Origin: Thuidium tamariscinum
Lineage: Eukaryota; Streptophyta; Bryopsida; Hypnales; Thuidiaceae
DNA length: 64,000 nt
Assembly: GCA_947034885.2 (NCBI GenBank)
Contig: OX344750.2
Location: 4,340,001 to 4,404,000, forward strand
Direction of reading: 5' to 3'
Shown here piece by piece: positions 1 through 64,000 of the stretch. Below the pieces are notes generated by a model. The model saw only the letters and a program-made list of their open reading frames with translations, searched no databases and had not been told where the DNA came from. The position numbers were made by a program, and so were the translations under genes. Position 1 is the first letter of the stretch, and each line of letters begins with the position of its first letter.

Positions 1-174
1 TTCGGAAATGTATGTTCACTGTAGATGGTGCTTTTAGGAACATGGCGCTTTTGGGTGTACCTACCTTAACAACTAGCATGAGTGGGGCAAACATTTAATC
101 TATCCTTTTGAAAGGACCCAAGTATGTAAACATGATGAATTGACTTGCTCTTAATTATTTTTTTAAAGAGCATT

Positions 175-440
175 TCTTTTTGGTGATTTGGTACAAAATT
201 GCACCAAATTTTGTGGCACCAAGCCTATAGGAAAAAAACAGTAAAATTTTGGATGAAATCACCAATAAACTTTTTTTTTAAAATATTGGATGAAACCACA
301 AAATAATGGATGAAAATAGAATGATAGATATGTATTATGTATTAATATGATATTTTCTATCCAATATATGGATGAATGTTGAGATTTGGAGCTCCACAAT
401 AAAATGAAATATCACCACTTTACCACTTCATAAGAAACAA
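175..440 (+). repeat. Dispersed GGATGAA-rich repeat, copy 1
   Basis: About 265 bp with repeated GGATGAA motifs, opening with TTGGTACAAAATTGCACC-like sequence and ending with ATCACCACTTTACCACTTC. Related copies are seen near 22360-22620 (inside an intron of the transporter gene) and, on the other strand, near 44222-44455. Ends and target duplications could not be fixed by eye; a non-autonomous transposon family is the likeliest reading. Confidence 0.5.
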
Positions 441-744
441 AAAAAAACCTTAACTAAGTAAATGAATCAATGGTGATTTGAAAAGAAGATCAAATAGCTT
501 GTTAGATCTACTTAACCTAGTAAGGTTTTTGAAGACTAAAAAGCTCTAATGAATGGCTTTTAAGAAAATCTTTGAAACAGAGAATGTGCCCATTCATCTA
601 AGAATCTGATAATTTTAGCTCATTATTTTGGTGATAGAATGATTCTTCTAGAATTAATAAGAAGAGAATTCCATTATCCATAGAGAAAAATAGGGAGATA
701 TATTTTGCTTTACTTGATAGGATGTGGAGTCATTACTTTCTTTA

Positions 745-1476
745 GGATGATTGCAAGAAACACCGGTTCTATTTCTCATCACAATTGAAGTGACGCTGTT
801 ATTTTCTGCTATAACTTTTGAATTAAAAGATATAAGAATATGAAATAATTATTGGACCTCTCTAACTTGATGGTTTTCACATCCACGATTTTTCATAAAT
901 TAACAAAAAATCATTTTATATTTAAAATTCATTTTTATTAATTTGTCACAAATTGAGGTTTAGGGTTTTTTACTATGTTAGGAGTCCCCAAATTTAATGA
1001 TCTAAAGCTCAAATTTTGATGGTGCATTTGTATAGTAGGAAAGTATATTCCTACTAAATGAAATCTAAGAATACGTTATTTTATGTCTTCCACATGCATG
1101 CAAACAACACTCATATTGCATGCAATTTTTGAACATTGATGATGGTGCTAAGATTATTTTTTTGGTGAAATCTCATCACCATCAATTCTTTCCAAATGGA
1201 TTATTTTTAGATTTAAGAAAAATAGCTTTTCCTAATTTTTACAAATTAAAATGCAAATATGACCATTTTCATGAGATTTTGCACTTTTCTAATTCTCCTA
1301 CTTAATGAATTTTCCTAATCTTTTCCTTCATAGAATACCTTCTTCATTAAGGTGTATACATTGGGCATATTTAAAATATTCAAAACATTTTTTTCTAATT
1401 AAATAGTATTCCCAAAGAAAAAAGTATCCAATTCCAAAATGCTACGGAAAATGGATTGTGTTTCTTGCAATGACCC
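745..1476. mobile_element. Non-autonomous TIR element, 732 bp (family M4, copy A)
   Basis: Starts GGATGATTGCAAGAAACAC and ends with the inverted counterpart GTGTTTCTTGCAATGACCC. It is flanked on both sides by TTTA (741-744 and 1477-1480), a 4-bp target-site duplication. Three further full copies of similar length, each with its own 4-bp duplication, lie at 36477, 53062 and 61619. No coding capacity is visible. Confidence 0.75.
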
Positions 1477-1624
1477 TTTATAGCTCTCTTTAGGAATGAT
1501 GCAATGATTTCATTTACCAAGCCATTGTCTTAATTTGACCTCGACCATAGGGCATACTTACGTGCACCTTAAATTAATCAAACCTTGCATCAAAGATATA
1601 GAAAATTAGAATTCTATATGGGAG

Positions 1625-2970
1625 TGTACAGTAGTAAGGGTACCAATCAAAATGGCATTTTAGAATTTACAAGGAGAGAATTTTAGAGCTACCAATTATG
1701 ACACCCTACCAACTCCCGAGGGCTAAAAATTTATTTTTTTAGCATGAAATTTTTCTTGAAAGATTATCTCTATGTTAATAACATACATGCCAAATTTCAA
1801 GGCCAAAAGTTTGCACAAAAAAGGTATTCTAAATCCACCAACATGTATAGTTGTCAGAAAATTTTTATTGCTGCCAACTTTGACACCCTTTGGGCAAGGA
1901 TTGAAAATTTTTATTTTGCGATGAAATTTTTGTCATGAAATTAACTGTATGTTGACAACATTTTTTTAAAATCAAATTTCAAGGTAAAAATATTCACACA
2001 AAAAAAAAAATTTGGAATCTACCAACATGTGTCATTGTAAGAGACAATTTCACTATTGCCTACTTTGACACCCTTTTGACTCTTGAGGGTTGAAAAATTG
2101 ATTGTTTACCATGAAGTTCTTTTAAAAGGTTACCTCTACATCAATAAGATATGTGCCAAATTTCAAGTTCAAAAGATTTGTGCAAAAAAAGATATTGGAA
2201 ATCTACCAACCATGTATAGTTGTAAGTATGATTTCACTATTGCCAACTTTGACACCCTCCAAAAAGCTGAATTTTTCTTAATTTACTATGAAATTTTTGT
2301 CATGAGGTCATGTCTATGTTGGTTAAATGTATGCCAAAATTCAAATTCAAATATTTCATCCAAAAAAGGTATCAAAAATCTACCTCATGTATAGTTGTGA
2401 GAATGATTTCTTACATGAGTATCAACTTTTGATCAACAAAATGACACTATACCAAGGTCTAAAAAAATCACAGTAAACAATTGATTTTTCAACCCTCAAG
2501 AATCAAGAGGGTGTCAAAGTAGGCAATAGTAGAATTGTCTCTTACAATGACACATGTTGGTAGATTCCAAATATCTTTTTTTGTGTGAATCTTTCGACCT
2601 TGAAATTTGATTAAATTTTTTTTCTTAAATGTTGTCAACATATAGTTTATCTCATGACAAAAATTTCATGGTAAAATAAAAAAATTCAATCTTTGGAAGG
2701 GTGTCAATGCAAAGTTGGCAACAATGAAAATTTTCTGACAACTACACATGTTGGTAGATTTAGAATATATATTTTTGTACAAATCTTTGGCCTTTAAATT
2801 TGGCATGTATGTTATTAACATAGAAATAATCTTTCAAAAAGAATTCATGCCAAAAAAATAAATTGTCAACCCTTGGAAGTTAGGAAGGTGTCAAAGTTGA
2901 TAGCTCTAAATTTTCTCTCCCTGCAAATTCTAAAACACCATTTTGATTGGTACCTTGTTGTACAATACTT
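1625..2970. repeat. Large foldback built from ~180-bp tandem units
   Basis: Left arm about 1625-2110 and right arm about 2468-2970 are inverted copies; for example ACCAATCAAAATGG near 1642 is matched inverted near 2940, and the phrase around 2070-2115 is matched inverted around 2470-2520. Within the left half a unit of about 180 bp recurs near 1744, 1921, 2110 and 2288, each with ATGAA(A/G)TT(T/C) and a later TTTGACACCC. Open frames in this stretch are by-products of the repeat. Confidence 0.7.
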
Positions 2971-4205
2971 TCAAAAAACTGAAATTGTTGACCTATAACA
3001 TTTTTAGGAGTGACCCATCAATTTAGGGGAGGCAAGTTTATGGCTTCCCCTAAACTATTATTAATATTTGGCTTAAGTTTTTTGGTTGCTTTTAGTTTGA
3101 CTATATAACAAAGTTCTTCCTAAAATTTAGTTTTCTCCTACTTACATAGAAGTGGAAGCATCATAAAACTTTGTGAAAACAATTATGACTCTAGAATATT
3201 CAAAAATTCTTATTTGAATATGATACATTCTAAAAGTTGTATCTCAAGGTAGGTAGATCCATTATAGACCTCAATTTAATAGAGATTCCTATTCTAGAAC
3301 CTAGTTTTGCCCTTATGCATCCTAATGCAGTAAAATTTGCATTTAATGTGGAATTGGGGTTCAAAAGGCTTGAATTTGAACTCAAACACTTGGAATTGGA
3401 TTTGTATATTCATTATTTCATAAATTCAATGAAGTAGCTCTATACATCATAAATAGTTCCTTTATTTTTTCTACAATCTAAAGGGGCCAACTTCTAAATT
3501 GTCATTGGAATCAAGTTCGAGCAACATTAGCATCAAAAATGACAAGCATAGTCTAGTGCAAAATGGAAAATGGGAAGCTATCTAATTTTTCTTTGACCAC
3601 CTATTAGGCATTATTTTATATAAAATGGATTGACCAAAATACTTATAAAATATTTCCCCATTTGTTATTGATTTCTTCTTTCTTTTGCTAAATTTTTTGT
3701 GAATTCTATAGGCATCAAGTAACATTGTCTAATTGTGACTGGTTTGCAAGAACATCCTAATTATATCCTTGCCTAAAATGTACAACCGCCATACATAAGA
3801 GCCTAGATCTATATATTGGCTACAAAGTGGTACATATAGTCACATGATACAAATGGGTCTCCTACTATATGTTCACTAAAGGGTTGACACCAAAGGGTAC
3901 TTCTTAAAAAAGACAAAAAAACACTTCAAGATGCTACATAGAAGTATATAATATTTATAAAAGAAGAATTGGAACTATTGGCTCACAAAATTATTGGGAG
4001 AAAGAGGCCTATAAAAAATGGGACTAACTTTAATAAAGCTCATTTTAACATTGGCCTTGAATTGTTTGGTTGTTTTAAGTTTAAGAAGATAAAGCTACTC
4101 TAAAAATGTGTATTTTCCCTATTCACATAAAAAGTGTAAAAGTCATGAAAGTCAACCAAAGTAACTATGATCTTGAAAAAAAATTCAAAATTGTTTTCTT
4201 ATTCC

Positions 4206-4271
4206 AACTCTATATAACCTATATTTAACTAATTATGGACAATTGCATGAATTATGGACAAATTCATAGTC
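4206..4271 (+). repeat. Left terminal inverted repeat of the 13-kb element
   Basis: Contains CTAATTATGGACAA at 4229-4242, then an 8-bp spacer, a second ATTATGGACAA at 4251-4261 and ATTCATAGTC at 4262-4271. Without the 19-bp duplication/insertion it matches the right end with one mismatch over the 32-nt core. The AT-rich terminal repeat passes directly into the GC-rich interior at CGCAAGCC. Confidence 0.8.
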
Positions 4272-5063
4272 GCAAGCCACCTGAGAACGTGGAAAAGACG
4301 CTTCAAATGATAGAAAAGTGTCGGCAGCCCACCCACACCTTGTTGAGAACGAGCAGTTGCATAAAAAAGGAGAGGATTGTTGACTGTTGGAGCGTTTTTA
4401 GTGGAGTATCAGAAGCGGTGCCTATAACCGTGCACCCATCCCGTGGCCAATGACATGTATAGGCTGGCAGCCGATAAGAGAGCAAAGTAAAGTGCGCCAG
4501 AAGAGTAAAACAGGACAACGAGCATGATATGTAGAGAATTTCCTGCACCGTTTGTGCACTGAAGATACAACAGTTGCAACATGGTCCCCATAGGAGATTC
4601 AGATAAATATGTAAAGAAAGTACATAAACTCGCAGCAAGTGCTAAATGCAAGGATCTAACAACCGAAGAGGACAAAGTATCGCCTGAGAGAGTAACGTCC
4701 TCCGGCTAGCCCTGTCGGCAGCCAGCCGACAAATACGTAAAATGTGAACTGCCTAGTCATAAGACTTCTAGTGCCATCCTATGAAATATAAAGGCCCACC
4801 GTAAAATAACATAAAGTCCCACCGAAGAAGATAAGAATGCACATCCTGAAATGAGTAAACATTGAGGACCTGCACGTAATGATCTTAAAGTGAACATTCT
4901 GCTGACGAACCGCGCGATCGTGATGCAGCCAATCCCGTCGTATCGGTTGGCAGCCGACATCTGCATCGAGAAGACGAATCCGTGTTGCAATGTGTTGTTG
5001 ACATAACTGGAGAGCACAAATGGTGTATCGGCTGGCAGCCGATAAGTTCGAGTCGATGTATCT
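4272..5063. other. Left non-coding interior of the element
   Basis: About 790 nt between the left TIR and the end of the transposase-like gene. It holds four palindromes (4458, 4713, 4941, 5026), the last beginning 19 nt beyond the stop codon of the minus-strand gene. No convincing coding frame: the overlapping short frames on both strands have no domain. Clustered subterminal repeats are a known feature of transposase-binding ends in several plant DNA transposon families, so this is a candidate cis-acting end. Confidence 0.5.
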
Positions 5064-7947
5064 TTAATCGTCTCCGGCATCGTCTGCATCTCTGTCGAGA
5101 GTTGCACCCGCGGCCTCTAGATTCGCAATAGCAGCAGCAACGGATGCCTCCGGGATGACATGAGACGTGGGAGGTCCTTTCTTTGCATGCGAGGGCATTC
5201 TGTGCGAGTACAAGACAATGTTGACATGTACCATCTGCGGAAGACAGAGTTCCTTGTGCCATCTTCGAGTCCAGCACTCCCTCGCGATAAGCGCTTTGGA
5301 CTCCCTTTTTGCTTTCATGGGAGTCCACCACTCGATTTTAAAGATTCCATAGGTTGGCCCCGGAGTCATGTCTACACATTCGAGTACCCGTCCCAGCCAG
5401 CCAGGCAGGTGGTTGTTGTGACATGGTCGACAGAGCACAAAGTCTCCGAGCAGAACATCCCTGAATGGATTGAATCTCAATCTTGGCCTGTCCTTGGCAG
5501 GTCCGTAGTATGGAGTGGGGTCCCCTTCGTCCTCCGGAGTGGTGTCCATTGAATAATTTTCGAGCGCCCCCTTGTCTATCGATGTGGATGCGTGATCCCT
5601 TGTCCAGTCCGAGAGCGGCCATAATCCTTCTTGAAGCAATGCAGGAGTTTGTGGCAGCGGTGAATTGATCTCTGCTTGAATTCTTTCCCAGTAAGCCACA
5701 CAACCTGTCATTTCTTGTGCGTATCGTCTGTCTCTGGCCATTCCCGATTTCCAGAATTCAATGAATTTCGCGATTCCGTTTTTGATGAATGTCTGTTTCT
5801 CATTGCACTCTGTGGCCCTTGCGACTTCCTTTTCCGCGTTTCTCTTTCTTGGATTAATGTCTACATTCCCCCAGAGGGCCTTGAAAGGCACAGGTCGAGG
5901 TTCCCCTTGAGGAATGTTGGGTTTCCCATTTTCATCTGCTGTCCACATTTTGACGGGTGGTCCAGGAGGGAGCCATGAAGAATCCGTGGCCCTGACCTTG
6001 TACCTCATGATCGGCCATCCCCGATCGACCCCATCCTCTACGACGTAGAACTTGAATAGGTGCTTATCTCCTAGCCCTATGATTTTGTTGACCCCCTCAT
6101 GATGGAATCCTCTGAAGTATGATTTGAAGTCCGCCACCTCTTGCACGAACTCCGGAATGAAGGCTACCGTTTTCTGTGAGTCTATGAACGCCTTCATGAG
6201 ATCCGCGAGAACGTAAGTGTTCTTCCTCTTGATGAGTTTTGAGAGGTAACTGAAGTGCGCGTCAATGTTCTCGTGCGTATGTCCGACAATGAGGAATCTG
6301 ACTGAGACTTCCTTGAATATGCGCCTGGCAATGAGCAGTGAGCAGAAAGCCATGAGGAATCTGTTCTTGTTGTCCTTGGCCGAATTGTCGAGTTGCAAGA
6401 AGAGTTTTTTAGGCAGTGGGACCTGAGGTCGCCCTAGCGTTGGTGCGTCTGTGACCTTGTCCGATGACTGCGGGATTGACAAGCTGCATCTGGATTTTCC
6501 ATGCAGTAGAGCCTCGAAGAAGCTGTTTAGCGGTGGAGTGGAGAAGAGTATCTTTGATTCCCTTACAGGAGGTAGTTCTAGGGCCCTGAGTATCCTGCAG
6601 ATGGATGAAATAGTGAAATTTGAATCCCCCGGCCAGAGCGATGTTGAGTAATGCGCGTATGCTCCATCTCCATGTGTGAGCATTCCAATACAAGAGATTG
6701 GAATTTGTCCTAGTCCTGCGGTGGCCTTTGTGATACGCTGCATCCTGGGAATGGCAGTCTTTGTGGTGTCCATTTTGTCATGAATAATGCAGAGGAACTC
6801 TGATGGATTTTGCACTGACTGCGCGGTCCATCCGCTATATACATTTCTACAAGCGCGCTGGTAATTGAGATGTCTCTCTCTGTCGTCGACGAGTGCCTGC
6901 CACTCATCACAACCTCTGGGATACTTTGCAATGAACTCTACGAGGAAGTCACACTCTGTGCATTTTGAGAAATTGCTCCCTACTGCCTTGACCTCTACGT
7001 TTTTGAAATGAGCATTTCGAAGTCGGTTGATAGCAGACTGGGATACCGGCTCCATATTGCATATTCCATTAACCTGAAGAACATGACTACATGGATGAGT
7101 ATCCATGTAAGACGATAGAGTTGTATCGGCTGGCAGCCGACAGAACTGCGAGTGCCGGCCTACAGAAAAGAAAGATCTATGACTGCTCGATTCTAAGTCT
7201 AGCCTTGAATGTATCGGCTGGCAGCCGACAGAGTGACATTTATACTGTAGACGAGGAGGCAGATGTTGGACTTACATAATTGACTTGTTCGCGTATGTGA
7301 TCCCAATTCATTGCAGAGGGTAGGACCTTGAGATTATCGACGCGTTTATTTCCAACCATTCTAAACTCATTCGGCATCTTGTCTGCATTCTCATCGATGA
7401 TCGTTTTGAGTGTCGCTTGAGCTTGTATTGTTTGTGGCCGTGGCCGTCGAGCCCCCACATTTCCATGCGACCCGTTGACGGATCCTCCGGCGGCCGCAGC
7501 CTTGTAAACGTGATAGGCCGACCTGGATACCCTGTGAATGACATACCATGCGTTCTCGCAGATGTCTCTATTAGCAAGAGTGATGAATTTTTTTCCTGGA
7601 ATAATCCCTACATGAAGTTGACTCTATACCGCATACGCTACCTCCCTCCTACTCTCGAATGTGCAAGCAAAGAACTTTCGTCGTATAGACCTGGTGTCCT
7701 CCCAGGGAAAGGTCTGGCAGCATCTGAGCTTACAGCACTTGTGTGAGCTGACCTTACGTACCTCTGCCTCCAAGGTCTTGATTTGCAGCCTGGAGTGGCT
7801 CTCGAGATCCTTGGGAATGACCCTTCTGCGCACAGAGCGGTATGGATTCCTCGGTACCCCCTGCATTCCGTCATCGTCTGCCTCCTTCAACAGAGCAGCT
7901 TGTGAGCAAAGCGTGACAATTTCTGATAGTAGCCTTCCCCCCTCCAA
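5064..7947 (-). pseudogene. DUF7869-like putative RNase H-fold transposase, interrupted by an in-frame TAG
   Basis: The main exon (7073-5064, stop TAA) follows an intron 7275-7074 (donor GTAAGT, acceptor CTTCAG, phase 0, two palindromes inside). The upstream exon runs from about 7947 to 7276 and contains a paired-cysteine KCCKLRCC segment. Numbering from the ATG at 7106: a C-x2-C pair at 49/52; LCIIHDKMD (D110, D113); IGMLTHG at 140-146; FLQLDN with D240 then NKNR; FLIVGHTHENID with E279 and D282; a barrel-like segment with GDFVLCRP near the C-terminus. The order resembles an uncharacterised transposon-associated family I recall as DUF7869. The three acidic positions could be a DDE/D-type RNase H triad, which is my inference. 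A TAG at 7626-7624 splits a region that reads as continuous family sequence (AYAV, stop, SQLHVG, then the CENAWYVIHRVS segment), so this copy is probably defective. Confidence 0.7.
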
Positions 7948-9209
7948 TCTTGTGTGTGTGTGAGCTTCCAGCGCATGGTTGTCATTTGCAGTTTGTGACT
8001 GTCCGATACGAACATGACCCCAACATCCGTGTCGCCCAAGACGCCATCATCGCAAGCCTCATCTGGTAGGCAAACTTGTATCATGGCTCTTCCCAGTACC
8101 GAGAAGTCGTCATTGAGAAGTTGACAGTATTGATTTCTCCAAAGCGGTCTATCTGGGATTGGAAGTCCATCTTGCACTCCAACTGGATCGGCATTGTCAC
8201 CCCTCTGAGTACCATCTCTGAACGCATCCGAATGATCCATGCTGTCAGCAACACTTGCATCGGACGCGGCAGTGCCAGAGGTGCTGTAACCATGAACATT
8301 GCGCTAGTCGTGTGCAGACCCGCGACTGTCCTCGCATGACGAATAGAGTCTATCATCTCGCTCGTCTTCGTCTGATGCAGTAGGAAGTACCCGCTGTGGT
8401 CCCGGATCACCGAGTTCTATCTGCACATTGTTCGAACTTCCACCACTCTCACAGTTCCCATCGATCTGAGGCTGCATGAAATTGGTCGCAGGTGCTCCTG
8501 TCGGCTGGCAGCCAACAACGTTGGCCAAGGGGACAGATGACTGGATTGGTCTGACCTTGTAACCACTCCAGAGTATTTTGTATCCTACACAACGTTTGAG
8601 TGAGATGAAATCAGGAATCTCGCAATAGGCAGTGTGATTCTTGAAGTCATCGACGACGTGTAGGAGCTTCACAACAAAGAAGAAGCTGTGTGGAATGCGG
8701 AAGCCTCCCCAGTACCCCTTCGGGGAGCACTCTACAATTGTCCCTACACCAACATAGAACAGAGTGTCGCCCAGAGTCTGGAGAAGTGAGACATCCATAT
8801 TGACAATGAGTGAGAGAAATTGATGTATGGGTTTTTCATCAGTGAGCACTTGTGTCGGCTGCCGGCCGACAGCAGCAACAAAAGACCATTCCGCGTCTGC
8901 GTGCGGATAAACGTTGCCTGCCTCCCACACGATTGAGCTTCCCGGGCAGTGTCTGAGGAAAACCATGTCTCCCTCCGGAAACGGAAGAGGCATATCGAGG
9001 TTGTTTGGAACATCTAGGACATGAACGCGCACGAGGTATGGATCACGGCTGACCACCCTTTCTACGACCGCCCTTCCAGCGTAGTATAATCCTTCCAATG
9101 TGAGAGCCACAACAACTCCCTTTTGCAGTTTCAGTCTTCCGGACCCGCCATTTCTTGTGAACGCCTCAATAGGACTGGCACCCGAGGTCCATTCATCAGA
9201 GCCACTCAT
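7887..9209 (-). pseudogene. Amino-terminal module of the transposase-like gene or a separate ORF, broken by TAG
   Basis: Start chosen at the ATG at 9209 (MSGSDEW), because the longer frame from 9308 would translate the palindrome at 9276. The frame runs to TAG at 8306-8304, then stays open in the same frame to TGA at 7889-7887. An LPFPEGDMVFL...GSSIVW stretch loosely recalls a DUF8039-type module of plant transposon proteins (low confidence). A palindrome at 8499-8517 lies in a possible 84-nt phase-0 intron (8555-8472: AAG then GTCAGA; ATGCAG then CCTCAG); another at 8853-8871 lies in open frame. The junction with the next exon needs a frame change that I could not resolve: either an unseen intron near 7900-8000 or a frameshift. 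A single minus-strand gene from 9209 to 5064 is plausible. Confidence 0.5.
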
Positions 9210-10385
9210 GATTCGAAATCGGGGTGAGAACCCAGACTGTGGGAATTTCTGCTTCCGGAAAACCCGTGATGACCTTATCGGCTGGCAGCCGATACGTTTG
9301 TGTATCAAATGCTTGACGACCTAGCAGATACGGAAATCGGTATCGGCTGGCAGCCGATACCACTGTCCGTACGGTCTAGCACAAGGGCAAGACCGTACAA
9401 CTGGAACTCTGGGGATCACGCACGAAGCTAGATTTTTCAAATCCTATGATCTACGCACTGTCCACAGATGCTCGGACCAGGCTGAATTAAGAAATGGAAG
9501 CACAAACGCAACCAAATAGGAAATCAAGAACCTATGACAGGCAACTAATTCTCGAAAATGCAATTGAAATCCTACTGCACTTCAAATCTGTCTCCCAGCA
9601 ATTGAAATCCTACTGCATTTCCTACGTAAGCTTGAACGCCAAATAACATCTGTCCCTCAGCGCTTCCTGAACAAGAGGACTACTGAATACCTAAGCTCTG
9701 CACTGGGCTGAGGTCTACTAAATTCCCTCTCTAACGTTGCATCCTTCCTAAACAACAAGCCACTGCAATTCCCTCACGGTTCTTGGACGCTCTGAGTGTG
9801 TGTGGGGGGGAAATGAAAATGGAAAATGAAGTCCTCCAAGATCAAATCCTAGGTGAGCATGCTTGTGACTGAACTTGGCGCCTGAAATTTGAATCTGAAA
9901 GAGGATGAAGTTGTGGTGATTGCAAGAGTGACAAGTCCGTGCATCAAGAGATCGTGGGTGGAAACGTACGCATCTGAGCAATGAGTGTTCGTCACCTGCA
10001 TGTACCTTGCTGGATGTGGAGTACACGGTAGCGGATGGAATCCGGGCGATGGATGAAATCCTTGGATGAAAAGTGGCGATGGATGAAATCCTAGGATGAA
10101 CGGACTCGGTTTGTCATGATTGCGCCCCTCGGCTGGCAACCGAGGGTATACCCCCCAGGCCACTTTCATTTTTTCTCATTTCCCATTTGCGCTCCTGCTC
10201 TCACTCTCCCTCTCTCCCTCCCTCTCCCTCTTGCCTTCCAACTTGCAGCTGACACCCAAACGCAGAGCAGAGGAGCAACCGACAGGAGTATCTGGGCAGC
10301 CGACAAAGAAGGAGTGCGCGGCCGGCGTTTTCTTCAGCAGCCGACAAGTCCTTCTGAGCAGCCGACAAGCGTCAGTCCTTCGGCG
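9210..10385. promoter_or_regulatory. Divergent intergenic region between the two gene blocks
   Basis: About 1.2 kb separating the minus-strand transposase-like gene from the plus-strand ParB-like gene, so it should contain both promoters. It holds palindromes at 9276, 9341 and 10127. A 19-bp phrase CAATTGAAATCCTACTGCA occurs twice (about 9560 and 9600), GGATGAAATCC repeats at 10036-10100, and a CT-rich tract at 10198-10231 is typical of plant core promoters or leaders. No TATA box is convincing. Confidence 0.5.
10244..10367 (+). promoter_or_regulatory. Cluster of palindrome half-sites upstream of the ParB-like gene
   Basis: Half-sites of the form GCAGCCGACA recur without a left arm: TGCAGCTGACA at 10244, AGCAACCGACA at 10274, GGCAGCCGACA at 10295, AGCAGCCGACA at 10336 and at 10357. 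The last four are spaced 21, 41 and 21 bp, close to two, four and two helical turns, so they would face the same side of the helix. The start codon is at 10386. An operator for autoregulation is an inference; they could also be eroded palindromes or part of an unrecognised 5' exon. Confidence 0.45.
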
Positions 10386-13300
10386 ATGGCATCCTCCAGT
10401 TTGGCAACAGAGAGGTACTTTTTCATTACATGTATCGGCTGCCAGTCGATACATTATCATTTGTCAATTATTTTGAGTGCAGCCATTGAGAGTCTGGGGC
10501 ACCTGTGGGTTGCTGTATCGGCTGGCAGCCGACAGACATGGGAGCACTCAGGTAACTCCTGAGCTCATGCGATGTCGGCTGGCAGCCGATATAAATCTGG
10601 GACAGTGGTCTTACGATGATCTGTAAATGACTTGGGATGGTAGGGTTTAGGGACTGTGGTTGTATCGGCTGCCAGCCGATACACTAGATGCAGAAAGTGG
10701 AGTTACATAGTGACAACTTACTGAGAATTGAAATGTTTTGTAGGAAACCAACTCTCTTGGCCCGAATGCTGGGTGAGCAAATCCCGAACTCTGGGATTTT
10801 GGGTGACGGGTTTCCACCACGAGCAACATGGCGAGGGATCGAGGCCATCCAGGAATGGGGCCTGTATTGGAGGCAGGCACCCGACAAAAAAGTGGACATC
10901 GCATGCTCCTTCAAGTTGAAGGGGAACATGACCCCTGGCAAGGGAAGTGTGTTGTCCGTCAGGGCTGCTGGCGAGTGCGTGCATGTCATGATATGCTTGA
11001 TGCCAATAACAAGCACGGTCGGAGTCCCTGACTACTTCGCCGTGGAGTTGCCGGTGAACAAGTGCACGGAGGAGGTCTGTGGACAGAAGTCCATGTCCAT
11101 GGGCATGACATTTGGCGGCAACACACCGTCGTCTGCAGAGGAGCTCATCCAGGGGTGGGAGTGCCTGAAGCAGGAGCGTGATGAGCACAATGCGTTCGTC
11201 GCTCGGGAGCTGGAGAAGGGGAAGAAGAAGGTCCCGGCGAAGAGGAAGCTGGTGGCGGCGATAGTGGCTGAGTTCGCTGAAGCCGATCTTGAGGAGCCAG
11301 CGTCCCCGACCAAACCAAAGCGGAGAGGAAAGGGAAAGGATGACCCGTCGAAGCCGCTCAAGCTCACATTGGACGAAGCACTCCGGCGTGGAAATCACCT
11401 CACCACGAAGACCAAGGAGAACGAGGTGAACGCCATTTACCAGGCGCTGGAGACGGGCCTCCTGCACGCGTTTCCATACAAGAAGCAGCGTCTTCCGGGG
11501 GTCATTCACTCGGACAAGCTCCACATTGCACCGGACGAGCTCAAGTACCGGAAGATTGTAAAGGACCGGCTGGGACAGGTAATTGGATGATCACTTCCAT
11601 CTGTCGTTCATCAAAGTCATTTCATATCTTCTATCGGCTGGCAGCCGACATGTCTAACTAGTCATTAATGTTTTGGCCTTCTGTCATTTCAGGTGAAGAC
11701 CATGTATAAGGGATATGGGTCCATCAGGAAGAAGCCAGAAATTCATGGGGTTCCACTGAAGCGGGCTCCAACGCCCAAGGACAAAGGGCTGGACGTAGTG
11801 ATGGACAAGTGTCCCGGGCAGGACGACGTCACTGTTGTCAACGGCGTCTCAATGCCGTGGTGGAAGGCGCTGGATGTCCACTGGTACATCATTGGAGGGC
11901 AACACACGGTGACGGCCTGCCGAGAACTGGCCGAGCAGTATCCCGACGGATCTGAAGCCAAAACGGACCTCCTGGAGTTCGAGGTGATTCCGGTGTTCAG
12001 CAGAGACCCGGACACACTCGTCAGAGTCTCCAATGCCCTCAATCTCAACATCGCTGAGAAGGTGGCAAAGGAGAACTTCAGATCCTGCGCAGAGATGGGA
12101 AGAGCGGCGTGGGTGAAGGCGGGATGCCCAAAGCCGCATCGTGGAGGAGGCAAGCCGACAGCAGCATTCGAGGTACTACCCTCGCATCCTTTCTTTCTAT
12201 TCGTATTTGCTCATTACGTTATGTATCGGCGGCCAGTCGATACCTTTGTGCTCTGTTCTAAGCATTGTGGTTGAACTCTCAGGCTGCGAAGATGAAGGTG
12301 ATGGCGCACTTCGTGGAGGAGAAGGTGTCCTCCAAGTTGCCACTCATCTTCATCAAGGAGGGCACCTGGGAGCTGTGGACGGAGGTGTTCGATGCGTGGG
12401 AGAACGGCGAACTCATTGGCGATGATGGAACGGTGCCCAATCTCCTGGTCAACCGGAAGCCGCTCACGCACATCACCAAGACGGATCTCACGCCAACGTT
12501 GGGGCCTCGTGATTCAGATCTGTGCGAGTTGGGACGGGAGATTGTGGCACTTCGCGTGAGCATCAAAAACACCGCCAAGGCCAAGTCCTCAGGGAAGATC
12601 ACTCTCTTCGATTGGTGCAAGGACAAGAAGCTCGACAGGATTGTCATGAACGAGATCATGTGGACCAGGAAGAAGTACCCTCTTCCTTGCAAGGATGCAG
12701 GCTGGATCCCATATACGGATGAGGTTTGGAAGGAGCTGGCTGAAAAGGAGGGGTACTCAGCGGCCGTAGTCCGGAATGTCTGGAAGGACATGATGAAGTT
12801 CACGGACGCAAGCAACTGGTTGAAGGGCCGAGTCAAACCCATGAATCCAACCACAGACAAGTCCACGGATGGCAAGGCGCCGGGGGTCTTCTTCACGACT
12901 TTGAAGAGCTACGTCAAAGTCCCATTGCCTCCCACGGTAGGCAAGTCAAGCGAACTGCAATACGAATGCCATGTCGGGGACAGTATTGCAGAGGTGGTGG
13001 ACTTCGTTCGCCAATCGAAGGGGACGATGAAGTTGGAACCCGAGGACAAGAAATTCCTCGTCGTTTTCGGGTATTCAGAAATGGGGGAAGCTCTAGCGGT
13101 GAACAGGAACGAGCTGCTCAATCTATCGTTGGCAGCTGAAATTTCCGACGGGGAAGCTGATGAAGACAGAGACCCTTACATCCCCCTGCCAATGCTCCTC
13201 ATCGGGAACTTGCGGTTCAGGGATTCAGTCGCCTTGGCCGCGAACTCATCCTCGACCGACTGGTACTACCATGCGGTGTACTACCAGCCATCTCCCCGGG

Positions 13301-14224
13301 GAGGCTTTCTGAAGGCAGAGATTGAGTCCAGGCCTCTGGTCACTCTCTCCTTGACCTTCCCGAAGCCCGAGGACAGGCTCAATGTTTTCCCGGTCTTCAA
13401 GCGCTTCACTGGGGTCCACAAGGCGCTCGACTTGTTCAATTTCGACATCGAGGGGGAGGTCGACTGGAATGGCGGGATGTGCGGGGTTGGCCATGGGCTC
13501 CTCGAGAAACTCATGCTACCCACCCTCAAGGCCAAGGATGCCACAGTCATCAACATCTGGGGTGGCGGTAACATCACGGAAATCGCTCTAGTACGTTTTC
13601 TTATCCCATCCTCACACTTGCATTGTTCTCAGGAAGTCACTTTCTGTTGGCTGGTAGCCGATACAATTGATGGCTGACTTGCACTCCATGGCTTTGCAGA
13701 GGAATGGACGGGCTGTCATGGAGTTCGTTCGGGAGGAGGAGGGATTGGAGAAGGCCAAGGAACGTATCAGGGGAATGAACCTCCTCTCCTCGAATGCCCT
13801 GGGACCTTCTCAGGTGACGCTAGCGGTGACAGACCACGAGGGGCAACCGGCACGGGCGCAATCTCCTCAGCAACCATGGCCGTTGTCCACCCTCGTTCTA
13901 CCCCGGGCTCCGGGGGTCGCAGCTCAAACTCAGCGGCCGCAGGGTCAGTCTCAGGAGCAACCACCACTTGTGACGGTTGATACTGACTCAGACTCAGAGA
14001 GCTCCCTGGAAGCACCACTCATTCGAAGGGAACGGCAACCACGTCCTTTGTCTCCGAGGCCTTCGCTCAATCCACCCCCGACTCAAGATCTGGACCACCC
14101 CATGCTGCTCCCACACAGAAACTCCTCGCATGCAATGGTCGTGGATCTACGCGCCGAGCCACCGTCGGAGGAAATAAGCAGGCTACCTCTGCCTCAGGTG
14201 GTCGTCGCGGCGACGGAGCCTTAG
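10386..14224 (+). CDS. ParB-like / beta-class DNA-methyltransferase-like fusion protein, five exons, ~1058 aa
   Basis: Exons 10386-10414, 10744-11578, 11693-12172, 12283-13590 and 13700-14224, all GT-AG, joined at phase 2 then phase 0 three times; every intron contains a palindrome. Residues about 190-245 are basic (KPKRRGKGKD). Residues 352-362 (WYIIGGQHTVT) match ParB/Srx box II (I-x-G-x-H-R type), followed by a box III-like NALNLNIAEKVAKE near 402. At 862-884 GHGLLEKLMLPTL then VINIWGGGNITEIAL, continuing across the last intron as RNGRAVMEFVREEEGLEKAKERI, matches the C-terminal motif X/I block of permuted beta-class N6-adenine/N4-cytosine methyltransferases (normally V-x-D-x-F-x-G-x-G-T-T). 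The usual D/N-P-P-Y/W motif is not evident, so catalysis is doubtful and DNA binding likelier. ParB-methyltransferase fusions are known in phages and bacteria. The tail (after about 930) is Pro/Gln/Ser-rich and its end at TAG 14222 is uncertain. Confidence 0.7.
10415..10743 (+). other. Intron 1 of the ParB-like gene with four palindromes
   Basis: Donor AGAG|GTACTT, acceptor TTTTGTAG|GAAACC. The split codon AG|G restores arginine, supporting a 29-nt first exon starting at ATG 10386. It contains palindromes at 10433, 10516, 10573 and 10663, the densest cluster in the element. Confidence 0.6.
11579..11692 (+). other. Intron 2 of the ParB-like gene, centred on one palindrome
   Basis: Donor ACAG|GTAATT, acceptor CATTTCAG|GTGAAG, phase 0, 114 nt. 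The palindrome at 11632-11650 starts 53 nt after the donor and ends 42 nt before the exon. Without removal the frame ends at a TGA shortly after the donor. Confidence 0.75.
12173..12282 (+). other. Intron 3 of the ParB-like gene, centred on one palindrome
   Basis: Donor CGAG|GTACTA, acceptor CTCTCAG|GCTGCG, phase 0, 110 nt. The palindrome variant TATCGGCGGCCAGTCGATA at 12224-12242 starts 51 nt after the donor and ends 40 nt before the exon. Confidence 0.75.
13591..13699 (+). other. Intron 4 of the ParB-like gene, centred on one palindrome
   Basis: Donor CTCTA|GTACGT, acceptor CTTTGCAG|AGGAAT, phase 0, 109 nt. The palindrome TGTTGGCTGGTAGCCGATA at 13645-13663 starts 54 nt after the donor and ends 36 nt before the exon. 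Removing it joins the two halves of the methyltransferase-like motif block, which strongly supports the splice. Confidence 0.8.
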
Positions 14225-14299
14225 GTGGGAGTCACTGCACTTGGGCAACTGGCGACTATGGCCGACATTCGTGTCGGCGGCCAGCCGACACCCATGGAC

Positions 14300-15631
14300 A
14301 CTTCTCCGCCGGAACCAAGACGGGGAAGAAGCAAGGGGGGCACCGCTAGAAAAGGAGTCGGAGTCGGCGGACTCGCACTGCTCAACTCGGGTCTTCTTCA
14401 AGCGGAAAAGATCAAACGAGAAGGACGCTGGCGCGGCGGCGCGGACGCAGGACTTCCCCAACGAAGAGATGTCTCCCGTCCGATCTCAGAAGAGGACACA
14501 GATTGGAGGTTCGTAGGCAGTAGACATGCTTCGCGATGTTTGTGGAGTATCATACATAGTTCGTTCATAAGTAGCCGACAAGTGGCTCAGACTCATGCGT
14601 AGACATCTCAATAGGAGCCGTTTTGGGGGCAGACTAGACTTCCTCTCGACTATGTCGGCTGCCAACCAATACAGTGCAAAAATGTTTTGTCGGCTGCCAG
14701 CCGATATAGTGCACAAATGTTTTGTCATCTAACTAAGTTCATACCATCTCATGTTCTATGTATTTCGTGTGGCAATGCAGATGATGACTATCAAAAGTCT
14801 GACAATTCCTCCGACACCCTATCTGAAGCTGGGAATGACAATGTCCAGCAACAAACACAAGACAGAGCACGGACTCCCGACAGTGCTGGCCCTGCTCAGG
14901 TAGCGACTCCGAAGTTGTTTCTTTTCCTTGAAGTTCAGGGAACTCTACTTTTCTATGAGCCACTCATTGTCAAAGGGAAGAGTATGACTCAGAGGTCGAC
15001 AGTCAGAGAGAGACCAGGTCTCCGGGAGTTCATCTTCTTCTGTAAGGGTCAAGACATTGTGATTGTCTACTAGTCAATCTTAACCAAGAACACTCTCGAG
15101 CAGCGCCTCCATAGCCTTAGATGGAAGGCGCCGGAGATCGGAGAGGATTACCTGGCCTTTGGACAGTAGTTCTGCGACGAGAGTACTTATCGGGACCCTC
15201 AGAATGCATCGCGACCAATTTTTCTGAAGCGTCTCGCAAGAATTCTCGGAGCATCCTCTTTGTACGATATGGGCGCCACGATCAACAACTCATTGATCGT
15301 GGACTCGGAGCCATATAGGAACGTCTTGAATCTGCCGTTTAATGCGATTCATCCGCCCCCCGTCACCATGTACTCGGAGAAATCACTCAAGGCAGGGAAA
15401 CTGCCATTTCTCCAGGCGACACTGATCCCGTTCATTGAACGGCTCTTGTCTTCGGGACTCACGGTCGCACAGTTCTGTGAGAAGAACTCGCCCATTGGGC
15501 TTGCACGATGTATGCCGGGAACCCCGATGCATAATCAGTACGTGAATGTGACACCGCACTATCAGAAGGGATTCGAGGTGCCATATTCACAGGAGGAGCT
15601 AAAGGCCTTGGGAATGGCATACCCCACTTGA
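14300..15631 (+). pseudogene. FCP1-like HAD-superfamily domain 1, two in-frame TAG codons, catalytic residues lost
   Basis: A 5' exon of uncertain start (somewhere before 14400) encodes a Ser/Glu- and Lys/Arg-rich stretch (FFKRKRSNEK) and ends at 14508 with donor GTTCGT. An intron 14509-14780 carries palindromes at 14653 and 14688, and the second exon runs 14781-15631 (TGA), joined in phase 1. The second exon gives KLFLFLEVQGTLLFY, then RERPGLREFIFF, then YDMGATINNSLIVDSEPYRNV and NLPFNAIHPP, the successive landmarks of FCP1/SCP-type CTD-phosphatase-like HAD domains. The D-x-D-x-T nucleophile motif reads E-V-Q-G-T and the D-D pair reads D-S. TAG codons at 15071-15073 and 15167-15169 interrupt an otherwise continuous family-like frame. 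A catalytically dead or dead-gene relic is the best reading. Confidence 0.6.
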
Positions 15632-16082
15632 CCGGATGGAGGAGGCGTAGTGTATCGGCTGCCAGCCGACACACTCTTGTGTACATTGTACATACTCTCT
15701 GTAGATACAGCACGGATAGACCAAATCTTCTAGGGACATTTTTTTCTTCTGTATGGATTAAACATTTTTTTGTAATCAAGACATTATAGTCAGAGTTCTT
15801 CTAAAGCGTGCGCATGGCTCACTCTCAAAGCATTCCAATGTTTCCTTTGAGAGTTGCATCATTAGGTCTTGGACTTGGGAATCGACTGATTGCAATAATG
15901 TAGGGGCAGGCACTCACTCATCTCTACTGTCTATCTAACACATGTCTCTCAACAATTAATGCTTCCTGTTGTATTGGGTCAGGCTCTAGTATCGGCTGCC
16001 TGCCGATACCTAATGCATGCTCTTCTTTCATCGGATGCTTATGTTGTGGAGTCATGTGTCCACTAACTTATCTTCTGTTCAG
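15632..16082 (+). other. Spacer between the two FCP1-like modules
   Basis: Holds palindromes at 15653 (21 nt after the preceding stop) and 15990, and must include the 5' part of the second module or its intron. ATG at 15814 opens a short frame (MAHSQSIPMF) up to a possible GT donor, but its phase 1 does not fit the phase-0 acceptor at 16082, so no exon is called. Confidence 0.35.
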
Positions 16083-16733
16083 GAGTCCAACGTGGGCCAT
16101 ACACAGTCCTTCAAGAAATGTGTGGTTCTAGGAGTCACGGGACTACTTTGTTATCTCGACCCGAATATCAAGGTGGACAAGGCAGACCCACACAGAAACG
16201 TCATTAAAAGGCCTGGGCTAGTTCATATGTTCAGCACATTGTTTCAAAAGTTTCACGTAGGAATTTGGTCAAAGTTGCCAATACTTCAGCTTAGGCCTCT
16301 GCTTGCGCACTTGCTTCCAAAACATATCAGAGACAATATAGCATTCGTTTATGGCAGAGAGTATTGTGTAGATAGCCTCAAGTTCCCGTGGTGCTACAAA
16401 ATGCTCTCAATACTACATACTAAGAGACCATCCAGGATTACATGCTTCACGGACCAAGTGCTCATCGTCGATGTGTGCCCGCTTGCGCTCAGGAGGACGC
16501 CGGATACGGCGTGCTATATTCCGAGACCATTCAAGGGAGATCTCAATTTCCCAAACACTAGTAGAGTTATTCCAAACATTTCAAATGATATTATTCCATT
16601 CATTTATCCAATGCACCAATATCAATCAGTCTCAGAATACATCAAAGGCGCACAGAGACCGGGACAACTGCACTATGAGGTTGCACAATCTATCAAGTAT
16701 GGAAAGCCGAATTGGCAGGGGATATTCTGGTGA
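16083..16733 (+). CDS. FCP1-like HAD-superfamily domain 2, degenerate, partial gene model
   Basis: The exon begins after acceptor CTGTTCAG at 16081-16082 and ends at TGA 16731-16733. Landmarks: KKCVVLGVTGLLCYL (nucleophile motif, both aspartates absent: G-V-T), KRPGLVHMFSTLFQKFHVGIWSKLP (motif II region), then a QVLIVDVCPLALRR segment (usual V-D-D-C-P, here V-D-V-C-P) followed by PRPFKGD. This is the same fold family as the module just upstream but only distantly alike, so it is not a recent tandem copy. The 5' exon is not identified; it should lie in 15672-15990 or further upstream. The palindrome at 15990 is 74 nt before the exon, the same distance as in the previous gene, and another (16748) lies 14 nt after the stop. 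This frame has no internal stop. Confidence 0.55.
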   Translation, partial: ESNVGHTQSFKKCVVLGVTGLLCYLDPNIKVDKADPHRNVIKRPGLVHMFSTLFQKFHVGIWSKLPILQLRPLLAHLLPKHIRDNIAFVYGREYCVDSLKFPWCYKMLSILHTKRPSRITCFTDQVLIVDVCPLALRRTPDTACYIPRPFKGDLNFPNTSRVIPNISNDIIPFIYPMHQYQSVSEYIKGAQRPGQLHYEVAQSIKYGKPNWQGIFW

Positions 16734-17294
16734 TTCAGCAAACATTGTGTCGGCCGCCAGCCGATACAACGGCAGTGGAATCGGGGAGGCTACAAGACCC
16801 TTTTTCAGAAATTGGAACAACTCATTTCAGAGCCAGTCCTATCGAGTCCATTGCCTCTTCACTACAAGACCTGCTCTCTGGAGTTTTCGGGGGGGGATAT
16901 CGGCTGCCTGCTGATACGCGCGATTTTATTACTTGGGTCGGATGGACTAGGGTTTAGGGTTTAAGGTCGACAATTTGTCGCGCTTCATCTTACAAATGAA
17001 TGCCGTAGCACTTTACGCACTTAGGACACTTTCAGAGGTCTAGGTGCTCTAGTGTGTGATGTTAGGAATCGGCTGCCAGTATCAAGCGCCAGCCGATACT
17101 TTGTCACAAATTAGGACACAACACACGTGTTTATTTAACAATAAAAGTTCATAAACTATTACCTCTCAACTCTTTTATGGGCCAGGTGTTGTGATACTTT
17201 GGTTTCTTTAGTGCTTGCAGCCATTTTGGTTCATTGCTTGTGGCACACAAAACTATGCATTCGACTATATCGGCTGACGGCCGATTTATTTCTG
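16734..17294. other. Right non-coding interior of the element
   Basis: About 560 nt with four palindromes (16748, 16898, 17067 interrupted, 17268), mirroring the four in the left non-coding end. Short frames in this stretch overlap the palindromes and have no family match that I can see. This is a candidate cis-acting right end. Confidence 0.5.
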
Positions 17295-17342
17295 GACTAT
17301 GGATTTGTCCATAATTAGTTAAATATTAGTTATATGGAAGTT
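17295..17342 (-). repeat. Right terminal inverted repeat of the 13-kb element
   Basis: Reads GACTATGGATTTGTCCATAA then TTAGTTAAATAT on the plus strand, the inverted copy of the left end. Outward of this, AGTTATATGGAAGTT is a weaker inverted match to AACTCTATATAACC on the left. The last palindrome (17268-17286) lies 8 bp inside. Confidence 0.8.
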
Positions 17343-18599
17343 CACCCAAAATTACTGTATTCTATTGAAGTAGGATCACCTAATTGAATTGAGCACAATT
17401 ATTAAAAAAAAAAATTATTGAGTATTAAGAAGTCTTCATTTCTTCCGTATTTCTTAATGATATAAAAACAAATTTCACTTAAAGTTGGGTGAAATACAAG
17501 AACAATATTTCATTATAATATGCAAAAGTTATAAGTAGTAAAAAAATAATTGATATGGTAACTACACCTAAAATTGCACAAATAAGCAATTCAACATAGT
17601 TTCCAATATTATATTGGAAAACTTGTTGTAAGGGCATGTTGGTAGTCAAAAGGGGATTCTAGATTTTCTTAAAACACTTTTTTTTCGACATTATATGAAC
17701 AAACTATGAATTTTCAAAGTGTTAAAATAGGTGTTCCTAAAATCAATCATAGACTTTTATGAATAGTAGGAGTATATTTTAGACAAGAATTTGTAGTGTG
17801 TAATTTTAGTTGTAGACTAAATAAGAATGTAAAAGATACTCATACTATTTTATTGACATTTCATAGTCTATAAATCCCACTATAAATATCTACCCTTATT
17901 GTACATCAATAGTCATTAAAGTGTTTAGAATTGTGTAAATAAACGAGCCCATGACAAGCCAACTACCTAATATAGACATCTACAAAACAACCCATTATAG
18001 TTTTCTATCAATCAATGGCAAAAAAATTCTAGTTAATGAGATTAGGACTTTATTAGAAAGACCAATGGTTGGGTTGAATGCTTTAAGTGATGGTAACGGA
18101 GTTATTAAAGACTAATTTAGGAACCTCCTCCTTTCTACTATAAAGTCATTATAAGAACAAACTTTATTATTCCATCATGTCATGTTTATATTAGAAAACT
18201 TTGCAACCAAATTAGGAAATATCGATATTGCTTTAGGTAATTTGACAACCATTATAGGCACTCTTTTTGATGGTTTTGGTGTAGTCTAGAGACTATTTTG
18301 ACCCATTCAGGCTGCATACTTCAAAAATCCTTATCAAATTCATACTTTGTCTAAAAAATGAATTATTAGTTGCTCTCTCCATTTCATATGTTTGTCTTTG
18401 TATGGAATTTTTATAAAAAAAATTCAAACATGGCAACATGACAAACCAATCATTTTGTCTATGATAGGTAGGTCTACCTTATCATGTTTCAAATATCTAC
18501 AATTTTTCAAGACAAGTCCCTTTAATTTTTTGGTCCCCTTAAATCCCCTATTCAGTGTAGTTGCCTTAGATGTTCCCACCTTGAAGAGCGTGCAATAAG
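17343..18599. other. AT-rich intergenic DNA, nothing recognised
   Basis: Composition drops back to AT-rich immediately outside the right TIR. A phrase around 17570-17620 (AAATAAGCAATTCAACATAG) is related to a dispersed family seen at 28260, 34020, 49780 and 50300. No gene is supported. Confidence 0.6.
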
Positions 18600-19777
18600 C
18601 ATCTATGTCTCCTCCTTTTCAGAGCTGCTTTCAGGGCTGGCTTTGCAAAATATGCTCGAATCTGGGTGATCCGAAGCTAGCCAGTTCCCTGTCCTGACGC
18701 CATCCACTCACTGCAGCAGCTCCGTCATCACCAGCAGAAAGTCCTCACGTCGCATCTAAAGCGCATGCAGATGAGAGGAAAGAGCCAAGACACTAACTTA
18801 TTGTAATGTAGATTTCCCAGTTCCAAGGCAGCTAGGCAGACGCAAGTGCAGACAGTGAAATGAGAGGCAGCAAAACAAACCACTAGCTGTCTCCTTTGCG
18901 TGATTCCACTCTGTTTTCTCTTAGTCCACACATGTTCTCTTAAAGTCCACAAATGTTGCTGTCAACAACCAGAAATTGGTCGGAGCTTTAGTCTCGCAAT
19001 GGGGTTCTTGAGCTAAGGGAAGTCTCTTGAAGTGATCAAAAGTCTTATTTTGATGGGAGGGGAAGTTGGGAAAGATCGAACGATCTCCGACTGCGTGTTG
19101 CTCTTCTTTCTGGAGTTTGGTTAAGGCTCGAAAAGTTGAGACATTTGGCAAGGAGATTTTCGTGGTGAGATGGGAGATCTCTTCTTCTCTTTGGGCAGCA
19201 TTTGTGTGTGCTGTTGCAATCTCTTTGGCTTTCTTTCAAGCGTGGATTTCAAGGAGAGAGACGTGGTGAGAGTTACTTGATTGTAACCAATGCGAATGGA
19301 TTCTTGCATCAATTATGCTTGTGATTGTATTCTCGGGTTTCTGACCTAAAGAAAAGGTGAGTTGAGAATTGGGGGAGTCAAGATTTGGGTTCTTTATAAG
19401 GGTGCTGTGAATGGTTCTTACAAGGATGGGGTGTTGTTCGTCGTGAAATTATGAGTTGAAATTGTATGGACATGCAAATTGGAAACCTAGTCCAATTCCG
19501 GGAAACAGGATAGAAACTTCGGTTTCTGTCACTTCGGTTTCTTGTCACTTCGGTTTGTTTCGTGTTTGTATGAACGGATTTATGAAAAATTTGTAGGCAT
19601 TGCGAAGTTAGTCAAGATTAGGGCATTTCATGAGGATGCGGTGAATGCAACGTGGGGTTTTGCTTTCCGTGAAATTGTCGTTGAGACTGCGTGGACTTGC
19701 ATAATGGAAACCTAGTCCTGAAAAGCAGGAAAGAAACCTACAGTCTTCTTATTTCTGTTGTTGTTTGGGGCACAGCT
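18600..19777 (+). promoter_or_regulatory. Probable promoter and 5' leader of the AVT-like transporter gene
   Basis: GC rises from about 18600 and the sequence has coding-leader character up to the ATG at 19778. Two similar phrases, TTCGGTTTCTGTCACTTCGG and a close repeat, occur at 19515-19560, and GTGGACTTGCATAATGGAAACCTAGTCC near 19690 partly repeats the phrase at 19468-19492. The transcription start cannot be fixed by eye. Confidence 0.4.
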
Positions 19778-22700
19778 ATGGCGCCATTCCAAGAGGAAAA
19801 CGGCACGAAAGCTGCATTATTAGAAGGTCACGAAGGAACGTCGTATGACGAGGAGCATGGGGACTGGATTGGAGTCGACAAGGATTATAAATCCAGTCGA
19901 ACAGCATGCGCCCCTTCCACAACCAAGCTGGACTTGCTGGAGTCTTTTGACGATGGGCCAGTGGGCGTGTTGCAATCGGATACGCAGACCGTTTTAAACA
20001 TTGTAAGTGCCATTTCACTATGCTTGTTGGGTTAGGTCATTATATAGTCCTCGGTTGCTATAAGGTCTTGCTTTAAGGTTGAAACCTAATTTTTTTTCTT
20101 TTCTCAATCTCTTAATTTCTTCATCTCTGTACAATCTACAGAAGTACAGAGTTTCTTATTGTTTGTGTTTTATTAGCTTGTGATCTCCCAGTACCAGTGC
20201 TAAAGTTTAATTTTGGCTGCAGGTGAATCTCTATGTTGGCGTAGGGTTACTGAGCTTGGGTTATGCTTTTCGTCTTGGGGGGTGGATCAGTTTGGTACGA
20301 ACCAAATGCTATCCTGAATCTTGACATGCTCGTGAGTATTACGTTTAACCTAGTTCAGAATTACTCGCTACTGATACTATTATGAATCGTTTTTATTAAC
20401 CCTGTATCTTGGTGAATTTTTCTAATTCCAAAGACTGCGACGTGTAGGTGGTGTTGGCAGTGGTGAGCTTTATGTTTGCTTACTCAGCGAAGCTCATATG
20501 TTGGTCATTCGACAAGATGCCAAGAACCATGGTGCAATCGTACCCGAATTTGGGTACCACAGCAATGGGCAATTTGGGTCACTGGATGGTAGATTTCGAT
20601 CTAAAGACCTTTCTTTTCAAGTTTCTTGTCAAATCCAGGGTCAGATTACCAAGTGTGAAACGTTGTGTGCAACCTCTATTTCTGTGTTTGCTTTGAAACT
20701 TTAAAGGTGTAGAGTAGTCTCTCTCCATATTGTCCTAGTAATTGGCCAAGTATCTACCTGTTTGTTCCTGTTCATTAGTAATGACCCCTACTCGAGTCAG
20801 AGAGTTTATTTATATTCAGTTATTGGGCATTAAATTCGTATGGTTCTCATGTTGAGTTAATGTTAAGTTAATGTTAGTGTATCACAAATTTACCTTTAAT
20901 AAGGTTGTGAATCTAGTAGGAGATATTTTGAGACTTCGTTTCAACTACAAGTCAACGATTGAGGATAGGGATTATTTGTGCTGATCTAGGGCCGAAATTG
21001 ATGCGGGAAAAGGTGATGCGGATGGTGATAGGTGATGGTGATGGTGCTGGCGGAGTTTTTTGGAGCGTCATGCATGTGCTTGATCATTGTCTGGCAGTCC
21101 ATTGAGATGCTTTTGCCTCCAGGAGCCTTGTGTCTGGGTTCCATGTGCTTATCTTCAAGGTTGGTTTTCGCAAACATGGCTTCTTGGCTGCTGATGCTCA
21201 GCTTACATGGACCCACGTAACGTTTGCTATAATTGTTTGCTTTTGCAGGGATGCTGTGATTATAGGAAGCACCATTATCATGCTACCAGCTATCTGGATT
21301 CGAACTTTTTCACGGCTGACATCCATAAGCGTCTCCGGGATCATGTCGTCTTTGCTTCTGACCACAGGTTTGTTTTATTCTTTTTTCCATCTTCTTTTGA
21401 ATAGCTTAATTTTTGTTCGAAATGCTAACCTTGTGCTTGGGGACAGTTGTGGTGATATCATGTGCTGTGGATCCAAACCGTGAGGCAGTGCATGACAGCT
21501 CCAGTGCAGTTCATGAAAACGTCAATTGGGCACATTTTCCAATTGCAACAGGCATTCTGGTTGTCTCCCTCTCTGGTATACCCGATTCCATTTTAATCGT
21601 GTACTTTCTTGATCGTTTCAAATTGAAAGTGGTTTCTAGATTGATTGCTTGACAAGCTCCTGCGGATCCTAAACGTAATGTCCTTGACACAGGTCACGCG
21701 GGCTTACCTTCAATGCGAAGAAGTATGAAGAACCCACAAAATTTCGAGCGTTGCCTAAACTTTGCATTTTTATCAATGTTCCTCTTGTACGTCTTCCCTC
21801 CTTCAGTCTGCATTCTCCATATTTGTACTGGTCGTACCAATTGCAAGTCATTGACTGTGTTAGAATGTGATTTATAGTTGTCTTAAAAACAGCTTCCATT
21901 TTGCCACTGTACTTACAAGCTGCTGAGTTCCAGGTATGCCACCATGGGGTCTATTTCGTATTTCTACTTTGGCGGTGCTACGCAGGTGTTGGTGACAGCG
22001 AACCTTAATGAAGCATCTGGGGTGACGGGGTTTGTCCTGCTGAGACTTGGAAAACTAAGGATTACTATCAATGAGTTGGTCACTGTCTTGGTGGCAATGA
22101 GCGCTTACTCCACAATTCCTGTAAGTTCTGCAAGCCTCTTGGATTTAACTGCATTGAAATTTCCAACGACCTCAACCACTTCTATGTATTCGTATACACA
22201 TCTAGAGAGCACCTTCACATGCTTTTGGTTGCTGATTTTCTAGCCATCTGCAAGAATGTACTTGCTATAAAGTAGTTACTTTGTTTACCTTGGTGGTCCT
22301 AATCACGACCAACTTGAAAAAAACTTTATGAGCATCTTCTAACGTGTTCACTTCCAACCTTTTTTATTTTCGGCACCGTGTGGCCAGATTGCACCATTTC
22401 AAAATAAATGTCTTTTTTTTGCCAGATAAAAGTAATCTTTTTTCGCCAGAAATTTTCTAGTTCTCTTTAAAATATGGATGAAGTTGCCAAATTTGGATGA
22501 AAAAGTGTATGAATATGACGGTAAAGTGTTTTTAAGTCCAAAAGATGGATGAATGTAAAAATACAATGCTTCACCAAATTTGAAGTGATCGCCATCTTGG
22601 CACTTTCTCAAAAAGTTAAAAAAAAGGGCTGTTCACTTCCAATTGCAGGCTCTGACGTATGTGATAGCGGAATTAATAGTGGACTTGACCTCGAGATCCG

Positions 22701-23516
22701 CAAGTGCCCATCATCCAGGTATTAAAAACAGCTCATCTCGGGGAGAAATTGTTAGCAAGTGTAGCAACTCTATGTTTGCTTTTCAGTCTGTTTTGTTTTT
22801 TAAGCATTCAAAACGAGGAAGTATAATCTCTGTGTTTGGAGATTGAATCCTTCGCTAGAATTTGCAGCAAGATCTGATCAGGGCTCTATCATTGCAGGTG
22901 CAGCCGATTTAATTACAAGGACGATAGTGCTGGGTCTGGCTTACGTAGTCGCCTACCTTGCGTACGTTCACGATAACCTCTGTTTGTACTTGATATTGTT
23001 CCTGGAGTGCGTTTAACAGGCTCCATGTATGGTTTAAACAATGTGATGTTGTGATGTTGTACAGGTACAATGTGCTTGGGAGTGTGGAATCTATTGTTGG
23101 AGGAGTGTGCTCCGTTTCAGTATCCCTCCTTCTTCCGTCCCTTTTCTATTACAAGTGAGCAACTCATCTCATCCTTGTATACGAAGGAATTGCTATTAGT
23201 AGTGTTGTGCACAGTCTGTTGTCTTGAAGGCATTCTTAGTCCAAGGTTCAGACGAGGCTCTCTTAGCAGTTCCTTTGAGTTCAGACTCTGAAATAACTGC
23301 GTGGCTGGGCACCATGTGCTGTGCCACATAAAGTTGAATTCACGCCCACGTCTACTGACATGCTTGGATTCTCATTTTATGAACAGGTTACATAAGGAGG
23401 AGATGAGCCCCACGAAGAAAGCCGCAGTAGTTGGGATGTGCATGTTTGGTGTCATCTGCCTCGGCGGCATTACTTCCATCAACATCCTGGAGCTCACACA
23501 TATCATCAAGGTGTGA
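19778..23516 (+). CDS. AVT-type vacuolar amino acid transporter (AAAP family), 12 exons, 482 aa
   Basis: Exons: 19778-20002, 20223-20294, 20448-20588, 21032-21159, 21249-21367, 21447-21575, 21693-21786, 21934-22120, 22649-22718, 22898-22961, 23065-23154 and 23387-23516 (TGA). All introns are GT-AG and all phases agree, giving 483 codons with no internal stop. An acidic hydrophilic N-terminus of about 70 residues is followed by LNI-VNLYVGVGLLSLGYAF, the first transmembrane segment of AVT proteins. GHAGLPSMRRSMKNP in exons 6-7 is the strongest family signature. Later exons give hydrophobic helices, including SVSVSLLLPSLFYYK. AVT proteins move neutral amino acids across the vacuolar membrane; which member this is cannot be told. 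Start context CAGCTATGGCG is good. Intron 8 (22121-22648) contains a dispersed-repeat copy. The gene looks intact. Confidence 0.85.
22360..22620 (+). repeat. GGATGAA-rich dispersed repeat inside transporter intron 8, copy 2
   Basis: Shares TTGCACC, several GGATGAA motifs and a GTGATCGCC-type end with the copies at 175-440 and 44222-44455. It accounts for about half of the 528-nt intron. It does not touch the splice sites as modelled. Confidence 0.5.
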
Positions 23517-25049
23517 AAAAACCAAGTTAGTGTTGGGACTCTTTCCACAATTTTTTACACAACAGACCGTTTTAGAAGCAAGTCCCAGTTGCAGAGATGG
23601 GATTGAACTGAGGGTTGCATTGCATTATGGGTACAAGCTAGGATCGTGGCTGCGGAGGGAAACTCAAGGAGAATCCTGCAGTGATTCACATGGCACTTGA
23701 ATCGAAATTGTGTATATACACTTGCAGAGTCCAGAGAAACCGAAGCAAGTTGCTCAGTGGCTTTCAACAGATTGTTGACATTTGAGTAATGTTTCTCATT
23801 TCTGTATACAGCCAAGTAGCGGATGTTGGTAGTTGTCAGTCCTTCCACAATTGAATCGATGCAGAATGTGTGACGAATGCACATCCTAGTCTATGAAGTT
23901 TTAAAAGGAGTAAAATGTTTCTGCGGTACATTGCTTCGTCCTCATTCAATGTTAAAGGATAGGTATTCACCTACTTGATGGGGAGTCTGTCTGTGAACTG
24001 CACACTTTACAGCAGCTTTGGGTGGGTGGGAGTTCTCCATTCTGCACCTACAAGTTTGTATGGGGTTTCAGAGTACGGGTCTCGTATACAGTACTGTGCT
24101 GGACTGTACATACTAGGTCAGTTTGGAAAGGGAGGGAGAGAGGTTGGTCTGCCATTCTGCTCTTTTAGCCTTTCAGGTTTGACGTACAATTAAAATGAAC
24201 AGACTCTGACCCACAGCAACCTCAAAAAGAGGTTGGAGTTATTTCTCTCTAAGGACATTCTGGCCTCTAAAGAAAATTTAATTTTTTTTGGACACAAGTA
24301 AAGGTCCTCTAAAGTTTTGAGGGAGTAGAGTGGCTTTTAGATCACATGGATAACACCTCAAACAAGACTCTATTGGACAATTTTGAAGAGAGTAGTAATG
24401 TTAGATCACTTTGCCTCATGTTAAGAAAGAGCAGAGGGTAATGTGCAATGACAAGTTCCTTCAAAGGTGATGTGATATGACAAATATTGTATCCCATAAA
24501 TATTGAAGAAATAACTATCCATTTCTCCAAAATGATTTTAGAAAAATATTGGAAGTCTACAACAATGACACGAGGATAGAAGGCCAATACTAACTTATAG
24601 AGCCCAAAAATCAAATAAAGTCATTGTAATTTTTGTGTTGTCTTTTAGGTGGATAGTCACTCATGGGTATTCAAGGATTAATTTTCAAATTAATTATGTT
24701 TTCCACCTCAAACCTCTGTAGGAAGTAATTAGTAGGAAAGTATTCTTGAATGATAGAAATTGGATGACTCTAGATGTTGATTAGAGGTCAAGCCCAACTT
24801 TTGCCTTTCAAAATTCATAGTAATTTCAATTCAAGAGATTAAATTACCAATTTTTTTGCAATCTCCATTATTTTTATCAATGCATCTCTTAAAATATTTA
24901 CTTTGCCTTGCACTACCCTGGATTGTATCCAAATGTGCTTATTTGATCGGTTATGGGTACATCTACTTTAGTAGTGAACCCGACATTACTAAAATGGAAA
25001 TGTAAACATTTATATATAACCCAATGTTATCCGCATTGATAAGTAGGGG
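23517..25049. other. 3' flank of the transporter gene and AT-rich intergenic DNA
   Basis: The first 700 nt after the stop probably include the 3' UTR. From about 24240 the sequence is AT-rich repeat DNA; 24716-24975 is an inverted copy of 30210-30470. No further gene is seen. Confidence 0.5.
24716..24975 (+). repeat. Dispersed repeat, inverted copy at 30210-30470
   Basis: The phrases GGAAGTAATTAG near 24720, GGTCAAGCCCAACTTTTGCC near 24789 and GGGTACATCTAC near 24955 recur in reverse order and orientation at 30210-30470. A third, more diverged relative is near 40855-41000. Probably an unclassified transposon family. Confidence 0.6.
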
Positions 25050-25438
25050 TTGATGAGTGTGCCCCAGAATCGACGGTCATCAAATCATCAGTCCTCCCAC
25101 GGGGCGGGCCCCGCCACTATTTCTGTCCAGGTACATGAGACTCCAAATCACTCCTCCTCCAAAACAAAGCAAAAGACAAGAAATCACTCCTCCAATGACA
25201 TCGAGCCAGCTGTCACAGACTCACGTGAGCCCAAGAGGGACCTGGGCTATTAAAAAGCCTCGGTCATAGGGTCGGTCCCACTGGGGGATAGGGCCTCTAC
25301 AGGGGGTTGGGCTTATCCCAAGATTGGCAGAGTGATCATCATGCTCGCTCGGATGGGCTCCCATTTGGAGAGATACTCTTATTTATTGGACTCCTATTTG
25401 GGGAACTGGTCAATGCCTACTTACAGATTGTTCTTACG
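25050..25438. other. GC-richer patch of unknown nature
   Basis: Contains GGGGCGGGCCCCGCC and CCTCGGTCATAGGGTCGG. Short open frames exist in more than one frame but none resembles a known protein. It may be part of the inverted-repeat element immediately to the right or an old retrotransposon fragment. Confidence 0.3.
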
Positions 25439-25718
25439 GATTTACGCAGAACGGTAAATCATACCATCGAAGGTGGGCCCCACAGGGTAAATCTCATTTT
25501 AGCAGGGGTTGACAAGGGTTTGGGGTTTATATTTGTCATGGGGTTTTTTGCATGTTTGGAGTCCACCTGACTCATTTGGGGTCTCTGATTCTGAATCTGA
25601 ATTCTGAATTTGAAAAAAATGAAAAATGAAAAAAATAAAAAATTTCATTGTTTTTCTTGGGGTAAATCCAACCTGCGGAGCCCACCTTTGATGGTATGAT
25701 TTAACGTTGCGCTGTATT
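25439..25718. mobile_element. Foldback/MITE-like element with 23-bp near-perfect inverted repeats
   Basis: AAATCATACCATCGAAGGTG at 25456-25475 (extending to 25478) is matched inverted at 25680-25702 with one mismatch, and weaker pairing continues outward to about 25439 and 25718 and inward for about 12 bp. It lies in a locally GC-richer patch (25050-25750). No target duplication was settled. Confidence 0.55.
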
Positions 25719-25859
25719 TATGGCAGCCAGCCGGGGGAGGAACTGACCCCCTCGGCCTTTTGATTTCCCACGTATGAAAACATTAGCAAATTTTGAACTC
25801 ATGTTTTCTTTTATCATTACATTCAGTAGCAGACTGTCACACTGCCTCCCAACGGATGA

Positions 25860-25916
25860 AATGGTGTGGAATATCCCAAACCATTCCATCCAGCACCAAT
25901 GGTATTCCACACCATT
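25860..25916. repeat. Short hairpin-forming inverted repeat
   Basis: AATGGTGTGGAATA at 25860-25873 pairs exactly with TATTCCACACCATT at 25903-25916 across a 29-nt loop. Confidence 0.6.
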
Positions 25917-26183
25917 CAGTAACTAAAGTTGCAACTCCAAGAAATGTCAGATGAAAATTAGGTGATGGGGACTTCACCAAGGGGAAGGCAGTCCTTCCAT
26001 GGGCTATTGAATGTTATGATGCATTGAGTGAGTGGGTTCCCATTTTTTTTCAAAATAAACAAATAAAATTCCTGAATTAGTAAAAGCAAAAAATAATAAA
26101 TTGCTTCGCCAGGGCTTTCCCTTGACGGAGTGGTTTGATGTACTGTTTCCCTTATCAATGGAAATTGTCCATTTGTTTCAAAA

Positions 26184-26185
<2 letters not shown>

Positions 26186-26221
<36 letters not shown>
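26186..26221 (+). repeat. (AAT)n microsatellite
   Basis: About 12 uninterrupted AAT units, followed shortly by an (AAAC)n tract near 26233-26252. Confidence 0.9.
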
Positions 26222-26224
<3 letters not shown>

Positions 26225-29200
26225 TAAAAAATAAACAAACAAACAAACAAACAAGTATGTAAGGGTGTTGATTAAAATAGAATCTAAATTTTAAAAACCC
26301 TTTGAACACATCCATTCTGACTCCTGCCACACTGGGAGTCTGGGACTGGGAAAACAATATTGGAATGCACTGCTCTATCCCGGATTTATTTATCCAAGGC
26401 TATTGATTATCTGGTTTTGTTTTTTTGTTTTTTTTTTGAAACAAATGAAATTGATTATCTGTTTTTGTTTGAAGTATCAATTGGGGCAAATCTTCGAAGC
26501 TAAGTTAAAACAAATTTTTGCAATTATAATTTGCACATGCTCTGCTCCCTCTATTTAACCCTTAACCCCTCACCGCCCAAGGGGACCAAAAAGTGTCCTT
26601 ACACAGTTTAGCAGTCAACTTCAAAGTGCTATAACTTTTGCATCCAATGTTCAAATTCAATAAAACTCATTGGCAAAGTTGTCCATACCAGTCTAGTTTT
26701 TGTGATAAAATTTTCATATCTATCCAAGATGTATAGAGTTTTTGAAATCCATTCAAAGTTCGCAGGTTCAATTTGAGTTCAGCACACTGCATTGACATGG
26801 CTACAACTTTGGGGTCCTGTATCTTTTTCATCAAATGTTAGTTTTCAATAAAAAAAATAATCTGATGGGTTTTATTCCCTATAAAGTTTAATTATTGCGG
26901 TAAGTTTTTCATGTCAATCCATGTTGTTTTGAATGCTTGGGAGCAATTCAAAGTTCAAAATCCAGACATTTTCGCATTTCACTGAACTTTGTCGGCTTAT
27001 AACTTCTTCAAAAAGGGGTTGTTTTTTTATAATTTTTGTTGGAAAAGTTGCACATACTAGTCTAGTTCTTGTCATAAAAATTTCATATCAATCCAAGAAG
27101 TTATGATTGACTGAGAAGCATTTTAGTAGAGGTAGGTTCAACCATAGATGTGTTTTTTGCTACTTTTTTCACTATTTTTTGACATTTCAAAACAATTTTG
27201 CAAAGAGAATGAATGAACTAAATGATTTTTTTTCCACCAATGTGTTTTTCTTTTGGTGTTGAATCACTTTGTAGTTTAAATTTTTTTCATTTGAGTAGGT
27301 TTAGAAATCAAATTTCACCTCCAAATGTATTTTTAGAAAAAAATTGGCATCTTTTTTCAACACTAGGGTCATTGCAAGAAACACTTTACATTTTTGTTTC
27401 AAAAACGCAGTTTTTTTATGTAGAATTGGCAGTCTTGTGCGATCTTGCGAGTACTACGCATTTGCATTGCGCACGTTGATGTCAGCCGTTGATTTCGGGT
27501 GCCTATAATTCTAGGTTGTTGATTTTGTACTATGCAGTACTATGTAGTACTACAGAGTGCTACCAAGTACTACTCAGGCCACTGGGAGTAGAAAATAGCA
27601 GAAAAGGGCTCCGTCCTCTAACTCCTCACCACCCAAGGCCTATACATGTCAGAAAATAACCTTGCTTTTTCAAGTGTTATAAGTCTAAATGTGAATAAGG
27701 TATGAAATTCAATCTCAACGTGTAAGAGATTGTGTAGAAAAAGTACAATGATATCACTTATAGATAGAAAGATTTGATGATGTTTGATGATGTCAAGGTG
27801 TTACAACTATGAAAGTCATTTGAAGTCTTTCACTCTTCTTTTCACTTGTCAAATCTGAAAAATTCGTCACCAAAAAAATTATGAGGTTAAAGGACATAAG
27901 ATGCATAACCCTAATCAACTTGTAGCTTCTCAAAATCTACTCTATTATTTTTTAAATGAATTTCTAATGTGATTTTTTCTCCAAGATATAGCATATTTGA
28001 GGCTCATTTTCAAATGCCCTTAACACTAGAAAATAGAGATTTGCAATGGACACCTTTGAGCAAAGTCTTGAATAGAAAAATCATAAACATTGTTTTTCAA
28101 AAAGAATTTTTTAAATATATAAATTACTACAAATAGTATTTTAGAAAATTTTATTTATCTTCAAAACATTATTGACACTAGAATTTGGTGCTTCAAGCAT
28201 TTGGAGAATAAAATTTTGGACCTCCAAATTTATTAAATTGAAAACACTCTAAACCATCAAAATAAGCAATTTAGCATAGTTGGAGGTACCTTTTTAAAAA
28301 CAAAAACTTTTAAGAATAGTAGCAATTGAAAATCTTGAATTAAAAAAAAATTGGATAAGAATGAAATTAGTAGGAATCCTCAAAGTAGAAGCTCTATAGG
28401 CCATTGAAACTATTACATAGCCTAGTCATAAAAATAAAAATCTAGATAATCAATCATTAGGGGATTTTGAAGCCATTGGAAGACTACGGGTTCTCGGATT
28501 GTAGAAACGCAATTTCTGCCGTGTGAACAAGAATCCTACATGATCGAGAGAGTGCCACGTCATTAAATTTTATTTTTTTGGGGTCTTTTTTTAATATTTT
28601 AGGCCCCCCCAAAAAAAGTTATTTTATATTTTTGGATAGATGCTGGCCTAACAGCAGCTAGCAGTTACGGGAACAATTTTGGGGAACAACCCCAAAACAA
28701 CCCTTTGGAGGCCTCAAATCCCCTCTAATGACTTAGTGAATTACAATTAACTATAACAATGTTTTAATTGCACATTTGGGGATACTTTCAACAAAAAATT
28801 TCTTGTCAATAGTAGTAACACAAAGAATTTCAAGTGATTTTACCTTGGCATATGAAGCATACATGAGCACCTTTGCAATGCATCACATGATTTTTCAGCT
28901 TTCTAAGAGACTATTTTTGGATTGTTCTCCAAAATTATTCCCTACATAATAAGCCAACCCTTATTCATTTGATTTTTAAAATTAAAAAATATATATTATT
29001 ATTATTATTATTTTTTAAATTCCAATTTTTTTTTAATATATTTAAGAACTAAAAACCAAATTTAAAATAAATTTAAATTTAAAATTAGTGAATTAATATT
29101 ATTTGATGTAGTCGTGTCTCAACCACATTAGTATGCTTACATGGGAGAGTTCCTTGAGTTTCCTACAATGTTCTTAAAGTTCCTACAACATTGTTTCAGT

Positions 29201-32200
29201 CCAAGAACTTGCAGTCTTAAAAAATCATGTAAGGATAGCTCAAGATTGCAAGACCTCATTCTACAAAAAAAAAAAGATGAACAAGGGCAAGAGGACCAAA
29301 ATTCTATAATGAAAAAGTATGAATATGCAAATTATGACAATATTTTGCCTTGTCTTTATCTATTTTGAAGGACTCACTGCATAGAATTGTCATAACACGA
29401 CCATCTTAGAATTTAGTAAGTCTATGGCAGTAGTGTAAAAGGTAGTGAGGGACATGGGATCTCATTTTTTACCAAAAATTGTTGAACCTCCAAGTTGGCA
29501 CTCTTGACAACATTTGAAAAACTATAGGGGATACTTTGTGAAAGCATTGCTTGAGATATGCAAATAAAGATTCAAGCATGGTTCCTATCAATGAATTGTA
29601 CATTTTCTTTTGGTCAAGGTGTTGATGGTAGTGGAAAGGAGATTCTTGGGTTTCTTAAAGTACTTCATCAAGACATTGTATGAATTAACTATGAATAAAT
29701 TGTACATTTTAGACTAGAATTTGTAAGGCTTAGTTTTAGAATCAAATCACAATTAGGTGTTCCTACCTTATTACTTTCAATCCATGATTGTAAACCTCAT
29801 TCAATCCATGTTAATATAAAAGCAAATTAGAAACACATTGTCTAAAAATTACTATTATTGATGTCTCATTTAATATAGGAGAAGGCTCGAAAACAGTTCA
29901 GGCATTAAGGACCATCCTATAGATGGCTATGAAATGGACATGGGATGGTTCTTTAATTGACCTCTTTAATCATTGAATGAATCAAAAAAAGAAAGTATTA
30001 CTAATTGCAAGATCCAATCAATCTCTTTCTTTTCTCCCTTTTTCTTAAAAATTACAAGTGAAAGATTTTTGAAAGACCTAGGGTCATAAATAGGGACCTA
30101 TGACACAACTTGTTTGAAAATCTCTTTGATTGAAAAATGAGCTAAAAATATTCCCATCTCAAGGTATACATAAAAAGGTAGATCAACTCTTGAATGAAGA
30201 GTTTTTGAGCCTCTTAAGGTAGATGTACCGATAAAATAAGCACATTTGGACACAATTTAGGGTAGTGCAACATAAAACAAATATTTTAAGAGGTGCATTG
30301 ACAGAAATAATGGGGATTGCAAAAAATTTGGTAATTTTATCTCTTGAAATGAAATTACTATGAATTTTGAAAGGCAAAAGTTGGGCTTGACCTATTACCA
30401 ACATCTAAAGTCATCCAATTTCAATCATTTAAGGACTACTTTCCCGCTAATTACTTCCTACTTTTGTGCTCACTTATGTGTCATTAATTTGTTGGTTCAA
30501 ATCTTGAAAAAGTACAAAGACACACATTCAAAAAAAAAGAGAAATCCATTTGTATCTTGGTTGGAATAGGGTACCCTATTTATGATTGTTGGGGTGTGTT
30601 AGTAATGGGTACATCTACCTTGCCTTAGATACGAAAACAATGAGTTTTTCCCCAGTTTCCCCAAATTTACAATCAAAAACTCAAAATGAGTGACCAAAAT
30701 CCTATGAGAGACTGATCCATGGGCTCCAATACTGCCACCTGTTGGCAGTTTCTTTGCGGAAGGCACAAAACTTTTTAACCAACTTTTTATAACTCTTGCC
30801 TGTTCCTATTATATTGCAACCCTGAAATTTTTAGGTGATTTCATTGTGCTGGTCATCTATAAACTGGACTTCGAGTTCAAATTCTTGCCATTTCAATCAA
30901 TGAAGTTTCTGGACATCTCATCTTTTACTTCTAAAAAGCTTTTAAGAAAATGGGAATCCTTTCATCACTGATTTCTCCTAATGAACAAGTCATGGGGTTC
31001 AGAACATGAAGAAAAAATATTGGGTCAATTTGAATTACTATAGCCTGAAGTCACCTTTGGCAAAAAATAATTAAATTCTTTGAACCCAATGGTTTTGGAA
31101 ATTAGTAAGCCAATTTGTCAAATCCAAGGAAAACTAAACATAAAGCAGTCAAAGTGTTGGAAAAGATATCTAGCAAAGCTTGATTTTAAGACATATGTAC
31201 TTAACTCCTAAATGCTCAAGGCTTTTTCTAAGCTTCTAGGAATTTGATTTAAATTGAACAAAAAGTCAACATTTTGATAAGCTTTATCAAATTTTAAATA
31301 AATGTAGCCATTCAACTTCAAACTAGACATGTTAGAGATCACTTAGCAAAAGAAAACACAAAAATATCACTTATGGATTGAAAGATTACAATGTTTGACC
31401 ATAGGGGTGTTAAATTTGCAAAAGTAACTTGAAGTCTTTTGATACTCTTTTCACATGTCAATTTAAAAAAATTTGTCACCAAAAAAATATGAGGTTAACG
31501 GGCCAAACTTGCATAACCTCATTCAATTTATGGCTTCTCAAAATCTACCCTATAATTTTTTTCAAATGAATTTCTAATGGGATTTTTTCTCCAAGCTCTA
31601 GTGTACTTGAGGCTCATATCTAGGAGCCCTCAATACTACAAAAAGTTCACATATATTACAATGGACACCTTTGCACAAAATCTTGAATAAAAAACTTATA
31701 ATAAATCATTTTCAAGATTGGTTTTTTGATGCTTAAATTAAACTTCATAAAGAAGTTTTCAAAAATATAAACTAATAAGAATAGCAATTTGATTAGGTTT
31801 TATTTAACTTCAAAGTTTTGTATGCTCTAGATTTTGGTGCTTGGGCCGATTTAGGGGTTAATAATGTGGAATCTAATTGTATTCCTCTTCTTTTACAATG
31901 AAACAAGGACACTATGATCAATATTGAGTTCATGGAAAGCTATAATTATCATTTTTATAATAGCATCCCATGTCGAGTGTTAAAACAACCTTGTTAACAA
32001 ACTTGGGAGATGATTGTAATGGCTTGGCAAAAACTTATGACCAACAACATTGTAATTGCGTATGTAGAGACACAAGGCCTATAGATTTTTTATCTTGCAT
32101 GTCTTCAATTCACAAACCAACTATGACTATAGTGAGCCTTTCTTGGCCCTATACTACTACTGTACTACAAGAGAGTCCTTGACCTACCACTTTTACCTTG

Positions 32201-33600
32201 ACTTTGCTACAAGTAGAACCTCTTTTAATGCATGGTGTCTATACCATGCTCAAAGTGAGGTTTATATATTTGGAGATGTGTAATGATGGCCACTCAAACT
32301 CATGTAAACTCAAACTACACTATTTTTTTTTAAATGCTTCAAATTGGTTTCACCTACAAATTCCATAATTGACAAATATGAATTGAGATAGGATGCACTT
32401 CGAGAAGTTCTTTGAAAACCCATATGGTTAGTTGCACCAAAAAGGTTGCTAGAGATGTTATGAGCAATGAAGAAAATGATTCAACTTCCAAGATTATTTT
32501 GAAGGGGTGGTGAAAGTTAAGAAAAAAAAATTGACAATTGATCCTCCAAAAGGCCAAAACTAATTGGTAAAAAATAATTTAGTAAACAAACCCTTCCAAT
32601 TTCAAATAATTATTTAGGAAAAATGTTTCATAGGTGACATCAAGCTATGTGGTAATTGCATACTTTCCAAAGGAACAATAATGTCAAGTCTAACACAATT
32701 TTCATATTTGAAGGGAGACACTCTCCTTCCTTTCTCAAAGTAAGGTGACCACGAGTCTACAATCTTGGCAACAAAATTGAATTTGTCATTAGAGAAGATT
32801 TGGGGCCTCCTGAAGACTATTTTATGATTGTTCACTAATTCTATTTCCATTGTTGCAAATTAGTAACTACTAGTTTAAATATTCAATTTTTTTTACAAAA
32901 AATTCAAAAAGTACTAAAAAAAAACAAAACTTTCTTTAAAATATTTAATAATTAATTAAAAAAATTAATCAATTAATATGATCTAATGTGGTAATCACTC
33001 AACCACGTCAAATTGCTTACTTAGCAATTTCTTGTGTTCACACAGTCTGAAAACTCGTAGTCTTCAAATCTCCTCTAATGCGAGTTCAAGGTTTGTTGCA
33101 TAGGTCATGGATGGATATGCTCCTACTTCATCAAACTACCTTATAGTAAGGTAGAACCACCCATACCCGATCACTTAAGCAATTTGGGAATAGATCATAA
33201 GGAGTCTGAGGCTATGTAAATTTTCCTCATGTAGAAAGATACAAAATATGCGGATTGTAAATTTTTCATAATATTATTCCCTAAACTAAAATTATTGTGA
33301 CTCTTGGAAGCCAAAGAGTACTTTAAATTCATAGCCAATGTCTAGAGTCTTCCAATTTGGATCATAGCCGAGACTACTTTCCTACTTGGTACTTCCCACA
33401 CACTTTATAACATTTTGGGACTCATGTGTCATGACCTTACTAGTCCCAATCTTGAAAATGGGAAAAAAATACATTCCAAACTTTGATTGGAAATCTCTTT
33501 TAACCTTGGTTGGAAATAGCTGCACCCTATAGGTTAGGTATGGGTCCTTGGTTGGGAATACGTGGTTCTACCTTACTCCTTTTCATAGGAGGAGTGGAAT
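26222..33600. other. AT-rich, repeat-derived DNA, no gene supported
   Basis: Several dispersed families pass through here: 27366-27610 resembles the interior of the M4 element at 36477; 28260-28330 belongs to the AAATAAGCAATT family; 28470-28740 is related to 53950-54250; 28930-29220 is related to 32988-33075. The 27660-28050 and 31350-31690 stretches are also diverged copies of one another. The short open frames have no recognisable domain. Confidence 0.55.
27366..27610 (+). mobile_element. Partial M4-family element (left part only)
   Basis: Begins GGGTCATTGCAAGAAACACT, the M4 terminal sequence, and continues with interior homology to the copy at 36477, including the CTATGCAGTACTATGTAGTAC motif near 27530. 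No right terminus was found within 1 kb, so this looks truncated or broken. Confidence 0.5.
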
Positions 33601-33769
33601 GGATGTGTTCAGTTTGAGACTTTGAGTCAGCAGGCGCAAGATTGACGAGGGCTTGGGAGTAGTGCCCCTCCAAGCTAATCCATCAAATAATATCGTCACA
33701 ACTTGAGAAGGAAAAGGAAGCCATCAGCCCATCATGTGCCCAGTAGGGTAGCTGGATGGACTTGCCATG

Positions 33770-33890
33770 GAGGAAAAAACAAACCAAAAACAGTTTAATT
33801 TCCTGCGGAGGACAAGTGCACATTCTGCGCATTATGAGAGGCTCACGACCAGATACAGGAGAGCCCTTATCACAGAGCCCTATAAGGTAT
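33770..33890 (+). pseudogene. Coding-like exon fragment of unknown origin
   Basis: An island of normal coding composition in AT-rich DNA. In one frame it reads FNFLRRTSAHSAHYERLTTR then YRRALITEPYK and ends exactly at a good donor (TATAAG|GTATGAG at about 33887). No acceptor partner or second exon was found. It may be an exon fragment captured by a transposon; the family is not recognised. Confidence 0.3.
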
Positions 33891-34003
33891 GAGCATCCAT
33901 TATCGCCTCTTCTTATTGCCAAATTTTGCAAAAGTGGTTTGGAGTTTGGAATTTGGATAAGGGAATGGGGTGGACGGACTTCTTGGCAAGAAGACTACAG
34001 TGG

Positions 34004-34440
34004 AAATACCTAAAACCGTCAAAATAAGGAATTCAGCATAGTTGGAGGCAACATTTTCTAAAAATGATATTTTTCTAGTATTAGTGAGTGAAAATCATGA
34101 ATATTCAAAAAAAAAATTAGATTTTTTAGCTACAGGATGTAATTTCTACAAATTTTCAAAATGTTGGCTCCTTAGACCTGTGAAACCGTCCTATAAGTGC
34201 CCCCAAAACTGAACCCTGCGAAAATCAACACTCAGCCAACCAAATTTTCCTATGTGTTCTTCAATTGTGTCAGCAAATTACAATCACACATGTGGTGAAT
34301 ACATTAAGGGAATTCTACTGACACATTTAGGTGAATCTACTATCCATTGCAAGGAACATGCACGAGAATGGGTGTTTTGTCCTTATAAGAAGACCCTCTT
34401 GAGATGCAACTTCTCAAGAGCATCACCGACAACTTACTAA
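34004..34440 (+). repeat. Dispersed repeat family R1, copy 1
   Basis: Shares AAATAAGGAATTCAGCATAG, GTGAAAATCATGAATATT and a later CCATTGCAAGGAACATG phrase with 50280-50690 (same orientation) and with 49380-49805 (inverted). About 430 bp. Confidence 0.65.
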
Positions 34441-34489
34441 AGGAAGAGGTCCGTAAACCGACCACCTAAGGGTTGAAACGGAAATTTGG

Positions 34490-34625
34490 AGAGGTAAAAC
34501 ATCTTGAAGTACTTTTCAGTAAAATTTTCTTGAAAGACAAGTAAAATAGGCATCTAACTTAAGTTGTTTCATACTTTTTGGAGCTTTGTGGAATTAGTTA
34601 CAAAATTTTGAAGTTGAAAAAAAAT
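34490..34625 (+). repeat. Dispersed repeat family R2, copy 1
   Basis: The phrase ending GAATTAGTTACAAAATTTTG then AAGTTGAAA recurs at about 40185-40325 and 63470-63620, with a shorter relative near 37725-37810. Confidence 0.55.
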
Positions 34626-35359
34626 AGTCATCTATGGTCATCAAAAGTGACCACCTCTTTAAATGTGCAAACTCGGTACATTGAAGAAAGCAAAATGTAT
34701 CTTTAAGTCATGTTTGCTTTTAAAATGCCCAGTCAGAGTTTGAGCCTCCTATCTTATGGAGGAAGGACCGCAACATCAATATATTTGTTGTATGGCATTT
34801 GGATTCCCACTTCTTTGTATTCCAATGCAACCACTAGACCTACAAATCCACTATCGGTCATAGCAAAATTCCTACCTTTGTACATGACAAATAGAATAAT
34901 GAACATAGTTTAGAGAACTTGGTATGTCCCCCATCAAAAGATCTCCAAATTCCAAATTCCAATCCAAAACTCTTAATTGCAATGGTAATTTTCAAATTAT
35001 AATTTGTGTGACACCTTGAAGACAACATCTTAAAAGCATAAAATACATCAGTTTCAAACTTTTCTATTGAACTTCTATTTATTTAGGCTCACGGGATACA
35101 TCAATTATACCATGATGTTTATAATATCATCTTCAATTGATTTGCTAAGAAAATGAATTTTACAAAGAAACTATCTTAAAATTTTATTCTATTGTTTTTA
35201 GTTATGAGAAAATGAAATTGATTTGTGATATGTACTACTAATTGAGAAAAATATTCAGTTTTCATAGAATTACATGTGCTTTTTTAATGTAGAACACTAA
35301 TAAAGTTTGATTAACAAGGAACATGGCATGTCTTTAAACGGGGATTTAATAATCTCATA

Positions 35360-35580
35360 TGTGGACAAGTTTTATGACACACGGCCTTAAAGTGTTACCC
35401 AAACTCCGGAGGGAGCGAGAGGCTTTTGTCTTCCCTCGCAGGAGCGCAGCCAGACAGGATTGAAGAGCTCTCCACCAATGGGGGCAATCTCCGACGTGAC
35501 TCCCTACGGATTTGCTACTGCAGAGGAAACAGATATTCACTGGTCCTCGGAGCTGTTTGAACTCATAGCTAAAAAAAAAA
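35360..35580 (+). pseudogene. Coding-like 5' exon fragment of unknown origin
   Basis: A GC-richer patch with an ATG at 35478 opening MGAISDVTPYGFATAEETDI then HWSSELFELIAK before running into A-rich sequence. Composition and codon use look coding but the frame stops within 40 codons of the ATG. It could be a captured first exon. Not recognised. Confidence 0.3.
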
Positions 35581-36476
35581 GCGGTGATGTGAAGTAACTT
35601 ATGTAATTTTGAAGATCTTGAAATTGGCATTAGAGCATTTTTGGACTCAAGGAGTGCCCCTTATGGAGCTTAACCCTTGAACGTCATAGGGGATGTTTTT
35701 TCAGACCTTTGATTCTGGGAGATTGGGTTCATGGCAAACCTTATAATGTTTGCATCCGTACGGTGAATTTCTCCAAAAGAAATGAGTCTAGATTGATGAG
35801 GTTGTTGGCTATAGATCTATATGGTGAAGAATGCCATAATCAATTCAAATTAAGGTTATGTTTGTTTTTTTGGATGGTCCCACCTTCAAAGCTGTTTAGT
35901 TTGTGATGCTTGGAGGTTAAGTGGGGTACCTCATTTTCATTTAAATTTGTACTTTGATGATGAAGGACGTAATATTTCCCCTATTCATGCTCAAAGTCCG
36001 AGTCCAAGCAATGTAATTGGTTTAGGGTGCTTCACATTGAAGGATAGAGTACAGTGGAAGTGTAGGAATGCAAGTGTAACTAATAAACTATTGAAATGTA
36101 CTTGTTGTCACCGACTTTGGGAGACCACATATAAAATTGCGAAGATACTTGGCAGTATCTTGAAACAAAGAGAACAGTTTTCACACTCTTGTATTGTTGT
36201 GTCAAATTTCCTAACCAAAGACTCTGCAATCGGTCACCAAAGGTCCGAATAAGGATTCAATCTTTTAACAACATATCTGGTTGCATTTTTTTGCTCACGG
36301 ATGGTACAAGCTGTCTTTAATTAAGTTACTAACTTTTGTAGTTAACAATTAATATAACTTCATCTCTAAAGGTAATTTAAACCAATCAAATTCTAAAATT
36401 CTAAAACATTAATATACACAAGGCAAGTTCCGTTTTCCATTATGGAAAGCACAACATGCCACATACAATTGAAGGA

Positions 36477-37233
36477 GGGTGATTGCAAAAAACACTTCAC
36501 GTTTTTGGCTCAAAAATGTTGTTTTGGGGCTTAGTACTTGCAATACTACGCTATCCTGACAATACAACGCGTCTGATGGACGCCTACAAATCTCAACCAT
36601 CGATTTTGGGTGCCTGTAGATTTTGGCTGTCAATTTTGTACTATGCAGTACTATTTAGTACTATAGACTACTACAAAGTACTTCACATGCCATAAGGAGC
36701 AAAAAATAGCAAAAAAAGGGTCTGTGGACATTTTTATTTTTAATAATTCAAAAAAAATCAAATTTAAACAAAAATCCATTTTTCAAAATAAAATTGTGCA
36801 CACATTGCAACAATAAATTTCTCTAAATTTTTTTTCCCTCTTTGTAGTGTTTGTACAAAGCCGAAGGTCACTTTGACCCTATGTGGACAATAGACATTTT
36901 ATTATTTTCATAAAAACTCATTGTCAATCCTTGAAATGTTAGTAGACTTTCAACTTGTCCAATTTGTGACTTCAAATTCGGATTTTAGAGTCAAAAATAG
37001 GACTAACCCCCCCCCCCCAATGGCCAAGGTAAACAACCAATCAGGGGCAGTTTAAAAATAGTAAACTAATTTTGAAAAAATTGAAAAAATTACACAACAT
37101 ATAAAACTTTTGTGTGCACCTCCATTCCAAATTTCAAGTTGATAGGGAAAAATATGCAAAATTTATGAGCAAAAAACTACCTAGTAGAGGTCAAGGGGAC
37201 AAAAAAAAGGACAAGTGTTTCTTGCAATCACCC
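36477..37233. mobile_element. Non-autonomous TIR element, 757 bp (family M4, copy B)
   Basis: Starts GGGTGATTGCAAAAAACACT and ends with the inverted AAGTGTTTCTTGCAATCACCC-type terminus. It is flanked by AGGA on both sides (36473-36476 and 37234-37237). Inside is a GTACTATGCAGTACTATTTAG motif shared with 27530. A run of about 11 C lies near 37008. Confidence 0.75.
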
Positions 37234-38049
37234 AGGAGTAGTTGGTTTCAATAAAAAAAATGATTGAAAAGATCAAAGATCAAAGACTGTCAGGTTATTC
37301 TACATAGAGTTTCAACGTCTTGTACTTTCGAACCCAATTAAATGAGTTTTCTAGTGTTACGGTTGCCAAGAAGTCCTTGCCTACTCTGCTTGGCAAATTC
37401 ATATTTGATAGAACAATTTCAATCACCCTCTTCTACTCCCCAAGTACAACTTGAAGGCGACAATTATTTTCTTCAAGAATACCAAAATTGGAGGACACTT
37501 TGTGGGTCCAAAATGGTTCTAATGTCTATCAATTTATTATTTTATTTATCTATAATAAATGACCTCTTAGGGTCACAACGAGGACATACTAATATGATAC
37601 AACATCCCAAGCTACTAAAAATTCTAACTAGAATTACACACTAAAGACAAATCTAGTGATTTAGAACATTGAGTAAATTGGATAAGGTAGGTTGTTTTTT
37701 AAAACAACCTTTGTAGAGCTACTCAAATTTGGTGAAGGACATCTAAACTCCTTGAAACAATTTCTAGTAAATTTTTGTAGGAAGAAAAATGGAATTAGCA
37801 TTCAATTATTTCTTAAAGAATGGAAACTTACCAGAAAATTCAACAAAGAAAGATTTTGATCATGAATCATTTTTTTAAAAATTTCCATAATTTTTATATT
37901 TTCCTATCAGCTCCCTTTTCTTCTACCTTTCGCTAGATCAATTTGAAGTTTGAGGCTTTTAGAGGTGTTAAAGCTTTAAACTTGGCTTTTCATTATGAAT
38001 TGAGAGTAGATTACACATCCAATCTAAACCCCCACTAATGAACCCAACT

Positions 38050-38960
38050 TGGTTAGCTTTTCACAATGTACACCACCTAAACATCATGATCATGATGGCA
38101 CTAGATCATAAGCCAATAAACACTTTAAAACCGCATAACTTTGCATACACTATCCAAATCATAATGTTTTTGGTGTGATGTAATCTTTTTTTTTCATTTC
38201 TAAACAATTGTATTAAAAACTTCTAATACAATTATACTTGGTGATGAAAGTGTTGCATAGATATGTGATGATTATATTGATACTAGATCTTAAGCCAAGA
38301 GAGCTTACAATCCTTGTTACTTTTGTAGTCACTATCCAAATATTATATTTGCTTGGTGTGATGGAATCCTCTTTAGTTTTTCAACAACATAAAAAACCTA
38401 CTAAGTCAATGACGACTATACTAAGAGCTAAAAGTGTTACAAGGCTACTTGTGTAGTCAACCATCTTGGCATTAGATCATAAGCCAAGAAAACTATAAAT
38501 CCTTATAATTTTTGCATTTGATATCAAAATCATGCATTTTTTTTTCTTTGCAATGATACCCTCTTCAATTTTTGAAATATGACATCAAAAACCTACTCAG
38601 TCGACAACAACTATACAAAGTGCTAGACCATGTGTCAACTACAATACTACATTGGCACTAATCACAAGCCAAGAGAACTTCAAACCCTTGTAATTTTTGC
38701 ATTTGATATCCAAATCATGCATTTTTTTTCCTTTGCAATGGTACCCTATTTGATTTTCCAAACAAGACATCAAAAACCTACCAAGTCAACAACAACTATA
38801 CTAAGCCCATAAAATGTTGCTAGACTATGTATCAATGACATTGGCACTAAATCACAAGCCAAAAAAACTTCAAACCCTTGTAATTTTTGCATTTGATATT
38901 CAAATCATGCATTTTTTTCCCCAATGGAACCCTCTTTAATTTTCCATCTTCTACATCATT
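38050..38960 (+). repeat. Tandem array, five units of ~186 bp
   Basis: The phrase (T/A)AATCA(T/C)AAGCCAA recurs near 38106, 38286, 38474, 38660 and 38851 (steps about 180-190). Each unit continues with TTTTTGCATTTGATATCCAAATC-like sequence and CCTACTAAGTCAACAACAACTA-like sequence. The last two units are the most alike. No coding function is seen. Confidence 0.75.
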
Positions 38961-38999
38961 AAAAAATCTACTAACAAAAAACACATGAAAACCATGAAA

Positions 39000-39935
39000 G
39001 TGAGCGCTGAAAGTATTGGAAGAGCATGTGGCGACCCCAATCCATGATCGGCACACCCCCACCAAACGAATGAACGTGGCCAGTTGTTCCGCGAAAGCGC
39101 AACTGAAAGGCCGAGCGGGTATTTCTCGCTAGCGGATCGCCCTCGGAGTGACTGATGCCCGATGTTGCCCCGACTCATCAGTTTCAGGTAAGCTCGTCGA
39201 TCCTCTCGACTAGAATTAAGTTAACTTATCGATTGTGGATGGGGTCGGGTTTGTCCTCGACTCCTCGGAACCTCAATTCTGGCCCTTCCGTCAATTGCTC
39301 CGGCCAGCGCAGAGCCTTGGGCTGCAGGAATCCAGGCGCGGGGCCTGTTGGATGGGGTAGCGTTGGCCGCTGGCAGGCAGCTTCTCCTGGGCCGCCACTG
39401 GCTGCATGATGGCTCCCCTGCAGGTATAAAGCCGGGACTCAGTCTGTCAGTCGGAAGTCCGTCCTGAATTCCAGAGCAGTGAGTGATTTCAGTTGGGGCC
39501 AGTTTTTTCCAGCGGAGTAAGTTCCACTAACTTCGAAACCTCCAAATCAGGTACTCCAGTATTATTATTTCGTCGCTGCCTGGCTGGGCTCCTCCGGTCA
39601 CTCCTGGCTCCCTGTCGTTCAAGGGTCCGCCGCATTACTCGGCTCAGGCTGGGCTTCAGGCTTCAGCAGTTGCCGCGAGCAGGGTCCACTCACTCTGGCT
39701 CGCCACTCCTTGCCGTGAATGGCTCACCAGTCAGTCAGGCGCCAAATAAAGACCGGCGCAACACTTCGGGGATCACCTGGGCGTATCCGACTTTTCTCAG
39801 GAGCAGAGTAGGCTTGTATGTCTACGAAGTGATGAAGTTCTACTTGCAGGACATTAAATTCCTGCCTTCGAAGGTGGGTCCAGCAGGGTGGGTTTACTTC
39901 GGGGGAAATGCAGGAGTTTTAATTTTTTGCAAATA
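39000..39935 (+). other. GC-rich island with a TATA-like box; possible solo LTR or promoter fragment
   Basis: An abrupt GC-rich block of about 930 bp in AT-rich DNA. It contains CAG|GTAAGC near 39187 and GGTATAAAGCCGGGACTC near 39422, a good TATA box followed by an initiator-like CAGTCTGTCAGTCGG. Open frames here (up to 147 aa) show no domain. The layout recalls an LTR or a promoter with first exon, but I found no matching second copy, primer-binding site or polypurine tract in the window. Confidence 0.35.
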
Positions 39936-40184
39936 ATTTTCTTTTGCAAATTCTGAATTCATATTAGCAATTGTAGACCCCAAATTTGGAAGGAGAAGTC
40001 TAGATTTTCCCTCAACATGGCACAAAATAGGAGACTTTTTTTCACTTTTACTCGAGAGAACCCAAAATTTACCATGATTTGGCACGCATGATTTAATGTC
40101 ATGCCTTCTACTTTCACTCAAGTAATTGTCACTCAGGTCTAAGGTCTAAGGTCCTATAATGGACCATCTAAGGGCTGAAACTGA

Positions 40185-40325
40185 ATTTTGAGGAGGTGAA
40201 ACATCTTGAAATAATTTTCAGTATATTTTCCTACAAAGACAAGCGGAATTGATATCTAATCCAAGTCGTTTCATATATTTTGGACCTTTTCTGAATTAGT
40301 TATCAAATTTTGAAGTTGAAAAGGC
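40185..40325 (+). repeat. Dispersed repeat family R2, copy 2
   Basis: Same phrase as 34490-34625: GAGGTGAAACATCTTGAAAT at the start and ATCAAATTTTGAAGTTGAAA at the end. Confidence 0.55.
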
Positions 40326-41201
40326 CTAAAGCTCTAAAATGGTGCCCTAGCTAAAATGTACATTGTTTGTATACTACTGAAGGTTATGAAAAAGAAACAT
40401 GTACAAACATTGTACATTTAAGATAAGGCACCATTTTAATGCCTGCTCCATTTTAGGACTTCTTACCTTATCCAATTAGTCGATCGAGGCAAACTCACCC
40501 CTCGCTCATCTTCCCCAAGGCATTCCAAGGGTATATTTTGAAAACAAGCCCCCTATTCCATGCTTGAAAAACCGTTATCATTTTCTTTTTTCAATGAAAA
40601 ATGAAAGTGTTTAGTACTTAATCCTCAAAACTATGTGAAATTTTTTTAGCTAAGGTTGGGGCATCAATAATTAGCCATGCCAAGAACCCAACCTGTATGG
40701 GTGCAATCAAGGCCATAACAAATTTTCTACTAGAGCTTGAATTACATTATTTTTTGGTCATTTTTGAGGTTGAGACTAATAAGGTTATGACACACATGTT
40801 TCAATTATTTAGTGTAGGAAGTAGGGAGTAGAAAGTATTAGGTGGAAGAGTAATTCTTGAATGATCGGAATTAGAAGACTTTAAAATACTAGATATGGAT
40901 CAAGAATACTTTTTAGTTCCCAAAATTCACATCAATTTCAATTTCGGAAATCAAAATTTGAAAATTTGAAAATTTGAAAATCTCTATACATCCTATTTTT
41001 CTACATGGGAAAAATTTTCACCACCTCATACTCTATACAATTTGTTCTAAAATTGCTTAAATGGTTGGTTATTGGTGCCTCAACTTTCTATGAAGGCCTT
41101 TGATTTCAAATGTAAATTCAAAATTTGCAAATCTTACAATCCATGAAAACTAAAAATTTCAACATTTTCTCTTTAGAATGAGCAAAGGGTCAGTTTACCT
41201 T

Positions 41202-41300
41202 CACTACAAGAGAATGGGGTCTTTTAAGTAGTGTCTTAGACATCATGTCTTTAAGTAATGTCTTTTAATGCGTCTTTTAAGTAAAATTCTACTAAAAAGA
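41202..41300 (+). mobile_element. Half of a CACTA-type MITE (left arm only)
   Basis: CACTACAAGAGAATGGGGTC followed by TTTTAAGTAGTGTC and on to TTTTAAGTAAAATTCTACT; nearly identical to the left arm of the complete element at 51555-51726, then stops. The right arm is missing. Confidence 0.7.
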
Positions 41301-43862
41301 TTTTTAGATTCTCTACTTATATACTTTTTCAACACCATATAATAAAACTATAAATTTTTAAAATGGAGCAACATAACAATAATATCTCACGCTTTTTTGA
41401 ATAGAAACAACCTATTTTAGGCAAGATCCATAGGGTACAATTTAAAAAAAGTCATAAGTAGGTGAAGTTTAAATGCATAAAGTTACCTTGCATTGGATAT
41501 GAAACAAGTGACCTTCTGATTGCTTTACTTTTTTAGCCATAGAAAAATATAAGAATTTTTAATTTACTATACATGATGAAATTGGAAAAACTTGAATCTA
41601 TATTTGGAATCAATTCGTTGCAAATTTGTTGTATTAGATCAAGAAAGACAATACTAGTTTCTACAAGATAAGGGGTAGATTTTACAAATCTTTGGTTAGA
41701 ACAATAAGGGGGCCAATTCTCCTTGACCCAATAATAACGGGCCATAGACTTCAATAGAAGTCACCTTTACCAACAAACTACTAAGTATAGTTGGCCAAAA
41801 AGGTAAGCCTATCTAAACCAATGAATTAAGAAAATTGACCCAATGTGCTTAAATCCTACATTTTAAAATAAAAAGATTTACAACAATAGATAGTATATAG
41901 TTTTGATTTAAATGCACTATTGATTTTGGATATTTTATCCTAGAGCAATTTATTCGTTAAATATCTTTGAAAGCATTTATCTAAATTTTTATAAGAAGTT
42001 TGTTTGTCACCTAATTCTGACCTTGGGGTGCACAATTCATGAAGTTTGTTGATCACATGCGAACAAGCCCCTATTATTTAGGGGCTATGGAGGTGATTTT
42101 TTGGGTTTCATAGAGGACATAAGAGGATTTCTGGTCTATTTAGAAGACTATGAGTTCCCAAACGCTAGGAACGCATTGGAAACGCCATACTAATATTGTG
42201 AGCAATTGTTACATCAAAAAATACTAATTAATTAAATAATTTTTAAAATAATTTTCTTGATTTTTAATTCATTTTGAAGTTTTTTTTTAATTAAATTTTT
42301 TTTTTCAAAATTCGAAAATTCAAACCAACAAGGGGCTAGTCTGCAACAGTGGAAATAGTTTCAGGAAACATCCCTGAAATGGTCTTCCAAAGGCCCAGAA
42401 ATCTTCTTATGCTTACTTTACCTAAATTTCTAAAGGGTGCTTATTTCATGTACCCTATCTTTTAGTTAAAACAATTTTGAGTGCCAATTTTTTATACCCT
42501 ATGTTCATTATAAATACAACATAGTAGAAAATCATACAAACAATTGACATGCAAACAGTTACAGTAAGCATTTGAATTTTTTGTCTAATCCTTGCAAAGC
42601 CTAAACCAAATTCAAACACCAATTTGAAATCTTTCAAGTAAATTTGAAAAACTTCTACCACCGTAAACAAAAACCCTAATGTTCAAAAACTTCACTAAAC
42701 CCCAATTGGCCACTTACCTTGCCACTCAATCACCGACTGAACTAACGGAAGTGCTTGGCCAATGAGAATATCATTCATTTATAGATTCATTCATTCCAAT
42801 TTAAATTTGCTTGTACAGCAAGCAAATGGAATTCTAGTCGACCCTTAGTAAACCATAAATTCTTACATCTCTATAAATTCAAGATACAATTCATGGAAAG
42901 TTCAAGTTTTTGGAGGGGGATTTTGGTAGAGCTACTTTAGAAAAAGAATTGATAAAATTTTGTATTTTTGTATACTCTTCATTATTTCTAAAGTCTAGAA
43001 GTCCATTATATAGATGCTAATTTACTTTGAATAATTGTATAAAATTTAGGTCCAAAGCAATTAAAATTATCCTTCATTAGTTTGCATGTCAACATCAAAC
43101 TATCAAAGAAATGGGGAGTGTACCCGGAATTCTCACATCAGTTGGCCCCTTCTATTTGCATTAATCATCCACCCATTACGACAATCTTAGCATCACTTTA
43201 GTAGCATGACAATGAATTTAGGCAAAAGACACACGGGTGTGCGGTTTTGCATGAGATTGTCCACACTTCAACAATTTAATTTTGAATCATCATAGAATAA
43301 TTATATATTGATTTTCTTAACAATGCCTTGATTTTGCTTGTGAATGACTTCTTTCAAATTTTTAAATCTTTACAAAATAAGTGAGTTGTTCAATAGCTTT
43401 TCCAAAGTACCTACTATAGATAGTGAATGTGGGTAGTCTTGGCCTTAGTAGACGTTAATTTATTCAAGTGAAAGAGTTTAGTAACAATGTATTCATGAAT
43501 GAACTACATTATGCACCCTTAGATATGTGATGAACCTTGTTGAGACGATAGAAAACAAAACAAAACAACAAAAGATAGCAACACCAAATATATGTATTCA
43601 AATTTGTATTTGAATATGCATGGTAAACAAAATCTGGGTGATGTTTTTTGTTCATTGCAATATATTTTTCTTCTAGTGAAAATATATCGTATGAATATTT
43701 TGCCTTAGTATTGAAAGTTTGAAGTATATACAAAAGGTAGAGACAATAATTAGTTTTCTTCTTCCATTGGGCAAAAGAAATTCAATCTAATCCTCTTGAC
43801 AATTCCCCCATTATATTATAGAGAATACTTATTATATGTGCACATGTGTGTCTACATCTACA

Positions 43863-44085
<223 letters not shown>

Positions 44086-44221
44086 ATAAACCCAATGGTT
44101 TCATAGTATAGAAATTGTAGAAAATGACTTTGTATAATATTCTTAGTGTATTGTGTTTTTTAGATTGCATAACTTATCTCATGTTCTTGCCAAACGAGGG
44201 TTTACAATTTATTTTTATTTT

Positions 44222-44455
44222 TATGAAGTGGCAAAGTGGCAATATGAAATGTTATGGTGGTGCTTTGTATTTCAACATTCATCCACATATTAAATAGTAA
44301 AATGGTCTCATTAACACATATTACATGTCTATAATTCTATTTTCACTCACAATTTGGTAACTTCATCCAAGGTTTTTTCAAAGATTTGAATTTTTTTGGT
44401 AGTTTCATCCACATTTCCATTGTTTATGTCCTAAGGGCTTGGTACAAGGTCCATT
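44222..44455 (-). repeat. GGATGAA-rich dispersed repeat, copy 3
   Basis: Reverse-strand copy: CAACATTCATCCACATATT, TTCATCCAAGG and TTCATCCACATTTCC correspond to the GGATGAA motifs of the copies at 175-440 and 22360-22620; it begins with GAAGTGGCAAAGTGGC. Confidence 0.5.
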
Positions 44456-45839
44456 ACTTTGATACTTTGGTAAAAATTGACAAAAAATTGCAAAAAACAA
44501 CAACATTGTGCTACACCATGTCTTGGTATTATTGGAATCATATGTGAGTGTACCCCTTAGATCATGCAGAATGATTCTTCTAGTTTTACAATTAAAACTT
44601 TGATTAATAAATTAAAAATAAAGTGGATTCCTCCTTACAAAATTCTAATGGACTTGGTGAAGGAAGGCACCTAAAAAAGGCATGGTAACTTATCTCTTTC
44701 TTCAATTCTCCCTATTTTCATGTAGACTAGTGTATCTTGTGTTGTTACTACAGTCAAAATCAAAATAAATGCAATTTTTCAATTTTTCAATTCAATTAAA
44801 CTTTGAAATTCAATATTTTTCACACCATAGGTCCAAACATTATAAAATGAAGTTCATACACTTCTCTTTAGGAAGAGCTTTTTGATGCAACTAAGAATGC
44901 AACTATAGGAGAGGGCTCAAAAATGGTGTAGGTTTTTTGAACTATCTAGTAGGAGGTTGTGAAATGGATACCAGATTGTGGAAAAATGGACTCTTAATAC
45001 ATCAGAGCATGATAAGAGTTGTTTTTTACTTCTTCACTGGATGGTTTAAGATCCAAAATGGGTTCATTCCTAACTAAGTAGATAGGTGTCTATTAATTTT
45101 ATTCAAAATAAGAATTGGTAGTCCAATTACCTCCTTACAAATGTTAAAAAATCTAAAATAATGATTGATTCAAGCATTCATTTCAGATTTAGAAAAGGTT
45201 GCATTTTGAAACTATCTTGATTATTTTTTACATGTTGCGATGTTAGTTTCTGAACTAAGCCATATTCTTTTCCAAACCAAGCATGTGTGGGTTTTCAAGG
45301 CCTACTAATCACAAATACGGCCCTATGCCAGATTGTGTTTGAAAATTCACAAGTAATTCATAGATGCGTTAAAAATTATGAAATGATTTGTGTAAAATTC
45401 CTCATCTATTTTCCTTTGACTAAAAAACGAGCTAAAAGTATTCCCATCTAATAAAATACATGAAAAGGCAAACCAACCCTTAGATGAATGGTTTCTGAGC
45501 CTCTTCTTTTAGAGGAGGCACAATCCAAGACATCTCAATGTCACAAATAAAACAAAACAAAAACCTTAACTTAAAGGTATGGTTGGATGGATTGTGGAAC
45601 AAGTAGTTGTGCAACAAGAGAAGTACTTGTGTTCCTCCAACATATTTATTAAAAGAAAAAGCTACATCCTCCTAGTATTTGTATTATCAAAGTTGTAAAT
45701 CTATATTGGTGCTACCATTCATAGTACATTTTATTTTTTGTTTTATATATATGAATATAGAATATGTAAAAGTTGCAATATGTTTCACAAGATTGCTAAA
45801 TGTTAACCCTCAAAAGTTCATTTGAAACTATATGTATAA

Positions 45840-46580
45840 ATGTATGAACTTAACCTTGAAACACCGGGTCTATAACCACGGGTTTCAAGTGTCATTGTTT
45901 GTGATTCATTTTGTCGCCAATTGGTAACTAAATGTGTATGAAAATTTTCATTTTTATTTTTCAGAGATGAGGTTACATGTCTTCTGTTCTTCACAAAAAA
46001 TCTATATTTTTATGAGTAAAATTGATTTTTATAATTTTTTGAAGAAAACTTGAAGGAAAAATCATATCAAATAGAGAATTATCTCAAAAAATCCGAAAAT
46101 TTTACAATGTGTGAACATTATAGTGAAAAATATCATGGTGGAAACTAAATTTCCGTGTACTTCTAAAATTAGAATGCAATAGACATAAAAATATGTAGCC
46201 AAAGTTCAAAGTGCAATAAAATATTCAATTTTATAAATTTTTTTAAAATTCCAATTGGAGAAGAAACTAGACTAGAGGACCCCATTTCATTACTTGGGCT
46301 CAAATTCAAAAAAAATTGTCTTCAAGGAGAAATTTCAGATTTACTCAATTTCTCAAAATACATTGAAAAGGCAAATTTTGCCATCCATTTTTTATGATTT
46401 CTTCTCAACTGCATGAAACAAACATTAGTTAGACTACAAACTCAACTGGATACTCTTCAAGATACTCTTCCTAACTCAACGTGAAAGGTCATTAAAAGCA
46501 AAATGAATGAAAAAAACACTCTTGAGACCTTCAACTCTCTTTTTGAAGTCATCCCAAAGCTACAAAATGGCTCCCCAGGT
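45840..46580 (+). repeat. Direct segmental duplication, unit 1
   Basis: Matches 47250-48130 in order and orientation: GAATGCAATAGACAT near 46170 and near 47699, and CCAAAGTTCAAA near 46199 and near 47727, plus several flanking phrases. The copies are diverged by substitutions and indels. Confidence 0.6.
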
Positions 46581-47249
46581 AGTTAGGGGTTAAACATTGA
46601 ATGAAGTCCCAAAAAAATCCTTGTTATGTACTGAAATGTGAAGTTATATTTATATACAATAGTGTAAAGTTGTACTTAGATATGATAACATAGGCAATAT
46701 GAAGTATCAAAATCCAAAACATAACTTAGATATTGAAGCATAAATACTCAACTAGGAAGAGCCTCTACAAGGTTTTAATGTGTTATTGCAATTCTACAAC
46801 CAAAGGTTAAAATAGCACTAAAATACTTAGGTTTCCTTTCATCAACATCAAGAATTGATATCCAAAATAACATGATTAAATAATATATTTTATAAATTTT
46901 GATTTAATTTTGATTAATTTCAAAAAAAAATTTAGTCAAGAACTTTACTTTATTTCACTCTAAGAAACCAAAAAATTGCCAAATATAGCTTAATCTCATA
47001 CCAACAGTTGACCAAGCCCAAAGACCACTAAAATGTAGGATCTTTCTTGATTTTAGAATGAGAATCAATAACAATAGTATAAGCTTTAATTTCACAGTTA
47101 GTGAAGTTTAGGCATGTATAATTGTTATAGATTTTGACTTTAGAATCAATGACGCCTCTACATTTGGGTGGTATTAGGTCGGTAATTGGTATTGGATTAA
47201 GCTACCATAGTTAGAAAAGTGCATTAACTCCTAAAGGATGGACCTATGG

Positions 47250-48130
47250 CTTTTTATTTCAAGCCTCACTATCCATTGTTCAATTTGTTACCATTTTGCA
47301 ACTAGCTATGAATGATTTTTTATTTATTTATTTATTTATTTATTTATTTTTTCTAAGAGATGAAATTATATGTGTTCTTTACTTCACAAATTTTTGGAAT
47401 TATTTTGTAGAATTTCTTTTGAGAATTTTTGAAGAAAAAGTGAAGATAAATCACATCAAATGAAAAATGATTTTATAACATCTTAAAATTTCACCATGTG
47501 CAGTGATCTCAAAATTGGATAAATTTCACTCACTTGCTACTTAATTTCTTCATGCCCTCTATGTAAATTCCAAAAAATCTTCTCCAAATGAACATTTGGC
47601 TAAAAACCTTGAACCTATTTTGAGATCACTAACCATGTGTGTATATTACAGTAACAAACATCAAGATGTAAAATCAATTTCTCCGTCATTCTATAATTGG
47701 AATGCAATAGACATTGAAAACACATCCAAAGTTCAAATCACAATAAAATATTTAATATTATGAATTTTTTTCAAAATTCAAATTGGAATAGAAACTAGAA
47801 TAAATGACTTTCATTTTGTAAGTTGGACTTAAAATCAAAAAATGTCATTTTTCTAAAGACATTTTAGATTTAGAGCAAGGAACAACAACAACTTCCCCAA
47901 ATACACTAAAATAACATATTTTGTGATCCATTTCTTTACTCACTTCTTGTTCATGTGATGACAAACACTAGCAAGACTTCAAGACTTCAAACTCAATCAT
48001 AAACTCTTCATAAGCCTCCATGAAAGGTCAATAAGAGAAACATGAATGAAAAAATGCTTACAAGTCTTTCTACAAACGGATTCTTGTCATCCAGAAGTAA
48101 TAAAATGGCTTTGCTAGCATTTTTGGATAA
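47250..48130 (+). repeat. Direct segmental duplication, unit 2
   Basis: Second copy of the 45840-46580 segment, about 1.4 kb downstream, with a (TTTA)n microsatellite at 47319-47350 and an extra internal stretch near 47500-47640. Confidence 0.6.
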
Positions 48131-49379
48131 ACCTTGTAAAAATGAACTAGTCTCCCATGAAAATTATGCTTTTTGAAACCATGCGAATCATCTACTCAAA
48201 AAATTCAAAAATATTCGTAGGAGATCAAACTACTATTCATGACCTCCCCCTTTTTGCACAAAATTCCAATGATGAACAATTGCAATTCTATATTAAATGC
48301 AAGAATTATTTGTCATACATTGAACACTTAGTGTCTATAGCAAAGTTAATAGGTTTAAGCACCACTAGCCACGAGAGTTCCTAAACACTAAAAGGGACTT
48401 TCATTTGTATAAAAAAATTGGATTAACCCCTAAAGCCCTGACTATGTTTTCACCAAAAAATGCTCCAAAACTGCCATTTCTAATACAAGTGCAATTTTTT
48501 TTAAACACATTTTTGCCTCATGTAACCGTAGGATCTTGTAGTAAGGTGGTTTGTAAACATGTGGAAAAAATTTCAGAAATTTCCACCGTGTAGATTGCAA
48601 GATATAAGCATTTGAGTTGACAAAAATTGTTTTTTTATCCCTGCGAAAATCCGTGCAGCTGCACTTCACAAGGTCACATTTGTGTAAAAAAACTTCAAAA
48701 TGGTGGTTACTCTTTGAATTCATACTTCAATGCAAGTTGGCTACATTCTCAAAATATTTCAAACCATTTGGAATTGTACAACATATACGAAAAAATAAGT
48801 AAGTAGAAAGAAGTAAAAAATGAGCCAAAATACTAAATTGTGAACATTTTATTCATGGAATTGAAAATTTTCAATCCCAATGGTTAAGATGTTGTAATAA
48901 ACAATCTACACCTTATATTTTTATTTTTTTCCAAAAATATGAAAAATTGAATTAAATGAAGAATTTCAAACTTTTTTTGGACTGTAGAGATTCTGTAACT
49001 GGCCACAAACCACCCCAAACTCAAAATCTTCATAACTTTTGACTCATTGATCGGAATGGATTGATTCAAATCTTCCCATGTCTGTATAAACCTAAAGAAC
49101 CAATTTGAAATTTCACTTTTAAAAAAAAAGTTTTTTTGAAGAAGTTTTTTCAGCTGCCCGGTCTGCCCGACGAGTAAAGGAAACAACATATCCTGCTATA
49201 ACTTTTCAACCGAGAAGTCAAAAGTTATGAAAATTGTCAGGCCTTAAAGCTACTCCTCGGGCACACATTGTATCAAAATTTCAAAGAAAAATAAATAAAA
49301 AATACATCCGTAGTGAGCTGCCCAAAAAATTTATAATCTCAAAAAACGGGGTTCAGGGCTTTAGGGGTTAACTAACAAC

Positions 49380-49805
49380 AAAACCCTAGTCCGTCCCTTG
49401 GTCCAATTGCTTATATAAGGGAGAAACATCCATTCCCAGATGTCCCTTGCAGTGGATTGTAGACTCACTTAATTGCATCAATAGAGTTTCCTTAATGTAT
49501 TCGTCACATGCTTGATTCTAATTGGATGATGCATTTCAAGGACAAATATAAATATCTGATTGGCTCACTGCTGATTTTAGTAGGGTTTAGTTTTGGGTGC
49601 ACCTATTACACAGTTTCAATGGTTTAGGGAGCCAACACTTTGAAATTTAAAAAAAATTACATACAACATCCGAAAAATCTATTTTCTTTTTAATATTCAT
49701 GATTTTCACTCGCTTATACTAGAAAAATGTCATTTTTAGAAAAAGTTGCCTCCAACTATGCTGAATTCCTTATTTGGACGGTGTTGAGTGCTTCCACCAT
49801 AACAA
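49380..49805 (-). repeat. Dispersed repeat family R1, copy 2 (inverted)
   Basis: Inverted relative of 34004-34440 and 50280-50690: AATATTCATGATTTTCACTC near 49698 and CTATGCTGAATTCCTTATTT near 49757. With the next copy it makes an inverted pair about 470 bp apart. Confidence 0.65.
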
Positions 49806-50121
49806 CAAAAACCCAATTTCTTGGTCCGATTCCTCATATATTGCAATGAGGTGGATAAGTCCATAACGTTCAGAATAGACATGCAGCACCAGACAGGTAA
49901 GTGTTAAGTTTAGCACCCTAGAATGTTTGCACACTTTTCAAGTGGCAATGTTGTGATCAGATTTGGGTCCTGCAGAGCAACAGCTGAGGGTGCAATTGGG
50001 CATTGTGACACAAATTGCACAGATTCCAACCACACTCCCATATGCATGTGCTTCCCTTGTGGCAACTTGGAGGATGTGTGAGCCTAAATGTTGGACAATG
50101 GACAAATAAATAAATAAAAAT

Positions 50122-50126
<5 letters not shown>

Positions 50127-50155
<29 letters not shown>
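50127..50155 (+). repeat. (AT)n microsatellite
   Basis: Uninterrupted TA dinucleotides, about 14 units, between the two R1 copies. Confidence 0.9.
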
Positions 50156-50159
<4 letters not shown>

Positions 50160-50279
50160 ATGTGATTATTGGGAAGAGGGTTTACAATGGCTATGACTTG
50201 CTATGCGGAATGAGACAAGTGCACCTCCAATGCCCACCTATGCTGATACATCATGTACATCAAACCCACTCCATTTACA

Positions 50280-50690
50280 GTGGAAGCATCCAAAACCGTC
50301 CAAATAAGGAATTCAGCATACTTGGAGGTATCTTTTTTCAAAAATGATATCCTCTAGTTTTAGCGAGTGAAAATCATGAATATTAAAAAAAAAAAAGATT
50401 TTTTGGATGTTGTATGTAATTTTTTTAATTTTTCAAAGTATTGGCTCCTTAGACCATTGAAACTGTGTAATAGGTGCACCCAAAACCAAGCCCTGCTAAA
50501 ATCAACATTGAATCAATAAAATATTAATATGTATCCTTGAAATGCATCAGCCAATTAGAATCAAGCATGTGGCGAATACATTGAGGGGACTCTACTGAAG
50601 CAATTCGGTGAGTCTATAGTCCATTGCAAAGGACATGTTCGGGAATGGGTGTTTCTTCCTTAAAGAACAACCTCCCACTAGTTTTCTTTT
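50280..50690 (+). repeat. Dispersed repeat family R1, copy 3
   Basis: Same orientation as 34004-34440: AAATAAGGAATTCAGCATAC near 50302, GTGAAAATCATGAATATT near 50366 and CCATTGCAAAGGACATG near 50620. Confidence 0.65.
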
Positions 50691-51554
50691 CTTTTCAAAA
50701 TTTTGCTTGATTTGTTAGAATATAACCTTTGTTGGTTCATCCCTCCAAAAATTGGCATGTGTAATTTAGTGAGGTCAACATAGGGTACAATTGTCTAAAA
50801 ATAAAGCCTACTTCCTACCACCCATTCAAATGGATATATAGAGTGCATTGCAATCCATTGAATTCCTATACTATACTTCCCTTCAAACACAACCTATCTT
50901 TATTCCTAAAGGAAATGAACAATCAATGGAATCTTTGAAATATGTGGGAACTTGTATTAGACAAGGGAAATGAACGTATTGGATATTATCATAATCTAAG
51001 TCTAATAGTTGTACCATAGATTGATGCAAATTGTCTAATTTTTTTTGAGAAATAGGATTGTAAAATGTATGTTGTAGCCCATTATACAAGCATATATTAG
51101 TATTTTGGGTCAATTCTCTAAAGCATGCAAAATTAGATAGAAGTACATACAAATACCAAGACATAACTATATACACATGTCATGGTTGTAGTACTCTCAA
51201 ACAATGACCAACATAGCTTACATTCATTTTCACATTTTATTAGTTGGTAACCTCTTCCATCTCTAAATCTACTAATATTCTTCATGTCTTGTAAAGAGTG
51301 AAAGACTTGCTCCAAAGATTAAAGTATATTAAGTCAAAAGGAGTAGATGGCACATTTAGAAGATAGATGTCACTTGGGCCAAGTGTTGCAAGGTTACTAA
51401 TACCATATGCAATCAACATACACTTGTTTGTACATTTCATTTTCCTTGTAGGAACTAAGTGCATGGTGTTTTCAAATCCAATTTTGTACAAACAATTTTT
51501 TGCATTTTCACGGAATATTTATTACAAAAGAAAATGCATAGCCACTTTTACAAC

Positions 51555-51726
51555 CACTACAAGAGAATGGGGTCTTTTAAGTAGTGTCCTAGACATCATG
51601 TCTTTTAAGTAATGTCTTTTAATGCGTCTTTTAAGTAAAATTTTACTTAAAAGACGCTTTAAAAGACATTACTTAAAAGACATGACGTCTAGGAAACTAC
51701 TTAAAAGACCCCATTCTCTTGTAGTG
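51555..51726. mobile_element. Complete CACTA-type MITE, 172 bp
   Basis: A near-perfect foldback starting CACTACAAGAGAATGGGGTC and ending with its inverse, GACCCCATTCTCTTGTAGTG. It is flanked by AAC on both sides (51552-51554 and 51727-51729), the 3-bp duplication expected of CACTA elements. The truncated copy at 41202 belongs to the same family. No autonomous partner is visible in the window. Confidence 0.9.
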
Positions 51727-53061
51727 AACTAACATATCTATGCAATGCAAAAATTTATACATGATTTAGACTAATATTCCACATCTAAAGACCTAACAAA
51801 TGATAGTATATGTGAAATTGCACCATTTTTGTTTGCTTCATGAGTACAATGTTTTAAAAAGTTAATTTTCTTCTTTATAATATATTGAATAACTAAGAAA
51901 AACATTGACCACATATTTAAGGAAATACACTAACAATGACATGTTTGAAAGCCTATAATATAATTTCATTAATTATTATGGTGATTTCATTGCTTTATAC
52001 CATTTAAACCATTCTAATCAATCTTGTCTTCAACTTTAGATATTTATAGCTAACTCTTCATAAGTTGAAATGCAATGAAATAACTTCTCAAAGGGTGAAG
52101 AAGAAACTTAACTAAAAAAGTATTGAATGGAAAATTTGAAATCACCCTTTCTTCAAGTTCAAAATTTTAGAAGCAACTATCATTCTACCACTTTAATATT
52201 TTGCACAACTTTAGAAAACAATAACTAATGATCTACAACTCTTAAGGCCATAAAACAACTAGCCAAAGATAGAAAAACAAGAAATCTATCTAGAAAAAAT
52301 ACTATATAGGGAAATTTGAGATTATCTTTGCATTGAGATTTGATTTTTAAAGGCATTTGTTGTTCAACTACTTCAATATTGTAGTGAACTTTGGAAAATC
52401 ATAACTAATTATTTACAACTCAAAATGCTACAAAACAATTATAAAAAATAAAGGAAGAAGAAATCTATCAAGGAAAAAAATGAGATTGTGATTCTTACTG
52501 AAACTTGAATACCGGTAGCAATAGGACTTTGGACACCGCCTAGTCTTTACAAACCCTTTACATCTATTAGATTTAATCTCTCTTACATCCTCCTACTTCT
52601 TGATAGCTTTTTCTCCATTGACATGCAAATAGACAACAAACAATAACTATTAGCAAGGATTTAATCTCTAGAAAGGGAGAGAGAAAGAGCACTACAAGAA
52701 GAAAGAACCAAAAAACACATGTTCAATCCACATGGCCAATGATTGGCCATGTAGAATGGTATTTTTTTATTTAACGTCTAAGGGACCATTCAATGTCCTT
52801 CTGGAGGACAAAATGGATTTCAAAATGAGTCCTAGACTTATTTCTACTCAATAAATTTTTAAAGAATGAAAATCAAGTGTGTTTATTTTTTGAATTTTTT
52901 TTCTAGACTTTTGATTTTTACAATTCTTCAAGAGAGAAAACAAATTAAATTCAAAGTCTTTAGTACAAAAATTTTCCACAAATAGAAGTCACAAACTCAC
53001 AATCATCTAAAATTTTAGGCAAATATTCAAAAACTTTTTTTTCAATATTGAATTCTAATAT

Positions 53062-53769
53062 GGACGATTGCACAAAACACTTGTACTATTTGTTGTGTTT
53101 TTGTAATAGGACTTATGAATTTTTTGGAATACTTTAAAATTACGAAACTATTTTTATATTAAAAAATAAGTCCTATTTAGGCACTTTTAAGATGAAGTAA
53201 ACTTCTAAAGAAAATTTATAAAATAATTCTTTAAATAGGAGAATTGGAAAAGTGCCAAAATCAAGAGGAAACAAATATTTCAATTATTTAATTAATAAAA
53301 AATATAAAAAGGTAAATAATTAAATAAAATTGTCTATTTTTAGCAACTTTATAGAGATGAGATTTTACATAAAAGCTTTTTACATGTTTTGAAATGTAAG
53401 CAAAAAGAGGCTTAGTTTGTGAACTTCTACACCATATAAAGTCAGCCATTTCTAAAATTCTTCATACAAAACCTATAAGTCTATTAGAATACCATCTTCG
53501 CTCTAAATTTCAGCTTCAAATTCATTTATTTGGGTACTTAATTTGGTACTAAGAATCCCTAAATTGGCAAGTGTGACATAAAATTGGGGGTAATTTTTAA
53601 GTAGTAATTTTTTTAAATTATAAAAATTATATATGATATATAATATTCATAAGTACCTTCTTTATAAGCATCAAGTCATTTTGGATCTTGAATGCAAAAG
53701 TTATGGCCAAAACATACATCAGTATGGAAGGTGTGATACAAGATAGTACAAGTGTCTCTCACATCATCC
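53062..53769. mobile_element. Non-autonomous TIR element, 708 bp (family M4, copy D)
   Basis: Starts GGACGATTGCACAAAACACT then TGTACTATTTG, and ends with the inverted AGTACAAGTGTCTCTCACAT then CATCC. It is flanked by ATAT on both sides (53058-53061 and 53770-53773). The TIRs are more diverged than in the other copies. Confidence 0.65.
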
Positions 53770-53949
53770 ATATCTTCCAACTTGTAAGGTCAACTTCATA
53801 AAATATTTACCACATGATTACAGACAAATGAAGTATATTATCTTTCAGTTAGATTTTAAATTATTATTTTTTGCTTTATTAGGTGAATACAATGGAAATG
53901 ACAATTTCTATTGGTTTTTGACAAGATAATGGTCTAGGTTTGTTAGGTG

Positions 53950-54250
53950 TTAAGGCATTAGAGGAGATTCAGGCTTTTAGGAGACTGCAAGTTCCCACAG
54001 TCCAAAAACAAATAATTTGCTGTGGGAATGCAATTTTGCAAGAATCCTAAGTGGTTGAGAGAGTGCCACATCATTCTTTCTTTTTTTGAATTTTTTTGGT
54101 TTTTTTTTCATATTTCAAGACCACCAAATTTTTATTTTTTTTGGTAAATGTTGGGTTGCTGGCCTAACACTTTGATAGCGATCAGTAGTTTCCAGACCAG
54201 TTTCGAGAACAATCTCGAAACAGCCCTTTGAAGCCCTCAAATTCCTTCTT
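53950..54250 (+). repeat. Dispersed repeat related to 28470-28740
   Basis: Shares GAGAGAGTGCCAC(A/G)TCATT and the later AACA.CCCTTTG.AG.CCTCAAAT phrase with 28540-28735; 42115-42210 is a shorter relative. Confidence 0.55.
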
Positions 54251-55639
54251 ATCGCATTTGTAAATTTTCTCTGGACAATTTTTCTTAGTATAAAGTTATA
54301 CCCTTTTCTATGTCTCATTTTGCTCCTACTAAATTAATAATTAATTGTTACTAGTAGTAGAGCCATGATAAGATATAAGGTAACTAAATTTGTTGGGTAG
54401 GTACTTGTTCGAGTGTGTAAAACTCCCAATTATATAATTTTTAATTTCAAATGCTCTGCTAGATATAAAAGATTTTCATATGCGAACAATGCACTCTTTA
54501 TTACAAACCAATGATATACTTATTATAATTGGTCACTTGTACATGTTATTCTTGAAATAGGACTGGAAGAAGATAGACTCTCACTTCATGCCAATCTTCA
54601 CAAATGCAATTGTTTCATTGTTGTTTTATTATTGGTTTATTATTTTACTATTTCTTCTTCTTCCACTTCTTCCTATTTGATTTATTAAGGCTTTTGTTTG
54701 GGACTAAATATGAATAAATTATTAATTTATGACAATCTTAAAATAAAATAAAAAGATAAAAATGATTGTTTTCTTTGTTTTTATTTTGCTAATATTCCAC
54801 TAAAATAATAAGCCTACAACTAATGTAATAAATTCAAATTTAGTGTAAGATAACTACTCCTAATTTTGACCACTTTTAAAAATCTCAAACTCTTGATTTT
54901 TGTCAAAAAAAGTATACTAACTGGTCATAAGAGTTTATAGTCAATTTTAAAAATATCTATTTTAAGTAATTCAAAAATTCATAGTTTATTCATATTGTAT
55001 TTGAAAAATGTAATCTAACAGAAGTTAGAATCTTCTTCTAACTTTCAATAGGATCTCACAAAAAATAAATTCAATATAATAATGGAAATCATGTTGAATT
55101 GTTTCTTTGTGTGATTTAGGCCGGAGATTTAAGGTTCACTTATCTTAAGTGTAAGTTCACACTTGGTGTTTATAGTGATGTTCGCAATGTGAACCCAATC
55201 CATAAGTAGGTTCCCATGACTTCAATAACAACATTCTTTAGGCTTTAGCACCAAATGCGAACATACCTTTAATTTGTGTGGTAAACTTGTATTATCCCAC
55301 AAAGTCTACTAATACCTAGTGTAGTAAGTCTACTAGAGTAAGTGTACCATTAACCGCACACTGCATAAAACCGAACATTGATCGGACAGGAACCACATAA
55401 GAATTGAAATTGGATTGCAATTTGGGGTATGCTATGGGAATTAGTTTTCTTGCCTATGGCGTAGGCACTGCAGTACCGCACACTATGTGGTGAAGGGTTG
55501 CAAGGATATTTTTTTTAATTTTAGATTTGGTAACTTGAAGTTGAAATAACAATTGCAAGAAGAAACCTTTATGTGCATTTTTTTTGGATTTGAATCTTAA
55601 CATGGCATTTAATAATTTGTGCCAAGTTTGAGACCATAC

Positions 55640-57306
55640 AAGTTTGTGTAATATTGTGGAGAAGGATAGGAATTTTGCGTGTGCGCTGAATGGCATGTCT
55701 ACCTTAGCTAGTGGCGCAAGCAGCCATGCAGTCCCAGTAATTTACTTGCTCGCAATGAAACCCGAGAATTCACCACGGCAAGTGCTGCACGAGACGGAAG
55801 GAACGGTCATCGATTTCCGCCAGGAAAGCTTCGCGTTTCCCGAGAAAGGTCACCAATCAGGAGCCCAGCAGCTCCCAGTTGGGACGCCGAAGACCGCTTC
55901 TTTCTGATCACCAACCATCCCCGAAGATGCCTGCGCGCTACAGTGCGCAGATTTTTGTTTCGTACACATCAACGGCACCACACGACGTAACGTAGTCCCA
56001 AGCCCGAGACATGACACCCCATTAGAATACGATAGATCAGGGTAAGTTCGACCGGAAAGGACCCCGCGCCTACAGGGAGCCTCGTCGCTCTGCTACTGCT
56101 AGCCGGGACGACGTCAGTCTGGTCCGTCCATCCCTGGGTCCCTCCCTCCGTCCATCCTTGGGTCCGTCCCCTGGTCCCCACTCCCTTCGGTCACTGCAAA
56201 TCAGGCTGCAGATGCATGGTGAAGATAAGCTGAAGCTGAAGCTGGAGGTAGGACCCCGCCCCTTCCGTCCTTCCTTCCGTCCGTTCGTCCGTCCCGTCCG
56301 TAAAGAGGCGAACGGCTTCACTGACAAGTGACAATCCCCGGCCCCTCTGTCTCGTGTTTAGCCCTCATCATCATCATCAGCTTTGCGCAAAAGCAACTGG
56401 TATCTAGTTTTGCAGTGGTTTGGACCATCATCATGGTTTTCGATTCTCCACGTAATCATTCGGGTTGAATCTGCACGTGAGTCTGCGTTCGAGTCTGATG
56501 AGTCTGATGAGTCTGATGAGCCTGAAGAGTCTGGAGTCTGGAGTCTGATTCTGGGTTGGAGTCTGAGTTTTGAAGTCTGTGTGTCTGAGTTAAGTTACCA
56601 GGCTGATGCCAATGTTGGAAGCTTGAGATTTTCATTATTTTCTGCAGTCGTCGTGATCAGCTTTGGAGGGGTGGGGTGTCAGCGTCTGAAGTCTGTCTGA
56701 AGGGTGTCTGAGTGTGTGTGGAGGGGGAAACTAGACGACTGGGTTGGGGGGGTGATTTGCATCGAAAGGTGGGCCGTCAGTGGGACTCTTCCCTAGACGA
56801 TTGGTGGATTCTGTCACAGCTGATCAGGGACCATTCAGCAGTCAGGACTGGCCGGGTCATTGGTACTGATTATCTTTTCGCTCTCGAGCTCGTACCAGTA
56901 CGCAGCGGCTCATTTCATTCGTTCAGTCTCACTTGCACCCTAATTCGCTGTTCAATTCGGTTGTGTACGAGCTGGTTGCAGTGTTTATTACGAGGGTATG
57001 AGTGGTTGGAATACGTTTGGTGTGTGAGATGCAAGCTTTATTGTGGTGGTGCGCTGTATCGGAGGAGCCTGTAGACTTCGGAAGACAGTTCCCGTCGTCG
57101 GAATTTCGGGTTGGATTCAAGAGGAGGGGTTCGTTTCTGGATTACAGTGATTCAACCTCAAACGTTTTTGGTATTCTGAGTTTCTGGTGAACAGGAAAGC
57201 ATCGCTCTGGTATTGCTCATGTCGGGTTTTGTGAGAATCTACACGTGGGAGGCTCGCAACTTCGCCATTTAACAGTGAATTCACAGTCTCGGTCCCTGCT
57301 CCTGGA
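55640..57306 (+). promoter_or_regulatory. Promoter and 5' leader region of the GRAS gene
   Basis: GC rises sharply from about 55640. Features: GTCC/CCTCC-rich low-complexity stretch at 56120-56180 and again at 56260-56300, (CAT)n near 56365-56378, and repeated GAGTCTGATGA near 56490-56545. Several upstream ATGs open short frames before the GRAS start, including one at 57002-57190, so upstream ORF control is possible. No TATA box was fixed. The 55644-55907 open frame has no domain and is not called as a gene. Confidence 0.45.
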
Positions 57307-59088
57307 ATGACTCTCCAAATTCTAGCCAAGAGGGCGTGTCCTCCGGACGACAGCCCTGTGTTGAAGCGATGGAAGCCGGAGCTCAAGTGGCCCAACGAGG
57401 GCGTCACGCTCGCGGCGCCCCAAGCGCTGCAAGCCGAACTCGACGTGAAGTTGGAAGACCAGGAGCCGACGTCAGTTCTAGACCTGCAGACCAGCCCCGG
57501 GCGCTCCTGCAGCTCTTCCTCGGGAGGCTCCCTGTCGTCCCAGCCCAGTCTGTCCGGCGACGAGACTAGCAACTCGCATGTCGTGGCGACCTCGACGGAC
57601 GAGAGCGTGCACAACGATCACGACATTGCGAGCTGGATGGAATGCATGGAAGGTGGCCTCGCGCTCAGTGACTTCGCCAAAGGCGACGACGAGGACGACG
57701 ACTGCGTGCGTCCCAATTCCAATGAGCATCCGACCTCCAGTGAGGACGTGACGAAATTAGAAGACGGGATTGAGCATCTCGTGGACGCAGACATTGACTT
57801 CGGATTTGAGCTCGGCGCGTTCTCCATGTCGGACATGATGTTGGCTGACCCGGGACTCTGTTTAATGGATCAGTTCCCGGAGGGTTTTCACGACGCGCAC
57901 CGGCTGCTGGAGCTCGATGAATCTCTTTCCTCGATGATGAAGTCGCAGGGATTCGAGACTGTAGAATCTTCTAGTGAGGTGATTACTGTTGCGACTGAAG
58001 TGCCGTTAGACAGTGGCTTGCAGCTGGTGCATCTGCTCCTCGCCTGCGCGGAAGCCATCGACGAGTCAGACTTCGAAACCGCGCGTCCCATGCTGGAGCG
58101 CTTGAAGACTATCTCGAACCCATACGGAGACCCCATGCAACGAATCGCGCTCTATTTCGCGGACGCGCTCAGCGATCGCCTGGAGCCACAAGCACTGCCG
58201 CCTTCTCCTTCGAACGTCGACAAGGAGCTCGCGTTCCAATCATTCTACGAGGTCCTACCTTTTTCCAAGTTCACGTACTTGACTGCCAATCAAGCCATTT
58301 TCGAGGCCGTCGGGCACCACAACAAGATCCACGTGGTGGATCTAGACATCCAGCAGGGGTTACAATGGCCCTCCTTTCTCCAATCTCTCGCCCTACGACC
58401 AGGCGGGTCACCCCATTTCCACCTCACGGCAGTGGGGACGAACGCGCCTGCGTTGGAGCTCACCCAACGTCGTCTAACCGAATTCGCGCACGGGCTCGAC
58501 GTCCCCTTCGAGTTCACCATCGTGCTTGCGCCTCTTCAAACACTCGCCATACAAGACCTCCACCTCGCGACGGACGCAGCGCTCGCGGTGAACTGCTCAC
58601 ACGTCCTGCACACGCTCACCACCGCGGCTACCGAGAATCTCCTCACGTCACTCCGGAGCTTGAATCCCGCAGTCGTCACGCTTCTGGAAGTCGAGGCGAA
58701 TCATAACGGGGGCAACTTGTTGTCTAGATTCGTGGAGGCGCTGCACTACTACTGCGCGCTCTTCGACGCACTGGAAGGCTCCCTGGCACGTGACTGTCCC
58801 GACAGGTTCCTGATTGAGAATACTACTTGTTTTGCTGAGATTCGAGGCATTGTTGCGCAGGAGGATGGTCATGCTTTGAAAGCCGAAACGTGGGAGAAGG
58901 TGCTGACGAAATGTGGGTTTCGAAGCAAGCCTTTGAGTTCGTATTCCGTGCAGCAAGCGCAGCTGCTGCTGGCGTATTTTGCGAGTGGGGATCATGCGAC
59001 CCCGTACAAGCTTTCGGAAGAGTGCGGGGCGCTCATCATGGGGTGGCAGGAGACTCCCGTCATGGCCGTGTCGTCGTGGAGCTGCTAA
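57307..59088 (+). CDS. GRAS-family transcription regulator, intronless, 593 aa
   Basis: A single exon from ATG 57307 to TAA 59086-59088. Residues 1-235 are acidic and Ser-rich, as is usual for the variable GRAS N-terminus. The conserved part follows in order: leucine heptad region I (LQLVHLLLACAEAIDESDFE, 238-257, on to about 292); the VHIID motif as IHVVDLDIQQGLQW (341-354); leucine heptad region II about 375-440; the PFYRE region with RFVEALHYYCALFDALE (474-490); and the SAW region to the end, with WEKVLTKCGF (529-538) and GALIMGWQETPVMAVSSWSC. GRAS proteins are plant nuclear regulators of development and hormone or symbiosis signalling. The subfamily is unclear: it looks closest to the SCR/SCL/LAS type, with no DELLA motif. 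The usual terminal W is followed by SC. Codon use is strongly GC-biased compared with the flanks. It looks intact. Confidence 0.93.
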   Translation: MTLQILAKRACPPDDSPVLKRWKPELKWPNEGVTLAAPQALQAELDVKLEDQEPTSVLDLQTSPGRSCSSSSGGSLSSQPSLSGDETSNSHVVATSTDESVHNDHDIASWMECMEGGLALSDFAKGDDEDDDCVRPNSNEHPTSSEDVTKLEDGIEHLVDADIDFGFELGAFSMSDMMLADPGLCLMDQFPEGFHDAHRLLELDESLSSMMKSQGFETVESSSEVITVATEVPLDSGLQLVHLLLACAEAIDESDFETARPMLERLKTISNPYGDPMQRIALYFADALSDRLEPQALPPSPSNVDKELAFQSFYEVLPFSKFTYLTANQAIFEAVGHHNKIHVVDLDIQQGLQWPSFLQSLALRPGGSPHFHLTAVGTNAPALELTQRRLTEFAHGLDVPFEFTIVLAPLQTLAIQDLHLATDAALAVNCSHVLHTLTTAATENLLTSLRSLNPAVVTLLEVEANHNGGNLLSRFVEALHYYCALFDALEGSLARDCPDRFLIENTTCFAEIRGIVAQEDGHALKAETWEKVLTKCGFRSKPLSSYSVQQAQLLLAYFASGDHATPYKLSEECGALIMGWQETPVMAVSSWSC

Positions 59089-59289
59089 CCCTTGTGGTGG
59101 CCCTGGCGTCTTCAATTGCCAGGAGGCGGCCCATGGGGGGTAGCTCTAGGCGAAATCAGAGTTTCTGTACAAAGTGTACCAGTAAGGCTTTGGTGTGGGT
59201 TAGGCAGGCACCGGAATTAATCGTAATTTGCAGAGTAGAGGTGCAGCGGTGTTGAGAGAAGTCAGAGACTCTAAATGAAGCCAAATTCA

Positions 59290-60010
59290 GAATTGGAGGC
59301 ATGCTGTTTCCTGGTTTCTTAGAAGAATACGATTCACTGATCATGTGGGTGCGAAATCGGGTGCCCACGTTCACTTGTTGTACATACGCAGCAGCCTCTT
59401 TGAGCCAGAGAAATGAGAGAATCTGGGCAAGTAGACCGCAGCCCAAGCTTAACAGATCGATTTTGTGTCTTCTACCTTCCTTTCTGTTGTGCTCTGGCAT
59501 GGTGAATTGTGTTGAATTGATGGTAATTGACTTTGGGGATTGAAAAAACAAAGTTCGAGAGAGGCTGGCCAGAAGTCGAACACCGGCATTGAGGCATTTG
59601 ATTTCCCGGGTTCTTTTTAGATGGACTGATCATGCTGGTTTGCAAAAACAGAAGCCTGCGTCACTGCACATAAGAAACCCAATGGAGCATAGAATGTGGG
59701 CAAATGGACTGCTCGCCTCCCAAGTTTAACAGATTTTTGTGCCTGCTGGCTTTGGTACTGATTTGCTCGGTCATGGTGATGATGAATTTGATTGATGATA
59801 ACTGGATTGAAATAATTGGAGTTTGAGGATGGGGCATTTTGTTTCCTGGCTTCTTTTCAGACTAGCTAATCATGTTGGTGTGTGAAATATCTGCATAGCG
59901 GGGTTGTACCCAAGCGAGAGAATCTTAAAGAGAAGATTGCAGCCCAAATTAAACAGATTCTGCTTCTGATACTACTGCACGGGAGAGGGATTGGATCATT
60001 GGCTTGATGG
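59290..60010 (+). repeat. Three tandem ~270-bp repeats downstream of the GRAS gene
   Basis: The phrase GTTTCCTGG(T/C)TTCTT recurs near 59306, 59599 (variant) and 59839, each followed by (T/C)TGATCATG or TAATCATG and later by CCCAA(G/A)(C/T)TTAACAGAT-like sequence (59448, 59723, 59940). They lie in the probable 3' UTR or just beyond it. Confidence 0.65.
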
Positions 60011-61618
60011 TAGTTGGCTTGGGGTACAGAATCATCAATCATGGCAATTGTCGTTTCTAATTCATATGCTGATTTTTGCACTAGACTGAGGTTTCTTCAT
60101 GCTTGGTGTGCAGACAGTTTATGTGGTGAATTGAAGATGTCTCAGGTACTGCAAGGATGTACCTTCGGAACCCTCCTTGTTTCACTGTCTGTGTATGTCC
60201 TGAAATGCAATTACATCTTCCTTCTGCACTTCCCTCTTGGTGTTGGGACTTGAGAGTTTTTATTTATTATTAACATGTTTTTCTCTTACCAACAATTTGT
60301 AAACAGATAAAATCATTTCACCGCACAAATAAAGACAGAAGCTTCGTTGAGTACTTGATAAGTTACATCCAACCATGGATTTGGTGTGTAAAGTGAATCA
60401 GCCCTTCCTAGTTTGACTAATTCAGTGGCTTCTCAGATATTGGATCATTGGTGCCTCCACTTAACTTATTAAATGCGAGAGGATTTTGAAGCTGACACAC
60501 AATTTGAAGCTTCCATTCAATCTAAATTTAGCTCACTCATTGAGTCGAAATTTCAACAGGTCTAAAATTCTTTTATGAAATTCTTTTGTGGTCTAAGGAA
60601 ATACTCCGTAGTTTGTCACTGTGCTTCACTAGTTGCCTACTAGGTGCGTATCAAACCGCGGAAGCATGATCCTTGTGATGAGGCATGCACAACTTCAAAA
60701 GTCATCCTGCAGAAAACATTCTGCTGCTGCTTTATGGGGTGCAATGGTGCATTGATACCTTTGCCTGCCAGTCCCAAGCACACTCTCAGAGGCAAAGGGA
60801 TTCTTCCAACTTAAATACTTGCATGCTCATCAGTATAGATATCTCGAACCCACCTTCTTAGACTTTTCAAAGTCATGACACCTGACCTGCATCGAGATTG
60901 GGTAGCATCTGTATTTTCAAGCTCAATAATATGAGCTCCAGAATTGCAGCATTCAGTAACTTCATCTGTATATTCAAGCTCAATAATTCACAATATATCT
61001 ATTACAAATAATGTTGTCAAAGACATTAGGGTTTTTTTTGCTTTTTTAGTTTTTAGTTTTTTTGAAATAATTGAAACGGAATTCCATTGCCAGAGAGAAC
61101 AAATTACAAGCCTGCCAGCCACAAGTGGAAAGATAAGTTAGTGTTTTCACTCTCACTTTGCTTCACTCAACCAACTCAGACATTTGTTTCAGATTCCCTT
61201 CACATTCATGATGCTCAACCTCTTAACCCTTATCCTCTGAAGGTTTATGACTACAGGTTTTTTCACAAAAAAAACACTCTAAAATTTGCCATTTCCAGTG
61301 CAAGTAGCTTCAAAGGAAATAAAAAGAAATATCTTTACAAATTCAATTATAAGATCTTGCTCTGGAAGACATGTGCAAAAATGACTAAATGAGTGGAAAA
61401 AAATTCATACATCGTGACCATGTATTATGACCCTCACACACTTTGATAACTGCCAAACTATTGAGAAATTATATTTTTGGACATGTTGAAGTATGTCAAA
61501 TAACACACTTGTATAAAATTATTTTTTCGAAATTCTTAAATAATTTCTGATTGCTTAACAATTTAATCAAGATTTTCTGGTAAGTGGAATGAGAAATTCT
61601 TTAAAGAATTTTTTAGAA
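60011..61618. other. 3' intergenic DNA, no gene supported
   Basis: Moderate GC near 60100-60900 declining to AT-rich. Short frames only; none resembles a known protein. An AGCTCAATAAT phrase occurs twice (60920, 60977). Confidence 0.5.
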
Positions 61619-62352
61619 GGGTGAATGCAAGAAACACTTGTACTATTTTCCGTCACAAGCTAAGTGTTGATCTATTTTTTGGCCATAACTTTTGCATTTT
61701 TGCTTGAAATGACTCAATATTTCTAGAGAAGGTACTCATGTCTATCATACACCTTACATAATTTTTTCATAATTTTCAAAAATATTTTAATACTAAAATA
61801 GTACTAGTGATTAAATGTCACAAATGAGAATTTGGAGGTTTTTAGTACTAAGGAGTACCTTTTTTTTAATGATTTTGAGATGAAATTTGGATGAGATGGT
61901 CTTCTAGTAGATCTACATCTCTCCATGTGAGGGATTTTGAAAAAAGTTATTTTTGTGTGGTGTAGAAGTCTACAAAGTGAGCTTCTTTCTGCTTGAATTT
62001 TGGAATATATAAAATATTATTTTGGTGTTTTTTTGGGTGAATGACCATCTTTATAGAATTTTTGCAAGTGGAAAATTTTTATTTTTTTAATTTACTTATT
62101 TTTACTATTTTTCCCAAATTAAAACATGAAGGTATGTATTTTCTTGAGGTTTGGCGCTTTTTAAATTCTCCTACTTAGAGAATTTTGCTATCAATTTCCT
62201 TTGGTGAAAACCTTCATCTTAGAGGTCTATACATTGTTCATATTTTTCAAATTTTTTTCAAATTAATTTTCAAATTTTAAAGTACTCCAGAAAAAATCAT
62301 GAGTATTGTAGTAAAACGCAACAAATAGTACAGGTGTTTCTTGCATTCATCC
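61619..62352. mobile_element. Non-autonomous TIR element, 734 bp (family M4, copy C)
   Basis: Starts GGGTGAATGCAAGAAACACT then TGTACTATTT, and ends with the inverted AAATAGTACAGGTGTTTCTT then GCATTCATCC. It is flanked by AGAA on both sides (61615-61618 and 62353-62356). This is the best-preserved long terminal repeat (about 30 bp) of the family in this window. Confidence 0.85.
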
Positions 62353-62507
62353 AGAAAGAGTTTTATGAATTTTACAATTTTATTGAGTGAAATATGATTG
62401 ACTAATATGTGGCTCCAACATTTTTCTTTTCTTAGTATTTTTTCCAAAAATCTCCAAAAATCATGAAAAAATAATATACAAATATTTTATGTATATTTTG
62501 GAATTTT

Positions 62508-62590
62508 TAATAGATAGAGGGATAGATAGAGAGATAGAGGGAGGGGGGTAGATAGAGGTAGGTAGGTAGATAGAGGGAGGGAGATATAAG
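62508..62590 (+). repeat. GATA/GGGA-type compound microsatellite
   Basis: Imperfect TAGATAGAGG and GGTAGGTAG units with a short G run. Confidence 0.85.
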
Positions 62591-63135
62591 AATGAAAAAA
62601 TTTGTAGATATAATTTAGTTAATAGTATTCCACTCATAGAAAATTAAAAATTTCTAGAACATTTATTAGAAAACTTTAAATATAATTCACGTTTCAGTTA
62701 ATCATTACTTTGAAAAAATTATTAATTGTATTTAAAATGTTTTTTTAAGAATAAGTTTTAATTAAATTATTCAACAAATAAACAAATCATTTAAAAAAAA
62801 TTATGAAACTTATTTTATACAAATTTGTTATTTTGTAATATAATAGATTCAAATTTTGTTTCAAACCACTAATTCCTCAATTTGCTATGACAATTTTGTA
62901 ATTCTAAGAAATATTTTGGGAACCCTTACAAATTGTAAGATATTAAGTTTTAAAGTAAAAAGAATTTTTTTCTACTTTGCATAACTAGGATTTAAATTTT
63001 AACCTCTTCTTAGTGTATTTCTTTTATAAAAGAAAGCATGAGTTCATAAATATCTCCAATGAAGCAAATTGTTTTTCTTACAAAATTTAACCATATAGAT
63101 GTTTAAAAAGTTTATTTATTGGTATACTTTCTAGT

Positions 63136-63351
63136 CACTAGTAGAAACCCTCATTTAATATGATAAGACCTAATTTTTCTTGATGGATTTTGCTATACAT
63201 CAAATGTAACAACCCGTGTTTTTATATCAGAATTGATGTTATGTTCAATGTTTTTGTTGACATAAAAATATGAATTGTTATATTTGATGTCTAATAAAAT
63301 CTGTTAAGAAAAATTAAGTCTTACCACATTAAACATGGGGTTCTACTAATG
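63136..63351. mobile_element. CACTA-like foldback MITE, 216 bp
   Basis: Arms starting CACTAGTAGAAACCC and ending GGGGTTCTACTAATG pair along most of the element. It is flanked by AGT on both sides (63133-63135 and 63352-63354), a 3-bp duplication. The inner sequence is unrelated to the MITE at 51555. Confidence 0.8.
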
Positions 63352-63469
63352 AGTTTTGAATGTGAAATTACATAGGAAAAGTGAGATTATAACAAGAACA
63401 AATACATATCTTATTTTTAGTTTATTGCCTTTCCCCACATTATTTGAGAAATTTTCATATAAGAGTTTT

Positions 63470-63620
63470 TTGGGGGGATTTTGGAGGGAAGTTGCACTCC
63501 TTGAGTAAATTTTCAATACATTTTGGTAGGAAGAAAAATAGAATTATTTGGCATGTAACCTACATTGTTTTATATTTTTGGACCTTAATAGAATTAGTTA
63601 CAAATTTTTGAAGTTGAAAT
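63470..63620 (+). repeat. Dispersed repeat family R2, copy 3
   Basis: GAATTAGTTACAAATTTTTG then AAGTTGAAA at 63590-63619 and the preceding 100 bp match 34490-34625 and 40185-40325. Confidence 0.55.
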
Positions 63621-64000
63621 ACTGAGAAGCAACCCCTTCTTGAAGATATACAATGTATTGTTGGTGAATTGAAGAAAGCAAAATGCACTTTTCTATTATA
63701 AGTACTTTTAGAGAGAGGTTGTATTTAGAGCACCCTACCTTAGTAATAAGGATTGTTGAGAGTTGCTTATACATGTTGTCAAATTTGGGGTTAATACAAG
63801 TTAGGTGAATTGCTCTTATTTTCAATAAATAAATTTAAAAATGTTCTAATGAAATGAAAATTTACATCCACGTGTGTGCAATAGTTTACCTTGGAGTTGA
63901 AGTACATGGTAATGATGATGATGATATATTTCCAAAGTGTTGAAAATGAGTGTATACAAAATCAACCTTAGGCTCTCATTTTAGTGATGGCTTTACATTT

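Follow-up and report, generated by a model that had tools for sequence, protein, structure and literature searches.

What might read a short palindrome that recurs many times, at irregular spacing, inside one element of a moss genome? We use "the window" for the whole 64-kb stretch of DNA analysed. Scanning it with the 19-bp word of the element (TRTCGGCTG-N-CAGCCGAYA, written TRTCGGCTGNCAGCCGAYA and belonging to what is here called family 1) returned 11 exact sites, 9 with one mismatch and 5 with two; loosening the scan added none at three mismatches, three at four and four at five. All 32 sites with up to five mismatches fall within positions 4209-17338 and the rest of the window contains none, which upholds the original prediction that the palindrome is confined to the element. 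In 40 dinucleotide shuffles of the element nothing appeared at zero to three mismatches, the range that includes the 25 strong sites (two mismatches or fewer), and the means at four and five mismatches were 0.175 and 0.95. The 27 palindromes first reported are real, their first start (4458) and last end (17286) agreeing exactly with our scan; the number comprises the 25 strong sites and two weak ones, at 10127 (five mismatches) and 17080 (four mismatches), while five others as weak, at 4319, 7021, 8860, 10868 and 12142, lie outside it. Inspection of the positions likewise bore out the irregular spacing. Across the 363-Mb plant genome from which the window derives, TRTCGGCTGNCAGCCGAYA occurs at 972 places with two mismatches or fewer, against 2 for the reversed pattern. 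The exact places among the matches listed, 50 in number, all lie on one contig in 5 clusters, and a transposase match and a ParB-like match are both present in 5 of the 5, so that the feared abundance of palindromes away from ParB-like genes was not seen among these listed exact sites.

The element, a DNA transposon, bears two marks of the cut-and-paste kind: its ends are inverted repeats, and it exists in many copies, each set in flanks of its own (Table 1). It is GC-richer than the flanking DNA, and blastn of its left flank against its right flank aligned 38 of 44 positions identically (E 2e-7). A full left end, beginning AACCTATATTTAACTAATTATGGACA, is present in 27 of 30 family-1 loci with 27 different 12-bp flanks; at the remaining three it was not reached or is missing. 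By eye, ATAT stands on the outer side of each end of the window copy, a possible 4-bp target duplication. The transposase is a clear member of DUF7869 (PF25273; 134.6 bits in Pfam against a curated cut-off of 26). Whereas the bare Pfam entry describes a family of unknown function, here the protein is encoded between inverted ends and its predicted fold resembles that of DDE enzymes. One in-frame stop within the aligned transposase frame suggests that the window copy is not intact. A Pfam scan of the possible first NIF-like copy gave no match. Searches for transposase relatives in other genome contigs, viral contigs and plasmids confirmed none, five genome-contig stretches fitting the pattern and failing confirmation. 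Pattern searches of viral contigs matched 2 and 5 stretches, about chance level by our own estimate.

Table 1. Features of the family-1 element, in positions of the window
Feature	Position	Strand	Basis or remark
Whole DNA transposon, family 1	4216..17331	.	~13.1 kb; inverted ends, shared left end, GC step
Left terminal inverted repeat	4206..4248	+	blastn; end shared by copies begins at ~4216
Right terminal inverted repeat	17299..17342	-	blastn of left against right flank
Transposase main exon, DUF7869	5064..7106	-	DDE-like fold (model)
Upstream transposase exons, N-terminal part	7241..8933	-	approximate limits; tblastn with moss proteins P0006, P0008, P0010
ParB-like gene exon 1, start codon uncertain	10733..11578	+	homology to P0066, P0068 from ~10826; splice sites called by us
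ParB-like gene exon 2, box YIIGGQHTVTA	11693..12172	+	motif and splice calls
ParB-like gene exon 3	12283..13590	+	65-66% identity to P0067 over part covered
ParB-like gene probable exon 4	13700..14224	+	open frame and splice sites only
Possible degraded first NIF-like copy	14783..15628	+	in-frame stops; by eye
NIF/FCP phosphatase-like gene (PF03031)	16014..16730	+	Pfam E 1.9e-7
Palindrome	4458..4476	.	1 mismatch
Palindrome	4713..4731	.	1 mismatch
Palindrome	4941..4959	.	1 mismatch
Palindrome	5026..5044	.	exact
Palindrome, transposase intron	7124..7142	.	exact
Palindrome, transposase intron	7212..7230	.	exact
Palindrome, transposase reading frame (VGCQPT)	8499..8517	.	1 mismatch
Palindrome, transposase reading frame (VGRQPT)	8853..8871	.	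1 mismatch
Palindrome, divergent promoter region	9276..9294	.	exact
Palindrome, divergent promoter region	9341..9359	.	exact
Weak palindrome	10127..10145	.	5 mismatches
Palindrome	10433..10451	.	1 mismatch
Palindrome	10516..10534	.	exact
Palindrome	10573..10591	.	exact
Palindrome shortly 5' of ParB-like gene	10663..10681	.	exact
Palindrome, ParB-like intron 1	11632..11650	.	exact
Palindrome, ParB-like intron 2	12224..12242	.	2 mismatches
Palindrome, ParB-like intron 3	13645..13663	.	2 mismatches
Palindrome	14272..14290	.	1 mismatch
Palindrome	14653..14671	.	2 mismatches
Palindrome	14688..14706	.	exact
Palindrome	15653..15671	.	exact
Palindrome	15990..16008	.	1 mismatch
Palindrome	16748..16766	.	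1 mismatch
Palindrome	16898..16916	.	2 mismatches
Weak palindrome	17080..17098	.	4 mismatches
Palindrome	17268..17286	.	2 mismatches

Divergent from the transposase gene lies the gene that had been called ParB-like. The box behind that name is present, and the motif YI..GQH[TS]..A is common to five sequences; membership of the ParB family, however, found no match in sequence-profile searches of Pfam, NCBIfam, PHROGs and PDB at E up to 10, and the assignment, which rests on this short GQH motif, is unproven. An AlphaFold model built on four sequences reached a pLDDT of 36 and is uninformative on a ParB fold. Pfam detected neither of the VANC domains (DUF1985, DUF287) among the ParB-like exons, and no ParA-like ATPase in the element frames tested.

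The sites avoid exons. Although the assigned exons make up 63% of the element, 23 of the 25 strong sites lie outside them (P 1.4e-8), and the same 23 of 25 lie outside when homology-supported exons alone, 53% of the element, are counted (P 3e-6). The ParB-like introns, three in number and ~110 bp long, contain one palindrome apiece. In relatives 65-72% identical, the same word is legible in read-through translation at the matching introns: three times in P0066, twice in P0001 (one found by pattern, the other by eye), and once by eye, with a mismatch, in P0067. A comparison of 22 copies of family 1 covered seven sites; their conservation is only slightly above that of matched sequence (0.028 against 0.041, P 0.04) and below that of the main transposase exon (0.021), with CpG decay about the same in sites as elsewhere (0.071 and 0.079). 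By eye, moss relatives read VGCPPT or IGGPPT near the site at 8499; opposite that at 8853, VGGPPI is aligned in Physcomitrium P0010 and VGCPPT is read in Ceratodon. A pattern search picks out VGGPPI, IGGPPT and VGGPPT in proteins of Physcomitrium and Ceratodon, and a looser pattern adds VGCPPT. Since these peptides are the translation expected of a palindrome with a GG-N-CC core, or one mismatch off it, they suggest a shifted word in the relatives of these two mosses.

The same genome holds three such transposon families, whose own dispersed palindromes are TRTCGGCTGNCAGCCGAYA, YATCSGGAGATCTCCSGATR and TTTAGGTCGANTCGACCTAAA, and whose transposases are ~47% (family 2) and ~34% (family 3) identical to that of family 1. 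Each family combines a transposase with a divergent ParB-box gene, read for family 3 at a single locus. The family-2 word, TCSGGAGATCTCCSGA, occurs 32 times in one 25-kb stretch and never in 30 shuffles; gene order there is the same as in family 1, down to a ParB-box gene 30% identical to that of family 1 (E 5e-13 against that stretch). For family 3, a single 19-kb stretch that includes a ParB-box gene contains TTTAGGTCGANTCGACCTAAA at 18 sites, and the word has 413 places genome-wide against 0 for the control. In the one family-3 locus read, the ParB-like gene lies ~12 kb upstream and is weakly similar, with E values, both against 9.5 kb, of 3e-4 for exon 2 and 0.005 for exon 3; a search with P0068 gave a match near 1 of 55 family-3 transposases, which we attribute to a neighbouring family-2 element. 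The three words are mutually exclusive in the loci compared: counts for families 1, 2 and 3 are 198/0/0 in the 30 family-1 loci, 0/70/0 in three family-2 stretches and 0/0/18 in the family-3 stretch. Stretches counted whole hold 18-32 sites. Blastn between two family-3 copies aligned the transposase reading frame and five short pieces, four of which are palindromes. For families 1 and 2 with their decayed kin, a divergent ParB-like match lies within 40 kb of 32 of 37 transposase copies and is absent from the other five. Between families the ParB-like proteins are less alike than the transposases (30% and 23% against 47%; 27% against 34%). The co-variation of protein and site that had been proposed as a check is present, three families in one genome pairing a transposase and a GQH-box gene with three different palindromes.

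Further stretches were also inspected. With up to three mismatches allowed, the window word has nine decayed sites, seven of them clustered, in a copy 63-78% identical (L042-L043), and three sites in a 60% copy (L044-L045) where, by eye, a decayed or shifted word has a CTA-N-TAG core and in one instance is perfectly palindromic. In a 53% copy (L048) the window word has three sites and no own word is visible by eye, and no repeated palindrome was found at a decayed ParB-like locus (L053).

We interpret these palindromes as family-specific marks on the non-coding DNA of each element, read by a protein that the element encodes, and give this reading a probability of roughly 0.5. Within the DUF7869 transposon group, each family would label its non-coding DNA many times over with a private palindrome; the protein encoded by the divergent ParB-box gene, the most likely reader, would bind the sites as a dimer and recognise only copies of its own family. 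Binding would keep those copies open at their introns, promoters and ends, so that host silencing is countered or the element's genes are co-ordinated, as VANC does for VANDAL transposons. A bolder form, in which plant transposons have acquired a ParB-like loader and the ParB-box protein of each family, once loaded at that family's palindromes, spreads along the element to set up a chromatin domain private to the family, would amount to a eukaryotic parS code re-evolving per family, parallel but unrelated to VANC; we regard it as rather improbable.

The reader could instead be the transposase, which is present in all three families and co-varies with the site across them no less closely than the ParB-like protein. 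Its cysteine-rich N-terminal part, probably DNA-binding, would then read the palindromes for transposition or transposase-driven activation, as is reported of Spm TnpA and MuDR MURA, leaving the ParB-like protein to some other task. Many sites do adjoin the transposase gene and occupy the divergent promoter; yet others lie away from the ends, filling introns and the far half around the ParB-like gene, and it is the ParB-like protein that diverges more between families while the site changes too. The sites of CACTA/Spm TnpA and MuDR MURA are subterminal or in the ends, whereas those of the moss element extend across its whole non-coding part. Like the protein proposed here, TnpA and MURA act on their own elements, and both are reported to go with demethylation of them (PMC10398659), which favours a transposase reader. 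We consider such a reader possible, though less probable than our main reading.

Location in promoters and introns would also suit sites for a host protein, a moss transcription factor or chromatin protein, within captured promoters, enhancers or insulators; but three families have three words, each private in the loci compared, and the exact window-word sites, 50 among the matches listed, all sit in element clusters, which makes this unlikely. About as doubtful is that the palindromes are functionless small mobile or mutational products, a repeat spreading inside the element. One family-2 element does array ten sites at 47-48 bp spacing, and sites are weakly conserved among family-1 copies; against this, the matching introns of relatives 65-72% identical retain the site (partly by eye), family-3 sites outlast the surrounding non-coding sequence, and each family has another word. 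Least probable of all is a partition-like system, one of the options in the original prediction, in which sites would aid segregation or pairing of copies, for example of an extrachromosomal form. A protein with a GQH box and multiple short palindromes do recall bacterial ParB-parS. The moss case differs in having no detectable ParB family match and no ParA in the frames tested by Pfam scan, and in placing its sites in all non-coding parts of a eukaryotic transposon; that this transposon is integrated and multi-copy, with inverted ends, makes partition unlikely.

Among transposons that counter silencing in a sequence-specific way, the VANDAL elements of Arabidopsis are the best known, and the best reading of the moss system, by analogy, is that it resembles VANC anti-silencing but is built of other parts. 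According to PMC5735166, VANC proteins of these Mutator-like elements are characterised by DUF1985 and DUF287, and their many short sites occupy non-coding DNA (introns, intergenic parts and the termini), sometimes in tandem arrays, and differ between related families; a family-specific motif dense in non-coding parts is likewise found in the moss element. Unlike VANDAL, the latter has a DUF7869 transposase, palindromes of 19-21 bp and a ParB-box protein for which Pfam matched no VANC domain. If the main reading is true, mosses would hold a second, unrelated anti-silencing system, one genome of which supplies three or more natural pairs of protein and site, and private self-recognition codes would be shown to evolve repeatedly. 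Such ready protein-palindrome pairs would allow the specificity code to be read directly, and a DUF family and a NIF-phosphatase passenger would gain a context.

The palindromes that the original prediction assigned to a single element were recovered as TRTCGGCTG-N-CAGCCGAYA, with 25 sites at no more than two mismatches, all inside the ~13.1-kb DNA transposon that the GC profile of the window outlines as a GC-rich island. Confinement to this element held, as the rest of the window contains no site even at five mismatches. The predicted count of 27 stood for these 25, the other two (10127 and 17080) being weaker. At up to two mismatches, 40 shuffles gave no site, and the palindrome is present at 972 places across the 363-Mb genome (19 contigs) versus 2 for the control. 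The element ends in inverted repeats of ~44 bp (38/44 identical, E 2e-7); its full left end is present in 27 of 30 loci fetched from the genome, with 27 different 12-bp flanks.

The sites lie largely in non-coding sequence: 23 of the 25 fall outside the assigned exons (8,274 of 13,116 bp; limits partly set by us; P 1.4e-8), and avoidance persists when the exons are restricted to those backed by homology (6,909 bp; P 3e-6). Three introns of the ParB-like gene (109-114 bp) carry one palindrome each, and the 150-bp transposase intron carries two. Two sites lie within the transposase frame, translated VGCQPT and VGRQPT; the Physcomitrium relative P0010 has VGGPPI aligned to the latter, and IGGPPT and VGCPPT were matched by eye as counterparts of the in-frame sites. 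Among protein relatives, the read-through introns of P0066 (67% identical over the aligned part) encode the palindrome three times, and P0001 (72%) once by pattern, with a second instance spotted by eye. In P0067 (65%) a single instance carrying one mismatch was likewise spotted by eye; by our reading of the sequences, these introns would correspond to those in the window.

Named transposase relatives come from Ceratodon, Physcomitrium and Riccia, and a GRAS-domain gene in the window shows the host to be a plant, probably a moss. Within the genome, the transposase search, in which 65 of 753 candidates were scored, gave 67 matches; these include 19 further near-full-length family-1 copies (92-97% identity) as well as members of a second family (48-52%). 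The family-2 word, TCSGGAGATCTCCSGA, part of YATCSGGAGATCTCCSGATR, differs from the window word, sharing the outer ATCGG around a different core, and occurs 18, 20 and 32 times in three stretches. The third of these (C8:15828500-15853499) repeats the gene order of the window element, with a minus-strand transposase, a divergent gene with a GQHT box (30% identity and E 5e-13 for exon 2, 23% and E 4e-8 for exon 3; both E-values against that stretch alone) and NIF-like frames; the NIF/FCP-like gene is a passenger common to both elements. By our reading its sites occupy the transposase intron, the divergent promoter and the space between ParB-like exons, and only 1 of 32 lies inside the exon limits used. 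Ten of these 32 palindromes are arranged in an array that resembles the tandem growth of VANC targets. An AT-rich part of a family-2 element (7098-8202 of joined L038 and L039; composition measured in L040) contains ~176-bp tandem repeats.

Features of the window and of family-2 elements
Feature	Location	Strand	Details
GRAS-domain gene	57307-59085	+	Pfam E 3.9e-105
Inverted repeat, AT-rich	1639-2954		arms ~490 bp, 84% identical
Near-perfect palindrome, 172 bp	51555-51726		96.5% self-complementary
NIF/FCP phosphatase-like frame	L051:497-1324, family-2 element		Pfam E 3.6e-14
Ten-palindrome array	4620-5048 of joined L046 + L047, family 2		47-48 bp spacing

Elsewhere in the window, the AT-rich inverted repeat is probably another transposon or a hairpin relic, and partial copies of the 172-bp palindrome lie at 41194-41300.

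With the distant protein P0039 as query, 55 of 918 candidates were scored, giving 55 additional transposase rows. The family-3 word, TTTAGGTCGA-N-TCGACCTAAA, taken from one locus, occurs at 413 places genome-wide at no more than one mismatch versus 0 for the control. In this locus a divergent ParB-like gene with the box YIVNGQHSVSA lies upstream of the transposase (box exon, tblastn 27%, E 3e-4 against 9.5 kb; exon 3, a weak match, E 0.005), with two palindromes at a probable intron; 1 of its 18 sites is inside the exon limits we set. Among the clusters listed, C3:6213642, C3:47226995 and C6:26831964 share an identical far pair of sites, spaced 581 bp and 12-16 kb from the transposase, and two more listed clusters have the pair without a listed transposase; these clusters probably carry the ParB-like gene too. 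A second family-3 copy is 82% identical over a 3-kb ORF alignment; outside the ORF the two copies align in only five short pieces, four of which are palindromes, representing three sites of one copy and two of the other.

The three words are mutually exclusive in the loci compared. At thresholds of 3, 2 and 4 mismatches for the first, second and third word, 30 family-1 loci contain 198/0/0 sites, family-2 stretches E, A and B 0/32/0, 0/18/0 and 0/20/0, and the two family-3 copies 0/0/18 and 0/0/8; two further family-2 stretches, scanned for the first and second words, gave 0 and 10, and 0 and 11, and shuffled E, L054 and L055 gave none. The proposed co-variation of protein and site is supported within this genome, three families each pairing a ParB-box gene, read in one locus for family 3, with a distinct palindrome. 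A decayed, 60% identical copy (near 10304 of joined L044 and L045) has palindromes with the core CTA-N-TAG, either a further word or a decayed window word.

Linkage was assessed for 37 transposase copies (from 67 rows, shorter fragments dropped and two rows merged) against 105 rows for the ParB-like query P0068, one per locus. An opposite-strand match lies within 40 kb upstream of 32 of the 37 and is absent for five; all 24 family-1 copies taken (at least 85% identity) are linked. The same test gave 1 of 55 for family 3, a match attributed to a nearby family-2 element; P0068 misses the family-3 ParB-like gene at the cut-off used.

Constraint on the palindromes within family 1 is weak: in 22 copies, divergence from the majority is 0.028 at seven covered sites versus 0.041 in matched windows (P 0.04), and 0.021 in the main transposase exon. 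CpG decay (0.071 at sites versus 0.079 elsewhere) does not suggest long-lasting hypomethylation there. Both observations count against the strongest form of the reading favoured below.

Sites that are private, palindromic, non-coding and co-varying with family fit an element-encoded protein that recognises them as a dimer, and the transposase as their reader is a serious rival to the ParB-like protein. In its structural model (5064-7106, minus strand), a C-terminal barrel (residues 548-646) weakly resembles MazF, BAH and chromo folds, and could possibly be a histone-mark reader. We found no paper on DUF7869 in the open-licence PMC literature, and, among the matches listed there (titles and abstract openings), no description of this palindrome-transposon system. 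A partition role like that of bacterial ParB-parS is unlikely. In VANDAL elements, short motifs bound by the VANC proteins lie in introns and in non-coding DNA between genes and at the termini; the motifs differ between related families and their density matters (PMC5735166), and TnpA and MURA are precedents of demethylation by transposon proteins (PMC10398659). Given the site pattern and the VANC precedent, we favour a role in anti-silencing or domain-marking, in which the ParB-like protein would read the palindromes of its own family.
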